A stretch of DNA of 53,130 nt from Pseudobdellovibrio sp. (GTDB taxonomy: Bacteria; Bdellovibrionota; Bdellovibrionia; Bdellovibrionales; Bdellovibrionaceae): NCBI GenBank assembly GCA_023701385.1, contig JAMPXC010000021.1, positions 1 through 53,130 on the forward strand, given 5' to 3'. Below the pieces are notes generated by a model. The model saw only the letters and a list, made by a program, of their open reading frames with translations, was not told the DNA's origin and made no database searches. Shown here piece after piece: positions 1 to 53,130 of the stretch. Positions within the stretch are counted from its first letter, which is position 1; every line of letters begins with the position of its first letter. Position numbers and translations under genes: made by a program.

Positions 1-320
1 AACATTTTTTTAGTTTCGCCAGTGTTCATATCGATTAAAGCTTCGATTTTTTGCTTTTGGATCAATAAGTTAACATCTTGAACTAACCAAGCTTCAGTTC
101 TGTCAGCGTTGATTTCGCGTACGAACATTTTCATTGTTCCCGGTAAGAAGCCCATAGTGATTTTGTAGTTATTTTCGTCGCCAACTTGCCATGGTAAACC
201 TTGAGCTACTACATCTTGCATTACGGCTTTTTGGTTAGCGAATAAAACTTCGCCGATTGAGTTAGCTTGCGCTACTGCTGATACAGCTAAAGTAGCTGCG
301 ATAATTAAAGACTTAAACAT
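1..320 (-). CDS. Secreted protein of unknown function, C-terminus cut by window edge
   Basis: The ATG at 320 has a strong Shine-Dalgarno, AGGAGG, just upstream on the minus strand. The first ~19 residues (MFKSLIIAATLAVSAVAQA) form a typical signal peptide, so the product is exported to the periplasm or beyond. About 106 codons are visible before the window ends. The mature part reads like a small beta-rich domain (the motif KMFVREINADRTEAWLVQD is visible) and I do not recognise a family. It is transcribed away from ftsK's terminator, with about 150 bp of non-coding sequence upstream that should hold its promoter. Confidence 0.75.
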   Translation of the reverse strand, partial: MFKSLIIAATLAVSAVAQANSIGEVLFANQKAVMQDVVAQGLPWQVGDENNYKITMGFLPGTMKMFVREINADRTEAWLVQDVNLLIQKQKIEALIDMNTGETKKM

Positions 321-473
321 AAATCCTCCTTAAGGGTTAAAGTCATGATTATTTCGATGAATAATCACATCACGATAAAACCGAGGATTACAAAAATTTT
401 GTTTGTTTTTATGCGCGGGGTTATCAATTTAAGATTAAATGTCAGAATCTGATCTCAAATGTATTGCGTTTCA

Positions 474-503
474 ATTAAAAAGCCCGCTTTTTTGGAGCGG
501 GCT
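474..503 (-). terminator. Rho-independent terminator of ftsK
   Basis: On the minus strand a 7-bp GC-rich stem (AGCCCGC / GCGGGCT) with a short A-rich loop is followed by TTTTTAATT. It lies 8 bp past the ftsK stop codon. Confidence 0.85.
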
Positions 504-511
504 ATTCGCAT

Positions 512-2983
512 CTAACCTTGGTGACTTGCGACGAGAACGGCACGTGGTTTACTGCCGTTCGCAGGGCCAACGACACCTTCGCGCTCGAACACTTCAATTA
601 AACGGGCCGCACGTGGGTAACCTAGTTTAAAACGACGTTGAATAAGTGAAGCCGAAATCGCTTTTTGCGTAGCTGCCCACGATAAAATCTCATCATATTT
701 TTCATCGTAGTCATCACCACCATCTAAATCGCCACCGCCGAACTCAGCGCCTTCACCGCTCATACCAGCAAAGCTAGATTGTGTAGGGCCACCTTCAAGG
801 GCGCGCATGGCAATTGGATCAAATTCAGGTTCACCTTGGTCAGCCCAGAATTTAGCAACCGCATTGATTTCGTTTTCTTTTAAGAATGGGCCGTGATGAC
901 GAGTCGATTTATCCGCACCTGCTGAATACAACATATCACCTTGTGATAATAGACGTTCTGCGCCTGATTCATCTAAGATAATACGAGAATCCATTTTTGA
1001 AGCCACGCGGAATGAAATACGCGCCGGAATATTTGTTTTAATTAAGCCCGTCACAACATCTTTACGCGGCGACTGCATCGCCAGCATTAAATGCATACCG
1101 CAGGCACGCGCCATTTGTGCTAAACGCACGATGCTTTGTTCAACGTTTTGTTTATCAACGGCCATTAAATCACCAAACTCTTCAACCGCGATCACGATGT
1201 AAGGTTGTGGTGTGTAATAGTATTGTTCTAATTTAAGAATTCCACCTTGGGCTTCGTACTCTTGGTTTACTTTTTCATGTTCAGCGATTTGGTCAGCTGT
1301 TAGGGCTTCCATTTTTTCGTTGAATTGCTCGATGTTACGCGCGCCGAATTTAGACATCGATTTATAGCGTTTTTCCATCTCTTTAACGGCCCAACGCAAC
1401 GCGAACACCGCTTTTTTCGGTTCACGAATCGGTGGCATAATTAAGTGTGGAATATCACTAAATGCTGCAAGGTCAACTTGCTTAGGATCAACTAAGATCA
1501 TACGTAATGTCTTAGGAGAGTGTTTAAATAAGAAACCGGTAATTGTAGAAACGGTAAATACCGATTTACCAGAACCCGTTGTGCCGGCGATCAGTAAGTG
1601 CGGCATTTTACGTAAATCAACGATGCGTGGTTCGCCGTTAGTTTGTTTTCCTAAAGCGATCGGAAGTTTAACATCGTCAGACCAGAATCTTTCATCACCT
1701 AATAAATCTTTTAGATAAACTGTTTCACGCGTTGTATTTGAAGTTTCAATACCTACAACGTCACGGCCTGGAATCGGTGCGATAATACGAAGTGATTCAG
1801 CAGATAAAGCTAACGATAAGTCATCGGCTAAGTCAGAGACACGGTTTACACGCACATCAACGTTAGGTTTAAATTCAAACATTGTTACAACCGGGCCAGG
1901 TTTAGCAGCCACGATTTGTCCGCCGACACCGAATGTTTTTAACTTTTCTAAAGTGATATCAGCTTTTCTGCGAATTTCTTTTTCGTCGATTTTAATACGC
2001 ATTAAAGGTGGATCTTCAAGTAAAGATAATTTCGGCATTGACCAGTTTTCAACTCTACGCGGAGTTTTAACCGGTGCGACCACTTTACGACGAGCTGGTG
2101 GTTCGTAAGAAGAAACTTGAACCGCTTCATCAGAAGGTTCATCGTTTTCTTCTTCATCCATCTCTTCTTCGTCTTCATCATCAGCGTCAGCAGCATTCAT
2201 GCCGTTAACTGCATCTTCATCAATCTCTTGGTCTTCATCTTCTTCGATGAATTTTTCTTTTACTTTAGGCTGAGCGATTAGATTTTCGGCCACAGAAGAT
2301 TCAACTTCTTGTTTTTTATTATCAGCTTTTTTCTCTTTAGCTTCTTTTGCAGTTTCTTTAGCTTTTTCTTTTTTCAAAGCTTTAAGTGTTGGCCATTCCC
2401 AACCAGACATGAAAGATGTTTTATCTAGTTTGTTCCACCAAACGAATAATTTTTCTAACGGGCGTTCAGCAGCTTCTTGAATACTGAATTCAAAGTAAAA
2501 TACAAAAAGCACTAACGACATTGTCCAAAGAAAAATTTGTGCGCCGATAGAGTTTAAGATTTTAATGAAGCCCATTGAGATGCCAAGACCCACTAAGCCA
2601 CCTGGATAAATCTGGCCTTCAAACATTTTTGTATTCGGCATGTAGATCGTAACTAAAGCCGCTGTGAAAGCTATAAGCGCTACAGCTAATAAATGACGGG
2701 CGTCTTTGAACTGAATTTTTTCTCCACGAAAGCTTTCAATCGCGGCATGAAATAAACCGGCAATACCCACCCAGATCGTGACTCCGAAAGCTTGATATAA
2801 AAGATCGGCGATAAAGCTTCCTAAGATGCCGCAGTAATTAAGGGTTATTAAACCTTGTCCGGTCGAATTAAATGAAGGATCTCTGGGGTTATAGCTCATT
2901 AATGCCAGGGCGAAAAACAAACCCAGGCCTAAAAAACCGATGGCGCGCACGTCTTGTTGGAATCTCTTGAAGAATGAATTCAT
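512..2983 (-). CDS. ftsK: DNA translocase FtsK
   Basis: Septal DNA pump that clears the terminus region and activates XerCD dimer resolution during division. The 823-residue product begins MNSFFKRF. It has about four transmembrane segments in the first ~190 residues, a K/E-rich then strongly acidic linker (~215-300), and the RecA-like motor with Walker A GTTGSGKS near residues 466-473. It ends in a winged-helix gamma domain (QRRFKLGYPRAARLI) that reads polar KOPS-type sequences. An upstream in-frame start at 3079 would add 32 residues and overlap queE. I prefer 2983 because it is preceded by AAAGGA and gives the usual N-terminus. It is divergent from queE and has its own terminator. Length and domain order are normal for FtsK/SpoIIIE. 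Confidence 0.96.
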   Translation of the reverse strand: MNSFFKRFQQDVRAIGFLGLGLFFALALMSYNPRDPSFNSTGQGLITLNYCGILGSFIADLLYQAFGVTIWVGIAGLFHAAIESFRGEKIQFKDARHLLAVALIAFTAALVTIYMPNTKMFEGQIYPGGLVGLGISMGFIKILNSIGAQIFLWTMSLVLFVFYFEFSIQEAAERPLEKLFVWWNKLDKTSFMSGWEWPTLKALKKEKAKETAKEAKEKKADNKKQEVESSVAENLIAQPKVKEKFIEEDEDQEIDEDAVNGMNAADADDEDEEEMDEEENDEPSDEAVQVSSYEPPARRKVVAPVKTPRRVENWSMPKLSLLEDPPLMRIKIDEKEIRRKADITLEKLKTFGVGGQIVAAKPGPVVTMFEFKPNVDVRVNRVSDLADDLSLALSAESLRIIAPIPGRDVVGIETSNTTRETVYLKDLLGDERFWSDDVKLPIALGKQTNGEPRIVDLRKMPHLLIAGTTGSGKSVFTVSTITGFLFKHSPKTLRMILVDPKQVDLAAFSDIPHLIMPPIREPKKAVFALRWAVKEMEKRYKSMSKFGARNIEQFNEKMEALTADQIAEHEKVNQEYEAQGGILKLEQYYYTPQPYIVIAVEEFGDLMAVDKQNVEQSIVRLAQMARACGMHLMLAMQSPRKDVVTGLIKTNIPARISFRVASKMDSRIILDESGAERLLSQGDMLYSAGADKSTRHHGPFLKENEINAVAKFWADQGEPEFDPIAMRALEGGPTQSSFAGMSGEGAEFGGGDLDGGDDYDEKYDEILSWAATQKAISASLIQRRFKLGYPRAARLIEVFEREGVVGPANGSKPRAVLVASHQG

Positions 2984-3105
2984 AGTCCTTTTAGTGTAAA
3001 TTCTATAAAGACTTGCCGCAAAGCCCCTGAAGTCTAGTCGTGGTTTATCCTTTAAAGCTATTTCTTGAGGGCTATCCAAAAGGCTGGTACTTAATAGCCT
3101 CTTTT

Positions 3106-3747
3106 ATGCAGTTAAAGATCAATGAAATTTTTTACTCAATCCAAGGGGAAACCAGCTACGCCGGGCTTCCTACGGTTTTTATCAGAACAACCGCCTGTAA
3201 CCTGCGCTGCACGTACTGCGATACCAAGTATTCGTATTACGAGGGCGAATATATGTCGTTTGAAAAAATTTTAGAGATCGTCAAGGGCTATGGCGCCGAA
3301 TATATATGTATTACCGGCGGGGAACCCCTACTGCAAAAGGATATCCACAAACTAATCCACATTTTGTGTGATGCAGGATACAAAGTTTCGTTAGAAACCA
3401 GCGGCTCAAAATCAATTAAAGAGGTCGATCCGCGCGTTAAAGTTATTTTAGATGTAAAGACTCCAAACTCCGGAGCAGCAAATAGTTTTCTGTTGGAAAA
3501 CATCGATTTCTCGAGTGAAACAACAGAATATAAATTTGTAATTTGCGACCAAGAAGATTTGGACTGGTCAGAAAATTTTTGCCGTCAACATGATTTATCA
3601 AAAAAATTTACAGTGCTTTTTAGCCCTTCCCACGGCCAAGTTACTGAACAGTGGTTAGCCGAAAGAATTTTGCAAAAAAAGTTAAAAGTTAGGTTGCATT
3701 TGCAGCAACATAAGTATATTTGGTTACCCACAACTCGCGGTGTTTAG
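3106..3747 (+). CDS. queE: 7-carboxy-7-deazaguanine synthase (radical SAM)
   Basis: Converts 6-carboxytetrahydropterin to 7-carboxy-7-deazaguanine in queuosine (preQ0) biosynthesis. The radical-SAM cluster motif CNLRCTYC falls at Cys31, Cys35 and Cys38, the positions usual for QueE. The N-terminus INEIFYSIQGETSYAGLPTVFIR is diagnostic, and the GGEPLLQ motif follows. The start at 3106 gives 213 residues, the usual size. An in-frame ATG at 3040 would add 22 residues and run into the ftsK promoter. No other queuosine gene is in the window, so queE stands alone here. No clear terminator follows before the fis-like gene. Confidence 0.93.
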   Translation: MQLKINEIFYSIQGETSYAGLPTVFIRTTACNLRCTYCDTKYSYYEGEYMSFEKILEIVKGYGAEYICITGGEPLLQKDIHKLIHILCDAGYKVSLETSGSKSIKEVDPRVKVILDVKTPNSGAANSFLLENIDFSSETTEYKFVICDQEDLDWSENFCRQHDLSKKFTVLFSPSHGQVTEQWLAERILQKKLKVRLHLQQHKYIWLPTTRGV

Positions 3748-3783
3748 AAAAACATCATTAATTTAAAACCTACGGTACTCTAC

Positions 3784-3804
3784 CTATATGTAAGGTGCAT
3801 ATAG
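3784..3804. promoter_or_regulatory. Inverted repeat upstream of fis-like gene
   Basis: CTATATG and CATATAG form a perfect 7-bp inverted repeat around a 7-nt spacer, 66 bp before the fis-like start codon. It could be an operator, or part of an AT-rich promoter. There is no T-tract, so it is not a terminator for queE. Confidence 0.3.
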
Positions 3805-3870
3805 ATAGATCGACTGTTACTAAATCAGCGTAAAAGCTGCTACACGGACCACAACGAAAGAGGGAGTTCC

Positions 3871-4236
3871 ATGACGCCAAATCTGAACAATTCAGAAAAC
3901 CTTTTTGTCGCTAACTTACAGCAAGTTTCTTTAGAAAAACTTGTAAAAAGCAAATTGGAAGTATTATTCCAACAACAAAAAGAAGCACAAGTTGAGTTAA
4001 ACGGTTTATACAATATCGTATTAGAACAAGTTGAGCGTCCATTAATCGAACTAGCTCTTAAAGCATACAACGGTAACCAAGTAAAAACGGCGTTAATGTT
4101 AGGTATCAACCGTAACACTCTTAAGAAAAAAATCGACAACTACAAATTAAAACCTAAAAAAGGTGCTGCTGCTCAAGTAGCTACTGGCATGGTTGTTCCT
4201 CAAACTATTGAGACAGCTCCAGTTCTTACTCAGTAA
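3871..4236 (+). CDS. fis: Fis-family DNA-binding protein
   Basis: Small nucleoid-associated / regulatory protein. The 121-residue product has a helical dimerisation region followed by a C-terminal helix-turn-helix at about residues 68-108. The segment [21 protein letters not shown] matches the Fis recognition region (GNQ..AALMMGINR.TLRKK in E. coli Fis) and the HTH_8 tail of NtrC-type activators. An Ala/Val-rich tail of ~18 residues follows the HTH. The start has a GAGGGAG Shine-Dalgarno. It lies directly upstream of dnaB on the same strand, 120 bp away, so they may share transcripts. It is called Fis by family; a role in recombination or rRNA control is not shown by the sequence. Confidence 0.85.
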
Positions 4237-4356
4237 TCCATTACTGATTATCATTCTCATCAAAATTAAAATTTGATACGAAACATTAGACATCGACAGA
4301 CCCAAAGTCCTCGATGTCTAATAGTTTTAGGGGTCTTAAAGAGGGGAAAATTTAAG

Positions 4357-5817
4357 ATGCAAATGGATCGCAACTCATTCAAAAAACAACCAGAACAACT
4401 TATTAATAAAGTTCCACCTCAACATCTTGAGGCTGAATTTTCTGTTCTTGGTGGCTTGATGTTAGATAGTGAAGCCCTAGATGAAGTTGCTGATATTATT
4501 ATTTACACTGACTTCTACAATCCCGCTCACCAAACAATTTACCAAACAATCTTGGATCTAAATCAAAAGGCTCAGCCGATTGACTTAGTAACTGTAACGA
4601 ATGCGCTCATCGCCAAAAATCAATTAGAGCAAGTTGGTGGGTCACAGTATTTACTTAGCTTATTAGAAAAAGTTGTTTCATCGGCTAACATTGAAGCCCA
4701 TGCAAAAATCATCAAAGAAAAATCTCTTTTACGTAAATTGATTTCGACTTCAACTCACTTTATCGAAAAATCTTTCGGTAATGATTTTGATTCGGTTGAA
4801 TCGTTAATCGACTTTGCTGAGGCAGAGATTTTAAAAGTGGGTGAAGACAACGCTTCGGGTGGTTTAACAAGCTCGAATGAAATCGTTACTGCTTCGATTA
4901 AAAAAATCGAAGAATTATACCAACGTAAATTAGATGTAACCGGTGTTCCGACTGGTTTTACTGAATTAGATAAAATGACTGCCGGCTTTCATCCAGGCGA
5001 GTTAATCATTATTGCGGCCCGTCCATCGATGGGTAAAACCGCTTTCTCTCTGAATGTGGCTTCGCATATGGCGCTTCGTGCAGGTAAATCAGTCGCTTAC
5101 TTCTCTGTCGAGATGGGTAAAGAATCATTAATGATGCGTCTTTTAGCCGGTGAATCGCGCATTTCGATGAGTGAGTTACGTACCGGTCGTATTCAAGATG
5201 CATCTTGGCCGAAATTAATCCAAGCCGCAGGCACATTATCAGAATCTAAATTTTTCATCGACGACACTTCAGGAATTTCACCATTCGAGATTCGTGCAAG
5301 ATGCCGTCGTTTAAAAGCGCAACACGGTTTAGACTGTATCATGATCGACTACTTACAGATCATGCAGTTAAAAGAGAAAAAAGTTGATAACCGTGAACGT
5401 GAGATCTCTGAAATTTCTCGTAACTTAAAAGCGATTGCCAAAGAGTTACAGGTTCCTGTGATTGCCTTAGCTCAGTTAAACCGTGGCGTTGAAGGCCGTG
5501 CCGATCGTCGCCCGATGTCTTCAGATCTTCGTGAATCAGGATCGATCGAGCAAGATGCTGACGTGATTATGATGTTATATCGTGATGACTACTACGATCG
5601 TGATGATGCCGATAAACAAGGTCACGCCGAAGTGATTATCGGTAAACAGCGTAACGGTGCCACAGGTACAGTGAAAATGCGCTTCGATGCGAAAACGAAT
5701 AAATTCCGTGATGCTGATCCGGAAGCGATTTCGCCATTACCACCACCGCAGGCTCCGCCGCCAATGCCAGGTCAATTCGGTAAACCGAAAAACTTTGCAC
5801 CGGGCGCGAATAAGTAA
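4357..5817 (+). CDS. dnaB: Replicative DNA helicase DnaB
   Basis: Hexameric 5'-3' helicase that unwinds the replication fork. The N-terminal DnaB domain begins VPPQHLEAEFSVLGGLMLD. A linker and a RecA-type C-terminal motor follow, with Walker A ARPSMGKT near residues 221-228, the Walker B segment DCIMIDYLQ, and the DnaB motif LAQLNRGVEGRADRRPMSSD. The chosen ATG at 4357 follows AGAGGGG about 10 bp upstream and gives 486 residues. The longer frame from 4273 has no ribosome-binding site and adds 28 unrelated residues. The C-terminus is proline-rich (PLPPPQAPPP). No intein is present. A strong hairpin terminator follows at 5838. Confidence 0.97.
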   Translation: MQMDRNSFKKQPEQLINKVPPQHLEAEFSVLGGLMLDSEALDEVADIIIYTDFYNPAHQTIYQTILDLNQKAQPIDLVTVTNALIAKNQLEQVGGSQYLLSLLEKVVSSANIEAHAKIIKEKSLLRKLISTSTHFIEKSFGNDFDSVESLIDFAEAEILKVGEDNASGGLTSSNEIVTASIKKIEELYQRKLDVTGVPTGFTELDKMTAGFHPGELIIIAARPSMGKTAFSLNVASHMALRAGKSVAYFSVEMGKESLMMRLLAGESRISMSELRTGRIQDASWPKLIQAAGTLSESKFFIDDTSGISPFEIRARCRRLKAQHGLDCIMIDYLQIMQLKEKKVDNREREISEISRNLKAIAKELQVPVIALAQLNRGVEGRADRRPMSSDLRESGSIEQDADVIMMLYRDDYYDRDDADKQGHAEVIIGKQRNGATGTVKMRFDAKTNKFRDADPEAISPLPPPQAPPPMPGQFGKPKNFAPGANK

Positions 5818-5832
5818 TTTTAAATTTCAAAG

Positions 5833-5866
5833 AAAAAACGGAGCTTTAGGGCTCCGTTTTTATTTT
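5833..5866. terminator. Bidirectional terminator, dnaB / secreted protein
   Basis: Perfect stem ACGGAGC / GCTCCGT with loop TTTAGG, an A-tract on the left and TTTTTATTTTG on the right. It sits between two convergent genes and can serve both. Confidence 0.9.
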
Positions 5867-5886
5867 GTCTTCATGTTATTGAAATT

Positions 5887-6405
5887 TTAGTTCGGTGTAT
5901 TGGCTGATTTAATTTGGCTTACTTGCTCTTCTGTTAATTCTGGCAAGAACTGTGCGATATCGCGTAAGTTTGTGCAGCGAATATTAATACGGCCTTGTTT
6001 GTCTTGTACGATTGATCCATCGGCGCGGTAAACCGGAGAAAATTTAAAAGCTTGGTAATACTCTTTACCTTCAATTTCTTCTGAGAGTGCAAACCAGCTT
6101 TTGGCTTTTGGTAAATGGCTTAAAAATACTAAATGACCGTGAATTGTGATTTGTCCGTTAGGAGCTGTGGTTTTACCAATAAATTTATGCTTGAAAGTCG
6201 CACCATCAATATATGAAAAACTAATGCCTGGTGAGCTATCTTCTAAAACAACGCCACCTACTTTTAAATTAGCCTTTGCTGTTGAACAAACTAAAGCTCC
6301 GCGTGACATAGCTGCTTGGACAGCTGCATTGGGGACGGCCGCTGGTTGTTGCTGGGCTTGAACGGTAAGCGTAGCTAAAATTAAACCTAAAAGTAACTGT
6401 CTCAT
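5887..6405 (-). CDS. Exported protein of unknown function
   Basis: The 172-residue product begins with a signal peptide (MRQLLLGLILATLTVQAQ), then a Q/A-rich stretch. A beta-rich domain follows with two cysteines (SRGALVCSTAKANL near 35-47 and NIRCTNL near 141-147) that could form a disulphide in the periplasm. The start has GAGG about 8 bp upstream. It is convergent with dnaB and shares its terminator. I do not recognise the family. Its upstream region (6406-6540) is shared with the divergent metallo-hydrolase gene. Confidence 0.75.
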   Translation of the reverse strand: MRQLLLGLILATLTVQAQQQPAAVPNAAVQAAMSRGALVCSTAKANLKVGGVVLEDSSPGISFSYIDGATFKHKFIGKTTAPNGQITIHGHLVFLSHLPKAKSWFALSEEIEGKEYYQAFKFSPVYRADGSIVQDKQGRINIRCTNLRDIAQFLPELTEEQVSQIKSANTPN

Positions 6406-6540
6406 TTTAAGACCTCACGGTTAAAGTTTGTTACTTTAAGCCAGTGCAAGCTATAGACCTATTAAAGCGAATTAATACTTTCACAGTGTATCAAAAAAAG
6501 AAGGCGACAGTTTTCGTAAGTCACGTTAGCCTATTTGTGA

Positions 6541-7575
6541 ATGAAGCTAAGTAAATTTTTATTAAGTTTATTCCTTCTGTTTTCTGCAGCCTTCGGAGGG
6601 TGTGCTATGAAAGCGAAATATCCTGTAACAGATCACTATGATGGTGAGCGTTTTTACCATGCAGGGCTTGAAGCTGATAAAAGTTTTTGGGAAGTGATGA
6701 AATGGCAGTTTACTCGTCCCGAAGGAAATTACCCTGAATGGATTGAGAATAAAGCTAAACCACAACTGCCATCATCTTTAGAACAAGGTAAAGTGGCTAC
6801 CACATTTGTTAATCACGCAAGCTTTCTTCTGCAAACTAAAAACTTTAATTTTGTCACTGATCCGCTCTGGTCGCAAAGAACAAGTCCGGTGTCATTTATG
6901 GGTCCTAAACGTTTTCGTAACCCAGGAATTAAGATTGAAGAACTTCCACAAATTAATTTTATTCTAATTTCGCATAATCATTACGATCACATGGATTTGC
7001 AAGCGCTTGAAGATCTGCATAAAAAATTTAAGCCTGTGTTTATTATGCCGTTAGGTAATGCCAGTTACTTAGATGATATCGAAGGCATTCAAACGATAGA
7101 GCTTGATTGGTGGGAATCGCACACAATTACACATAATGGTTCGACGGCAAAAATCACAATGGTTCCGGCACAACACTGGTCTTCACGTACCCTGACAGAT
7201 AAGCGTAAAGCTTTATGGGGTGGATTTGTTGTTGAAGCTGATAATAAGAAAATTTATTTTTCAGGAGATTCAGGTTATGCAAAAGATATTTTTTCGCGTA
7301 TCGGTGAAACCTGGAACGGCATCGATTTAGCGTTGTTACCGATCGGCGCCTACGAGCCGCGCTGGTTTATGAAAGTAAATCACATGAACCCTGAAGAATC
7401 TGTGCAAGTGCATTTAGATATTAAAGCTAAAAATAGCATTGCTATGCACTTTGGTGCGTTTCAATTATCAGATGAACAATACGGACAGCCCGAAAAAGAT
7501 TTAGAAGCTGCGAAAAAGAAATTTGCAGTCGATAACTACATTACCCTTGATGTAGGTGAGACAAAAGTTTTTTAA
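6541..7575 (+). CDS. Metallo-beta-lactamase-fold hydrolase, probable lipoprotein
   Basis: Member of the UlaG/NAPE-PLD-like branch of the metallo-beta-lactamase superfamily (COG2220). The zinc-binding motif HNHYDHMD is complete, and the later ligands are visible as SGDSGY and the C-terminal HFGAF. The first ~21 residues are a hydrophobic signal ending FGGC, an imperfect lipobox, so a lipid-anchored periplasmic enzyme is likely. NAPE-PLD-type enzymes cleave phosphodiester bonds of phospholipids, but the substrate here is not known. No good Shine-Dalgarno precedes the ATG. Its 3' end overlaps the convergent rluA-like gene by 35 bp. Confidence 0.85.
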   Translation: MKLSKFLLSLFLLFSAAFGGCAMKAKYPVTDHYDGERFYHAGLEADKSFWEVMKWQFTRPEGNYPEWIENKAKPQLPSSLEQGKVATTFVNHASFLLQTKNFNFVTDPLWSQRTSPVSFMGPKRFRNPGIKIEELPQINFILISHNHYDHMDLQALEDLHKKFKPVFIMPLGNASYLDDIEGIQTIELDWWESHTITHNGSTAKITMVPAQHWSSRTLTDKRKALWGGFVVEADNKKIYFSGDSGYAKDIFSRIGETWNGIDLALLPIGAYEPRWFMKVNHMNPEESVQVHLDIKAKNSIAMHFGAFQLSDEQYGQPEKDLEAAKKKFAVDNYITLDVGETKVF

Positions 7576-8245
7576 AATCTGCCGGTAACGGAGCTTCCAC
7601 GTTCGTTTGAACTTTTGTAATCGGGTGTGGAAAATTCAGTTGAAAAGCGTGAAGCATTAAACGAGGCACATCACTGCTTTTTCCGCCGTAAATATTATCA
7701 CCTAAAATAGAGCGGTAACTTTCTTGTAAGTGCTGGCGAATCTGGTGAGTGCGTCCTGTTTTGGGTGTGCACTGGATATAGTGAAACTTACTTGTCGTTT
7801 CTAAAATTTTAAAATGAGTTTCTGCAGGCCAACCGCCACTTTTTACAGAAATCATTCTAGTTTTTTTACCCATGCCCTTAGCCGGTGCCATGAAGTTTTT
7901 AATAATCCATTCGCTCTGATCAGATTGTAATTGTTCGCACTGCACTTTTTTACCAGCGTCTAAAGGATTAGGGCGGCTTAAGCAGTGATAAATTTTTTGA
8001 AAGCTGTGCGATTTAAACATTTCAGTCAGCGGGTGATTGGCAATTTTAGCTTTGCTCAGCAAAAACACGCCTGAAGTTTCATAATCTAAACGGTGATGTA
8101 AATACAAAGTGCCTTTAAGGTCGGGACGAATTTCTTGTAACTGTTCCATAACCGGTTTGCGGTCTTTATTAAATGAAGGCTGCGACAGAACCATCGCAGG
8201 CTTATTTACACAGATAATAAATTCGTCTTCAAAAAGAATTTGCAT
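7541..8245 (-). CDS. RluA-family RNA pseudouridine synthase
   Basis: Isomerises specific uridines in rRNA or tRNA to pseudouridine. The catalytic motif HHRLDYETSGVFLLSK is intact, with the Asp in RLD, and the C-terminal family motif GRTHQIRQHL is present. At 234 residues it is a short RluA member without an S4 domain. That resembles RluA/TruC/RsuA-like single-domain enzymes, so the target base cannot be named. Its ATG comes one base after the stop of the upstream barrel-protein gene (TAACATG), suggesting translational coupling. Its last codons overlap the convergent metallo-hydrolase gene. Confidence 0.9.
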   Translation of the reverse strand: MQILFEDEFIICVNKPAMVLSQPSFNKDRKPVMEQLQEIRPDLKGTLYLHHRLDYETSGVFLLSKAKIANHPLTEMFKSHSFQKIYHCLSRPNPLDAGKKVQCEQLQSDQSEWIIKNFMAPAKGMGKKTRMISVKSGGWPAETHFKILETTSKFHYIQCTPKTGRTHQIRQHLQESYRSILGDNIYGGKSSDVPRLMLHAFQLNFPHPITKVQTNVEAPLPADFKKLLSHLHQG

Positions 8246-8246
8246 G

Positions 8247-9824
8247 TTAGAAAAGGTATTCGATGCCCACTAGGTATGTCGATACTTTTTCATCTAAAGA
8301 ACGTGATGGCGGATTTTTAACGCCCGTGCCCGAGAAGCTTGTTTGCACGTTAGTAAAGCTTAATACAGCTTTAATATTGATATTTGTTGTGTATTGGTAA
8401 GTTCCAAGCACATCAAACTGATTAAATGACGGTGAAGCTCCGCCAGAATCCACCGGCTTTTCAGTAAACTTATCAAAAAGTAAAAACTTAGCCTGAGCGC
8501 CTAAAGCCACATCATTTTTAAGTGTGACCGGAAACATACCGCCCACAGTTAAATCATAACCCGTTAAATCAAATGACGTGTACGCTGTTGGCGTTGAATC
8601 TGAAACACGCACACTGTGAGTGTAATAACCAAGGCTTGCAAAAATTTGCGGGCCCCAGAAATTACCGTCGATTAAATATTTATAACCAAACGACAGATCC
8701 ATTTTGTTTAAAGTGTAATTCAACTTACTTGGTGATGAACCCGCTAAGTCGTTATCTACTTTAAAGCTTGTCTGTTGCAGTTGTAACTCAGCGAAATATT
8801 CTGGTGTGATCCAAAGTTCTGTCGCTAAATCAAAAGTTAAAGCTGTCGATTTATCAGCTTCTAAACTCGTGCCGTTCACTAAAAGCACGTTATCAGAAAA
8901 ATCAGTCGCACCACCCATAATAGAAATTTTTCCGTACTGAGGCGTCGGGGCTGGTAACCATTCAACCGGATCTTTTTCACCAGGTATTACATTCGCTAGT
9001 GAAGGTGAACCTTGAGGTGCATATCTTACGCCATCAAGAGGTAAAACTTTACTGCCACGTTCGATAACGCCATTTTCTTTTTCAAAAGTGATTTCACCAA
9101 AGCTTGAATCGGCTTCAACTTGGGTTAAAGACACCCGACCGATAATTTCTTTTTCAACGCTGGTCATGAATTTTAATTTCGGGTGACGGTTGATTTTTAA
9201 AATCTGCGCGATTGTTATCACATCACCGTTTTTAATTCCGGCTTTGCTACCGATATTTACAGTCACCGTGTTACCGCTACGGCTGGTGATGTAGCCGCTG
9301 TAAGGCAGGCGTGATTTTAATGTCGTATACATTTTTGTGATGACTTCATTCACACGCGCAATTTCAAATAATTTGGCATCTTGAAATTCTTCACGCACTA
9401 AGAGCTTTCCGCCGTCGCGTGTGTAGAAATTCATTTGAATACTTAAACCTTGTGGGCCTTTTATCAGAAAGCAGGTAATAACCGCATCAGCTTGTGATTG
9501 CTCTAAAGCCTGCAGAGTGAACTGTGAATCTTCGTCAAATTCATCAACACGCATATCTTTTTTAGGAGATACGAAGTCTGCTAAAGCCCATAAATAGTCT
9601 TCTTTGATAAGATTTTTTAAATGATCTTCAACAGATTTTTTGTAGATGTTATTTGAGTTATCGTAAACTGGAGCTACGGTTACAGTTTTAATTACTAATG
9701 CTTGATCGGTAGTACTTGTATATTTTGTTGGAAACGGAGTTTTACTTTTAAGATTGGTCGTTTGCGCAAAAGCAGAAAGGCCAAAAAACAAAAAACACAA
9801 AGCTGACAGTCTGATGATGTTCAT
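8247..9824 (-). CDS. Outer-membrane beta-barrel protein with periplasmic FlgT-like part
   Basis: The start at 9824 gives MNIIRLSALCFLFFGLSAFAQ, a clean signal peptide. The longer frame from 9920 puts 32 basic residues in front of it. The 525-residue product has two parts. Residues ~35-280 include an alpha/beta segment and a small beta module (GYITSRSGNTVTVNIGS, then KAGIKNGDVI), resembling the C-terminal module of the flagellar protein FlgT. Residues ~310-525 consist of alternating amphipathic strands and end in an aromatic residue (GIEYLF), the hallmark of an outer-membrane barrel. The family assignment is by eye only. It is likely co-transcribed with the downstream rluA-like gene. Confidence 0.7.
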   Translation of the reverse strand: MNIIRLSALCFLFFGLSAFAQTTNLKSKTPFPTKYTSTTDQALVIKTVTVAPVYDNSNNIYKKSVEDHLKNLIKEDYLWALADFVSPKKDMRVDEFDEDSQFTLQALEQSQADAVITCFLIKGPQGLSIQMNFYTRDGGKLLVREEFQDAKLFEIARVNEVITKMYTTLKSRLPYSGYITSRSGNTVTVNIGSKAGIKNGDVITIAQILKINRHPKLKFMTSVEKEIIGRVSLTQVEADSSFGEITFEKENGVIERGSKVLPLDGVRYAPQGSPSLANVIPGEKDPVEWLPAPTPQYGKISIMGGATDFSDNVLLVNGTSLEADKSTALTFDLATELWITPEYFAELQLQQTSFKVDNDLAGSSPSKLNYTLNKMDLSFGYKYLIDGNFWGPQIFASLGYYTHSVRVSDSTPTAYTSFDLTGYDLTVGGMFPVTLKNDVALGAQAKFLLFDKFTEKPVDSGGASPSFNQFDVLGTYQYTTNINIKAVLSFTNVQTSFSGTGVKNPPSRSLDEKVSTYLVGIEYLF

Positions 9825-9956
9825 ATCTTTATTGTCTAACGAAAGGGGTACACCCTGCAAGCTTAGGGCTATGCTTTTGGCCAGCTTCTTACAGAATGTA
9901 GTTCGTCTTTGAATTATCATTCTATAAACTAGAAATAGGACATCGAGGTAGCCAAC

Positions 9957-10352
9957 ATGGATGAGTTCAAATTTGTTCTTAAATGTTTATTAATTTCTTG
10001 TGTAATCGTTATTTTTTCACAGACCAGAATTTCAGGTGAAACTTTAGAAAACAAAGCTTTTATCTTTTTTAAACACTCTGATACGGCTCACTGGGTTCGC
10101 GCTGCCGCTGATGGTGGCGTAAAGTTAATCCGCCAAGGCGTAGATAAAACACAGCAGTTTATTTCGGATAAATTCGGAAGCGGATCAAGCTCAAGTTCAT
10201 CAAGCAGAAGCTATTCTTCTGAAGAGGCTCCTCAGCAGCAGGTTTCTAGCAATACGGGGTTATTTCGTAAGCTAGAAAAAAAAGAAGCCCAGCAGTTGGG
10301 GGAGACTGCTGAGCCTGAAATTAGTGAAGACGATTTAGCTATTGAAGAATAA
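9957..10352 (+). CDS. Small membrane-anchored protein with Ser-rich tract
   Basis: The 131-residue product has one hydrophobic segment (~residues 7-24) and a predicted helical region. A serine-rich linker (GSGSSSSSSSRSYSS, ~80-94) and a Gln/Glu-rich acidic tail follow. A good Shine-Dalgarno (GAGG, 7 bp) precedes the ATG. It is divergent from the barrel-protein gene and ends 3 bp from the convergent small-protein gene. No family is recognised. The tail probably lies outside the cytoplasm if the N-terminal segment acts as an anchor or uncleaved signal. Confidence 0.65.
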   Translation: MDEFKFVLKCLLISCVIVIFSQTRISGETLENKAFIFFKHSDTAHWVRAAADGGVKLIRQGVDKTQQFISDKFGSGSSSSSSSRSYSSEEAPQQQVSSNTGLFRKLEKKEAQQLGETAEPEISEDDLAIEE

Positions 10353-10355
10353 ATC

Positions 10356-10586
10356 TTAGTTAGCTGAGTTACCTGGTTTAGATAAGCTTGGTCTGCTCGT
10401 GCTAGCTTTTGCTAACATTTGCGCGTAGAAGTTCGATTTCTTATCATCACGAGATACATGTTTAGTAAAAATTTTGCCGCACGGTAAAACGATTGGCGCT
10501 TCAGATGCTGATCCTGGCGTAGATAAAGCCATTGAGATAGAAGAAAATAATAAACCAGCTGCAAGTGCGATAATTGATTTTTTCAT
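10356..10586 (-). CDS. Small secreted protein
   Basis: The 76-residue product has a signal peptide (MKKSIIALAAGLLFSSISMA) and a ~50-residue mature part rich in Ser/Pro/Lys with one cysteine. AGAGG sits at a good distance before the ATG. No family is recognised. It is convergent with the preceding gene and separated by a 180-bp spacer from the hit-like operon terminator. Confidence 0.65.
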   Translation of the reverse strand: MKKSIIALAAGLLFSSISMALSTPGSASEAPIVLPCGKIFTKHVSRDDKKSNFYAQMLAKASTSRPSLSKPGNSAN

Positions 10587-10663
10587 ATGAGCCTCTCTTT
10601 TTTAAAGCGTTCGTTATATAAGTCTATATAGCGAACCGAATGCCAAGAATGACATTTCTGACC

Positions 10664-10694
10664 AATAAAAAATCCCCTGTGATTTCAGGGGATT
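10664..10694 (-). terminator. Terminator at the end of the Flp/hit-like operon
   Basis: On the minus strand AATCCCCTG / CAGGGGATT form a perfect 9-bp stem with a 6-nt loop, followed by TTTTTATTGG. It lies about 75 bp past the last gene of the pilus transcription unit. No other convincing terminator was seen between it and flp. Confidence 0.9.
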
Positions 10695-10768
10695 AGAGAG
10701 GTCGTCTCATTATGAGAACGACTAAACTTTTGACAACTGTTAAGCCAGAAAAAGGAAAATCGAAGCTA

Positions 10769-11104
10769 TTAGTTACCAGTGCCTACAGGGTCACTTGAAC
10801 TAGAACCACCTGTAGTTGCGCCCGCGCCCACTGTTTGTTTCACACCGGGACCAGCGCGGCGAGCTGCTGAAGATAAAATAACGTTTCCAGATGTTTGGCA
10901 GCCCATGCACGTTTTAACTTGCGAAGAGCCAGCACCTAACACAGTCACACCCGATTGGTTTTCTGTAACAACGTCTTGGCCATCGCCATTACGTTCAGGG
11001 CCTGTAGCAGCTACGCGACCTGCTGGAAACGCATCTTCAGCCATAGCTTGAGTTGAGATTACCGAGAACAAAACGATCATTACTAAAGAGATAATTTTTT
11101 TCAT
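10769..11104 (-). CDS. Small secreted protein, candidate hit (Bd0108-like) gene
   Basis: The start at 11104 has AGGAG 7 bp upstream and gives a signal peptide (MKKIISLVMIVLFSVISTQAMA). The 111-residue product has a mature region rich in Gly/Ala/Thr with a CMGC motif (Cys-x2-Cys) near residue 65 and a Ser/Gly tail. It lies 10 bp after the Rhs-like gene and is the last gene before the pilus-operon terminator. In B. bacteriovorus the host-interaction gene bd0108 encodes a ~100-residue exported protein next to bd0109 and the Flp genes. Size, export signal and position match. I have not compared sequences, so the homology is an inference. It would influence pilus state and the switch to prey-independent growth if the link holds. 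Confidence 0.7.
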   Translation of the reverse strand: MKKIISLVMIVLFSVISTQAMAEDAFPAGRVAATGPERNGDGQDVVTENQSGVTVLGAGSSQVKTCMGCQTSGNVILSSAARRAGPGVKQTVGAGATTGGSSSSDPVGTGN

Positions 11105-11114
11105 CGTAAAGCTC

Positions 11115-12803
11115 CTATAAGTATAATTCTTGTGTTGCTGGGGCAATCACATCTAACAAGTTATTAAAAGTGCTGGCAACCTGTGACGCTACCGCCGCAC
11201 CATCAGCGCTATCTACTTTAGCGATATCGCCATTTGATTTATAAGAAACCTTAATCGAACCTAAACCAGGACGAGTCACCGTTTGTGGTTTGCCGAAGCG
11301 TTCTTCGTAATCAATCTTAACTACTTTTTTGGCTTGGTCAGTGATTGATTGAATGCGGCCTTTCATATCGTAAGTCATATTGATTTTTTGGCCATCACTG
11401 TTTTCAGCGTAAGTTAAGTTGCCTTTAGCATCGTACTTAAACGCTGTTGTGCGAATTGTTGTGGCTTTACCTTTTTCGTTGATAAAGCTTGTTTTAACAG
11501 TTGATACACGTTTGATTGTTGGATCGTAAGTGTATTCAAGTTTTGAATTTGCTGTTGTTTTAGTTTTAGGTAAACCATCAGCGAAGTATTCAAAGTCAAC
11601 GCGGTCATTATTGATTTTAATTGTAACCGGTTTACCAAAAGTGTCATGGTAAGTGATATCACGGATTGAACCGTTCACATTTGTTAATAAACGCGAGAGC
11701 ACCACTTGGCCTGTTGGTAATTGTTTGTGCCAAAATTCATAACGGTTAGTTGCTAAAGTTTGTTTGCCGCAGACTTTAGTAGCTGTTGACCAGTAGTTGA
11801 ATTTTGGATTTGAAGTTGAAAATTCGTATTTGTAAGACTCAGTACATTTATCACGATCAGTGAAAGATAATACCCAGTCTTTTACGTTATCGTATTTGAT
11901 AGCGATAGATGTTTTATCTGGCCAGTTAGCTTTAGTTAAGTTGTGAAACTCATTGTACTCGTAAGTGTATACATCAGTTTCTTTTTTAGCCCAGGCATTA
12001 CGATTCCAAACTAAATCTTCTTGTTGGTTGTATTTGTACTCTGTCATTAAGCCGCTTGGACCAGTGATACGTTGTACTTTTTTATTTGGAAAGTATTTGA
12101 AAGTTAATTTGCGGGCGTTGTTGTCAGTGATTTCTGTTAATAAATCTTTTTGGTATTCAAATTTTAAAAAGTTACCGTTTTTATCGTACATGTGAGTTAA
12201 GCGGCCTTCGCCGTCAAAACGTTGCATGCTGCCATCGGGTAAAGTGCGCGTGTAAACACCTTTAGCAAAAACTACGTTTTCAACTTCTTTAGCATTGGCG
12301 CTGTATTTAGTGCCTTCTTTAACCGGAACGATAATTCCGAATTGACGGGCATATTGCGAACGTAATTCTGAATCATCATAAAGCTGTGCTTCGATATTTT
12401 TCCAGTAGTCAGCGGTATTTGAACTGAATTTTTTATCAGCGCGCATTTTTGAAATGATTTGTCTGATTGAAGACTCAACATCTTTTTTTGTTAATTCACG
12501 TGAAGAGTAAACGATCTCTTGACCGTCACCGCATTCAGAAATTTTAAGATTGCCTTCTGGCGTAGTTTCTAATTTAGTTTCAAATTCAGAACACCAGCCA
12601 AAACCAAATAGACCGTTGTAAATCGTACGGCTTTTATAAGCACGGAGTACGCGCATATCATAACCAGTTCCTGGAACTTCTAAATCTGTCCAAGTATTGG
12701 AATAACCCGCATTGTTCATATCAACTAAAGCTTGCGCTTTATCAGATAAAATTAAAGTCGCAAAAGTCGCAGTGACCGCAAGAAGAACGTTCCATGTCTT
12801 CAT
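11115..12803 (-). CDS. Rhs/YD-repeat secreted protein, candidate Bd0109-like
   Basis: The start at 12803 gives a signal peptide (MKTWNVLLAVTATFATLILSDKAQA). A longer open frame to 13010 would overlap the pilus membrane gene. The 562-residue product opens with a segment resembling the Rhs N-terminal DUF6531 domain (YKSRTIYNGLFGFGWCSEFE). It then carries many YD-type repeats (GEGRLTHMYDKNGNFLKFEY, DAKGNLTYAENSDGQKINMTYD), which build a beta-wrapped shell in Rhs/Tc proteins. There is no C-terminal toxin: the protein stops soon after the last repeat. It lies between the pilus gene at 12848 and the small secreted protein. This order matches the hit locus of B. bacteriovorus as I remember it. Confidence 0.85.
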   Translation of the reverse strand: MKTWNVLLAVTATFATLILSDKAQALVDMNNAGYSNTWTDLEVPGTGYDMRVLRAYKSRTIYNGLFGFGWCSEFETKLETTPEGNLKISECGDGQEIVYSSRELTKKDVESSIRQIISKMRADKKFSSNTADYWKNIEAQLYDDSELRSQYARQFGIIVPVKEGTKYSANAKEVENVVFAKGVYTRTLPDGSMQRFDGEGRLTHMYDKNGNFLKFEYQKDLLTEITDNNARKLTFKYFPNKKVQRITGPSGLMTEYKYNQQEDLVWNRNAWAKKETDVYTYEYNEFHNLTKANWPDKTSIAIKYDNVKDWVLSFTDRDKCTESYKYEFSTSNPKFNYWSTATKVCGKQTLATNRYEFWHKQLPTGQVVLSRLLTNVNGSIRDITYHDTFGKPVTIKINNDRVDFEYFADGLPKTKTTANSKLEYTYDPTIKRVSTVKTSFINEKGKATTIRTTAFKYDAKGNLTYAENSDGQKINMTYDMKGRIQSITDQAKKVVKIDYEERFGKPQTVTRPGLGSIKVSYKSNGDIAKVDSADGAAVASQVASTFNNLLDVIAPATQELYL

Positions 12804-12847
12804 AATAAGTAACCTCGTATGTCTAGATGAGCCTAATCCGTAAGGCT

Positions 12848-13729
12848 CTACACTTTTATTGTAACAACTTTTTTGATTACGATTCCACCAATGATTTGTA
12901 AGACTAGCATAATGGCGAGCATGCCGATGCCTAGGGCGGTTTCGAACATAGGCTTGATGAAAGACGGGTCTAGGATAAAGAAGATGATACCCATTACAAA
13001 TGGGATACAAGAAACGATAATTCCCTGCATGATACCTTGGGCTGTCATGGCAGAAATTTTCTTTTCTAATTTTTGACGTTCACGAATTGTCGAGACTATG
13101 GTCTGGAAAGTTTCGGCCATATTACCGCCAGTTTCTTTTAAAATCACAACGGCAGTTACAAACATTTGTACGTCGGGGCGCGGAATGCGTTCAGCTAAAT
13201 CGGTTAAGGCTTCTTCGTAACTTTGACCGAATTGTGTTTGCGTTAGAACCTGATTAAACTCAGCCTTAACCGGATTTCCCATGATCTCAACCACGCGAGC
13301 CATTGTCTGCTGCGGGTTTGAGCCTGATTTTACACCGTTGGCCATAATCGTTAAGGCATCAACCATCTGCCCCACGAAGGCATTACAGCGGCGCTCATAT
13401 AAAGTTTTATAAAAAATCGGTAAGACTTGAAAGCCTGCAATACCTATTGAAGTTCCTAAGAACAAACCGATCGCGGTATTTGGCCAAACAATCATAAAAA
13501 ATAAAAGTCCCACACCAAGACTTGAAAGAAGTTGCAGACGAATTACTTTTTTTTCGTCTACATCCATTCCTAAAAGTTTCATGTGCATCATGATTTCAGA
13601 TTTTTTTTGCGCGCCACTTTTACTGATACGGTTTAATAAAGTATCGGCGTACATGTACACAGCAAAAAAGACAGAGATTCCAAATAATGGAAAAACTAAC
13701 CATTCATGTCTGAAAACACTTAAGTCCAT
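12848..13729 (-). CDS. Tad pilus inner-membrane platform protein (TadB/TadC, GspF-like)
   Basis: The 293-residue protein has an N-terminal membrane segment, a pair of membrane helices near 65-105, the cytoplasmic T2SSF (GspF) helical domain at ~120-245 and two C-terminal membrane helices. The segment MVDALTIMANGVKSGSNPQQ followed by LKETGGNMAETF is typical of the family. TadB/C proteins couple the CpaF ATPase to pilus polymerisation. Tad loci normally encode two of them; only one is present here. GGAG lies 6 bp before the ATG, and the CpaE-CpaF fusion gene ends 12 bp upstream. Confidence 0.88.
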   Translation of the reverse strand: MDLSVFRHEWLVFPLFGISVFFAVYMYADTLLNRISKSGAQKKSEIMMHMKLLGMDVDEKKVIRLQLLSSLGVGLLFFMIVWPNTAIGLFLGTSIGIAGFQVLPIFYKTLYERRCNAFVGQMVDALTIMANGVKSGSNPQQTMARVVEIMGNPVKAEFNQVLTQTQFGQSYEEALTDLAERIPRPDVQMFVTAVVILKETGGNMAETFQTIVSTIRERQKLEKKISAMTAQGIMQGIIVSCIPFVMGIIFFILDPSFIKPMFETALGIGMLAIMLVLQIIGGIVIKKVVTIKV

Positions 13730-13740
13730 GCTTTACTCCA

Positions 13741-15966
13741 CTATCCCGCTTTTTTCGGTGGTGTAGTTGGCGTACCTGTTGAAGTTCCTGGGGTTGCTGG
13801 TTTTGCAGCCGCGGCAGCAGGAGCTGCCGGAGTAGCTTTCGGAGCTTCATTCGAAAAGATTTCCATCGGGATGTTACCACCCTTATCTTTAATCTCTTGC
13901 ACGAATGAAGGAACCGTACCTGTTGCTTGGAATTGCCCGATAATTTTTCTGTTCTTATCGTAACCAGTTTCTTTAAATCTAAAAATTTCAGCTAATGTAA
14001 CAACATCGCCTTGCATGCCGACAACTTCAGTGATGCTAATGATTTTACGCGAACCATCTGAAAGCCGCACGATCTGCACGATTAAATCTACGGCGCCGGC
14101 GATCTGTTCGCGAATCGCACGCATTGGTAAATCTAATCCTGACATCATTACTAGTGTTTCTAAACGGGCGATACATTCACGAGGCGAGTTGGCATGTGTT
14201 GTAGTCATCGAACCATCATGACCTGTGTTCATCGCCTGAAGCATATCTAGGGCAGCACCGTCACGCGTTTCTCCCACCACAATACGGTCAGGACGCATAC
14301 GTAACGCATTCTTAATTAAATCACGGATGGTAACAGCGTTTGTACCTTCCATTGAAGGAGGACGAGTTTCTAAACGCACTACGTGCTCTTGCATTAATTG
14401 TAATTCGGCCGCATCTTCTACCGTGATGACGCGTTCATGTGCTGGAATCCACGATGAAATCATATTTAATAACGAGGTTTTACCGGAACCGGTACCACCA
14501 CTGATAACAACGTTGTAACCGTATTCAACCGAAATACGCATGAACTCTAACATGTTCTTTGTCGCAGAACCGAATTCGATATATTTCTCAGGATTGATAC
14601 CACCTTTTTTGAACTTACGAATTGTTAACGCAGGTCCATCAAGTGCGAGTGGTTCAATGACTGCATTCACACGCGATCCATCTTTTAAACGCGCATCCAC
14701 ATAAGGAGTAGCATTATTAATCTGACGGCCAAGTGGTGTTACGATACGCTCGATAATACGGCGTAAGTGATCATTTGAAGTAAATTTAATTCCAGATAAC
14801 TGAACCTTACCACCTTTTTCGATAAAGATTCTGTTTGCGCCGTTTACCATGATCTCTGAAATCGCTGGATCAGCTAACATATCTTCTAAGGGGCCAAGGC
14901 CAAGCGCTTCCTCTAAAACTTCTTTAGTTAATTTCTGGCGATCTTCGCGTGATAAATCCGGAGCTTCTTTATCCACAATCCCTGAAATATCACGCTGAGT
15001 TTTATTGCGTAATTCCTTTTCTTTACTTTCACCTTCGTTGGCTTCAGCTAAGATCTTTTTTAAATCGATTGTTCTGATTAACTCAGAGTGCACGCGAAGT
15101 TTAGTGACAATCCAAGGGTCCATGCCTTTGGCCACTTCTGGAGCTGGCGCACCAGGAGCGCCGCCCGGAGCTGCTGCCGGAGGTGTCGGCTTTGGTTTTT
15201 GCATGCTCTTAAGGCGTTGTAATGTTCCGCCAGATAATTTTCTAACGAAATCAAAGTACGCTGAAGAAATCGGAGCTTTCGGATTAGCGATAACAAACGG
15301 TTTTGATTGTGAAATCGAAGCCATCGTTGTGTTTTCATCAGATGGAATCATCGCCATCGGAGATAAAGCTAAATGCTGCGCGATCATTTGGGGTTGTAAA
15401 CCGTTTGGTCCAACCTTATTTAAAACTAATTGAAACATTTCGCGCGGAATTGACTGAGTCATCAATTCGTTGATCATTCTTTGTGTTTGTTGCACCACTA
15501 GAATTTCTGGTGTTGAAACTAACGCAATCGCCGTGGCATCAGCTAAAATCGTATTTTGCATCGGTCCTAAATCATTACCGCAATCGACAACGATAAACTT
15601 AAAACTGCGCGAAAAGAATTCGATAAGTTTTGCTAAATTATCTGGAGCTACACTTAGAATTTCTTCTGGCCCACGAACCGCACCTAAATACGAAAAACCT
15701 GCAGGGTGCTGAGTCACGATCTGTTGAATTGGAGTAGAATTCAAAGACTGTGTTGTTGTAGCAAGTTCACGTAAAGTTTTGATCGGTTTTAAACCAGTAA
15801 TAATATTTTGATCGCCCACAGATTTAGTGTCGCAATCAATTAAAAGAACCGGAGTTCTAAGCTCGGCAGTGATAGCTGCAGTTAAGTTGGCTGCAAATAC
15901 GGATTTACCGACGCCACCTTTTCCGCCGACCACAGCGATTAATGCACAGTTTGAATTTATGGCCAC
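13741..15966 (-). CDS. Fused CpaE/TadZ-type ATPase and CpaF/TadA secretion ATPase
   Basis: The GTG start is preceded by AAGGAG at 5 bp spacing. Residues ~1-240 form a MinD/ParA-like ATPase with the deviant Walker A GGKGGVGKS, as in CpaE/TadZ, the pilus localisation factor. It lacks the N-terminal receiver-like domain of many CpaE proteins. A Pro/Ala/Gly-rich linker (~265-285) leads to a complete CpaF/TadA VirB11-type ATPase: Walker A SGGTGSGKT, an Asp box, and TTTHANSPRECIARLE with VGETRDGAALDML. A Pro/Ala/Thr-rich tail follows. Tad loci usually encode these as two proteins. There is no stop or frameshift at the junction, so the fusion is genuine unless the sequence carries an assembly error. 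Confidence 0.92.
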   Translation of the reverse strand: MAINSNCALIAVVGGKGGVGKSVFAANLTAAITAELRTPVLLIDCDTKSVGDQNIITGLKPIKTLRELATTTQSLNSTPIQQIVTQHPAGFSYLGAVRGPEEILSVAPDNLAKLIEFFSRSFKFIVVDCGNDLGPMQNTILADATAIALVSTPEILVVQQTQRMINELMTQSIPREMFQLVLNKVGPNGLQPQMIAQHLALSPMAMIPSDENTTMASISQSKPFVIANPKAPISSAYFDFVRKLSGGTLQRLKSMQKPKPTPPAAAPGGAPGAPAPEVAKGMDPWIVTKLRVHSELIRTIDLKKILAEANEGESKEKELRNKTQRDISGIVDKEAPDLSREDRQKLTKEVLEEALGLGPLEDMLADPAISEIMVNGANRIFIEKGGKVQLSGIKFTSNDHLRRIIERIVTPLGRQINNATPYVDARLKDGSRVNAVIEPLALDGPALTIRKFKKGGINPEKYIEFGSATKNMLEFMRISVEYGYNVVISGGTGSGKTSLLNMISSWIPAHERVITVEDAAELQLMQEHVVRLETRPPSMEGTNAVTIRDLIKNALRMRPDRIVVGETRDGAALDMLQAMNTGHDGSMTTTHANSPRECIARLETLVMMSGLDLPMRAIREQIAGAVDLIVQIVRLSDGSRKIISITEVVGMQGDVVTLAEIFRFKETGYDKNRKIIGQFQATGTVPSFVQEIKDKGGNIPMEIFSNEAPKATPAAPAAAAAKPATPGTSTGTPTTPPKKAG

Positions 15967-15988
15967 AAATACTCCTTTTGGGCTATAT

Positions 15989-17611
15989 CTAGTCTTTAAA
16001 TCTAAATTTCTTTTTCACTTGTTCTACGCCGGCACTAGCTGATGATTTGATAATTGGCGTGATGAACAAGACGTAGTTACTTGAATTTTTAGTAAAACCT
16101 TTTCCATGGTTTAAGGTGATAACTGCACCGGCACCAGTAGGGCCACCGAATTGGTTTTCACTTTTCTTAGAAATAATTCCGGCAATAGCAGCACTTTGAC
16201 GGCTGCGTACAGAAACCATTGTAGCCACATTAGTATCGGCAGAGAACATTAAACCTTGTTGGCCACCAGGAGCAGCCACAGTTTTTACTTTAAGCCCCAT
16301 TTGCACTAGTTCCGAACGCTCTGATTTGATCTGAGGTTTTAGCACAGACAGACTTAAAGTAAATGTTTGTGCATTCGCGGACTGGGGATTTGTTGTCGAA
16401 GTCGTTCCATTATTAACATTAAATGTTCGCGATAAACCCGATTCTTCAGTTTTATCTTGAGTTAATATTGATGCTGTATCTAGTAAACGAATATAACCAT
16501 GTGTTCTGGCCCAATTTAATTTCGGAAGCAAGTTATCCACGACAGCAGCTAATTCTGAAATACTTCCCGGAGCATTAGCTTGTCCTTGAGTTTGCGCCTC
16601 GCCTAAACCACGTAAAGACGGTGAAAACGTAAAGTTGAAACTTTTCATATAACGTTCAGCGTACTCAACAACGTGCATAACCACTTGGATCATTTTTGGT
16701 GGTGGCTCAGTTTTTTCTTCAGCTCTACGCACTTGAATTAAGTTGATCACGTAATTGTTAATGTCTGTTTGCGCTTTACGGTCAGACATCTGAAGGTTAA
16801 GTAAGTTTTCTTGGCCTCTTTCAGTTACGATATCCGGTAGATATAATAAAACGATATCGTTAATACGATTTTTTTCTTCGATAGAATTGACGTAACCTTC
16901 AAGTTTAATAAAGTCGCCAATTGAAGAAACGGTAATTTCAGGGTTATTAATATCGCGGGCGATATACTCAACAATTTTCTTTTTGGCGATCGGGCTTAAG
17001 CTCACCAAACTTGAAACGATCTGCGTTCCGCCCTCTTTAAATTGACCGATAACCTGACCAATTCGTTTTAAATCTTTTGGCAATAAAACGAAACCATCTA
17101 GAACAATACGGTTGTTTACGATTTTATATTCGATACCTTCAATATCTGCTAATAAGGCTTGAAGTTCACGTAATGTTTTTTCGATGCTTTGCGGACGGAT
17201 ATCGACACGTAATTCAACTAAAACCTGACCCGTTTTTTTATTATGAATGGTGATAATACCATTAGCTGCGTCTGGTTTAGTTGCGAACATCCTGAAAGTA
17301 TCAGTGCCTTTGATCCTTTGAATATCTAAAAGCTCTACGTTTCCTTTGTAGGTTAAAGGTATTTCAGGAATAGAAATTTCTTCGTCGTGTTTTACACCGG
17401 CGATTAGGTTTAATTGTCTTCTGATTCTACGTTTATTAGGTTCGCCTTTTAAAAGCTTAACATTGGTTCCGCCGCCTTCTTCAGTTTCTTCGTAGACGGG
17501 TTTTTCTTCGGGAGTTGAAGATGATGAAGGCGCAGAGCTTTGGGCATTTACAAACTGAAATGCAAAACACAAAATAAAAATTAAACGTAACCCTACGCTT
17601 TTTTTCAACAT
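15989..17611 (-). CDS. cpaC: Tad pilus outer-membrane secretin CpaC/RcpA
   Basis: Forms the outer-membrane channel for the Flp pilus. The signal peptide ends near residue 23 (FQFVNAQ), followed by a Ser/Glu-rich stretch. A T2SS/T3SS secretin N-terminal domain (~65-130) and a BON-like segment (~150-270) come next. The C-terminal secretin barrel domain (~300-525) includes GMKVKTVAAPGG-like and NVATMVSVRSRQSAAIAG segments and ends LFITPIIKSS. At 540 residues it is slightly longer than usual. It lies 3 bp downstream of cpaB and 22 bp upstream of the ATPase gene, in operon order typical of cpaB-cpaC. Confidence 0.9.
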   Translation of the reverse strand: MLKKSVGLRLIFILCFAFQFVNAQSSAPSSSSTPEEKPVYEETEEGGGTNVKLLKGEPNKRRIRRQLNLIAGVKHDEEISIPEIPLTYKGNVELLDIQRIKGTDTFRMFATKPDAANGIITIHNKKTGQVLVELRVDIRPQSIEKTLRELQALLADIEGIEYKIVNNRIVLDGFVLLPKDLKRIGQVIGQFKEGGTQIVSSLVSLSPIAKKKIVEYIARDINNPEITVSSIGDFIKLEGYVNSIEEKNRINDIVLLYLPDIVTERGQENLLNLQMSDRKAQTDINNYVINLIQVRRAEEKTEPPPKMIQVVMHVVEYAERYMKSFNFTFSPSLRGLGEAQTQGQANAPGSISELAAVVDNLLPKLNWARTHGYIRLLDTASILTQDKTEESGLSRTFNVNNGTTSTTNPQSANAQTFTLSLSVLKPQIKSERSELVQMGLKVKTVAAPGGQQGLMFSADTNVATMVSVRSRQSAAIAGIISKKSENQFGGPTGAGAVITLNHGKGFTKNSSNYVLFITPIIKSSASAGVEQVKKKFRFKD

Positions 17612-17614
17612 CCT

Positions 17615-18496
17615 CTAATTGCCTGGAGGACGACCTCCAGCTCCATTATTTAAGTTTGGCTGAACTGGCTGAGAAAAGCCACTGGACTGGTAAGCTCCTT
17701 GGCCCATTGTCTGGTTAATTGCTTTTTGTTGAATAGACTCTGCCGTAGAGGACGGAAGTCGAGCTACTTGCTTACGATCGTGTGGATTACGCAGTAAGAA
17801 AAATAAACTGCTCGGGTTAGTTGAAACTAAATACACCAGGTCCTGCGCACTAGATGAATCAACTTCGATTGTCACGTTACCGTATTTTGTATCACCTGTT
17901 AAAGTCGTTTGAATTAAACCACGGCCTGAAGGATCTTTTTCAATCGTACGTGGAATACTATTATTTAAGTTCACACCCGTAGCTAAGATAATAATATCTT
18001 GCATAAGTAACACGACCTCACGCTTCTGCGCAGCCCCTTTACCGGTATCAACAACCGCATAAATATCTACGCGGTCACCTGGGCGGATTAAACCTGCGTT
18101 CGCGCGGGTAGGATCAACCGGGATAGTTACAGCACGTTTATTTGGTGAAACTTGAATGGCCATTCCCGTATCTGGACCTGGCTCTAAAACTTTATTTTTT
18201 GTTAATGTCTGACCTTTTTTAATAGGAATAGCGGCGACTGTTCCCACAACATCTGGAATATCAGAGAAAGCATCTGGTTCAACATCGCTTTTATATTTTT
18301 CAACAACTTCTAAAGCATTATCGTAGATTGTATCTAAATCACGAATATCTTCTTTGGCTACAACGACACGCGCCTTCGCTCCAAGTTGTTTATCGACTTC
18401 AGCTTTTTTCTCTTGGGAATATGTGTACAGCATGAAGGTTGCAAAGATGCCTGCACCTAAAGAAATCCACAAATTTTTTGATTCATTTGGTCCCAT
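17615..18496 (-). CDS. cpaB: Flp pilus assembly protein CpaB/RcpC
   Basis: The 293-residue protein has one N-terminal membrane segment (LWISLGAGIFATFMLYTY). A SAF domain follows (VVVAKEDIRDLDTIYDNALEVVEKY..., ~44-108), then the RcpC/CpaB domain (RPGDRVDIYAVVDTG, ~139-153) and a Gln/Asn/Pro-rich tail. CpaB is a periplasmic partner of the secretin in Tad pilus assembly. GGGGGA precedes the ATG closely. It lies between the TadE-like pseudopilin genes and cpaC in the same transcription unit. Confidence 0.92.
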   Translation of the reverse strand: MGPNESKNLWISLGAGIFATFMLYTYSQEKKAEVDKQLGAKARVVVAKEDIRDLDTIYDNALEVVEKYKSDVEPDAFSDIPDVVGTVAAIPIKKGQTLTKNKVLEPGPDTGMAIQVSPNKRAVTIPVDPTRANAGLIRPGDRVDIYAVVDTGKGAAQKREVVLLMQDIIILATGVNLNNSIPRTIEKDPSGRGLIQTTLTGDTKYGNVTIEVDSSSAQDLVYLVSTNPSSLFFLLRNPHDRKQVARLPSSTAESIQQKAINQTMGQGAYQSSGFSQPVQPNLNNGAGGRPPGN

Positions 18497-18519
18497 TATT
18501 CCCCCAAAAAGTCGAATAC

Positions 18520-19035
18520 TTAATTCGTCACCTTACATTCGGCATTTAAACAGATTCCATAAACGGTCTTGATCCAAATTTCTGGGGTAGCTGGCATACT
18601 TTCTTTACCTTCAGATTCTGAAGTTACAGACCAAATACCAGTGCCGTTAGGACCTCCGTCTACAAATTTATGGCTATCTCCATCACCTTTAATGTTATCA
18701 GGAAAAGAAACTTTGCGAACTGTTGCTGGCCAAATGTCGCGTTGTTCGGTAGGAACGTTACCATCTTGAATAGTTCCATGAACACGGGTCATTGCTTTTT
18801 TATAATTAATTTTAAAATCAGCCCCAGGGCGAAAATACATTAAGTTCGAACGAAAACGAAAAGTTTCTAAAGTGTAATTGTAAGAAGCGATTGAGTTTAA
18901 AATTCCGGAATGAATAGCTCCGAAAAATCCCAGTGTAAAATTAAATAAAATAACGATCGTAAATAAAACAGGAATCGACTCTACTAAAGCCATTCCACGT
19001 TCGGTTTTTTTAAAGGTGCGTTTATTCTTTTTCAT
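18520..19035 (-). CDS. TadE/F-like minor pilin
   Basis: The ATG at 19035 comes one base after the previous stop (TAATATG), so translation is probably coupled. An alternative ATG at 19047 adds four residues. A basic leader ending ERG is followed by MALVESIPVLFTIVILFNF. This gives a prepilin site G|MALVE with Glu at +5, then a hydrophobic helix. The ~130-residue remainder is beta-rich and polar, with two C-terminal cysteines (CLNAEC) likely to form a disulphide. It fits the TadE/TadF pseudopilin class, which primes or decorates Flp pili. Confidence 0.78.
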   Translation of the reverse strand: MKKNKRTFKKTERGMALVESIPVLFTIVILFNFTLGFFGAIHSGILNSIASYNYTLETFRFRSNLMYFRPGADFKINYKKAMTRVHGTIQDGNVPTEQRDIWPATVRKVSFPDNIKGDGDSHKFVDGGPNGTGIWSVTSESEGKESMPATPEIWIKTVYGICLNAECKVTN

Positions 19036-19036
19036 A

Positions 19037-19729
19037 TTAGCACCCATTGTCTTCTATCGAGGCGTATTTTTCAGGAACTCTTGTGTCGCCTTGGTTTAAG
19101 GGAGAATTTTTCCACGCCGGTTCTTGCGGAAGTTGGCTTATGCCTTGAGTAAACTTTTCTTTAAAAAAGTCTCTACATTCATCATAGGAAGGGTGGCGAA
19201 ATAAAATAGCACGAATCGGAAATTTAAATTCCTGCGGAGACTCGGTCACTTTACCTAAAAAAGGAACCTGTAAGCCTTTAAATAAAATAAGGTCGATACT
19301 TGCTTCAACACCAATCCAAGGATGACGGGCTTCACCACCAGACTCAGAAGCATTGTCTTTATCGATGGCACTGTCTTTTTTCTTAATCATATCAGAGATA
19401 TCACCAACGGCAAAATCATTGGCTTCGTTGGATTTTGGCATTCTGAACCATGGCGAGTCGGCACCTTCACCAGTTAATAATGGAAACGCTGCTGTTAAAT
19501 TTGTGTATTTCGTCGTAGCCAAAGTACGGGAATCACCAGGCACTTTATTTCCAGCAGCGTGAGCACGCGCCGCAGACCATACGATGTACTGAGCAATTTC
19601 TACGGTAGTTAATGCAAATGTTAAAGCAAAAATTAAAATACCCGAGCCAATAACCATAGTGAATGCAAAAAGAAATTCTGCAGTCATAAAACCTGAATTA
19701 TTTTTTGGTAATTGGCTAATTTTTTTCAC
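19037..19729 (-). CDS. TadE/G-like minor pilin
   Basis: The 230-residue protein has a short polar leader ending NNSG, then FMTAEFLFAFTMVIGSGILIF. The site is G|FMTAE with Glu at +5, followed by a long hydrophobic helix, as in class III prepilins. The C-terminal domain (~60-230) is polar and contains cysteines near the end (DECRDFF, NGC). It overlaps the leader region of the next gene and starts 3 bp after the previous one ends. It probably acts as a minor pilin of the Flp system; TadE-like is a class call, not a family match. Confidence 0.75.
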   Translation of the reverse strand: MKKISQLPKNNSGFMTAEFLFAFTMVIGSGILIFALTFALTTVEIAQYIVWSAARAHAAGNKVPGDSRTLATTKYTNLTAAFPLLTGEGADSPWFRMPKSNEANDFAVGDISDMIKKKDSAIDKDNASESGGEARHPWIGVEASIDLILFKGLQVPFLGKVTESPQEFKFPIRAILFRHPSYDECRDFFKEKFTQGISQLPQEPAWKNSPLNQGDTRVPEKYASIEDNGC

Positions 19730-19732
19730 TAT

Positions 19733-20065
19733 CTATCTCGGATCAGAGCTTAACGCTCGGCTAATAGAGTTAGGGTGGCATTGCGAAAGATTTTGTTTTT
19801 TCTTATTAGCACCTAAGCCTTCGCAAGATTCACGAAAGGTTCCAAAACCCGTCATGTTGCGCATGCTTTTTACAGGCCCACTGAATAATTTTGTAATCAT
19901 TTTTTGTTGTTTGATTTTTCCGGTGACGAACATAAAAGTTCCGATCAACAGAGCCAAAAGTAGCACGCCTTCAATAGCAAATTGTCCTCGTCGATTACGA
20001 AGAACGGAAGTTCGGCAAAGCCGACTAACTGCTTTACTCTTTCTTTTCCCACGGCACGCGTTCAC
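19733..20065 (-). CDS. Small prepilin-like protein, GTG start
   Basis: I choose the GTG at 20065 because GGAGG lies exactly 5 bp upstream. The open frame reaches another GTG at 20101 with a poor site. The gene then overlaps the upstream pilin-like ORF by 32 bp in another frame. The 110-residue product has a basic leader (RNRRG), then QFAIEGVLLLALLIGTFMFV, with cleavage site G|QFAIE and Glu at +5. A short polar domain with two cysteines (ESCEGLG, SQCHPN) follows. It fits a class III minor pilin. Confidence 0.7.
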   Translation of the reverse strand: MNACRGKRKSKAVSRLCRTSVLRNRRGQFAIEGVLLLALLIGTFMFVTGKIKQQKMITKLFSGPVKSMRNMTGFGTFRESCEGLGANKKKQNLSQCHPNSISRALSSDPR

Positions 20066-20240
20066 TGTCGCCTCCGGAATTAGGATAAGGTTTGAAGCCA
20101 CTACCTGTCGCCAGCTGCGTTTCTACACGAGCTCCTAATTTAACACTTCCGTTATGGAAGCCATTCTTAGGTGCTCTTAACAAAGCGGGCATCAGAACGA
20201 GTCCCGCTAAAGCTAAGAGTACGACGTATTCAATCGTCAT
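20034..20240 (-). CDS. Flp-like pilin ORF without leader peptide
   Basis: The 68-residue product starts directly with MTIEYVVLLALAGLVLMPALL, the mature N-terminus of a Flp-type pilin (T-x-E-Y then a hydrophobic helix). It has no basic leader or Gly cleavage site. It lies in the same frame as flp, three codons after the flp TAG stop (TAG TAT CTC ATG), with only a weak Shine-Dalgarno. It may be a minor pilin read through from flp, an unprocessed membrane protein, or a decayed copy. Its reading frame is intact and its polar tail (KPYPNSGGDSERVPWEKKE) looks coding. Confidence 0.6.
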   Translation of the reverse strand: MTIEYVVLLALAGLVLMPALLRAPKNGFHNGSVKLGARVETQLATGSGFKPYPNSGGDSERVPWEKKE

Positions 20241-20246
20241 GAGATA

Positions 20247-20456
20247 CTAGTCAACTTTCGTTGAATCTTGTACTGATTGACCGATTTTACCGCTTAAATC
20301 TTCTGTCGTTTCGCCCAATTTCTTTTTGATTTTTGGACCGAACACCATAACGATACCTACAACAACCGCAACTAGTAAGATGTACTCTGTAGCACCTTGA
20401 CCACGGTTATTTTTTAACATGTTTTTTCTTAAACGATTTCTTAACTTAGCTAGCAT
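20247..20456 (-). CDS. flp: Flp-type (type IVb) major pilin
   Basis: The 69-residue prepilin has a basic leader (MLAKLRNRLRKNMLKNNRG), cleavage at G|QGATEY with Glu at +5 and Tyr at +6, a hydrophobic helix (ILLVAVVVGIVMVF) and a short charged tail. These are the defining features of Flp pilins. It is the first gene of the minus-strand pilus operon, and GGGGG lies just before the ATG. The prepilin peptidase (CpaA/TadV) needed to process it is not in the window. Confidence 0.93.
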   Translation of the reverse strand: MLAKLRNRLRKNMLKNNRGQGATEYILLVAVVVGIVMVFGPKIKKKLGETTEDLSGKIGQSVQDSTKVD

Positions 20457-20558
20457 TTTAGGCCCCCTATTTACGCTATATGTGAACTGTATCGACTTAT
20501 TTTAAGAAAAACTTGATGGATAATAGACTAGCAAAACGAAAAAAATATGGAGCGTCGA

Positions 20559-20909
20559 ATGTCTCATTCTGAGAAATACGTCTCGACAAGACCCAGACCA
20601 AGGCCTAGAATACAGAATAGCTCTTACTATGAGCTATGCATCAGACTTAATATTGATCAGTTAGCCATGAAAACTTCTATAAACACAGACCTAACTATTA
20701 AAGGCGAAAGCGTGCACGTGCAGACCGAAGACTGGGGACACGAGCATAAAAAATTAGTCGCGCGCGTGTATCGACACGGGCGCATGGTGAAGTCATTTGA
20801 AGTTCCTTATGAAAAACTAACAGCGCCGCTAACAGATAAAGTGCGCCAAGGTTATGCCCAGCAATTACATCAAAAAGTAATCGACTGGGTTCATGAGGGT
20901 GGAATGTAA
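20559..20909 (+). CDS. Conserved-looking small protein upstream of ftsE
   Basis: The ATG at 20559 has GGAG 6 bp upstream; the ATG at 20547 has no site, and a further ATG at 20667 is possible. The N-terminus is basic (RPRPRPR). The C-terminal ~75 residues (KTSINTDLTIKGESVHVQTE, then HKKLVARVYRHGRMV) look like a compact beta-rich cytoplasmic domain. The stop overlaps the ftsE start by one base (TAATG), so it is likely translated together with the cell-division operon. I do not recognise the family. Confidence 0.7.
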   Translation: MSHSEKYVSTRPRPRPRIQNSSYYELCIRLNIDQLAMKTSINTDLTIKGESVHVQTEDWGHEHKKLVARVYRHGRMVKSFEVPYEKLTAPLTDKVRQGYAQQLHQKVIDWVHEGGM

Positions 20910-21580
20910 TGTCCATTATCGAGCTAAGCCACGTTTACAAAACTTATCAAAACGATCGCCATGCTTTAAAAAATATCTCATTCTCTGCAGATGCTGGAGA
21001 TTTTATTTTCCTGACCGGGCATTCAGGGGCTGGAAAATCTACCTTATTTAAAATTTTATCAGCGCAAGAGTCTGCAACCAGCGGTTCAGTTTCGGTGTTT
21101 GGTAAAAATATGACTGAATATGATTACCATAATATTCACGAATACCGTAGACAGATTGGCATTATCTTTCAGGATTTTAAATTAATTCCAGAAATTACCA
21201 ATCGGACGAATTTAGAAATTCCGCTAAGCGTATTAGGTAAAAGCCGCAAAGACATTGATGCCGAATTAATGCAGATCGTAGATCTTGTGGGCATTAAACA
21301 TTCGTATCTTGATGAATATCCAGAATCATTATCCGGCGGTGAACAGCAAAAAATTGCTGTAGCCCGTGCGATTATTCACCGTCCTAAAATTATTTTTGCC
21401 GATGAGCCAACGGGTAACTTAGATAAAGCCGCAAGTCTTAATATTTTAATGATTCTTAAAGAGCTGACCAAATGGCAAACAACTGTTTTATTTGCTACCC
21501 ATGATGAAAACCTGATGAGCCAGGTGCAAGGTAAAGTGATTCACTTAAAAAACGGCGAGATCGAGAGTGCGCGGCTATGA
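20909..21580 (+). CDS. ftsE: Cell-division ABC transporter ATPase FtsE
   Basis: ATPase of the FtsEX complex that transmits divisome signals across the membrane to murein hydrolase activators. Walker A is GHSGAGKST (~36-44), the signature is LSGGEQQKIAVARA, and Walker B is IIFADEPTGNLD. The 223-residue length is standard. Its last 4 bases overlap the ftsX start (ATGA), as is normal for this pair. Next to ftsX, an envC-like gene and ctpA, this is a cell-division operon rather than a LolD-type exporter. Confidence 0.95.
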   Translation: MSIIELSHVYKTYQNDRHALKNISFSADAGDFIFLTGHSGAGKSTLFKILSAQESATSGSVSVFGKNMTEYDYHNIHEYRRQIGIIFQDFKLIPEITNRTNLEIPLSVLGKSRKDIDAELMQIVDLVGIKHSYLDEYPESLSGGEQQKIAVARAIIHRPKIIFADEPTGNLDKAASLNILMILKELTKWQTTVLFATHDENLMSQVQGKVIHLKNGEIESARL

Positions 21581-22410
21581 AAAGTGTTTTTCACATCATT
21601 ATCGGTTTATTTTTTTCATTGTTAGTTTCTGTTTTAGTGACGCAAAACAATATCAACCTTTTTATGGGTGATGCCGATGATTTTAAAAAAGCGACAATTT
21701 ATTTTAAACAGACCACATTAGAATCAGAAGCTGATAAATTTGCTCAAGAAAAACTACAAAAAGTAGAAAAAGTAAAAAAAATCAGTAAAGAAGATGCTAT
21801 TCAGGATTTTAAAAACACTTTCGGCGATTTTTCAAAAAACTTATCTGATTTAGATACATTGACAGATCTTGTGCCGATTTCTTACGAGGTGGTTTTTACT
21901 AATCTTGACGACCGTAAACAGTTTATCGCCAGCGAGGCCTCGAATGAATTAGTCGATGAAATCGTGGCCGTGGATCAGGTTTTTTCGCGCTATACGTCTT
22001 TGCAAAAAAGCTTAGGAGCTTTTACATTCACTTTATTTGCGATTAGCTTTTTAGTTTGTGCGCTTCTCACTTCGCTACTGATTAAAAACATGATTAACAA
22101 CGATCAAAGACAAATCGAAATCTATGCTTTGTTCGGACAAAGCTACAGTGCGATTGTTAAAAAGTATTTTAAAAATCTTTTAAGTTTTTTTGTGACAACA
22201 GCTGTATTGAGCCTGGTTGTAGTATTTGTGTTTTTTACGATCTTTAAAGTTAAACTGCATGCCACACCTGATTTAAAGTTTATGGCCGAGCGTTTAACAT
22301 TTCTATCAGTTTCGCAGTTTTTAATTTTAGTTTTAAGTTTTGCAGTAGCTTATTTTGGTGGGCTTTACATAGTTTTAAAGCGATCGGTCTTAAAATCATT
22401 TCAACGCTAA
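21577..22410 (+). CDS. ftsX: Cell-division protein FtsX
   Basis: Membrane partner of FtsE. The 277-residue protein has a first membrane helix at ~4-22, a periplasmic loop of ~130 residues, then three more membrane helices (~150-175, ~205-228, ~245-270). This is the four-helix FtsX topology. The extracytoplasmic loop is the part that binds EnvC/PcsB-type activators, and the next gene encodes such a protein one base downstream. Confidence 0.93.
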   Translation: MKSVFHIIIGLFFSLLVSVLVTQNNINLFMGDADDFKKATIYFKQTTLESEADKFAQEKLQKVEKVKKISKEDAIQDFKNTFGDFSKNLSDLDTLTDLVPISYEVVFTNLDDRKQFIASEASNELVDEIVAVDQVFSRYTSLQKSLGAFTFTLFAISFLVCALLTSLLIKNMINNDQRQIEIYALFGQSYSAIVKKYFKNLLSFFVTTAVLSLVVVFVFFTIFKVKLHATPDLKFMAERLTFLSVSQFLILVLSFAVAYFGGLYIVLKRSVLKSFQR

Positions 22411-22411
22411 C

Positions 22412-23311
22412 ATGAAATTTTTAATCATCTTTTTTATTACAGTGTTTGTTCAGGCGGCTCCCGAAAAGTCGCTTGAACAAAATATCCTGCAAATTGAAAA
22501 AGATATTGCTGAAGCTTATGGTAAAATTTCAGTAAATAACCAAGCTATCGCCACAGCGCAAAAGCAAATTTCAGATATTAACCAAAATGTCGAAGATAAA
22601 AAGAAATACTTAGCTAAACGTTTACTGGCGCAAAAAAGTATTAAATCAATGAGCTGGTTTTTGGCTCTGGATACAAAAAATAAAGCTATTTTAGATCGCA
22701 ATTTTAAAATCTTTAAAAATATTAATTCCTCCGATGTGACGGCTTTATATGAATACAAGCTGGCGTTAGAAGAAGTAAAAAACCAAGAACAGCTTTTAGA
22801 ATCAGAAAATAAAAAGCTGGTAGAACTTACAAAATACTTACAAAACCAAGAAGCCAAATTAAAAAAAGCCGAACAAGAACAAATCGCTTTGTTAGAGAAA
22901 ATTCGCAATATCGATCACTTGTTAAATTACAAAGGCAAACTGTCTTTGCCAGCACGCGCACCACTGCTGGAGCGTTTCGGGAGTTCACACGATCGCGATA
23001 ACCAGTATGCGTTGTTGGTCAAAGGCCTAGTGATGGATGGTAAAGATAAACAAGCGGTCTCTGCTTTCGGTCCAGGCAAGGTCATTTTTCGTGACCAGGT
23101 TCCGTATTGGGGAGATTCTGTAATTATAAGTCACAAAGGTGGGTACTATTCAGTGTACGCCGGGGTGGATAATGCCGTAGTAAAGGTGGATGACGTTGTC
23201 TTAAATGAACAGATCATCGCTTACATGAACGGAAAAGAATTTTACTTCGAACTGCGACACTTAAATATACCGTTAAATCCTTTAAGCTGGATTAGGAAAG
23301 ACAATGACTAA
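22412..23311 (+). CDS. EnvC-like murein hydrolase activator (degenerate M23 domain)
   Basis: The 299-residue product has a signal peptide (MKFLIIFFITVFVQA), then a long coiled coil (~20-170; many K/E/Q heptads). The C-terminal LytM/M23-like domain runs from ~205 to 299 (GPGKVIFRDQVPYWGDSVII, ELRHLNIPLNPLSWI). The metal-binding H-x3-D and H-x-H motifs of active M23 peptidases are absent. It should therefore act, like EnvC, by activating amidases rather than cutting peptidoglycan. It lies between ftsX and ctpA and overlaps ctpA by 8 bp. Function follows from fold and context. Confidence 0.88.
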   Translation: MKFLIIFFITVFVQAAPEKSLEQNILQIEKDIAEAYGKISVNNQAIATAQKQISDINQNVEDKKKYLAKRLLAQKSIKSMSWFLALDTKNKAILDRNFKIFKNINSSDVTALYEYKLALEEVKNQEQLLESENKKLVELTKYLQNQEAKLKKAEQEQIALLEKIRNIDHLLNYKGKLSLPARAPLLERFGSSHDRDNQYALLVKGLVMDGKDKQAVSAFGPGKVIFRDQVPYWGDSVIISHKGGYYSVYAGVDNAVVKVDDVVLNEQIIAYMNGKEFYFELRHLNIPLNPLSWIRKDND

Positions 23312-24650
23312 GACTAAAAAAATTTCTGGAGCCTTACTTCTTTTATTCGTGGTGTTTACTGCAAAACCAATGTGGTCATGGGCCGAAGAAAGATATTCAG
23401 ATCTGCAAAACTTTTCAAAAATTTTAAATCTAGTTCAGCAGTATTACGTAGAACCTGTTGATACAAAAAAATTAGTGAATGGCGCAATCAAAGGAATGTT
23501 ACGTGAACTTGATCCGCACACAAACTATATGCCGCCAGATATTTTTAAAGATTTTGAATCAGAAACAGCCGGTGAATTCGGTGGTCTTGGTATCGAAATT
23601 TCAATTCAAAATGGTGTGTTAACAATTATTTCTCCGATCGAAGACACGCCAGCTTGGAAAGCCGGAATCAAACCAGGCGATAAAGTGATCGCGATTGACG
23701 GTAATTCAACAAAAGGTTTTTCATTAGTTGAAGCTTCCGCCCTTTTAAAAGGTAAACGTGGTGAGCCAGTAGTTTTATCAGTTGTTCGTGATAATGCGGA
23801 TAAACCTGTGGATATCACAGTGGTGCGTGGCCAAGTTAAAATTAAATCTGTTAAAGCCACTCAGCTTGATGATGGTTATTTATACGTAAAAATCACAAGC
23901 TTTATTGAAACAACTCATAAAGAGTTAGAAAAAGCTTTAAACGATTATAAATCTAACAATAAAGGCAAAATGGAAGGTATCTTAATCGACTTAAGAAAAA
24001 ATCCAGGCGGCCTTTTAGATCAAGCGATCAAAATCTGTGACATGTTCTTAAAAGAAGGTGTGATCGTATCAACAATCGCCCGTGATCCAAAAAATAAAGA
24101 TGTAACTTATGCTTCTAAAAAAGCTGAGTACGGCGATGTTCCTATCGTGATTTTAATTAACGAATATTCGGCATCAGCTTCTGAGATTGTGTCAGGTGCC
24201 TTACAAGATAACAAACGCGCTTTAATCGTGGGTGAAAGAAGCTTCGGTAAAGGTTCAGTGCAATCAGTGATTAAATTAGGTGATGGCAGCGGTTTAAAAT
24301 TAACTGTGGCTCGTTACTATACGCCGAGCGGTATTTCAATCCAAGCTGAAGGTATCAAACCAGATATCGAAATCGAAGATGTGAACTCAGAACTTTTTTC
24401 GAAAGCATTAAACGAGAAAAAATCAGTGCGTGAGCAAGACATCACAGGTCACTTAATCGGAGCAAAAGAAAAAGAAAAAAAAGGTAAAGCTAAAATCGAC
24501 ACAAGTGCCGCTGCTTGGTGGAAAGACGTGGCGAGCAAAAAAGATTCTGAGTTAACAGAAAAAGAAAGACTGTTTAAAACAGATTATCAAGGCTACCAAG
24601 CGTATTCTTACTTACGAGCGATGAAAACATTAAGCTCTTTAAAGAAATAA
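23304..24650 (+). CDS. ctpA: S41-family carboxy-terminal processing protease
   Basis: Periplasmic serine protease with a Ser-Lys dyad. The N-terminal membrane/signal segment is followed by an S41 N-terminal helical region and a PDZ domain (~95-180; EFGGLGIEISIQNGVLTII). The catalytic core carries the SASASE motif (residues 289-294) and the general-base Lys316 in GERSFGKGS. The C-terminal ~75 residues are Lys/Glu-rich. In many bacteria ctpA follows ftsEX-envC and degrades murein hydrolases or their activators. The 8-bp overlap with the envC-like gene supports joint expression. A strong terminator follows. Confidence 0.94.
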   Translation: MTKTKKISGALLLLFVVFTAKPMWSWAEERYSDLQNFSKILNLVQQYYVEPVDTKKLVNGAIKGMLRELDPHTNYMPPDIFKDFESETAGEFGGLGIEISIQNGVLTIISPIEDTPAWKAGIKPGDKVIAIDGNSTKGFSLVEASALLKGKRGEPVVLSVVRDNADKPVDITVVRGQVKIKSVKATQLDDGYLYVKITSFIETTHKELEKALNDYKSNNKGKMEGILIDLRKNPGGLLDQAIKICDMFLKEGVIVSTIARDPKNKDVTYASKKAEYGDVPIVILINEYSASASEIVSGALQDNKRALIVGERSFGKGSVQSVIKLGDGSGLKLTVARYYTPSGISIQAEGIKPDIEIEDVNSELFSKALNEKKSVREQDITGHLIGAKEKEKKGKAKIDTSAAAWWKDVASKKDSELTEKERLFKTDYQGYQAYSYLRAMKTLSSLKK

Positions 24651-24676
24651 GATACGGCTTACCCAATTTGGGCAAT

Positions 24677-24712
24677 AAAAAAGGCTTGGTTTATTACCAA
24701 GCCTTTTTAGTT
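24677..24712. terminator. Bidirectional terminator, ctpA / tig
   Basis: Perfect 12-bp stem AAAAAGGCTTGG / CCAAGCCTTTTT with a 7-nt loop between convergent genes. The A- and T-tracts allow use from both strands. Confidence 0.92.
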
Positions 24713-24776
24713 TTTGGCCGCTGCGCTAGTTGGCTTTCCTAGCCGGCCTGGCTGACGGCATCGTGCCGTCAGACTG
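24713..24776. other. GC-rich multi-hairpin spacer (REP-like)
   Basis: This 64-bp spacer is much more GC-rich than its surroundings and is dense in palindromes. It contains GGCT-TTCCT-AGCC, the GCCGGC core, and a perfect 9-bp hairpin CTGACGGCA-TCG-TGCCGTCAG at 24752-24772, five bases after the tig stop. It has no T-tract, so it is more like a REP-type 3' element than a terminator. Confidence 0.4.
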
Positions 24777-26090
24777 TTAGTTTTGTTCTTCTTTTAAGTC
24801 TTTTGCGTCAACTTCTTTGATTTTCGCTTTTTCAGTTAAAAGTTTTAAAACTTTTTCTTCAGTGATCATGTAAGTTAAACGAGAAGCTTGTTCAGGTTTA
24901 GCATACCATTCACGGATACGAGCTTCTTCTAAGCCAGTTTGTTTTGCGTATTCAGCAAACTTAGCGTCTAAGTCTTCTTTTTTGCATAATAAATCGTGCT
25001 CAGTCGCTAAAGCGTCGATTAAGAAAGAAGACTGGATCATTTCAGAAGCTGTTTTTGCAAAGTCAGCATCCCATTTTTGTACGTAAGCTTCGAAATCAGT
25101 TTCGTTCATGCCTTGGTCAGACATACGTTTTTTGAAATCTTCAACTAAAGAAGCTTTTTGGTCTTTTAATAAAGAAGCTGGAACTTCAACTGGATTGGCT
25201 TCAACCATTTTTTTGATTAAACGGTTTTTGAAGTTATCTTCGATACGTTTTTTATCAGATTGCTCGATATCATCACGTAAAGTTTTTTTGAATTCTTCAA
25301 CAGTTTGTTTTGTACCGATTTGAGCTAATAATTCTTCGTTTAACTCAGGTAATTCTTTTTTCTTAAGACCTTTAAGAGTTACTTTGAAGTCTACTGGTTT
25401 ACCAGCGATTTCAGCAGAGTGGTATGGATCTGGAAATTTTAAGCCGATAGTTTTGCTATCGTTAACTTTCATTCCCACAACGCCTTCTTCGAAACCTTCG
25501 ATGAATTGTTTAGCGCCTAATTCTAAATTGTGGTCAGTGCCTTTACCGTTTTCTAATGGTTTACCATCAACGAAACCTTCGAAATCAACAACAGCAATGT
25601 CGCCCATTTGAGCTGCGCGGTTTTCAGTAACGTCTACGATTTTAGCGCGAGAAGTGCGAACGTTATTTAAGACTTGTTCGTATTGAGCGTCGTTCATTAC
25701 GAATTTTTCTTTTTCAACTTCTAAGCCTTCCCATTTTTTGATTTTAACTTCTGGGCGAACTTCGATGATGGCTGTGAAGTTAAAGTCTTTTCCTTCAGAG
25801 GGATCTTCGAATTCGAATTCTGGGTAGCTAACTGGATCAATGTTGTTATCTTTGATCGCTTGTGGATAATGCATTTGGATAAGATCTTGCGCCACATCAC
25901 CAAGAACTTGAGTTTTGTATAATGATTTAATTGTGCTTAAAGGCGCTTTACCTTTACGGAAACCCTTAATTTGCACATTACGTTGAATGCTTTGGTAAAC
26001 TTTATCGAAAGCTGTAGTTACAACGTTTTGCGGAATCTCAACATTGATCTTTCTTTGTAACCCTTGAGTGATTTGAACTTGTGCTTTCAC
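24777..26090 (-). CDS. tig: Trigger factor (ribosome-associated chaperone, PPIase)
   Basis: The 437-residue protein shows the three domains in order: a ribosome-binding N-terminal domain with the signature GFRKGKAP (~residues 44-51), an FKBP-type PPIase domain (~155-245; GDIAVVDFEGFVDGKPLENG) and a helical C-terminal chaperone domain. Trigger factor binds nascent chains at the ribosome exit tunnel. AAGGAG precedes the ATG. In many bacteria tig precedes clpP-clpX-lon. Here those genes are 7-12 kb away, with tig pointing the other way, so the usual cluster is broken up but still loosely together. Confidence 0.96.
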   Translation of the reverse strand: MKAQVQITQGLQRKINVEIPQNVVTTAFDKVYQSIQRNVQIKGFRKGKAPLSTIKSLYKTQVLGDVAQDLIQMHYPQAIKDNNIDPVSYPEFEFEDPSEGKDFNFTAIIEVRPEVKIKKWEGLEVEKEKFVMNDAQYEQVLNNVRTSRAKIVDVTENRAAQMGDIAVVDFEGFVDGKPLENGKGTDHNLELGAKQFIEGFEEGVVGMKVNDSKTIGLKFPDPYHSAEIAGKPVDFKVTLKGLKKKELPELNEELLAQIGTKQTVEEFKKTLRDDIEQSDKKRIEDNFKNRLIKKMVEANPVEVPASLLKDQKASLVEDFKKRMSDQGMNETDFEAYVQKWDADFAKTASEMIQSSFLIDALATEHDLLCKKEDLDAKFAEYAKQTGLEEARIREWYAKPEQASRLTYMITEEKVLKLLTEKAKIKEVDAKDLKEEQN

Positions 26091-26167
26091 GACGACTCCT
26101 TTTAAAATATCTCGTACTTTGTCTCTGTAATTTATGACTTAGAATTTGGGAAATTAGAGTAGTTTGT

Positions 26168-27031
26168 ATGCAAAAGCAACAAATACATTTCGTGACTGGA
26201 AAAGGGGGCGTGGGAAAGTCGTTTTTCGCTGCGGCTCTAGCTCAAGGTCTGGCTAAAAAAGCTAAATTTTCACCGTCAAAAACGGCTGCGCACAAGCCTA
26301 TTTTGCTAGCAGAATTTAATGATCATAGCTTCTATCAAGAATACCTGGGAAATAACCCCGCTTATTTCGATTTGGCTCAATGGACTGGGACAGAATGCCT
26401 TAAAGAATATGCTCTGCATCTGCTAAAAGTTGAAGCCCTGTATAAACTGTTTTTTGCTAACCCAATTTCCAAGGCTCTGATTGATGTTTCACCAGGCTTA
26501 CATGAGTTGGCTATTTTGGGGCGGGCGACTTCGCTTCCGCGTAAGCATGGGCCGCCGTTAAAGTACCAGCACATGGTGTTTGATGCCTTTTCGACGGGTC
26601 ATTTTTTAACCATGTTTCGCTCACCCGCAGGCCTTGCAAAAATTATCCAGTTTGGGCCGATGGGAGAACAAACCCGTTCGATTGACCAGTGGATCAGAAA
26701 CCCTGAATTTTGCCATGTGCATTTAGTGTCTTTACCGGAAGAACTTCCAGCCACAGAAACGGCTGAGCTGTATCACAGTATTAAAGACGAATTTGGTCTG
26801 ACACCTAAGGTGTATTTGAATAAATATTTTTTCTTAAAAAAAGCAGACTTAAAAAACGAACCTGAAAGTGTAAAAAAATATTTTACCAACATGCTTGAAC
26901 AACAAGAATTGGCCGAAAATATTTTTACCGATCAAAAAATTAAATTTACACCGGTGCCGCTGATTCCAGAAATCGACACGGAAAAACTTTTACATGAAGC
27001 TTCTGAATATTTAGTGAAAGAAGTTTTATGA
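26168..27031 (+). CDS. ArsA/Get3-like ATPase, first of a pair
   Basis: The 287-residue member of the ArsA/MinD superfamily has the complete deviant Walker A TGKGGVGKS with its signature lysine (residues ~10-18). In place of the usual DTAPTGH switch motif it has FDAFSTGH, which keeps the Asp and the His. It overlaps the next ATPase by 4 bp (ATGA). Paired ArsA-like genes occur in delta-proteobacterial relatives, but their cargo is unknown. No arsenic genes are nearby, so an arsenite pump role is not supported. A heterodimeric targeting or regulatory ATPase is an inference. Confidence 0.85.
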   Translation: MQKQQIHFVTGKGGVGKSFFAAALAQGLAKKAKFSPSKTAAHKPILLAEFNDHSFYQEYLGNNPAYFDLAQWTGTECLKEYALHLLKVEALYKLFFANPISKALIDVSPGLHELAILGRATSLPRKHGPPLKYQHMVFDAFSTGHFLTMFRSPAGLAKIIQFGPMGEQTRSIDQWIRNPEFCHVHLVSLPEELPATETAELYHSIKDEFGLTPKVYLNKYFFLKKADLKNEPESVKKYFTNMLEQQELAENIFTDQKIKFTPVPLIPEIDTEKLLHEASEYLVKEVL

Positions 27032-28050
27032 TTAAAGTGGCATCTACTACAAAAACAATCATCTGTATCGGAACTGGCGGTGTTGGTAAAACGACAATGT
27101 CAGCCTCGTTAGCTTCTGGTTTATCAAAAGATAAAAAAGTTTTAGTGTTAACAATTGATCCGTCTTTACGACTGGCGCAAGCCTTAGGAATCAAACCTGA
27201 TGGTGAAGTTTATAAAGTAAAACAAAATCTTTACGCTTGTACTTTAAATCATCAAAAAGCTTTTCAAGATTTCGTGTTAAAAGCGGCCAAATCCACAGCG
27301 ACAAAAGAAGAAATTGAAAAGCTATTAGAAAACAAATTGTATAAACAACTTTCGACACAATTAAGTGGTTCGCAGGATTTTTCTTCGTTATTTAAGCTGA
27401 CTGAATTTGTAAATTCTAAAGAATACGATATCGTAATTTTAGATACGCCTCCAGCGCAGCACACTTGGCATTTTCTGCACGCACCAGAAAAAATCGCGCA
27501 GTTATTTAACGAAGGTGTAGCGCAGTGGTTTCGTGATCCAGATCAAAAAGATGTGGGCTTTTTTAAGCGCGTGTTAAACACGGGAACATCACAAGTTTTA
27601 AAAATTCTAGAAAATCTAACGGGTTCAGAATTCGTTAAAGAGCTTTCAATGTTTTTTAAAGCCATTCAGCGCTGGCAAACACCCCTTGAAAAACAGGTGT
27701 GGGATTGTCATAAGGTTTTAACAGCTAAAAGCACTGAATTTATTTTAGTGACGGCGCTTGATCCGTCACGCATTAGCGAAGCTTTACGGTTAAGTTCTGA
27801 GATTGAAAAACAAGGTTATAACTTAAAATCGATTATTATTAACCGTGTGCCTTCATGGATGAATGAAGAGGTTAGCGCAGGGCCGTTAGTTCGTTATGTT
27901 GAATATCTTAAAGCGTTAGAAGCACGACTTCTTGGGTCTAAGTCTAAGTTTGGTGCGCATCTTAAGGTGTACAAATCGCAGGAACTCAGCCACAATCAGT
28001 TACATGTGGAAAATCTTAGCGATATCTATCACAACATTGAGCTTATCTAG
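27028..28050 (+). CDS. ArsA/Get3-like ATPase, second of a pair
   Basis: The 340-residue member of the same superfamily has the P-loop GTGGVGKTT at residues ~14-22. The signature lysine of the KGGVGKT motif is replaced by Thr. The switch region reads DTPPAQHTWHFLHAP, close to ArsA/Get3 (DTAPTGHTLRLL). The C-terminal helical part is longer than in its partner. The gene overlaps its neighbour by 4 bp on one side and the TPR-lipoprotein gene by 47 bp on the other, so the three are co-expressed. The missing lysine suggests an asymmetric pair. Confidence 0.87.
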   Translation: MIKVASTTKTIICIGTGGVGKTTMSASLASGLSKDKKVLVLTIDPSLRLAQALGIKPDGEVYKVKQNLYACTLNHQKAFQDFVLKAAKSTATKEEIEKLLENKLYKQLSTQLSGSQDFSSLFKLTEFVNSKEYDIVILDTPPAQHTWHFLHAPEKIAQLFNEGVAQWFRDPDQKDVGFFKRVLNTGTSQVLKILENLTGSEFVKELSMFFKAIQRWQTPLEKQVWDCHKVLTAKSTEFILVTALDPSRISEALRLSSEIEKQGYNLKSIIINRVPSWMNEEVSAGPLVRYVEYLKALEARLLGSKSKFGAHLKVYKSQELSHNQLHVENLSDIYHNIELI

Positions 28051-28786
28051 CTGTTCGTTATTTGGCCGCGCTACTGAAAAAAAATCTATATATTCGGAAT
28101 TTGACCAAGGAAAATATTTTGTTTCGATTGCTGAATATGAAAAAGCAGAGCCCATTTTATTAAAAACAGCGGTACGCGAAGATCAAAATTACGGTGAGGC
28201 CGTGGTGTTGTTGGCTAAAATTTACGATCAAACAGCACAGCCTGAAAAAGCCATTTTAAATTTACGTGATTTCGTACAGCGTGGTGGCGGATCACCATTA
28301 GAAGTTATGCAAGCTAAGGCGTTGTTACTTAAAAACTTAGCTAAAGTAAAAGCGCCGATTGAAAATGCCGATGAGAAAAAATACATCACGCAAGTTATGA
28401 CCGATACATCTCAAGATACATCTCGTGCTTTAGAAAACTTACGTTGGACTTTAGATTTTAACTGCGGCATCTACTGCATTGAGGAAGTGATCTATTTAAA
28501 AGAAATTCAAGTGCAACTTCTTTACGCTATTGAGGCTGATCCACAGCTGTATAAACGCGTATTTGATATCTTAACTTCGCGTTATGACTACTTTGAAGCC
28601 TCTTTAAAAGATTTAAAGATGGATTTGGAATACAGAAAAAAAATCGCTCAAGGTCTTTACGAGGCTTTACAAAAGCTAAAAAGTTCACATCTTGAGACGG
28701 GTACTTTGGGTTCGGTGAAAACCGCAGAATTAATTAGTTATTTAGAAGCGTATCAAAAAAGAATTGAACGCTGGTTATACGAGTAA
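28004..28786 (+). CDS. TPR-type lipoprotein
   Basis: The ATG at 28004 gives MWKILAISITTLSLSSCSLFG, a lipoprotein signal with lipobox LSSC. The open frame to 27932 lies inside the upstream ATPase gene. The 260-residue product contains tetratricopeptide-like helical repeats (GKYFVSIAEYEKAEPILLKT and NYGEAVVLLAKIYDQTAQPEKA, ~31-90), then a helical C-terminal half with two cysteines (CGIYC). It is probably anchored to the inner or outer membrane facing the periplasm. It overlaps the ATPase gene by 47 bp and ends 3 bp before gshA. The partner is unknown. Confidence 0.8.
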   Translation: MWKILAISITTLSLSSCSLFGRATEKKSIYSEFDQGKYFVSIAEYEKAEPILLKTAVREDQNYGEAVVLLAKIYDQTAQPEKAILNLRDFVQRGGGSPLEVMQAKALLLKNLAKVKAPIENADEKKYITQVMTDTSQDTSRALENLRWTLDFNCGIYCIEEVIYLKEIQVQLLYAIEADPQLYKRVFDILTSRYDYFEASLKDLKMDLEYRKKIAQGLYEALQKLKSSHLETGTLGSVKTAELISYLEAYQKRIERWLYE

Positions 28787-28789
28787 AAT

Positions 28790-30055
28790 ATGGTAGAAAC
28801 AGGGGCGCAAGCCTACATTCACGGGCAGATCTGTAAAAATATCGACAATGTTTTTACGTGGTTTAAAAAACAAACTTCAGTTTTAGATTATCCGATCTAT
28901 TCAAGCTACGACATTCGTGATGCGGGTTACAAAATCACCAACGTTGATGCCAATATTTATCCGGCGGGCTTTAACAATATCTGCCCCACAGATAAAGAAA
29001 CAGCGGTCGATCTTTTTCAAAAATATATTCATGTTCATTACGGTAAGAATGTTAAAAAAATTCTTTTAGTGACAGAAGAGCACACGGCTAACCCGTATTA
29101 TTTAGAAAACGTAGCCACAATTTCTGAGTTATTAGCAGCTGGTGGTTTTTACGTGCAGGTGGCTTTTCCAAAAATGTTAGAAGCCCCGCTTGAATTAACA
29201 AGTGTGACGGGTAAAAAAATTATCGCGCACAGCGGTTATACATCTTCACCAAGTTTTCAACAGTTTAATCCAGATATCGTGATCAGCAATAATGATTTCT
29301 CTCTAGCTCTTACTGAGTGGGGCGATCAATTGCAATTGCCGTTAAACCCACCAAGAGAACTTGGTTGGTATCAACGTAAAAAATCGCAGTACTTTACGCA
29401 CTACAACTCATTGGTAAATACTTTTTCTGACATCATTGGGGTTGATCCATTTTTAATGCGCGTTGAAACAGAGTTATTTGAAAACTTTGATATCAACAGT
29501 GATGAAAGCCGTGATGCTTTAGCAACTCGTGTAGATGCTTTCTTGGCAAAACTTCAAACTAAATACGCTGCTGAAAAAATTGATCAACAACCATTCTGCT
29601 TTGTAAAAAATAATGCCGGAACGTACGGTTTAGGTGTTATCAAAGTTTCTTCGGGCCAAGAAGTCAAAGAGTGGACCTACAAATCACGCAAAAAAATGAA
29701 AGCCGCTAAAGGTGGCCGCGAAGTTGAAGAAGTGATTATTCAAGAAGGTATTCCTTCAGTGGTTACCGCAGATCAAGCTTCGGCAGAACCTGTGATTTAT
29801 ATGGTTGGTTGTGAATTAGCCGGAGGCTTCTTAAGAACGCATTCTGAAAAATCATCAACTGAAAGTTTAAATTCTCCGGGCGCTGTTTATAAAAAACTGT
29901 GTGTAACAGACCTTCTCGACAATCGTCAGGGCTGTCCGAAAGAGAACGTTTACGGTTGGTCAGCCAAGCTTGGCTTACTAGCCATCGGTCTTGAAGCGCA
30001 ACAGATGAAAGTCCAATTTAAAGGTTACAAAAAGGCCGAGTGCGGGTCTATATAG
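28790..30055 (+). CDS. gshA: Glutamate-cysteine ligase, TIGR02049/PF08886 type
   Basis: First step of glutathione synthesis: ATP-dependent joining of glutamate and cysteine. The 421-residue protein matches by eye the 'Acidithiobacillus-type' GshA family rather than the E. coli or plant type. Recognisable segments are YDIRDAGYKITNVDANIYPAGFNNIC, shortened here to its core NVDANIYPAGFNNIC, also LLVTEEHTANPYYLENV and FVKNNAGTYGLGVIKV. The ATP-grasp-like glycine-rich part is intact. No gshB follows, so glutathione synthetase must be encoded elsewhere. It starts 3 bp after the TPR-lipoprotein gene. Confidence 0.85.
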   Translation: MVETGAQAYIHGQICKNIDNVFTWFKKQTSVLDYPIYSSYDIRDAGYKITNVDANIYPAGFNNICPTDKETAVDLFQKYIHVHYGKNVKKILLVTEEHTANPYYLENVATISELLAAGGFYVQVAFPKMLEAPLELTSVTGKKIIAHSGYTSSPSFQQFNPDIVISNNDFSLALTEWGDQLQLPLNPPRELGWYQRKKSQYFTHYNSLVNTFSDIIGVDPFLMRVETELFENFDINSDESRDALATRVDAFLAKLQTKYAAEKIDQQPFCFVKNNAGTYGLGVIKVSSGQEVKEWTYKSRKKMKAAKGGREVEEVIIQEGIPSVVTADQASAEPVIYMVGCELAGGFLRTHSEKSSTESLNSPGAVYKKLCVTDLLDNRQGCPKENVYGWSAKLGLLAIGLEAQQMKVQFKGYKKAECGSI

Positions 30056-30073
30056 CATGAATAAAGTTCTCTA

Positions 30074-30098
30074 TGATACTCTGTAGCTAGGAGTATCA
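30074..30098 (+). promoter_or_regulatory. Hairpin that includes the Shine-Dalgarno of the next gene
   Basis: TGATACTC (30074-30081) and GAGTATCA (30091-30098) form a perfect 8-bp stem with a 9-nt loop. The ATG is at 30100. The ribosome-binding sequence TAGGAG overlaps the loop and 3' arm, so folding would hide it. Confidence 0.5.
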
Positions 30099-30099
30099 A

Positions 30100-30705
30100 A
30101 TGGAGCAATTCGTTTATAAATCTAAGTCTGTCGCCTTATTTTTTCTGACCTTTACGTTGGGATTCTCTTTATTTTACGGCTACTTCAATGAAAATTTCGC
30201 AGACCGTGATCCGGCAGCCGTTGGTCACAAAGTTCATCAGTTAAAAAATTTCGACCCTGAGCAACTTAAAGAAGAGTTATCTCATAAAGTTCAAATTCAA
30301 AATTTACCAGATGGCAAAAAGTATATTCGTTTTACGAGCTTATCTTCAAACGTTTGCCGCCAATATCCAAAAGTACAAATTCAATTCACTGGCGATGGTA
30401 TCTCAGTAGCTGGTGAGCCACCGGTTATGACTATTGATGCGGAATGTTTACCGGCGCAAGATCCTGTTGAAATGGCGTCGATCGAAATTCCGGTCACAAG
30501 AATTTTAAAACAAAAGCCTGCAAATGCTTCTTTTAAATTTGATGGTTTATCTTCAACATTCACGTTTTCTGGCTCAGGGGATGAGTGGCCGAGAACGTGG
30601 ATTTTACGTTCTGTGATTTTCAAAAATCAAAACGGCAACACTAAAGTTGTCGCTTTCGAAAAAACAATTACAGAAAACAAAACCCCAACAGTTCTAGAAT
30701 TTTAA
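30100..30705 (+). CDS. Membrane-anchored protein of unknown function
   Basis: The 201-residue product has one N-terminal hydrophobic segment (SVALFFLTFTLGFSLFYGYF, ~10-29). It acts as an anchor, leaving a ~170-residue beta-rich domain outside the cytoplasm. Two cysteines (SNVCRQYP near 87, DAECLPA near 112) may pair. The ordering of strands suggests an immunoglobulin-like or jelly-roll fold, but no family is recognised. The start lies just after a hairpin covering its ribosome-binding site. The stop is followed by a copy of the GGTAGGCCGT element. Confidence 0.75.
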   Translation: MEQFVYKSKSVALFFLTFTLGFSLFYGYFNENFADRDPAAVGHKVHQLKNFDPEQLKEELSHKVQIQNLPDGKKYIRFTSLSSNVCRQYPKVQIQFTGDGISVAGEPPVMTIDAECLPAQDPVEMASIEIPVTRILKQKPANASFKFDGLSSTFTFSGSGDEWPRTWILRSVIFKNQNGNTKVVAFEKTITENKTPTVLEF

Positions 30706-30707
30706 AA

Positions 30708-30732
30708 GGTAGGCCGTCCCTTTTTCGGGAGC
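30708..30732 (+). repeat. 3' element, copy A
   Basis: 25-bp motif GGTAGGCCGTCCC-TTTTT-CGGGAGC located 2 bp after the stop codon of the preceding gene. It is identical over 25 bp to the copies after clpX and lon. The TCCC/GGGA arms can form a small hairpin around the T-run. Confidence 0.8.
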
Positions 30733-30772
30733 GCTGCGCCAACTCAAAATTAAAAACCACCACTGGAGAGAC

Positions 30773-30994
30773 ATGAAAGTATTCTTAGTGGTTCTATTCG
30801 TACAATGTTCGGCATTTGCTTTAATCAACAAGCGAGTAAAAGCCTGTGACGAACAGCAAGTTAAGAAGACTGAATTTCGATTGTTAAAAGATAAGATGGA
30901 TAACGATCCACATGCCGATATCGGAGCCATCATGGCGCGTATGGAAACGGTGATTGCCGAACACGCGGCCTTAGAAGGTCGATGTAAAAGATAA
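30773..30994 (+). CDS. Small secreted helical protein
   Basis: The 73-residue product has a signal peptide (MKVFLVVLFVQCSAFA), GGAGAG at the right distance, and a charged helical mature part with two cysteines (KACDEQ and GRCKR). These probably close a disulphide in the periplasm. No family is recognised. It is followed at once by a strong bidirectional terminator shared with pepA. Confidence 0.65.
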   Translation: MKVFLVVLFVQCSAFALINKRVKACDEQQVKKTEFRLLKDKMDNDPHADIGAIMARMETVIAEHAALEGRCKR

Positions 30995-31005
30995 ATTTAG
31001 AAATA

Positions 31006-31035
31006 AAAAAGGAGTCTCGAAAGACTCCTTTTTCG
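31006..31035. terminator. Bidirectional terminator, small secreted protein / pepA
   Basis: 12-bp stem AAAAAGGAGTCT / AGACTCCTTTTT with loop CGAA between convergent genes. A- and T-tracts lie on both sides. Confidence 0.92.
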
Positions 31036-31039
31036 TAAA

Positions 31040-31073
31040 TGATACGCCGTGTTTCAAAAAGTAACGGCCTACC
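31040..31073 (-). repeat. 3' element, diverged copy D after pepA
   Basis: On the minus strand GGTAGGCCGT-TAC-TTTTT begins 3 bp after the pepA stop codon. It continues to GCGTATCA and then the AAAAAGGAG terminator stem, in the same order as copy B after clpX. The middle is diverged. Confidence 0.6.
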
Positions 31074-31076
31074 GAA

Positions 31077-32609
31077 TTAGTACTGTTTCGCGATTTCTAC
31101 GAATGTGCGAACCATAACGCCTGTCGCTCCTTTAGCAGTGCAGTAGTTTAAGCGGTTACCACATGCCCAGCCTGTGCCCGCGATATCAAAGTGAGCCCAT
31201 GGGATTTCTTCGCCAACGAACTGCTCTAAGAAGGCTGCTGCTGTTCCAGAACCTGCGCCACCCGTGTAAGAGATATTAGAAAGATCAGCGTAAGTGCCTT
31301 TCATATCTTTAGTGTGGTGTTCGTTAAACGGCATGTGCCATACAGCTTCACCAGAAATGTCGGCGGCTTTTTCAATTTTAGTTTTAAGAGCTGCATTTTT
31401 AGTGAAGTAACCAGTGTGGATATTACCTAAAGCTACAACCATAGCACCTGTTAAAGTCGCTGCATCGATGATGATCGCAGGATCTTGTTCAGAAGCGTAA
31501 GATAAAGCGTCTGATAAAATTAAACGGCCTTCAGCATCAGTGTTGTTCACTTCAAAAGTTTTACCGTTACGAGCTGTGTGTACATCACCTGGTTTAGTCG
31601 CATGACCGTTGATCATGTTTTCAGTCGATGGAACAAAAGCAATGACGTTTACTTTTAATTTTAATTGCGCGATTGCAAGCATAGTACCGATAACACCGGC
31701 ACCGCCCATCATGTCGTATTTCATTTCTTCCATTTTAGCGCCTGGCTTGATGCTTACGCCACCGCAGTCAAAAGTTAAACCTTTACCTACGAAGCAAACT
31801 GGTTTTTTACCTTTAGCACCGCCACCTGTTCCAGATTTGCCTGCGCCAAAATATTCCATAACGATAAAACGTGGTTCTTGGTCAGAACCTTGGTTAACAC
31901 CAAGTAAACCACCCATGCGCTCTTTCTCGATACGTTTTTTATCCCAAGCTGTTACTTTTAAGCCTGTGCCTTTAGCACCGCGCATAGCTTCTTCAGCTAA
32001 GATTGTCGGAGTCATTAAGTTACCTGGCATATCACCTAAACGGCGAGCGAAGTTCGTGCAAGAAGCTAAGATTGTACCTTCGTTAAAAGCTGTAACGATT
32101 GATTTGTCTTTAGCTTTAGTTACTAAGTGAATGTTGATCACTTCTTCTTTTTTGTCTTTAGGTTTTGATTTTAGTTCATCAAAGCTGTAGCCAGCTAAGT
32201 TTAAACCTTCAACGAAAGCTTGTGTGTATTCAGCAAGATCTTTTTTAGAAGCCGTTAAGCCGTCTAATTGAACGAAAGCTTCAGTCACTTTTGTTGTTTT
32301 AATTTCTTTGTATAAAGCCGCAGCTGATTGACGAACTGTTTCAGCTGTCATTTTTGCATCGCTACCTAAACCCACGATGATCACGTGGCGGAAATTGTTT
32401 AAGTTAGCTTCACGGAAAGTTACAGCTTCATTAGCAGCACCTGTGATGATTTTATCTGATAAAGACTCTTCAAAAATTTCAGTAACGTCTTTTTCAGTAA
32501 TAACGGCTGGCTGGTCTTTTTTCGCACTTGGTTTAGAGAAAAAAACTACCGTTTGGCCTTGTAACGTAGAAATATCTTTAGCATGCAAATGAACTTGCAA
32601 AGTAGACAT
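31077..32609 (-). CDS. pepA: Leucyl aminopeptidase (M17)
   Basis: Di-zinc/manganese aminopeptidase that removes N-terminal residues from peptides in the cytoplasm. The M17 signature NTDAEGRL is present, as are the metal-ligand segments VGKGLTFDCGGVSIKPG and EMKYDMMGGAGV. The catalytic domain is C-terminal. The 510-residue length is usual. A Gly-rich insert (GAGKSGTGGGAKGKK, ~255-269) breaks the domain boundary and is unusual but in frame. Some PepA proteins also bind DNA; that cannot be judged here. It is divergent from clpPX and shares a 270-bp regulatory region with it. Confidence 0.95.
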   Translation of the reverse strand: MSTLQVHLHAKDISTLQGQTVVFFSKPSAKKDQPAVITEKDVTEIFEESLSDKIITGAANEAVTFREANLNNFRHVIIVGLGSDAKMTAETVRQSAAALYKEIKTTKVTEAFVQLDGLTASKKDLAEYTQAFVEGLNLAGYSFDELKSKPKDKKEEVINIHLVTKAKDKSIVTAFNEGTILASCTNFARRLGDMPGNLMTPTILAEEAMRGAKGTGLKVTAWDKKRIEKERMGGLLGVNQGSDQEPRFIVMEYFGAGKSGTGGGAKGKKPVCFVGKGLTFDCGGVSIKPGAKMEEMKYDMMGGAGVIGTMLAIAQLKLKVNVIAFVPSTENMINGHATKPGDVHTARNGKTFEVNNTDAEGRLILSDALSYASEQDPAIIIDAATLTGAMVVALGNIHTGYFTKNAALKTKIEKAADISGEAVWHMPFNEHHTKDMKGTYADLSNISYTGGAGSGTAAAFLEQFVGEEIPWAHFDIAGTGWACGNRLNYCTAKGATGVMVRTFVEIAKQY

Positions 32610-32653
32610 GGGTATCCTTCCGAAGCTATTAAATTCACTTCAATTTATAGGAG

Positions 32654-32674
32654 CCCATTTTGTCCCAAAACGGG
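32654..32674. promoter_or_regulatory. Imperfect inverted repeat in the pepA-clpP intergenic region
   Basis: CCCATTTTG and CAAAACGGG pair at 8 of 9 positions around TCC. It lies 45 bp upstream of pepA and may be an operator for either gene. Confidence 0.3.
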
Positions 32675-32720
32675 AATAGATTGAAGCAGTTTTCCAAAAA
32701 AAATCTAAAGAAGAGGCATT

Positions 32721-32737
32721 TCGACTAGACTAGTCGA
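32721..32737. promoter_or_regulatory. Perfect 17-bp palindrome upstream of clpP
   Basis: TCGACTAG-A-CTAGTCGA is a perfect 8-bp inverted repeat with a single central base, 142 bp before the clpP GTG. A possible promoter lies just before it (TTGAAG at 32681, 17 bp, TCTAAA at 32704). The one-base centre suits a dimeric regulator better than an RNA hairpin. The rest of 32610-32879 shows no gene. Confidence 0.45.
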
Positions 32738-32879
32738 GTCTTTTTCTGGACTCATGTTAAAAAAAATAAAGTGTGAACATTAAAAGTCCGAAAAAAAACA
32801 CAGCGCGAACACCACCTGAAGTGGGTAATGAAGCAGCAGTTAAAACAGCATGTGAACGCTAACAGAACAGGAGCCCGAA

Positions 32880-33485
32880 GTGCCACTATTACCATATGTC
32901 ATCGAACAAACCTCAAAAGGCGAAAGATCATACGATATCTATTCACGTCTTTTAAAAGACCGTATCGTTATTTTAGGGTCAGCCGTAACTGATGAAGTGG
33001 CCAACGCAATCATCGCTCAGTTCTTATTTTTAGAGGTGGATAACCCTGAAAAAGACATTCAATTTTATATTAATTCGCCAGGTGGCAGTGTTTCTGCAGG
33101 TATGGCGATTTACGACATCATGCAGTTTGTAAAATGCGACGTTGCGACTTATTGCATGGGTATGGCGGCCAGCATGGGATCTTTGCTACTCAATGCGGGT
33201 ACTAAGGGGAAAAGATACTCAATGCCTAATTCACGTATCATGATCCACCAACCACTTTTAGCGGGTGGCGGTTTATCAGGACAAGTGACAGACATCGAGA
33301 TCCACGCCAGAGAGTTAATTAAAACGAAAGAGAAATTAACTAAGATTTATGAAAGACATACGGGTAAAGACTATCAAACTCTACACCACGCCATGGAACG
33401 TGATAACTTCATGGATCCAGGCATGGCTAAAGAATTTGGCTTAATCGATCATATCATCGAACCGCGTAAAGCTAATAAAGGATAA
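32880..33485 (+). CDS. clpP: ATP-dependent Clp protease proteolytic subunit
   Basis: Serine peptidase that forms the tetradecameric ClpP chamber. The catalytic triad is visible as Ser98 (MAASMGS), His123 (RIMIHQP) and Asp175 (MERDNF). The Asp is shifted by three because of a small insertion in the loop after His ([10 protein letters not shown]). The start is a GTG, with GGAG 6 bp upstream and the usual N-terminus [20 protein letters not shown]. The 201-residue length is normal. clpX begins 6 bp downstream, the standard pairing. Confidence 0.97.
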
Positions 33486-33491
33486 GAGAAG

Positions 33492-34775
33492 ATGAAAGAC
33501 GCTCAATTAAGATGTTCATTCTGCGGTAAAGGCCAAAAAGAAGTTAAAAAACTTATCGCCGGCCCAAGCGTTTATATCTGTGACGAATGTATCGACCTTT
33601 GCATGGATATCATCGACGAGGAAAAAGAAAAAGAAGTCGCGGTTAAAGGAGCTTTCAGAGTTCCAAAACCAGCTGAAATCAAAGCCTTTTTAGATGATTA
33701 TGTTATCGGCCAGTTATCTGCGAAGAAAACGATCGCCGTAGCGGTACACAACCACTACAAGCGTATCAATGCTCTTCAGGGTAAAAAAGCCTCTGATGTT
33801 GAATTACAAAAATCAAATATCTTACTAGTTGGTCCAACAGGATCAGGTAAAACATTAATCGCTCAAACAATTGCGCGCGTATTAAACGTACCGTTTGCAA
33901 TGGCTGATGCGACAACGTTAACTGAAGCTGGTTACGTGGGTGAGGACGTTGAAAATATCGTTCTTAACTTATTACAAGCTGCTGACTACGATATCGAAAA
34001 AGCAAAACGTGGTATCATCTACGTGGATGAGATCGATAAAATTTCTCGTAAGTCAGAAAATCCATCAATCACTCGTGACGTGTCGGGTGAGGGTGTACAG
34101 CAAGCTTTATTAAAAATCTTAGAGGGAACAGTTGCGAACTTACCGCCAAAAGGTGGCCGTAAACATCCTCAACAAGAGTTTATCCAGGTAGATACAACAA
34201 ATATCTTATTTATTTGCGGTGGTGCTTTCGTAGGTTTAGATAAAATCGTAGAAAACAGAACTGTAAATAAATCAATGGGTATCGGCGGTGAGATTTCTCA
34301 CAAAGCTGAAGGTAATATCGAAGAATTATTAGCTAAAGTAGAACCAGATGACTTAGCTAAATTCGGTCTTATTCCAGAGTTTATCGGTCGTTTACCAGCG
34401 ATCGCAACTCTTGCACCTTTAAAAGAAGATGCTTTAATGGATATCTTAACTCGCCCGAAAAATGCGATTACAAAACAATACCAAAAACTATTCTCGTTTG
34501 AAGGTGTTGATTTACGATTTACAGACGAGGCTTTAAAAGCGATCGCGCGTGAAGCTTTAAAACGTAAAACGGGTGCCCGTGGTCTTCGTGGTGTTATCGA
34601 ATCATCAATGTTAGATGTGATGTACGATGTTCCAGGTATGACTAACGTTAAAGAAGTGATTATCGACGAAAAAGTAATCCAAGAGCAATCACAGCCTAAG
34701 ATGGTTTACTACACTGATGAAGAGATGAAGGCCAAAGCTGAAAAAGCGAAAAAGTCTGAATCAGAATCAGCATAG
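33492..34775 (+). CDS. clpX: Clp protease ATP-binding subunit ClpX
   Basis: AAA+ unfoldase that feeds tagged proteins to ClpP. The N-terminal C4 zinc-binding domain (CSFCGKG...CDECIDLC, ~9-38) recruits adaptors. Walker A is GPTGSGKT and Walker [11 protein letters not shown]. The pore loop GYVG and IGF-type ClpP-binding region are in their usual places. The C-terminus is Lys/Glu/Ser-rich ([12 protein letters not shown]). It is co-transcribed with clpP. The TAG stop is part of a 3' repeat element that also follows lon. Confidence 0.97.
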
Positions 34776-34799
34776 GTAGGCCGTCCCTTTTTCGGGAGC
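34775..34799 (+). repeat. 3' element, copy B after clpX
   Basis: The same 25 bp as copies A and C, beginning at the last base of the clpX stop codon. It is followed by GCGTATCA, an A-rich spacer and the terminator stem. Confidence 0.85.
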
Positions 34800-34814
34800 A
34801 GCGTATCACAAAAT

Positions 34815-34847
34815 AAAAAAGGAGAGTGATGAACTCTCCTTTTTTTT
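34815..34847. terminator. Bidirectional terminator, clpX / PBP4-type gene
   Basis: 13-bp stem AAAAAAGGAGAGT / ACTCTCCTTTTTT with a 5-nt loop. The T-tract overlaps the stop codon of the convergent gene. Confidence 0.92.
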
Positions 34848-36333
34848 ATTTGTTAGCTACGCGTTTCGCTGCGGCCACTGCTGGCTTAGCCGGAGCCGTT
34901 ACAGGTTTGGCCGCTGGTGCTGGTTGTTGACCAATTACCTGAGCGGCTTCTTCATCCACATTTACCCCTGGTTGTGGTGTATCTTCTGGTGCTTCATCTT
35001 CATCGTAGTTATCCATGTTGTCTTTAAGCGGGTTATCCATCGTGTATGTGAACGGTACGCCACGCACTTGTTTGGTAAGTTTTGCTAATTCTAAATTGAT
35101 CATCGCCCGCGCACGGTTTTCTTCTTTGCGCGAAGCCGAAGCAATGGCTACGTTATAAAAGAAATAATGTGGACCGTTGGTGCCGTTGATCATTCCACCT
35201 AACGTGATGTTTGTACCCACGGTTCCTGTTTTGGCGACAGCTCTGCCGCGAGTTTCTGGTTTTGTGTAAGCAGCACCACCTACAGTAGAACCTTTATCAA
35301 CGCCCATAACGGCCATTAACTCAGTTAATTGCTTATTTTGTTTTTGTGCCGCTGTATTTAAAGCGCGGATGGTACGAATCACTACCGAACAAGAAGCCTC
35401 ATTATATAAACGGCCGTTGCCCTCTAAATCATGATTTTGTCCTGAGCCATTCACGAAAGAAAATTCTGATTCAGAAACTTTTAAAGTGCCGTAGTAAAAC
35501 TTATTTAATTTATCTAATCCACCGGCAGCCACTAATAAGCGATTTGCTGAATGATTATTCGAGTTCCAGTTCATGGCTTTGATAATTGTGCGCACATCTT
35601 GAGACGAAACGTAAAGTTTAATCGTATTGTTTGCAGCTCTGAATTCAGCGGCTGGCTTATGCGAAGTCTTTTCTACATTAAAACGGGGAGATTTAAATAA
35701 TTCAATGCCTGCAGCTTTCGCTGCTAAGTATGATTGGGGGTAGTTAGCCAAGATTACGCGCTGTTCTTTAAGCTGCGCTTCAACTAATTCAACACCTGGG
35801 TAATTTAATGTCGCTTTTAAAACCGTTGGGCGGATAAATGTACGCACCGGTACTGAAACTTTTTGGCCTTTTTTATTTTTAACAACACGTGTGCCGGTGA
35901 CTACCGAGAAGCCAGAGTAAGAATCAGTGTCATGCAAGTATTTAACATGCTCATCAAAAGTTAAGTTACGGATATTCTTAACTCCCGCTTCGTTTAAGCG
36001 TGAGATGATCATGTGCATTTTGTAACGGTTAAAATACGGATCGTTGGAGCCAGAGATATGCACATCATGTTTTCCACCTTCAACGGGTGTGGCAAATACT
36101 TGTGTGGAAAAAGTTGTGCCTAAATCGAATGTTGTGGCGGCCAGTAAACTTGTAAATACTTTTGAAACCGAAGCAATCGGGTACTTAATATTGATGTTAG
36201 TTCCGTTGATCTTGGTCATGTTCTGGTCCATGTCGCATTTACTAATCATCTTCGCGCCATAAACAGAATTCGCCACCATAGACGAAGCTATAAAAGACAA
36301 AAGAATAGTTTTGTTTACAAGTTTATTTAACAT
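34846..36333 (-). CDS. D-alanyl-D-alanine carboxypeptidase/endopeptidase, PBP4 (S13) type
   Basis: The start at 36333 has AGGTGG 6 bp upstream and gives a signal peptide ending near SVYGA. The 495-residue product carries the penicillin-binding motifs: SVSK (SxxK) near residue 54, SNN (SxN) in WNSNNHSANRLL, and KTG in AKTGTVG. The large insert between SxxK and SxN is typical of S13 enzymes. The C-terminus is acidic then Pro/Ala-rich. PBP4-type enzymes cut peptide cross-links in peptidoglycan. In Bdellovibrio related enzymes are exported to round the prey cell, but this one could equally act on the cell's own wall. Confidence 0.87.
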   Translation of the reverse strand: MLNKLVNKTILLSFIASSMVANSVYGAKMISKCDMDQNMTKINGTNINIKYPIASVSKVFTSLLAATTFDLGTTFSTQVFATPVEGGKHDVHISGSNDPYFNRYKMHMIISRLNEAGVKNIRNLTFDEHVKYLHDTDSYSGFSVVTGTRVVKNKKGQKVSVPVRTFIRPTVLKATLNYPGVELVEAQLKEQRVILANYPQSYLAAKAAGIELFKSPRFNVEKTSHKPAAEFRAANNTIKLYVSSQDVRTIIKAMNWNSNNHSANRLLVAAGGLDKLNKFYYGTLKVSESEFSFVNGSGQNHDLEGNGRLYNEASCSVVIRTIRALNTAAQKQNKQLTELMAVMGVDKGSTVGGAAYTKPETRGRAVAKTGTVGTNITLGGMINGTNGPHYFFYNVAIASASRKEENRARAMINLELAKLTKQVRGVPFTYTMDNPLKDNMDNYDEDEAPEDTPQPGVNVDEEAAQVIGQQPAPAAKPVTAPAKPAVAAAKRVANK

Positions 36334-36409
36334 CACGTACCACCTGTTTGTTGTGACATAAAGCAAGATAGTAACCGTGTTAAAACGAATATATGGGGTT
36401 TGGTGTAAA

Positions 36410-36456
36410 CAGTGTCTAGTTATGTATCAAATTGAGCTGTAAATTGTCAGACACTG
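36410..36456. promoter_or_regulatory. Widely spaced inverted repeat in the lon upstream region
   Basis: CAGTGTCT (36410-36417) and AGACACTG (36449-36456) are perfect inverted 8-mers 31 bp apart. The spacing would allow DNA looping or two operator half-sites. They lie nearer the PBP4-type gene start than lon. Confidence 0.3.
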
Positions 36457-36520
36457 TATCGTGTAATTTTTGACTTCTGGACCCAAAGATTTTTTTATTT
36501 CTACAATAACGAAAAAGGCA

Positions 36521-36548
36521 TTGAACTTTTAAAAGCGCTCCCTAAAAT
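36521..36548 (+). promoter_or_regulatory. Candidate lon promoter, sigma-70 or heat-shock type
   Basis: TTGAAC, 16 bp, TAAAAT. The same stretch also reads TTGAA...CCCTAAAAT, which resembles the RpoH (sigma-32) pattern expected for lon. Transcription would start near 36555 and give a leader of ~170 nt. Confidence 0.4.
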
Positions 36549-36616
36549 AATAGATAAGGCAGGGGAATCTAATTCAATATAATTAACTTTATAGCGAAAA
36601 TGGAATTAACCTGACT

Positions 36617-36669
36617 GACCAGAACAGTTGTCTCAAAGCAACCTCTGGTCCCTGATTCGGAGAATCGGG
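36617..36669 (+). promoter_or_regulatory. Two adjacent hairpins in the lon leader
   Basis: Hairpin 1 pairs GACCAGA with TCTGGTC and, inside that, GTTG with CAAC. Hairpin 2 starts one base later and pairs CCTGATTC with GAATCGGG (one G-T pair) around GGA. Neither is followed by a T-tract. They sit 57-109 nt before the lon ATG. Confidence 0.5.
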
Positions 36670-36725
36670 AACAAAAAACTGGTAAAATGAATTTACTGGT
36701 TTTATTCAAGGAAGGAGTTCACTCA

Positions 36726-39245
36726 ATGGCGAACAAAAATACAGCCGACACTCAACAACTACCCTTACTTCCTCTACGTGATCTCATCATCTTTCCTCAC
36801 ATGATGATGCCATTATTTGTAGGTCGTGAAAAAAGCATCAACGCTCTAGAAGATGCTATGAGTAAACAAACCGATATTATTTTAGCAGCGCAAAAAGATG
36901 CTAAAACAAATAATCCTGAAGAAAAAGATATCTATCAAATCGGTACAGTCGGTTCAATTATCCAACTTTTACGTTTACCAGATGGCACAGTAAAAGTTTT
37001 AGTTGAAGGTAAACGTAGAGCCCGCATTAAAGGTTTTGTACCAAATGATGGTTTCTTCGTAGTTAACTGTGAAGTCATTGATGAAGAAGTTGAAAATCCA
37101 ACTGAAGCTTCTGCTTTAGTTAGATCGGTTAAATCAACTTTCGAAACATATGTTAAATTAAACAAACGTATTCCACCTGAAATTTTAATGCGCGTATCGA
37201 GCATTGAAAATCCAGGTGAATTAGCTGATATCATCGTGGCTCAGCTAAATCTTAAACTTGAAGATAAACAAAATGTTTTAGAAATCCTTGATCCATCTAA
37301 ACGTTTAGAAAATCTATTAAACTTAATGACGGGCGAGATCGAAATTCTAGAAGTAGAAAAGAAAATCCGTACACGTGTTAAGAAACAAATGGAAAAATCT
37401 CAGAAGGAATACTATTTGAATGAGCAAATGCAAGCTATTCAAAAAGAACTTGGTGAAAAAGATGATTACCAAGCTGAGTTAGAAGATCTTGCACAAAAGT
37501 GTAAAGACAAAAAAATGCCTCAAGAGGCCAAAGATAAAGTTAATAAAGAAATCAAAAAACTTAAACTTATGTCTCCAATGAGTGCCGAAGCTACAGTTGT
37601 AAGAAATTACATTGACTGGGTTTTATCATTACCTTGGAACGACTACTCAGAAGATCGTCATGACGTGAAAAACGCTAAGAAAATCTTAGATGAAGATCAC
37701 TGGGGCTTAGAAAAAGTTAAAGATCGTATCTTAGAATACCTTGCTGTTCTTTCATTATCGAAAAACATGCGTGGACCTATCATTTGCTTAGCGGGTCCTC
37801 CGGGCGTAGGTAAAACATCTTTAGCTAGATCAATCGCTGAATCTTTAAATCGTCCATTTGCGCGTATCTCTTTAGGTGGCGTGCGTGATGAAGCTGAGAT
37901 TCGCGGTCATAGAAAAACTTACGTAGGCGCGATGCCAGGTAAAATCCTTCAAGCTTTACGTAAAGTAGATAAAGGTAATCCGGTATTATTATTAGACGAA
38001 ATCGATAAAATGGCGAATGACTTCCGCGGTGACCCAGCGTCAGCGATGTTAGAAGTATTAGATCCAGAACAAAATTCAACGTTCTCTGATCACTACTTAG
38101 AGTTAGAATACGATTTATCAAATGTGATGTTCGTAGCTACGGCAAATAACTTAGGTAATGTTCCAAGACCGTTACTTGATCGTATGGAAATCATTTACTT
38201 AGATGGTTACATCGAGCAAGAGAAGTTCCATATTGCTAAGAATTATTTAATTCCAAAACAAATTGGAAACCATGGTCTAAAAGATTTAAACATTACGATG
38301 CAGGATAAAGCCGTACGTGATGTGATTCGTTACTACACTCGCGAAGCGGGCGTGCGTAACTTAGAGCGTGAATTTGCAAACGTATTCCGTAAAGTAGCTA
38401 AAGACGTGGTTATGAATAACATGATCAACGATTTAAAAACTGAAGGTGGAACATCTGCGAAAGCAACGCCTGCGAAAAAAGCCGCGAAAGGCAAAGCTGC
38501 TGCGAAAACTAAAGCAACTGGTAAAAAAGAAGGTTACGTTATTACCTCTGAAAAACTGGTTGAATTACTTGGACCACACAAGCTTAAACACGGCGAGATC
38601 GAAAAAACGAACGAGATCGGTCTTACCAACGGTATGGCTTGGACAGAGGTGGGCGGCGATTTATTAGCAGTCGAAGTTTCTGCGGTTCCAGGTAAAGGTA
38701 AATTTACAGTTACCGGCCAATTAGGTGACGTGATGAAAGAGTCTTGTACAGCAGCGATGAGCTACGTACGTTCTCGTGGACCGTTATTCGGTTTTGATAA
38801 AGAGTTTTACGCCAACATCGATATCCATATCCATTTACCAGAAGGCGCTACTCCAAAAGATGGTCCTTCAGCAGGTATCGCATTAGTAACTTCGGTTGTT
38901 TCAGCGATCACGAAAATCCCGGTTAAGCGCACAGTGGCGATGACAGGTGAAGTTTCTCTGCGTGGTAAAGTGTTAGCGATCGGTGGTTTAAAAGAGAAAA
39001 TCTTAGCTGCTCACCGTGGTGGTATTAAGATGATTATCTGCCCTAAAGAGAACGAAAAAGACCTTAAGGATATTCCAAAAGAAGTTCTTAAAGAGTTAAA
39101 AGTGATCTTAGTTGACCACGTTGACCAAGTTTTAATTAACGCTTTAGACATCAAATCGCCTAAAGAGTTATTCAAAGCTCAATCAGAGCGTGAGTTCGGT
39201 ATCAAAGCCAACTACACAGGCCAACAAGTTCATACTCAACACTAG
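36726..39245 (+). CDS. lon: ATP-dependent protease Lon
   Basis: Cytoplasmic AAA+ serine protease for misfolded and regulatory proteins. The ATG at 36726 has AAGGAG upstream and gives 839 residues; an ATG at 36687 has no site. The substrate-binding LON domain (~8-205) begins [16 protein letters not shown] coiled coil follows, then the AAA+ module with Walker A GPPGVGKT (~357-364), then the protease domain with Ser715 ([10 protein letters not shown]) and Lys758 (GGLKEKIL). Between AAA+ and protease domains is an extra ~28-residue Lys/Ala-rich segment (~573-600). The stop codon is followed by the shared 3' element and terminator. Confidence 0.97.
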
Positions 39246-39269
39246 GTAGGCCGTCCCTTTTTCGGGAGC
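39245..39269 (+). repeat. 3' element, copy C after lon
   Basis: Identical over 25 bp to copies A and B. It begins at the last base of the lon TAG stop and is followed by CATATCA and the terminator. Confidence 0.85.
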
Positions 39270-39292
39270 GACATATCAAAAATTAAAAACTT

Positions 39293-39323
39293 AAAGGGAG
39301 AGCTAAAAACTCTCCCTTTTTTA
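39293..39323 (+). terminator. lon terminator
   Basis: 10-bp stem AAAGGGAGAG / CTCTCCCTTT with loop CTAAAAA, then TTTATTGG. Confidence 0.9.
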
Positions 39324-39477
39324 TTGGTTTTTAATGACATTGCACGCAATTGCAGCATTGATTCGCCGTTTATAAGCAATGTTCTTAAAAAGTCACATAA
39401 CACCGTGAAATTTTTGGGGAAGTTTTCCTTTCGCAGAGGCACCATTTTCAAAATTTCAGCGACTAGATGTAAGTTTG

Positions 39478-39506
39478 TTGACCTGATCTTACAAAATCTG
39501 TACTTT
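39478..39506 (+). promoter_or_regulatory. Candidate promoter of the TPR/winged-helix gene
   Basis: TTGACC, 17 bp, TACTTT, 49 bp before the start codon. The -35 is good and the -10 weak. The preceding stretch from 39324 holds no gene; a short palindrome ATTGC-AC-GCAAT lies at 39339-39350. Confidence 0.4.
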
Positions 39507-39554
39507 GCATCTCATTCATTTCCTGACTAATTACTGACAAAGGATTAACACATA

Positions 39555-40670
39555 ATGAACGCAGATCGTGTATACGAATTAGGTAAGCTCTACTGCGATC
39601 GTGGTGATTATCAACTAGCATTGCCCAACTTGATTGAAGCCGCAGACGCTTACTTATCGGAGAAAAATTTCGAGATGTACCTGAAAAGCGCTCAGCAGAT
39701 TTTACGTATTTATGCTGAACGTGAAGAGTACGAACGATTAGCCGCTTATAAAGAAAAGCTGCAAGACACAGTTATTCGTGAAAACATTCAATTAAATTCA
39801 CGCGTGTATTACGTATTCGGTATCGCCGCTGTTTACAAAGGCCAAATCGAAAACGGTTTAGAGTATTTCAAAATCGCTTTAGAACACGCTTTAAAAGTGG
39901 ATCAAAAAGAAGATATCTGTAATGCCATTTTAGGTATCGCTATCTGTTACCGTCATCAACGTAAGTTCGAAGAAGCGTTAAAAGAAATTTATAACTTAAA
40001 TATTTTCATGCAGTTCATTGAAAACGCTGATTTAAAATCATTAGTGTTATCAGCGAATGCAAATATCTTATTTGAGTTAAAAAAATACGACCAAGCTTTA
40101 GATCTTTACTGGCAAGCTTACGAAGTCACTAAGTCAGCTAAAAAACTAAATGGTTCGTTATCAATTATCGGTAACATCGGTATGTGCTTATTTGAATTAG
40201 GCCAAAAAGATGCTGCTAAAATTTATTTCGATCTGTTCTTAAAAAGTATGGATCCAGTTAACTCGAAAAAAATGCTTTCGCATCTTTCGAAGTATCTTGA
40301 ATCTTACCGTTCGGGCACAAAAGATGTTTTCGATATCTCATTTGATTTTGATAACCACATGGTTAAAGAAAAACAATTGGGAACAATCGATTTCAAGAAC
40401 CAATTTATCTTATTAGATCTTTTAAAATTATTTATCTCTAAACAAGGTGAAGTATTTTCGAAAGAATATTTAGTGGAACACATCTGGAAGCAAGAATATG
40501 ATCCAGCTGTGCACGATAATAAAATCTATGTAACGATTAAGCGTCTTAGAAAAATGATCGAACCAGATTACGATCGTCCTAAATATATTTTTAGATCTAA
40601 GAACGGTTATTTCTTAAATAAATCAATCAAAGTTAGTGAACAGATTGCTCAAGAGGGGAGAATCTCGTGA
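39555..40670 (+). CDS. TPR-domain transcriptional regulator with C-terminal winged helix
   Basis: The 371-residue protein is built of tetratricopeptide-like helical repeats over ~1-245 (ELGKLYCDRGDYQLALPNLI, NGLEYFKIALEHALKV, KKYDQALDLYWQAYEV). A C-terminal OmpR/PhoB-type winged helix (~270-360) has FILLDLLKLFISKQGEVFSK, HDNKIYVTIKRLRKMIE and the beta-hairpin IFRSKNGYFL. It should bind DNA and sense a protein or peptide partner through the TPRs. No receiver domain is present. AfsR/SARP regulators have the reverse order. The secreted-protein gene downstream overlaps it by 4 bp, a likely target or partner. Confidence 0.82.
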   Translation: MNADRVYELGKLYCDRGDYQLALPNLIEAADAYLSEKNFEMYLKSAQQILRIYAEREEYERLAAYKEKLQDTVIRENIQLNSRVYYVFGIAAVYKGQIENGLEYFKIALEHALKVDQKEDICNAILGIAICYRHQRKFEEALKEIYNLNIFMQFIENADLKSLVLSANANILFELKKYDQALDLYWQAYEVTKSAKKLNGSLSIIGNIGMCLFELGQKDAAKIYFDLFLKSMDPVNSKKMLSHLSKYLESYRSGTKDVFDISFDFDNHMVKEKQLGTIDFKNQFILLDLLKLFISKQGEVFSKEYLVEHIWKQEYDPAVHDNKIYVTIKRLRKMIEPDYDRPKYIFRSKNGYFLNKSIKVSEQIAQEGRIS

Positions 40671-41269
40671 AACAAGTAGCTTTAATTTTAGCGGTGGTAT
40701 TAGCAGGGGTTTTAGCGCAAGCTAGATTTTTTGGACCAGCCGCCGAACAACAATTAGCAGCAGCAGAAAATCCGTCTTGTGGTTTAAACAAACAGGGTGG
40801 GCCGATTGATGGCTTTCCGTGGTCAGTAGCTCAACCGTTCCCGTGGAATACAATCCAAGGTTTATGGAAAGTAAGTGATTCTCCAGACCAAGTTATGCGT
40901 ATGCGTGTCGTTCGCCAAGATCAAAACGCGAAACACTTAAGCGTAGATGTGATGTCTCGTAACCAATGTAACGGTCCTATTATGAAGGGCGTGGGCATTG
41001 TAACCGCGGCTGAGAAAAATGTGGTTCGTTTAACTTTAACAGATAAAGAAGGCCAAACGTACATGATGAAGTTAGCGATGTTTGATACCGCTGACCTTAA
41101 GATGGACCAAAACCTTTGCGGACAATCAATTTTAGCAGCTTCTGTAATCACTTTAGACAACGAAGGTGAAGATGACATCACAGCTGACCCATCTAAAGCA
41201 GAACAGTCGAACATGATGCTGAAAAAGATTACAAATTCGACAGACTTCTACTGCAGAAAACGCAAGTAA
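40667..41269 (+). CDS. Secreted protein coupled to the TPR regulator
   Basis: The GTG start overlaps the upstream TGA (GTGA) and follows GAGGGGAGAAT, a good ribosome-binding site. The 200-residue product has a signal peptide (VKQVALILAVVLAGVLAQA) and a beta-rich domain. Conserved-looking Trp/Phe positions include FPWSVAQPFPWNTIQGLWKV. Cysteines at CGL, QCNG, LCGQ and FYCRK may form two disulphides. The WK-containing segment resembles small lipocalin-like ligand-binding proteins, but I do not recognise a family. Confidence 0.72.
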   Translation: MKQVALILAVVLAGVLAQARFFGPAAEQQLAAAENPSCGLNKQGGPIDGFPWSVAQPFPWNTIQGLWKVSDSPDQVMRMRVVRQDQNAKHLSVDVMSRNQCNGPIMKGVGIVTAAEKNVVRLTLTDKEGQTYMMKLAMFDTADLKMDQNLCGQSILAASVITLDNEGEDDITADPSKAEQSNMMLKKITNSTDFYCRKRK

Positions 41270-41282
41270 TTGAATTTTTTTG

Positions 41283-41319
41283 TTGAACGCGGGCTATAGC
41301 TTATATATATCTATAGCCC
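41283..41319 (+). promoter_or_regulatory. tRNA-Val promoter with overlapping inverted repeat
   Basis: TTGAAC at 41283, 17 bp, TATATC at 41306 give a plausible sigma-70 promoter 20 bp before the tRNA. A perfect 9-bp inverted repeat GGGCTATAG / CTATAGCCC (41291-41299, 41311-41319) surrounds the -10 region. Confidence 0.5.
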
Positions 41320-41331
41320 AATCAAGACGAC

Positions 41332-41407
41332 AGGGAATTAGCTCAGTTGGTAGAGCGCCACCCTTACAAGGTGGATGTCGTCGGTTCGAATCCGGCATTC
41401 CCTACCA
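41332..41407 (+). tRNA. tRNA-Val (anticodon TAC)
   Basis: The full cloverleaf was read by hand. The acceptor stem is AGGGAAT / ATTCCCT and the D stem GCTC / GAGC. The anticodon stem CCACC / GGTGG has loop CTTACAA, so the anticodon is TAC (41365-41367). The T stem is GTCGG / CCGGC with loop TTCGAAT. The discriminator is A and the CCA end is encoded. The 76-nt length is standard. It decodes GUA and GUG valine codons. A promoter lies just upstream and a terminator downstream, so it is transcribed alone. Confidence 0.97.
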
Positions 41408-41434
41408 TTTCTCACATTATAGTTTTGATAGATG

Positions 41435-41459
41435 AAACCCGCTAACAAGCGGGTTTTTT
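41435..41459 (+). terminator. Terminator after tRNA-Val
   Basis: Stem AAACCCGCT / AGCGGGTTT with loop AACA, followed by TTT. Confidence 0.9.
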
Positions 41460-41474
41460 CGTTTCTGGGCTAGA

Positions 41475-43061
41475 TCAAGAAAACCGAATTTGCCGTTTAT
41501 CACTTTCTTCCGGCGAAGCTCTTTGAGTCGTAGTAAATTGATTCGTAAAACTCTCAGCAAGTGCGGTGATTGTTAAGCTAGGATTCACTCCTAAATTCGT
41601 CGGTATAACACTGCCATCCATGACATAAAGATTTTTATGGCCGATCACTTCATGCTGATCATTAATCACCGAACCAAATCGACAGCCCCCAAGAATGTGA
41701 GCTGTGGCCGGTGTGGCTAATAGCACTTCAGAGATTACGTTTTGTGGAACTCCCTGCATGATATCAGCTAATTCAGTTGAGGCTTGTTGAGCGACGGGCA
41801 AATAAGATTTGATCGCTTGATCTTTATCATCGCAAACCAAACCTTTTTGAAAGAGTGAAAAAACAGATCTTTTATATTTGATCGTGATTTTTTCTTCTAG
41901 AGTTTGCATGACTAAAAGAATAATTGTTCGGCGGGCCCAGTCTTTTGAAAAATATAATTTTGAAAAAGGAATAAATTTAAGAAAAATATTTCCCAAAAGT
42001 TTTAAAGGGCGTGTGAATCTTGAGCCATCACCTGTCAGTGGTACCGCTAAGAGGCGCATTAAGTCTGACCCTTGTGGGTAGCGAACAGGTTCAATTTTTG
42101 TATAAGCATCGGGGTGAATGGCCGAGCCAATAGCGATTCCTGCCGAATAATCAATGCCATCATTAAGTGCTGTTGCGCCACATAAGCTTTCGCCATTGGT
42201 GCGCACATCAACGCCCAGTTCATCTGAAATATGAGGAAGCGTTTGATATTTAGATTTATTAGCGAAAAGAATTTTTAAAGTTCCGATAACTCCGGCAGCT
42301 AAAATCACATGTTCGGCGGTATAAGTTTTGGATTTCTTTAAAAGTGATGTCGAACGATGAGTGCTAACCTCATACCCGCCATTCTTCAGAGGAATAATTT
42401 TATCGACGGTGGTTTCAGGGGTGATTTCACAACCCCATTTTTCGGCGAAATATAAATAGTTCTTATCTAAAGTGTTCTTAGCGCCAACACGACAACCGAT
42501 CATACAGGCGCCGCAGCCAGTGCAGGCTTGTCTGATCGGGCCGTGGCCTGCAAAGTACGGATCAACGCCTTCAGATTCAAAGTTCACGCCGACTTGGGTT
42601 AAATGAAAAGAATCATGTACATCTAGGCGTTCACCAAGAAGCTGCATTTTTTTATCAGCGGCGGTCACGATTTTATTTTCAGTTACACCCAGCATTTTAC
42701 GGGCAAGGTTATAGAAGTGATTTTTATCAGCGGCAAACTGCTTTGGCCAGATTGCATCAGACAAAACTGAATCTTCGGGCTGCATTAAGGTATTAGCGTA
42801 GACAAGGCTTCCGCCGCCAACTCCAACACCGTGTAAAATCATAATTTTATTCAATAACGTAATTTGTTGAATGCCGAAACATCTGACGATAGGAGCCCAA
42901 ACAAATTTTCTAAGATTCCAATTCGTTTTAGCAAAGTCTTGCGGCTTATATTTTTTGCCTTTTTCTAGAACTAAGACTTTATAACCTTTTTGTGTTAAGC
43001 GCATGGCGCTCACTGAGCCACCAAACCCTGAACCTACAATAATAAAGTCATACTTCTTCAT
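41475..43061 (-). CDS. GMC-family FAD-dependent oxidoreductase (cholesterol-oxidase-like)
   Basis: The N-terminal FAD-binding Rossmann motif is GSGFGG (DFIIVGSGFGGSVSAMRL). Then come GVGVGGGSLVYANT and a Cys-rich segment CTGCGACMIGCRVGAKN near residues 180-196, as in COG2303 enzymes of the cholesterol-oxidase branch. The C-terminal GMC motif is GGCRFGSVI...NLYVMDGSVIPTNLGVNPSLT. These enzymes oxidise sterols or alcohols with FAD. The substrate is unknown. Start codon choice (ATG 43061, or GTG 43064) changes one residue, and no strong Shine-Dalgarno is visible. No signal peptide is present. The 213-bp upstream spacer (43062-43274) shows no other gene. Confidence 0.88.
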   Translation of the reverse strand: MKKYDFIIVGSGFGGSVSAMRLTQKGYKVLVLEKGKKYKPQDFAKTNWNLRKFVWAPIVRCFGIQQITLLNKIMILHGVGVGGGSLVYANTLMQPEDSVLSDAIWPKQFAADKNHFYNLARKMLGVTENKIVTAADKKMQLLGERLDVHDSFHLTQVGVNFESEGVDPYFAGHGPIRQACTGCGACMIGCRVGAKNTLDKNYLYFAEKWGCEITPETTVDKIIPLKNGGYEVSTHRSTSLLKKSKTYTAEHVILAAGVIGTLKILFANKSKYQTLPHISDELGVDVRTNGESLCGATALNDGIDYSAGIAIGSAIHPDAYTKIEPVRYPQGSDLMRLLAVPLTGDGSRFTRPLKLLGNIFLKFIPFSKLYFSKDWARRTIILLVMQTLEEKITIKYKRSVFSLFQKGLVCDDKDQAIKSYLPVAQQASTELADIMQGVPQNVISEVLLATPATAHILGGCRFGSVINDQHEVIGHKNLYVMDGSVIPTNLGVNPSLTITALAESFTNQFTTTQRASPEESDKRQIRFS

Positions 43062-43274
43062 CACTTATAGGTTAGCGCGGGTCAGCGGCGAACGGCAATT
43101 ACTGATTTTTACAGTGAAGGCACGATTTATCGTAAGCGATGCACATCCCTTGACGTAAAAATACATAGAAGAGAGCTTGTTTAGCAAACTGAATCAATTT
43201 GAAGCTTGAATATCCCAGAAAGAGACAGTTAAAAAGTCGTGAAATTTTGAAAACAAAAAGCCGATAAGATTCGT

Positions 43275-44417
43275 ATGAAACTTATTCTATTTGCTTCACT
43301 ATTTTCTTTTTCGCTTTCAAGCTTTGCTCAACAAGTTGTTGATAAAGAAAACCTGGCGATGTGGATTCCGCCGAACTGGAATACCTATCAAGCTATCGGT
43401 TACAACGCAGATACGTTTAAAGTGCCTGAAGGGCTTAAAAAATCGGTCGACTTCTGGATTCAGATTTATACGAAGTATACAACCCAACAAGGGGTATTTC
43501 ACGTAGCTGGCGATACCGATCGAATTCTTGGGGATTTTGACCTTACCCAAGTTTATGCAAACCCTAAGTGGTCGCCAGTGCGTCGTCAGCTTGAGGCCGA
43601 GATTTTAATTCGACGCCAGAAAAAATTATTAGCGGCCCGCCACAAAATTGATGTGAAAAAGATCCGCCTACAAATGGGTTTAAAAGACCGCATGGAGCAA
43701 GCCATTAAAGTTTCAGGTTATTATTTACCACAAATGGAAAGAATTTTTGAACAAGAGAAGATTCCCAAAGAATTAACACGTGTGGTGTTTGTTGAAAGTT
43801 CATTTAATATTTTTGCCGAATCGCGTGTTGGAGCCAGTGGTCTTTGGCAGATCATGCCGCGGGTATCGAAAAAATTTAAATATATTTCAGACGCACAAGA
43901 TTTAAGAAATCATCCGATCTATGCAACGAAGCTTGCGGCTAAAATCTTTAAAGAGAATTACCAGATTTTAAAATCATGGCCTTTGGCAGTTACAGGCTAT
44001 AACCACGGGGTGGGTAGCATGAGTAAAATCGTTAAAAAGTACAAATCAAACGACATCGCTTACTTAGTTGATAACGTAGGGGCGAGTAAAAGTTTTGGTT
44101 TTGCTTCAAGAAATTTCTACGCGACGTATTTAGCGGCGCTATATGTTGAATCACATGCGAATTTATTTTTTCCGGAGCCAGTTTTTAAATACCAAGAGTT
44201 ACAGATTCGTGCGGTAAAAGTTGTAAAACCAATGCCGTATAAAGAATTACTGACTTATTTTGGTAACGATAAACAAAAGCTTCGTCTTTATAATCCACAT
44301 ATTAAAACAAAATACTTAAAAGCCGGAAAAGCCCTGCCTAAAGGGGTGATTGCGAATCTTCCGAAAGAAGATAAAACGCAAATCGCCGGTGTGATAGATC
44401 AAGAAACTGAATTATAA
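43275..44417 (+). CDS. Lytic transglycosylase, SLT/MltD type
   Basis: The 380-residue product has a signal peptide (MKLILFASLFSFSLSSFAQ) and a helical N-terminal region. A GH23 SLT domain (~150-295) follows, with the catalytic Glu in FVESSFNIFAESRVGASGLW and the GYNHG motif. The C-terminal ~60 residues resemble the linker of MltD (LRLYNPHIKTKYLKAGKALP), but no clear LysM repeat follows. It cuts the glycan strand of peptidoglycan with 1,6-anhydro product formation, in the periplasm. No good Shine-Dalgarno precedes the ATG. A hairpin terminator follows. Confidence 0.88.
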   Translation: MKLILFASLFSFSLSSFAQQVVDKENLAMWIPPNWNTYQAIGYNADTFKVPEGLKKSVDFWIQIYTKYTTQQGVFHVAGDTDRILGDFDLTQVYANPKWSPVRRQLEAEILIRRQKKLLAARHKIDVKKIRLQMGLKDRMEQAIKVSGYYLPQMERIFEQEKIPKELTRVVFVESSFNIFAESRVGASGLWQIMPRVSKKFKYISDAQDLRNHPIYATKLAAKIFKENYQILKSWPLAVTGYNHGVGSMSKIVKKYKSNDIAYLVDNVGASKSFGFASRNFYATYLAALYVESHANLFFPEPVFKYQELQIRAVKVVKPMPYKELLTYFGNDKQKLRLYNPHIKTKYLKAGKALPKGVIANLPKEDKTQIAGVIDQETEL

Positions 44418-44424
44418 AATAAAA

Positions 44425-44452
44425 AAAGCCTGAAGGAGTAACTACAGGCTTT
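44425..44452 (-). terminator. Terminator between convergent genes
   Basis: AAAGCCTG / CAGGCTTT stem with a 12-nt loop. The best T-tract (TTTTTTTATTTT) is on the minus strand, serving the small secreted protein; it may also stop the transglycosylase transcript. Confidence 0.8.
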
Positions 44453-44457
44453 AAAAA

Positions 44458-44865
44458 CTATTTGATTTCAACGCAAGTCATTTGAAGTGCGTCTTTGCTA
44501 AAGTTAGTCTCTGGAAATTGACCAGCAAAAATTCCAAGACCTTCAATGGGTAATACGCTCATTACTAATTGTTCATTGATATCTGTGTGATCAAGTTGGT
44601 AAGCGTCTACCTGAGGGTTTAAGTTAACGTTGGCGTTAACCGCTGAACGCTTTTCTAAGTTACCTTCTGCACCCATAGTCCATAAAGACACTTCGGCGAT
44701 TGTACCTGCAACGTCGCGCACGCGAATTTCAAAAAGCTCGTCGATGTGAGCTGGTGAGTAGCAATTAAACTCACGAGCTTTTTCATCGCCGCCAGATGAA
44801 ATAGGGCCGGCAAAAGCCATTGAAGATAATAGGGTCATTAATGTAACGATCATAGTTAGTTTCAT
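44458..44865 (-). CDS. Small secreted protein divergent from TIGR02147 regulator
   Basis: The ATG at 44865 has AAGGAG 8 bp upstream and a signal peptide (MKLTMIVTLMTLLSSMAFA). The 135-residue product's mature part is mostly beta, with one cysteine near the start (FNCYSPAH) and one near the C-terminus (QMTCVEIK). These probably pair. The motif VRDVAGTIAEVSLWTMGAE is visible. I do not recognise a family. It shares a 117-bp promoter region with the divergent regulator, containing a large inverted repeat, so it is a likely target of that regulator. Confidence 0.72.
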   Translation of the reverse strand: MKLTMIVTLMTLLSSMAFAGPISSGGDEKAREFNCYSPAHIDELFEIRVRDVAGTIAEVSLWTMGAEGNLEKRSAVNANVNLNPQVDAYQLDHTDINEQLVMSVLPIEGLGIFAGQFPETNFSKDALQMTCVEIK

Positions 44866-44923
44866 AATTGGTTCTCCTTGTAGCCGATCTTTTAGCAAAA
44901 AAGCAATTTGACTTCAGTATCAA

Positions 44924-44958
44924 TTAAATAATCAAAATAATTGAATTTGATTATTTAA
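44924..44958. promoter_or_regulatory. Perfect 13-bp inverted repeat, candidate operator
   Basis: TTAAATAATCAAA and TTTGATTATTTAA flank a 9-bp spacer, midway between two divergent start codons (44865 and 44983). The size and centre spacing (22 bp) suit a dimeric regulator. Confidence 0.6.
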
Positions 44959-44982
44959 AATAAACGATATAGAACACCGCTT

Positions 44983-45783
44983 ATGAGCGATTTATTTAAG
45001 TTTGATGATTACAAAGAGTATCTAAAGCAATTAGTTAGAACTAACGAAGAAGTTCGTGGTTACCAAGCCCGCCTAGCGCGTGAAGCCAGTTGCCAGCCAT
45101 CGTATCTTTCACAGGTGTTAACAGCCAATGCTGATTTAACCACAGACCACGCTTTAAATATTTCAACGTTTCTGGGTCTTGATGATCAAGAGAAAGAATA
45201 TTTAGTGACTTTGATTCTACACGCAAAGGCAGCGTCTGTGAAAAATAAACGCTACTTTGAAAAAAAGTTAAGCCAGCTTAGAAAACAAAGAGCCAATTTA
45301 ACTAAAAGACTTCACACCGACGAAGAATACGCCAAAGACGTCGAGCTCGTTTACCATAGCAACTGGGTCTATGCGGCCGTTCACGTTTCAACAAGTATCG
45401 AAGAGCAAACAGCGATGACCATAGCTGAAAAATTACGATTAACTGTCGGCGAAGTTTCAAGTGTTTTAAAAACCTTGGCTAGTTACGGCCTGGTCAAAAG
45501 CGATGGCGATAAATGGGTATATGTCACGGGTTCGGCGCACTTACCGGATGAATCGTACATGACGATGGTAAATCATTCGAACTGGCGTTTAAAATCAGTG
45601 AGTAATATTCCTCATCGTAATGAAGGTGATCTTAGGTACACGTCGGTATTTACCATGTCTCAAGATGATGCCGATAAGTTAAAAGAAGAAATGCTTAAAA
45701 TGATCAGACAATGGCGCACAAAGATCGCCCCTTCAGAACCTGAAGTGACTATGGCGATCTTGTGTGATTTTTTTGAGGTCTAA
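44983..45783 (+). CDS. TIGR02147-family transcriptional regulator (DUF4423)
   Basis: The 266-residue protein opens with FDDYKEYLKQLV and a helix-turn-helix (YQARLAREASCQPSYLSQV, ~27-45). A charged coiled region (~85-115) and the C-terminal DUF4423-like winged domain (~120-265; AEKLRLTVGEVSSVLKTLA, LKEEMLKMIRQWRTKIA) follow. This family is greatly expanded in Bdellovibrio and Fibrobacter and is rare elsewhere, which supports the lineage call. Its targets are unknown. The promoter region holds a perfect inverted repeat. Its 3' end overlaps the convergent secreted-protein gene by 4 bp. Confidence 0.88.
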   Translation: MSDLFKFDDYKEYLKQLVRTNEEVRGYQARLAREASCQPSYLSQVLTANADLTTDHALNISTFLGLDDQEKEYLVTLILHAKAASVKNKRYFEKKLSQLRKQRANLTKRLHTDEEYAKDVELVYHSNWVYAAVHVSTSIEEQTAMTIAEKLRLTVGEVSSVLKTLASYGLVKSDGDKWVYVTGSAHLPDESYMTMVNHSNWRLKSVSNIPHRNEGDLRYTSVFTMSQDDADKLKEEMLKMIRQWRTKIAPSEPEVTMAILCDFFEV

Positions 45784-47405
45784 AGTTTGATTGGCTTAAA
45801 ATTACCTTTAGAAATTTGCGAACGTAATAAGTACGGAACTGCGTAGTAGCGGTTGTACTCATTAGGTACGATGCGCGAATGCTCTAAATCTTCAATTGCT
45901 AATTTAATTTTACCAGGAATATCATCAACTGAAGTGACTGTATTAAAAATCGCTACACCTTTTTCCCAAAGGTTACCGATTGTTAATTTATCTTTAGCTG
46001 GATCATGAAACACCTGCATCATGGCGTTAAATTCATCCAGGCTACCTAATGAAGCGTTTAATTTCGGAAATAAGAAACCAAAAATCATTCTGTTAAATTC
46101 ATACTTTTCATTTAACGTGTAAGTGACAGCTTCAGTTTGGCCGTTTGATTTAGGCATTGGCGTATTCGCCTTAGGGTTCTTAGTGATTTCTAAGATGTAA
46201 CCTTCTTTAGTGCCCGTGTTGTTTTTAACAAAATAAAGATCTTTTTTGTAAATCGTGAAAACCATTTGGCGCATGTTTGATACCCGTAACGCCATTTCTT
46301 TATCCCAGATAGCACCATCTTCTTCTTTTTCAAAGCGGTGATATTCATCTAGCGCACGCGGAACCACACCGTTTAACATGCCGTGAACAACCTTAGTCAT
46401 TAAACCTTGAGCCCCACCAAGTGAAACGACGTAGTGAGCATTAAGGTTTACAGGACGGCCTAAGTCTTTTAAAACTTGCGGCATATTTACCATATCTTGC
46501 GGTAAGTACTGCGCGATACTTTCGGCCGCATCATAAGCATCTTGTCCGGCCGTGTAGTTTTTTAAATAAGTTTCATAACCACTTTTTACGTAACCAATTT
46601 TTTGGGCGCGTGTGAAAATATCTTTTAATACGAAATCAACATAAGTTGGTTCGTTTAAGATTTTTCTAGAAATCGTGTCATGAATGATTTTATTTTGGTG
46701 ATATAAATCAGCTAATTGATCACCGTTTAACTTTGCATTCGGGCCCTGATCAGAAAACGCAATTTCATAATCAATTTGATCTACTGGTAATAGTGAACGC
46801 ACAGCCACCATCGCTTTTAAAACTGAACGCGCCATTTTAAAATATTTTTCAACTGAAGCTTGATCAACGAAAGGACGATCTGGATGATGCCAGAAGTGCG
46901 CATGACCTAATTCAGCAATTGTTCCTGCGTGAGCAAATGAATCTTCTAAAGTATGAAGACCAGCAGAGATCTTCATTAAGTTACCTTCCATTAAACCTTC
47001 AGTGAAAAGCTCAGTGGCAAATTCATGGTCGGCTTCAGTTTCAGTGTAAGAATTTAAAGTTAAACCAGAAGATGGGTCATTCTTAAGTAATCCCGCAAGC
47101 TTACCCATAAGTTCATCGGGTCTAAGTTTATTAGCTAACGGAGAACCCGGAAAGTGTAAGAGGCGACGTTTTTTAATACCTGTTAAAGGTAAAACGATCA
47201 TACTTAATGGATCTGAAATATAGGCCTCATCCATCCACTGTGCGCCTAAAGCTAATTTGACGGCGACCGGATGTTTAATCCCGGCAAAACGGGCCATGGA
47301 GTAAGTCCCGTAAAAGTGAGTATCCACATCATAAGCTGATGCAGAAAATGAAAATAACAGGATCGCCGGCATGATTAAGTTTCGGATAAGTTTTTTCATA
47401 CCCAT
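45780..47405 (-). CDS. Secreted zinc-phospholipase/P1-nuclease-like protein
   Basis: The 541-residue protein has a signal peptide (ATG at 47405 or 47399; neither has a strong Shine-Dalgarno). The mature N-terminus YDVDTHFYGTYSMARFAG, the cluster ADHEFATELFTEG and the motif HTLEDSFAHAG followed by GHAHFWHHPD place His, Asp and Glu as in zinc-dependent phospholipase C / S1-P1 nuclease folds. These enzymes coordinate three zinc ions and cut phospholipids or nucleic acids. The C-terminal half (~330-541) has no recognised domain. The function is inferred from the metal-ligand pattern. A predator could use it on prey membranes or nucleic acids. Confidence 0.6.
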   Translation of the reverse strand: MGMKKLIRNLIMPAILLFSFSASAYDVDTHFYGTYSMARFAGIKHPVAVKLALGAQWMDEAYISDPLSMIVLPLTGIKKRRLLHFPGSPLANKLRPDELMGKLAGLLKNDPSSGLTLNSYTETEADHEFATELFTEGLMEGNLMKISAGLHTLEDSFAHAGTIAELGHAHFWHHPDRPFVDQASVEKYFKMARSVLKAMVAVRSLLPVDQIDYEIAFSDQGPNAKLNGDQLADLYHQNKIIHDTISRKILNEPTYVDFVLKDIFTRAQKIGYVKSGYETYLKNYTAGQDAYDAAESIAQYLPQDMVNMPQVLKDLGRPVNLNAHYVVSLGGAQGLMTKVVHGMLNGVVPRALDEYHRFEKEEDGAIWDKEMALRVSNMRQMVFTIYKKDLYFVKNNTGTKEGYILEITKNPKANTPMPKSNGQTEAVTYTLNEKYEFNRMIFGFLFPKLNASLGSLDEFNAMMQVFHDPAKDKLTIGNLWEKGVAIFNTVTSVDDIPGKIKLAIEDLEHSRIVPNEYNRYYAVPYLLRSQISKGNFKPIKL

Positions 47406-47449
47406 TGATTTTGCAAAACCAAAACCTTATCTAGGTCGAATACACTAGA

Positions 47450-47473
47450 TTTGACTGTCAAAGGTGTTAACAC
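47450..47473. promoter_or_regulatory. Tandem palindromes upstream of Cys-repeat protein
   Basis: TTTGACTGTCAAA (47450-47462) and GTGTTAACAC (47464-47473) are perfect palindromes one base apart. A third, TCTCA-AAA-TGAGA, lies near 47493-47505. They occupy the divergent promoter region. Confidence 0.4.
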
Positions 47474-47582
47474 GGCCGTTAGATTGTCATCGTCTCAAAA
47501 TGAGATTTCGCAGAATATTATCGTATGACAGGCGAAAGTAGCTGAACTAGCGTGACTTAGTAAATAAGCCTCAGGGGGGATT

Positions 47583-48401
47583 ATGAAAAAGTCATTGTTA
47601 GTATTAACTATGTTAACTGCAGGAATCACCGTTCAAGCAGCCGACGATTCACGTGTAAGAAGCGGTCTGATGGAAGTGCAATCTGCGCAAAGCCAAACAC
47701 AAATTCTTTTTAATGAAGTGACAACACCTCAGCAAAAAGAACGCGTTCGTTATATCAATCAAAAATTAGCGCAAGCTGAAAACTATTTGCAACAGGCTTT
47801 AAATTTACCTACAAACCCACCTCATCAGGGGCAAAACGTAGAATTCTTTCGTAGCGATTCATGTAGCAGTGAGTTAGTAGGGGTTGTAAATCCAACGACA
47901 GATTGCAATCGTTTTTCGTTAACAGAAAAAGTCTGGGCCATTCGTGTAAATGGTCAATGCCAAGACATCGATGATACAACGGCACAAAATGCTTGTCGCA
48001 TGTATCAAAATGCCGGCAATACTGAAGCCGTTAAAGTGTACAAATCAGATTCTTGCGGTGATTCTTTATCAGGTATTTTTTCGTCATACACAAACTGCGA
48101 CACTTTAAGTGATTCAGGTAATAGCGCTTGGGCCATTATGGTTGGTAGCCAATGCAAAAATATAGCCGATACGACATTAAAGAAAAGTTGTATCGCTTTT
48201 AAGGCGATAAATTCGCCTCGCGCTGTTAAATTTTATCATTCAGATTCTTGCAGTGATGAACTAGTTGCTGCCGTTGATAGAAATACAAACTGCGAAAGTT
48301 TAGTGGGACTAGGCAAGGTGTGGGCAGTTGAAATTAACGGCCAATGCCAAGATATCTCTGACCTTGAGATCGTTCCTGCATGTCAGCGCTTTAAACCTTA
48401 A
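47583..48401 (+). CDS. Secreted protein with three cysteine-rich repeats
   Basis: The 272-residue product starts with GGGGG 4-5 bp before the ATG and a signal peptide (MKKSLLVLTMLTAGITVQA). A helical segment (~25-75) precedes three tandem repeats of ~60 residues, starting near 85, 148 and 211. Each reads roughly (V/F)xx(F/Y)xSDSC, then (D/N)C, VWAI-like, (G/S)QC and AC/SC, so each has four cysteines at fixed spacing. Two disulphides per repeat are likely. I do not recognise the family. It is probably a periplasmic or surface binding protein. The repeats are well diverged, so this is an old internal duplication. Confidence 0.82.
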   Translation: MKKSLLVLTMLTAGITVQAADDSRVRSGLMEVQSAQSQTQILFNEVTTPQQKERVRYINQKLAQAENYLQQALNLPTNPPHQGQNVEFFRSDSCSSELVGVVNPTTDCNRFSLTEKVWAIRVNGQCQDIDDTTAQNACRMYQNAGNTEAVKVYKSDSCGDSLSGIFSSYTNCDTLSDSGNSAWAIMVGSQCKNIADTTLKKSCIAFKAINSPRAVKFYHSDSCSDELVAAVDRNTNCESLVGLGKVWAVEINGQCQDISDLEIVPACQRFKP

Positions 48402-48456
48402 CATTTTTGCCTCAGGGTATAACTTATAAATAAAAATTCTTCTAAAAGAACCAGCG

Positions 48457-48474
48457 ACCCCCAATTCAGGGGGT
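48457..48474 (+). terminator. Possible terminator
   Basis: ACCCCC / GGGGGT stem with loop AATTCA, followed by GACGGTTTTC. The T-run is short and four bases late, so it is a weak candidate. Confidence 0.4.
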
Positions 48475-48548
48475 GACGGTTTTCAGAGTAAACTCCTAAG
48501 ATAAATAAACGGCCTTTTGTGTGCCGTCGATAGCTGGAAAGAGTATAC

Positions 48549-49223
48549 TTGAAAACATTAGCTGAATTTGCTCAAAGCATCTGTCTTGTTATTGAAGATA
48601 ATAGAACAACTCAATTTTTAAAAAATGTTGTAACTTCGGCTTTTCCGGGGATTTCGGTGCATTGCACTCAAAGTGTTAAAGAAGCTCAAACATGGCTTCA
48701 AGATCGTTCTAATACCGCTCAAAAAACTCCACTTTACTTAGCGTTAGTTGATCTAGGTTTACCAGACGGATCAGGTCTAGATGTGGTTCGTTTGCTTAAA
48801 GAAAAAGAACCACATGCTCAAGCAGTCGTAGTCACTATCTACGAAGAAGATAAATACCTTTTTGAAGCTTTAAGTGCTGGTGCTGTTGGATATCTATTAA
48901 AAAGAGACGATCCAGCTTTGTTATCTGACATTTTAAAACGCATTTTACACAATGAACCGCCATTATCGCCATCGATTGCCACTCGTTTGATTGAGTATTT
49001 CCGCCAACCTGAAAAAAACAGCACGGTAAAAACTGAATTAACAACGCGTGAAAGAGAAACACTCACTCACTTAGCGCGCGGTTTAACTGTAGCTGAAGCT
49101 GCTGGCACGATGGGATTAAGTGCGCAGACTGTGGCAAGTTATGTGAAAGTGATCTATCAAAAATTGCATGTTTCAAACCGTGCTGAAGCCACTCGCGAAG
49201 CTATTCGTCGCGGCTTAGTTTAA
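48549..49223 (+). CDS. NarL/FixJ-type response regulator
   Basis: The start is TTG, preceded by GGAAAGAG at suitable spacing. The 224-residue product has a receiver domain with phospho-acceptor Asp68 (LVDLGLPDGSG), an acidic pair at IEDN, and Lys near 104 (YLLKRDD). A LuxR-type helix-turn-helix follows (~155-215; TTRERETLTHLARGLTVAEA). It should be phosphorylated by a histidine kinase, but none is encoded nearby, so it is an orphan. Its targets may be the flanking secreted-protein genes, though this is only proximity. Confidence 0.93.
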   Translation: MKTLAEFAQSICLVIEDNRTTQFLKNVVTSAFPGISVHCTQSVKEAQTWLQDRSNTAQKTPLYLALVDLGLPDGSGLDVVRLLKEKEPHAQAVVVTIYEEDKYLFEALSAGAVGYLLKRDDPALLSDILKRILHNEPPLSPSIATRLIEYFRQPEKNSTVKTELTTRERETLTHLARGLTVAEAAGTMGLSAQTVASYVKVIYQKLHVSNRAEATREAIRRGLV

Positions 49224-49374
49224 GCGAAAATTTTGTAAGGCAATCTGCCTGACCAAGCCCCTGGCATTCGGGCATTTTTACCAACAAAACCTTTGTTTTG
49301 CGGCGTTTTATCGTGGCCCTGTGCTTGCTCAGCTTTGAAGTATTACATCTAACCACATTTGATGGAGTGCCTCT

Positions 49375-50658
49375 ATGTTCAAATTTATTAAAAGATTTGT
49401 TGTCATTATAGCTTCGTTTTATTCCGCTCATGTTTTCGCCGATGCACAACCAGCTTGTTATAGTTTTACGGTGCCTGAAGGGCCCGAGGCTGATGCAGCC
49501 GTTGTCGAAACTAAAGAAACTTGGTGTTATCAACAACTAAGTTCTCCGGTGGGAACTCTTTATGTGTTTAATGTAGACGCTAACAAAGTTGTGCCTGAGT
49601 TGGCCTTCACGATGGATCCTGATGGAGTGATGACTCATGGTTCTTTAAAACAAGGTGTGCGCTCTGTTCATAAAGTATTAGCGAAAGACTTTAATCCTTT
49701 TTCAGTTCCCTACAACGAACCAAAGCACATGCAGGCCGAAGTGCCGCAATATCTTGATCAGCAGTTAATGAGCTCTGCAAATGAAACACTTCGCGTGTTA
49801 TCCACGTCAACTGTCCAAATAGAAAATCTAAATGATTTAGAATCTTTAGAAATGGATACCGGCGAAATCACGGAAGAGTCTGACGTCAAACCTTGGCGCG
49901 GTTACTGGTGGGCTTACAACGGACGCCGCTTATCAAACGGTTCAAATTCTCCTATGGCGAAATACGATCGTTTTGTGAAAGCCAGAACAGGATCTAACCC
50001 GGGATCACAAGCTTGGGAAAATGCACGTCACCGTTATCATGGTATTAACTGGGAAGGTCACTGTAATGGTTGGGCCGCAAGTTCAGTGTTACGTGCAGAA
50101 CCAAGCGCTTCAAAATATGATGACCAAACGAACACGACATTTTCAGTTTCAGATCAAAAAGGTTTGTTAGCTGAAACAGATTACTGCGTGAAAATTGCTT
50201 TCTTTGGTAATCGCTACCGCGGTTCGAACAGTAATCCGCGTGATATTGGTGCGGCGTTATTTCACAAAACATTGCGCTACTATATTGGTACACTTAAAAA
50301 ACCAATCGCTATCGACTACAAACAATTAGAACCTGTAGATAATCATGTGATTTCTGGCTACACGATGAAAATCAAAAAAACAGGAGCCAGAACATATGCA
50401 GTGACGGCCAAAGTTAGAATTCATAAATACGATAAATCACCAAGTTCTGAGCCGGGTGAAGCACCATCTTACATTCGCACGTATTCGTACCGTTTAACTG
50501 AAGCGTCTGACGGAAGTTTAACGGGTTCATGGACTTCTAGTAATCCGGATTTTTTATGGGTGCCACTGGCAAGTGTGGATTGTAACAACAACAACCCACG
50601 CATTAACCATGACCGCATCCAAGAAATTCTGGATTTACCAATGGTAATGTCTCGTTAG
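49375..50658 (+). CDS. Secreted protein, possible transglutaminase-elicitor-like enzyme
   Basis: The 427-residue product has a signal peptide (MFKFIKRFVVIIASFYSAHVFA). After a ~150-residue N-terminal part it contains KPWRGYWWAYNGRRLSNG, then INWEGHCNGWAASSVL with a Cys in a GHCNGWA setting. This resembles the catalytic Cys of the bacterial 'transglutaminase elicitor' proteins (PF16683), with candidate His further on (DNHVISGY). Such enzymes cross-link proteins. The match is from memory of the motif only and may be wrong. It ends in a strong terminator and stands alone. Confidence 0.55.
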   Translation: MFKFIKRFVVIIASFYSAHVFADAQPACYSFTVPEGPEADAAVVETKETWCYQQLSSPVGTLYVFNVDANKVVPELAFTMDPDGVMTHGSLKQGVRSVHKVLAKDFNPFSVPYNEPKHMQAEVPQYLDQQLMSSANETLRVLSTSTVQIENLNDLESLEMDTGEITEESDVKPWRGYWWAYNGRRLSNGSNSPMAKYDRFVKARTGSNPGSQAWENARHRYHGINWEGHCNGWAASSVLRAEPSASKYDDQTNTTFSVSDQKGLLAETDYCVKIAFFGNRYRGSNSNPRDIGAALFHKTLRYYIGTLKKPIAIDYKQLEPVDNHVISGYTMKIKKTGARTYAVTAKVRIHKYDKSPSSEPGEAPSYIRTYSYRLTEASDGSLTGSWTSSNPDFLWVPLASVDCNNNNPRINHDRIQEILDLPMVMSR

Positions 50659-50690
50659 TTTAACATTTGTTACGTAATTATTTTTTTACA

Positions 50691-50721
50691 GCTCCCTAGG
50701 GTTTCTGGGGAGCATTTTTTT
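50691..50721 (+). terminator. Terminator
   Basis: 9-bp stem GCTCCCTAG / CTGGGGAGC (one G-T pair) with a GGTTT loop, followed by a seven-T run. Confidence 0.9.
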
Positions 50722-50779
50722 CGACCAAAGGCCGGGGGCTGGACTTTGCCTAACCTGACTAATCTGATTGAATTAAGTC

Positions 50780-51349
50780 ATGGGTAAATCAATTGTTTCA
50801 TTCTTATTTGGTGCGGTTTTATTAACTTCAATTTCAGCTAAAGCCGTGGTTGCAGAACTTGGATTATTTTATTTTAGCGATAGCTTAGCATCGACAAGTG
50901 ATTTTACGTACTCACGCACAGTTTATGATTTTGCAGTTTTGATGAATTCTGAAGGTCGTAAACTTTGGGGTATCGGTTGGAGTTATTCAGGTGTTTCAAC
51001 AAGTGATGATACACCATCAGGTGAAACAACTTACTCATCAACTGAAACGGGCCCGAAATTTACGTACTTATTCGGTCGGGAACAAAATTGGTATGCCGCT
51101 TTAGCTTACAACTTATTAGCGAAAGCTCAGTTTTCTGGTGCCGGTGGTGAAGCTGAATGGCGCGGAACTTCTCTTAAAGGTGAGTTCGGTTATTTACCTA
51201 AAGTGGGCAGTAAATTAAATATTGGTGTGAAGCTTGTTTATCACCAGGCTTCGTACAACGAACAAATCACAAATTCGACGACTTTGACTCAGGAATCGAA
51301 CACAAAAACGATGATTTACCCGAATTTTTCAGTGATTTATAAGTTCTAA
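50780..51349 (+). CDS. Small outer-membrane beta-barrel protein
   Basis: The 189-residue product has a signal peptide (MGKSIVSFLFGAVLLTSISAKA). Repeated amphipathic strands follow (ELGLFYFSDSL, YDFAVLMNS, LWGIGWSYSG, WYAALAYNLLA, LNIGVKLVYHQ), and the C-terminal residue is Phe (FSVIYKF). This is the pattern of an eight-stranded OmpA/OmpW-like barrel. No periplasmic domain is present. The function, as porin or adhesin, cannot be told. An imperfect GC hairpin with TTAAG arms follows the stop but has only a weak T-run. Confidence 0.75.
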   Translation: MGKSIVSFLFGAVLLTSISAKAVVAELGLFYFSDSLASTSDFTYSRTVYDFAVLMNSEGRKLWGIGWSYSGVSTSDDTPSGETTYSSTETGPKFTYLFGREQNWYAALAYNLLAKAQFSGAGGEAEWRGTSLKGEFGYLPKVGSKLNIGVKLVYHQASYNEQITNSTTLTQESNTKTMIYPNFSVIYKF

Positions 51350-51409
51350 AAGAGCCCCTTAACGTCTTAAGGGCGTATTTATCTGTAAAATCTTCAATAG
51401 CTTGTTCTT

Positions 51410-51432
51410 AGAGGCAATTACGGTTTGCCTCT
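51410..51432 (+). promoter_or_regulatory. Leader hairpin of the L,D-transpeptidase gene
   Basis: AGAGGCAA / TTGCCTCT form a perfect 8-bp stem with a 7-nt loop, 50 nt upstream of the start codon. There is no T-tract to make it a terminator. Confidence 0.35.
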
Positions 51433-51481
51433 GGGCTTAGAATTTCTTATTTTTTGGCTTTGATTTAGCTCTGGGGGAGCC

Positions 51482-52162
51482 ATGATTAAAGCCTTTATTT
51501 TGACTTTCGTTTTTGCCTTAACGACTCAAGCTCAAGTGTGGGATCCAGCAATTGACGCAGCCACAGCACCCGCTGATTTTACAGCGCGTCCATTTAGTGA
51601 ATCGGATTTTCAAACTTATCCGTGGTTAAAAGAATTTAAGTTAGTTATTGTGATCAACAAAGCTAACTCAGGCAGTGACCGCCAAACTTTACGCGTTTAT
51701 GAAAATCAAAAAGTAATTTTACTTACAAAAATTTCTTCAGGTCGCGAAGAGTATGAAAAAGGCTGTGGCCCAGGCCAAGAACCTAAAAAAGATCACTGTT
51801 CACAACGCGCTTACTGGTCAACAACACCAGTTGGTCATTTCGATGTGGAAGAATTAGTTGAAAACTACTTTTCTAAATTATGGCAAACTTGGATGCCGTA
51901 CGCAGTATTTTTTGAATCAGGAATTGCCACGCACCAAGCGCCGGCAGGAACTGAAAGTAAACTGGGTGGCCGCGCTTCTGGTGGTTGCATAAGAATGCAT
52001 CCAAATCACGCTCCGGTTTTATTTTCTTATGTGCAAAAGGCTGGCAAAGGTTTAGTTCCGAAAGTAAATCGCGATGGCTCAGTGGCTCAAACTAAGCAAG
52101 GTGACACTGTTCGCTGGCAAGGTTTCAGAACTTTGTATATTGTACAGAACGTTGTTAAATAA
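51482..52162 (+). CDS. L,D-transpeptidase (YkuD family)
   Basis: Periplasmic enzyme that makes 3-3 cross-links or attaches proteins to peptidoglycan, using a catalytic Cys. The 226-residue product has a signal peptide (MIKAFILTFVFALTTQA) and the YkuD catalytic motif: His in IATHQAPA followed by ASGGCIRMHP with Cys169. The usual H-x(14-20)-[S/T]-G/H-G-C-x-R spacing is kept. An extra Cys pair (CGPGQEPKKDHC, ~98-109) is unusual and may form a local disulphide. GGGGGAGCC precedes the ATG. Bdellovibrio carries many such enzymes, which it uses on its own and prey walls. Confidence 0.93.
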   Translation: MIKAFILTFVFALTTQAQVWDPAIDAATAPADFTARPFSESDFQTYPWLKEFKLVIVINKANSGSDRQTLRVYENQKVILLTKISSGREEYEKGCGPGQEPKKDHCSQRAYWSTTPVGHFDVEELVENYFSKLWQTWMPYAVFFESGIATHQAPAGTESKLGGRASGGCIRMHPNHAPVLFSYVQKAGKGLVPKVNRDGSVAQTKQGDTVRWQGFRTLYIVQNVVK

Positions 52163-52180
52163 TCGCCAATAAGGATGCCC

Positions 52181-52867
52181 GTGAGCTTACAAGACCACTT
52201 AAAAATTAAAGAACAAGATCGCAATTTCAACTGGGACGAAAAATTTTTTAAGTTGTTCTCTGAAGTCGAAATCGGATTAATTTCAAATGATCCACAACAA
52301 GGGCCAGATGGTTGGCCGTACTTAATGTGCCAAACATTAACAGCTAATAATAAAACTCAATTTAACGGTGACCATATTGAATCTTCGCAAAAAGTGATGA
52401 AGTGGTTATCAACAAAAGGTATGGGCCTAGTCGTTAACCCACAGCGCGAACCATACCCTGACTACGTTTTTTCGTACGGTATGATTTGGTCATTTATCGA
52501 AACTGGATTTTTCATGCGTCCTGATTTAGCGCAAGCCTCAGGAAAAGTAGAATACAGCAGCGACAAAATCTACAGCGGCGTTCCGACTGAACAGTACTTA
52601 CCGTTATACGTGCGTAAAGTTTTAAAAGATTTTTTCAATGACCAGACAGTTTTTAATCCGAAAATTTTAATGATTTCACCGGATGAAAAAAACTACGACT
52701 TAGCATTTTCTCTGGAATCACTTGGTAATCCTCCAGAGAACGAACACGCAGGCATTGCCGAAGCTATTTCTTGGTTCTTGCCACCGCATTATTCGGTGGT
52801 GCTTGTCAGTGAGCAAGGCCTTCCTAAGTTTGCTGAGCTTTACAGCCCAGCATCGTTAACTCATTAG
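52181..52867 (+). CDS. Conserved-looking cytoplasmic protein of unknown function
   Basis: I choose the GTG at 52181 because AAGGA lies 6 bp upstream. For the ATG at 52175 the same AAGG would touch the start codon. The 228-residue product has no signal peptide or membrane segment. It has mixed alpha/beta content with conserved-looking Trp/Tyr/Pro clusters (QGPDGWPYLMC, EPYPDYVFSYGMIWSFIETGFF). The layout vaguely recalls SseB/SMI1-like enhanced-response proteins, but I cannot support that. It lies 18 bp after the L,D-transpeptidase gene and may share its transcript. Confidence 0.7.
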   Translation: MSLQDHLKIKEQDRNFNWDEKFFKLFSEVEIGLISNDPQQGPDGWPYLMCQTLTANNKTQFNGDHIESSQKVMKWLSTKGMGLVVNPQREPYPDYVFSYGMIWSFIETGFFMRPDLAQASGKVEYSSDKIYSGVPTEQYLPLYVRKVLKDFFNDQTVFNPKILMISPDEKNYDLAFSLESLGNPPENEHAGIAEAISWFLPPHYSVVLVSEQGLPKFAELYSPASLTH

Positions 52868-52885
52868 CACGGCGGCTTCGCCGTG
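52868..52885. other. GC-rich hairpin between convergent genes
   Basis: CACGGCG / CGCCGTG with loop GCTT begins right after the TAG stop on the plus strand and ends 2 bp from the stop on the minus strand. There is no T-tract; it may act as an mRNA 3'-end stabiliser or weak terminator for both. Confidence 0.5.
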
Positions 52886-52887
52886 AC

Positions 52888-53130
52888 TTATGAATTAGGA
52901 AGTAAATCGATCAAGCATTCGCGCCAGTATTCAGGAGCATCCGTACTGTAATCTACAGCTACTTGGAAACCCTTCTTACCTAAGAATTTTGTGCGCGCTA
53001 CAGTGCCTGAAATTTCAAGATCCATTTCATGAATCGTGAAAAACACCTTGTGGCCAACCAGAGCATCTAAATTTAAATTCGAGCGTAATTCTTTTTTAAT
53101 AAAGTCTTCACGCTTGAAGTTAATTAGAAT
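52888..53130 (-). CDS. PilZ-like domain protein, N-terminus beyond window
   Basis: The last 80 codons of a minus-strand gene. The visible part (NLDALVGHKVFFTIHEMDLE, then ISGTVARTKFLGKKGFQVAV, then a segment ending EYWRECLIDLLPNS) is an all-beta region plus C-terminal helix. It resembles the end of PilZ domains, which bind cyclic-di-GMP. The RxxxR / DxSxxG ligand motifs would be further N-terminal or are absent from the visible part, so c-di-GMP binding is not shown. PilZ proteins are abundant in Bdellovibrio. Confidence 0.6.
   Translation of the reverse strand: MLINFKREDFIKKELRSNLNLDALVGHKVFFTIHEMDLEISGTVARTKFLGKKGFQVAVDYSTDAPEYWRECLIDLLPNS

Follow-up and report, generated by a model that had tools for sequence, protein, structure and literature searches.

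The DNA analysed here (the window), a stretch of 53,130 nucleotides forming one 53-kb contig of a 3.18-Mb Pseudobdellovibrio genome, carries a locus that comparison of sequence and gene order supports as the hit locus, the counterpart of the Bdellovibrio bd0108-bd0109 pair, which lies beside the pilus genes and governs the change between predatory and prey-independent growth. This locus consists of three genes, not two: a shell protein, a Bd0108-type protein and a third small secreted protein, whose gene, overlooked by the earlier note on this DNA, lies at 10356-10586 in its own σ54-type unit past a terminator-like hairpin. The HD100 counterpart of the third gene lies within a transcript published as a non-coding RNA, and this transcript, which rises on bd0108 mutation, probably encodes a secreted protein. 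How Bdellovibrio passes from hunting to growth has been an open question since the hit locus was discovered; should the published sRNA be a message for a secreted protein, the signalling step proposed for it would give way to a protein open to tagging, deletion and Bd0109-binding tests.

The source of the window is the epibiotic Pseudobdellovibrio/Ca. Bdellovibrio qaytius lineage. The YD protein encoded here shares 93% identity with its counterpart in Bdellovibrio sp. qaytius (CP025734), and both qaytius and P. exovorus JSS, of the same genus group, are described as epibiotic predators (PMC11656739). Elsewhere in the window, a secreted protein with three Cys-containing repeats of ~55 residues (SDSCSxEL...NC) is encoded at 47583-48401, and two adjoining genes at 26168-28050 resemble ArsA/GET3-type ATPases.

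The case for the hit locus starts from gene order. The two minus-strand open reading frames that the earlier note had placed at the 3′ end of a pilus cluster are both present, separated from the TadB/C-type gene by the 44 bp it gave, and Pfam bears out a Flp/Tad pilus operon upstream: T2SSF, the T2SSE part of a ParA/CpaE-TadA fusion and RcpC score above their cut-offs and a weak Secretin match just below (Table 1). The fusion is also matched by TadA-family and MinD models, and HD100 has a similar fusion of 739 aa. Directly 3′ of the TadB/C-type gene lies a Bd0109 orthologue, followed directly and on the same strand by a small secreted CxxC gene. The HD100 chromosome (G040; 3,782,950 bp), with an exact match to the published sRNA primer CTCTTGTTTGAACGCTGTCG at 96555-96574, has the identical order of TadA-type gene, TadB/C-type gene, bd0109 and bd0108, which agrees with the homology that the earlier note had proposed. 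A protein resembling the product of the convergent gene that bounds the window locus is seen, by inspection, at HD100 96125-96385. Alignment to HD100, the other comparison that had been suggested, succeeded for the YD protein and failed for the small protein. The outcome named in the earlier note as refuting, with neither likeness to Bd0109 nor a shared gene order, thus did not arise.

Table 1. Features of the window locus and their counterparts in HD100
Feature	Coordinates	Strand	Basis or sequence
Window
Convergent gene bounding the locus	9957-10352	plus	ORF list
Third hit gene, 76 aa, secreted, one Cys	10356-10586	minus	Recurrence with own promoter; dN/dS 0.167
Predicted σ54 −24/−12 promoter of third gene	10630-10645	minus	TGGCATTCGGTTCGCT; conserved position
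Terminator-like hairpin, end of Tad-hit transcript, before third-gene promoter	10694-10671	minus	
Palindrome, putative regulator-binding site	10705-10717	strandless	TCTCATAATGAGA; recurrence versus shuffles
Bd0108 positional homologue, small secreted low-order protein with CMGC, 111 aa	10769-11104	minus	Position; sub-threshold hit_Bd0108 match
Bd0109 orthologue, secreted toxin-less Rhs/YD partial shell, 562 aa	11115-12803	minus	61% identity; AlphaFold2 model
TadB/C-type inner-membrane pilus platform protein	12848-13729	minus	Pfam T2SSF E 1.4e-17
CpaE/ParA-TadA fusion ATPase, 741 aa	13741-15966	minus	Pfam CbiA 10-215, T2SSE 355-641
Secretin-like pilus channel protein	15989-17611	minus	Pfam Secretin E 3.3e-5, just below cut-off; BON domain
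RcpC/CpaB	17615-18496	minus	Pfam RcpC E 2.8e-17
HD100
TadA-type gene	101975-99756	minus	
TadB/C-type gene	99752-98877	minus	
bd0109	98846-97194	minus	
bd0108	97178-96873	minus	
Counterpart of third gene, 66-aa ORF	96683-96483	minus	

This arrangement is not due to chance, since it recurs widely. A script run over ~100 loci gave 83 unique YD genes; downstream sequence sufficed for 77, of which 73 are Tad-linked. Simple rules served to call signal peptides and ORFs, and most loci come from MAGs. We took G018 as Tiberius and G041 as strain W, the assignments of HD100, JSS and SJ being likewise inferred. Two homologues that are 35% identical to the YD protein and without Tad linkage (L091 and L093) come from an Alphaproteobacteria MAG record and Roseovarius aestuarii KCTC 22174, and reflect either transfer or contamination.

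The YD protein, from its start (MKTWN) at 12803 to its stop at 11115, aligns end to end with HD100 Bd0109, at 61% identity across 546 residues. Pfam finds RHS_repeat (E 1.5e-15) and DUF6531 (E 1.9e-7), and the AlphaFold2 model (mean pLDDT 77.7) matches Rhs shells (Foldseek E 3.5e-22) and Tse5 (VIA-align Z 23.5, 352 residues aligned at 3.7 Å), so that the repeats and the model together point to an Rhs shell fold. In a 17-sequence alignment, conservation runs to the last residues, the C-terminus ends in PATQELYL, Cys 71, 91, 320 and 345 are invariant and none of the orthologues has a variable C-terminal toxin tip, as the earlier description of a toxin-less shell would have it. For Bd0109 itself, the protease and toxin regions are reported absent and encapsulation of Bd0108 has been proposed (PMC4267844). 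RHS/YD repeats with small genes downstream could also be read as a decayed Rhs toxin-immunity module lying beside the pilus genes by chance; however, the protein is conserved to its very end with no toxin tip, its RHS_core score of 39.6 bits against a cut-off of 2000 is that of neither a full Rhs core nor an Rhs polymorphic toxin, and its place behind tadC is fixed, which makes such decay scarcely credible.

The second protein has diverged much further. Its N-terminus is signal-peptide-like, BLASTP gives nothing significant against Bd0108 (E 2.0), and the NCBIfam model NF053838 (hit_Bd0108), aligned over residues 1-88, scores 13.7 bits (E 0.066), below the curated cut-off of 40 bits, against 102 bits for HD100; we therefore call it a positional homologue and not a family member. 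The same model reaches E 1 in 7 of 15 second-gene proteins. As there is no significant match to Bd0108, the identity of the 111-aa protein rests on position, architecture and intermediate relatives: HD100 and 70 of the 73 Tad-linked loci have a second gene at this place, and the Cys-x2-Cys motif, which the earlier note had rightly singled out for comparison, is CMGC in the window and the documented C56/C59 disulfide motif in Bd0108 (PMC4267844). The HD100 small protein carries C56, C59, N32, D36, A52 and Q101, numbered as in the NMR paper (PMC4267844). Among Bdellovibrio second-gene proteins, the most conserved positions after CxxC are R73, D76 and T78 in HD100 numbering (0.86, 0.86 and 1.0), and all three fall within residues 73-86, the segment removed by the common 42-bp host-independence deletion (PMC4267844). 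A 10-bp repeat in HD100, CAAAGGCTCC, with a spacing of 42, fits this deletion, whereas the window is without that repeat and no direct repeat of at least 8 bp was found in its counterpart. A frameshift interrupts the bd0108 counterpart midway in L124 (G041, probably Bdellovibrio sp. W), where the third gene is intact; this agrees with the published statement that the homologue in strain W is without its C-terminal region.

The third protein, like the second, begins with a signal-peptide-like N-terminus. Its gene, together with a σ54 site, is found in 46 of the 73 Tad-linked loci, with one Cys in the mature part in 44 of these 46, and in 13 of the 14 loci whose YD identity is at least 60%; for the other 27 of 73, the heuristic search found no third gene with the motif. 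Within the genus Bdellovibrio, it is present in all 23 readable loci (22/22 parsed by script, plus G041 by eye), and third-type genes with σ54-type motifs extend to Halobacteriovorax marinus SJ and further remote members of the phylum. In several distant genomes, a σ54-type small gene directly follows the YD gene, and a separate Bd0108-type gene was not seen. No Pfam or NCBIfam model covers the third protein. As a candidate member of the Bd0108 family it is rejected by the HMM, with 1 of 20 members weakly matched (E 0.87).

Substitution patterns show that the third gene is protein-coding, because close pairs show purifying selection, with dN/dS of 0.02-0.17, and changes concentrated at third codon positions. 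Changes at positions 1/2/3 number 2/1/15 between HD100 and G018 (dN/dS 0.041), 0/0/15 between L112 and L114, and 13/6/30 between the window and qaytius (dN/dS 0.167). Furthermore, signal peptide, Cys and length are kept across genera as the nucleotides diverge. This bears directly on HD100, for which Capeness et al. (2013) described a 261-nt non-coding RNA at 96455-96716 that is raised in bd0108 mutants, and found bd0108-0121 down in host-independent strains (PMC3818213). The 66-aa ORF lies wholly within this RNA, and so do, inside the ORF, both published RT-PCR primers (96555-96574 and 96633-96652; PMC3818213). In the available part of the published account, RNA-seq and RT-PCR do not establish the strand. 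In the part of the literature that was searched, we found no statement that the HD100 sRNA is coding. A regulatory RNA that overlaps a small ORF by chance, or one with a dual function, would agree with its publication as an sRNA of altered expression (PMC3818213) and with the shortness of the transcript, but we judge it very unlikely: the RNA contains an ORF under purifying selection with a clear codon-position pattern, it folds no better than its shuffles (z −0.12), Rfam yields nothing but a tRNA in the window, and the encoded features persist across genera and recur in H. marinus.

What precedes the third gene would set it apart from the Tad-hit transcript. σ54 sites were searched with GG-N10-GC fixed and at most 2 mismatches elsewhere, a pattern found in 0.41% of shuffled upstream regions. 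A predicted −24/−12 element of this kind stands upstream of the third gene at a conserved distance, the −12 box lying a median of 42.5 nt from the start codon, and the window genome encodes rpoN (PF04552, E 1.8e-64; C20). The third gene is accordingly predicted, by sequence only, to be σ54-dependent. The bare −24/−12 pattern is barely enriched genome-wide (90 against 83 in the control for the window genome, 122 against 79 for HD100), and thus only its conserved position counts. In HD100, the site at 96758-96743 predicts a start at ~96732, with 12 nt allowed from the −12 GC, and the published 5′ end of the sRNA is at 96716. The hairpin upstream is visible at the same place in the HD100 and G018 sequences. 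It was described earlier as following the small gene and as the only clear terminator, a claim that fails, as a second candidate lies on the same strand at 10316-10285; such sites are no commoner in the region than in shuffles (3 versus 3.0).

Between the second and third genes there is also a palindrome, whose strict form is found in 33 of 68 loci against 3 of 6800 shuffles. It takes the form GTCTCA-N3-TGAGAC at HD100 96767-96781 as well, and in most palindrome-bearing Bdellovibrio loci it lies exactly 22 bp upstream of the −24 box. Sites with at most 1 mismatch number 93 against 10 in the control for HD100 and 53 against 2 for the window genome, frequently preceding genes whose products have a signal-peptide-like N-terminus. 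A role as σ54 enhancer is not supported, since of the 20 exact sites that HD100 has elsewhere no more than 3 have a σ54-like site nearby. A c-di-GMP riboswitch (merRNA) in the locus was rejected, Rfam giving only a tRNA in the window; the merRNA of HD100 is at 1.07 Mb (PMC3627812).

The second and third proteins resemble each other in several respects. First of all, both have a signal peptide, Cys and a low-order tail, with a fraction of order-promoting residues of 0.19 in each small protein against 0.31 in the shell. Second, the post-Cys segments of the two resemble each other more in the same genome than across genomes (reached in 11 of 2000 stratified permutations), as in GILDKTAA/GILDNTSA (L126) and GRLGDRTNA/ARLGDSTGV (L045); this likeness is absent in the window's own genus, where 1270 of 2000 permutations reach it. 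Third, comparison of the two profiles gives E 4e-4, suggestive inside Bdellovibrio only, and the similarity of their motifs is modest (shuffle 1/100). Motif sampling gives no ground for claiming a common motif: the third-gene motif exceeds its shuffles and also beats shuffles on second proteins, but the reverse test fails. The within-genome likeness of the post-Cys segments, together with the conserved residues inside the deletion segment, weakly suggests a contact shared by the two proteins. Most of these proteins, 54 of 72 second and 36 of 46 third ones, end in K, R, N or Q, generally preceded by a tail rich in G, S and T.

We consider it rather probable that the three-gene anatomy goes together with a signalling role of the locus. 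The shell and the Bd0108-type protein would be co-transcribed behind the Tad pilus genes, with the third protein in a σ54-type unit; the shell would sit in the periplasm by the pilus and hold the Bd0108-type protein, as in the published model; a change in the state of pilus or Bd0108 would lead an RpoN-dependent activator to switch on the third gene, and its product would act on the same shell or pilus as cells enter growth mode. For Bd0109, this product may be an alternative client or one that competes. Competition with Bd0108 for the shell is a hypothesis of ours that we judge rather improbable. The same low confidence attaches to the wider idea of the hit switch as a three-part device across Bdellovibrionota, an Rhs half-shell with two alternating secreted clients that compete for it, the ′sRNA′ being the mRNA of the second client; production of the Bd0108 client would accompany that of the Tad pilus in attack phase, and the σ54-driven client would be made once that state ends.

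Such a signalling role has to be weighed against the breadth of the family. The YD gene is present in 170 of 192 genomes of the phylum (148 of the 158 good ones), so the basic role of the YD family probably belongs to the Tad pilus, the predatory switch being one use; this near phylum-wide shell and a full locus in epibionts suggest a basic Tad-pilus part and not an invention of periplasmic invaders. For the same reason, the locus may be an accessory of Tad pili in general and no predation switch. The three genes would then serve throughout the phylum as a structural accessory, such as a chaperone or anchor for pilus parts, without switching growth in the window lineage, and host independence in HD100 would be a side effect of disturbed pili. 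The distribution of the YD gene and its Tad linkage favour this explanation, as do the failure to obtain a bd0109 deletion (PMC3818213), the epibiotic habit of the window lineage (PMC11656739) and the finding that host-independent variants of epibiotic JSS are hard or impossible to get (PMC4267844). On the other hand, selection of host-independent HD100 strains repeatedly yields bd0108 mutations, prey dependence returns on complementation (PMC4267844, PMC11323537), and the third gene, regulated in the opposite direction, points to signalling. A purely structural accessory is thus possible but, in our judgement, fairly unlikely.

Comparison with known systems places the window locus among its relatives. 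The window protein has the YD-repeat β shell in common with Rhs/YD toxins and the BC shells of Tc toxins (Tse5 8cp6, RhsA 7q97, 4igl); unlike these, it is about half the length of an Rhs cocoon, without a match to the core-domain autoprotease or a toxin tip. The HD100 hit locus shares with the window the order and strand of Tad genes, bd0109 and bd0108, the CxxC motif, the terminator and a third ORF with a σ54-type motif, whereas the window small protein has diverged beyond BLASTP and its lineage is epibiotic. In P. exovorus JSS, A11Q_2375 (G002, L105) is Tad-linked, with YD gene, small secreted protein and a third gene with a σ54-type motif; unlike in the window, its small protein is without Cys. 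A second, unlinked YD copy, A11Q_2207/2208 (L106), has CRDC and no third gene. These locus tags were assigned to L105 and L106 by inference, and the comparison favours the Tad-linked copy as the true hit counterpart, unlike the suggestion in PMC4267844. Finally, in H. marinus SJ, BMS_0182 and BMS_0183/0184 (L174), named in PMC4267844, the YD protein is 33% identical and the first of the small proteins carries a single Cys but lacks CxxC, unlike in the window; the locus nevertheless combines Tad genes, a YD gene and two small secreted proteins, with the σ54-type motif on the gene of the second.

Follow-up and report, generated by a model that had tools for sequence, protein, structure and literature searches.

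The window analyzed here, a 53,130-nucleotide stretch of Pseudobdellovibrio sp. DNA, contains a perfect 13-nt inverted repeat at positions 44924 to 44958 (TTAAATAATCAAA-N9-TTTGATTATTTAA) that lies between a gene for a TIGR02147/DUF4423 regulator and a divergent gene for an exported protein, and we rate as about even the chance that this repeat is an operator of the adjoining regulator. Sequence comparison bore out the perfect repeat and 9-nt spacer given in a preliminary description of this DNA: the left arm (TTAAATAATCAAA, 44924 to 44936), which is unique in the genome, is exactly complementary to the right arm (TTTGATTATTTAA, 44946 to 44958), and the two flank the spacer ATAATTGAA (44937 to 44945). 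The 117-nt intergenic region common to both genes (44866 to 44982; 26% GC) contains the repeat and presumably the promoters of both the regulator and the exported-protein gene, and a Shine-Dalgarno-like AAGGAG can be read ahead of the exported-protein ATG at 44865. The repeat does not sit midway between the two start codons, as had been described; the gap to the regulator ATG (44983) is 24 nt and that to the ATG of the exported protein is 58 nt, and the center of the repeat is offset 17 nt from the intergenic midpoint on the regulator side, at -42 relative to the regulator start. The arm centers are 22 bp apart, or about two helical turns.

The regulator (266 aa, 44983 to 45783, plus strand) belongs to the TIGR02147/DUF4423 family as first described, scoring over both curated cut-offs (58.1 bits against 50 for TIGR02147, and 53.6 bits against 30 for DUF4423, the latter over residues 122 to 266 in the C-terminal half). 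The genome encodes 14 TIGR02147 genes (16 profile matches, with two genes split in two each), and the closest relatives of this one among 143 genomes of the class have only 35 to 37% identity, the best being 37%; among 43 family proteins placed in a tree, it forms its own branch inside a clade of 19. A search of named genomes with the single protein returned no matches, and a search with a three-member alignment recovered nine loci with relatives of the regulator, mostly in Bdellovibrionales and related metagenome bins; one of the nine is titled Streptomyces griseus, a doubtful title given to a sequence that sits beside Bdellovibrio-type sequences. Convergent with the regulator is an exported-looking protein (541 aa, 45780 to 47405, minus strand) whose N-terminal part has a short match to DUF6765. 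Elsewhere in the window, a perfect inverted repeat with 12-nt arms and 14 nt between them (ATTAGACATCGA, 4285 to 4322) lies just upstream of an open reading frame (ORF) that resembles the replicative helicase DnaB.

Structural models suggest that both halves of the regulator could contact DNA. AlphaFold2 models were built from ten sequences, and residues 1 to 106 were also modeled separately because a structure search with the whole model gave mostly winged-helix matches; mean pLDDT was 74.5 for the whole regulator and 95.3 for residues 1 to 106 alone. The N-terminal model is all-helical, with predicted helix-turn-helix (HTH) helices at residues 27 to 34 and 39 to 47, and its best Foldseek matches were HigA, SinR, C.BclI, and P22 c2, none with an E value below 0.1 (the top match, HigA 6chv, had a TMq of 0.51, an rmsd of 2.2, and a weak E value of 0.12). 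A profile search with the regulator recovered Cro and HigA chains at E values of 0.003 to 0.5, while matches to HTH_31 (16.9 bits, cut-off 27) and to the HigA NCBIfam model (19.7, cut-off 47.7) fell short, as did the weak HTH_3 matches in 4 of 10 family members, which were under the Pfam cut-offs. Residues ~118 to 185 of the model resemble ArsR/MarR winged helices (CzrA, Z of 11.1 over 81 residues at 3.4 Å; AdcR, Z of 9.9 over 61 residues at 1.0 Å), and the winged-helix matches among those listed had Z scores of 9 to 11 over 56 to 97 residues in a model that is partly of low pLDDT; residues 189 to 224 are poorly modeled. Based on these predicted folds, the regulator probably carries two DNA-binding folds, an XRE/HigA-like HTH and a winged helix.

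Two known kinds of repressor offer close comparisons for the regulator. The XRE/HigA-type autorepressors (HigA, C.BclI/C.AhdI, SinR, and P22 c2) have an HTH similar to the predicted N-terminal one, and they likewise pair a small regulator with a palindromic site near its own start. Unlike them, the window regulator has HTH_3 and HTH_31 sequence matches below the Pfam cut-offs, appears to add a winged-helix half, lies beside a repeat whose arm centers are 22 bp apart, and is partnered with an exported protein instead of a toxin or a restriction enzyme. The ArsR/MarR winged-helix repressors (CzrA, AdcR, and ZitR) resemble in fold the model of residues ~118 to 185, but in sequence this part is DUF4423, and whole-protein Foldseek E values to ArsR/MarR proteins are only ~0.01 to 0.09.

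The divergent gene encodes a 135-aa protein (44458 to 44865, minus strand) that opens with a signal-peptide-like stretch followed by AGPISSGGD, consistent with the secreted protein originally proposed. No Pfam or NCBIfam family matches it, and searches of 98 relatives and of the class (142 other genomes) gave no homologue; nor does it match any of the other 122 divergent partners of family members at an E value of ≤1. No orthologous regulator/exported-protein pair was found in 143 genomes of the class; with an exported protein that has no homologue and a regulator whose best match is at 37% identity, there is therefore no orthologous promoter in which the site could be compared.

We asked instead what surrounds other members of the family, using 138 genes, taken from the window's genome and its relatives, for which 150 nt or more of upstream sequence was available. 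This set consists of the best matches to the window regulator plus its own-genome paralogues and is thus not a random sample; one family ORF lacking a start codon (L056), proteins shorter than 200 aa, and genes whose start lay within 150 nt of the edge of a locus were left out. A divergent upstream neighbor within 400 nt is present for 123 of 133 TIGR02147/DUF4423 regulators, compared to 256 of 866 control genes, and 97 of these 123 partners are signal-peptide-like, compared to 88 of 256 in the controls (by a home-made hydrophobicity rule applied alike to family and controls). The pairing of regulator and exported protein in the window is therefore the rule for this family. The partners themselves are diverse, with 66 clusters among the 113 of 123 whose length allowed comparison past residue 65.

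A glycine triplet recurs in these partners. GGG occurs in 40 of the 97 exported family partners and in 6 of 332 signal-peptide-like control proteins, when counted within ~50 residues of where the hydrophobic stretch of the signal peptide begins, and 22 of the 66 partner clusters (partners of L001 to L148) have it within the first 100 residues. The 135-aa protein of the window has SSGG, which is related to the GGG of other exported partners. Such a triplet, directly following the signal peptide, may be a common mark for processing, anchoring, or export, and the pairing with an exported protein, together with this triplet, may be worth more than the repeat itself.

Inverted repeats are moderately more common upstream of family genes than upstream of other genes. 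An initial comparison with 188 controls gave a z score of ~6 (4.9 on repetition), an excess that was inflated because few of those controls were AT rich, and we replaced it with one using 601 upstream regions from 60 stretches; four family members occurred in those stretches, and genes less than 600 nt away from them were omitted. In this larger comparison the GC-matched mean repeat score was 7.42 in the family and 6.98 (standard deviation, 0.22) in the controls (z = 2.0), and 30 family regions scored at least 9 where 17.7 were expected, with no excess at scores of at least 12 (8 observed, 7.6 expected); GC-matched counts are restricted to genes for which 10 or more matched controls existed (109, 107, and then 122 of the 138). 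Judged against shuffles of each region itself, 25 of 138 family regions reached a P value of ≤0.05, compared to 20 of 268 divergent controls (odds ratio, 2.7) and 52 of all 601. With the window site omitted, 24 of 137 family regions remain at that P value, 36 of 137 score at least 9 (48 of 601 controls), and 6 of 137 score at least 13 (0 of 268 divergent and 8 of all 601 controls). Among regions below 33% GC, scores of at least 9 were found in 33 of 99 family members and 22 of 139 controls (P = 0.002). Loops of 6 to 14 nt, the class to which the window site belongs, showed no excess alone (z = 1.1), and roughly four in five family members, including most paralogues in the same genome, have no significant upstream repeat. 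Where repeats scoring at least 9 do occur, 32 of 36 in the family are centered between -60 and -10, compared to 30 of 48 in the controls, and the window repeat, at -42, falls within this favored range. Very long repeats were seen in some control regions, including one of 19 nt upstream of a nucleotidyltransferase-like ORF (L183, near 3815) and a perfect palindrome of 46 nt preceding an ATPase-like ORF (L206), with both gene kinds assigned by eye.

Several clades of the family have a palindrome that keeps its aligned position while the sequence of its arms varies. Examples are TTATTTAAGTA-t-TACTTAAATAA (L048), TAATTTTAGTA-a-TACTAAAATTA (L082), GCTAAGTA-t-TACTTAGC (L073), and TTTAGTA-t-TACTAAA (L061). 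Among pairs in which both members have a repeat, an aligned repeat center is common to 22 of 77 homologous pairs (42 to 80% identity) and 85 of 519 unrelated pairs (P = 0.016), which is only suggestive because the pairs are not independent. The palindrome AGTAWTACT is present within the 60 nt preceding the start codon in 6 of 138 family genes (L048, L049, L061, L073, L082, and L134) and 0 of 601 controls, although it was first noticed in the family, and a genome scan located a further AGTA-W-TACT site beside a family gene (L240).

Other promoter motifs were also considered. TTWAGTAWTACTWAA was rejected as a family operator: it has 10 sites in 99 genomes, 5 of them beside TIGR02147 genes, but 4 of these 5 come from the set that suggested the motif, leaving a fair score of 1 in 6, and it is overall no commoner than its reversed control and is absent from the window's genome. 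GCCGATAA, which we take to resemble a sigma-28 -10 box, lies no more than 60 nt ahead of the start in 6 of 138 family genes (carriers include L045, L049, L095, and L130) and 1 of 268 divergent controls; no exact copy is present at the 44924 to 44958 locus. Counts of TTATAAA and TATAAT are confounded by AT content. In two related genomes (L238 and L239), the palindrome TTAAGTATTACTTAA lies at position 1501 between a regulator gene judged LysR-like by eye and a gene for a small exported-looking protein.

The expectation that the same repeat would recur elsewhere in the genome was not borne out: it is a single copy in the 3.18-Mb assembly even when as many as 3 mismatches are tolerated across the 31-nt core, its arms are not shared by the 13 other TIGR02147 genes, and only 4 of these 13 have any perfect repeat of at least 9 nt within 150 nt upstream. 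Allowing up to 3 mismatches, the site pattern matched in 21 of 99 genomes, its own included, and a reversed control pattern also matched some; the 19 loci around such matches in relatives (L150 to L168) contain no TIGR02147 ORF. Three of the matches looked good by eye (in G040, G017, and G091), but they fall at a boundary of genes that look, by eye, to be of the conjugation type (L162 and L163) or at the end of an ABC-ATPase-like ORF (L165).

Could the repeat be an AT-rich coincidence, or a core promoter or UP element with accidental symmetry, picked by eye from 53 kb? When the 117-nt intergenic region was shuffled 20,000 times with dinucleotides preserved, a perfect arm of at least 13 nt arose 10 times, so that a chance origin is unlikely locally, though this P value of ~5e-4 ignores the size of the window from which the repeat was selected. 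Across the window, perfect pairs with arms of 13 nt or longer and loops of at most 24 nt number three (the repeat at 44924 to 44958 among them, and one of the other two, at 24678, terminator-like). The low GC content of the region favors such a reading, and AT-rich controls equal the family for long repeats (below 33% GC, 13 of 139 compared to 12 of 99 at scores of at least 11; P = 0.52). Yet five shuffles of the whole window yielded no perfect pair of 13 nt and none of 12 or more, and the position of the repeat agrees with the place that the family prefers. We regard coincidence as unlikely, though it deserves to be taken seriously.

It also seems improbable that the repeat is the site of some other dimeric regulator of the divergent pair, with the TIGR02147 protein acting elsewhere or through another site. 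The classic XRE half-site spacing is narrower than the distance between these arm centers, which would fit a different protein, and control genes outside the family also have long upstream repeats, as the 8 of 601 at scores of at least 13 attest. A regulator of multiple genes would, however, leave several sites, and this one is unique at up to 3 mismatches; moreover, the adjoining gene itself encodes a DNA-binding protein of a family whose promoters are enriched for repeats. An RNA hairpin, acting as leader or terminator, is very improbable: although the stem folds at -8.9 (plus strand) and -10.4 (minus strand) kcal/mol, better than nearly all shuffles, it has only one G-C pair, no rho-independent terminator (G+C-rich stem plus T-run) was called at the repeat in a scan of 44300 to 45200, both genes read outward so that no transcript needs ending there, and the regulator ATG is just 24 nt away.

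The repeat is thus most likely the regulator's own site, since family members are nearly always arranged head to head with an exported protein and inverted repeats are more common upstream of them. What stands of the operator proposal in the preliminary description is the family assignment, the divergent exported neighbor, the family-wide pairing, a moderate excess of repeats, and some recurring clade palindromes; the central placement and further copies fell away. We infer the binding, the oligomeric state, the sign of regulation, and the signal in the following model. A symmetric regulator, either a dimer or a tetramer, would bind both arms through its N-terminal XRE-like HTH, possibly assisted by the winged helix in the C-terminal half, and the 22-bp arm spacing would be compatible with either a dimer that spans two turns or a pair of dimers. 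Bound in this way, it would cover positions 25 to 59 nt ahead of the regulator ATG and so repress itself; the site would overlap both promoters, and the regulator would also control the divergent exported-protein gene, which would most likely be repressed until a signal arrives. The regulator may accordingly govern both itself and its exported neighbor.

The literature searched, which gave partial coverage, contained no defined DNA site for TIGR02147/DUF4423 proteins, in agreement with the preliminary description, and the titles and abstract openings of articles on Bdellovibrio operators and divergent palindromic regulators held nothing bearing on the TIGR02147 family. One article mentions DUF4423, in a table only: Bd3700, a DUF4423 domain-containing protein, is listed with a value of 2.67 where the text deals with predator proteins that are upregulated while the predator grows inside its prey (PMC12546842).

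These observations could have implications for a family that is present in many copies per genome in relatives of predatory bacteria and for which the 35-bp site described here is a first concrete candidate. We tentatively suggest, as a possibility that we hold with considerable doubt, that the Bdellovibrionales maintain a large and fast-changing set of head-to-head modules, each consisting of a two-headed (XRE plus winged-helix) TIGR02147 regulator, a private palindromic operator, and an exported protein, the latter being of many unrelated kinds but often with a Gly-triplet. Every such regulator would then turn on or off a surface or secreted product of its own, and the operator would change in step with it. 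A position rule (a repeat center 10 to 60 nt upstream) and a partner rule (a divergent exported protein) make the family testable. If the family rule holds, each copy would name its own target, and those targets would make up a little-studied secretome.
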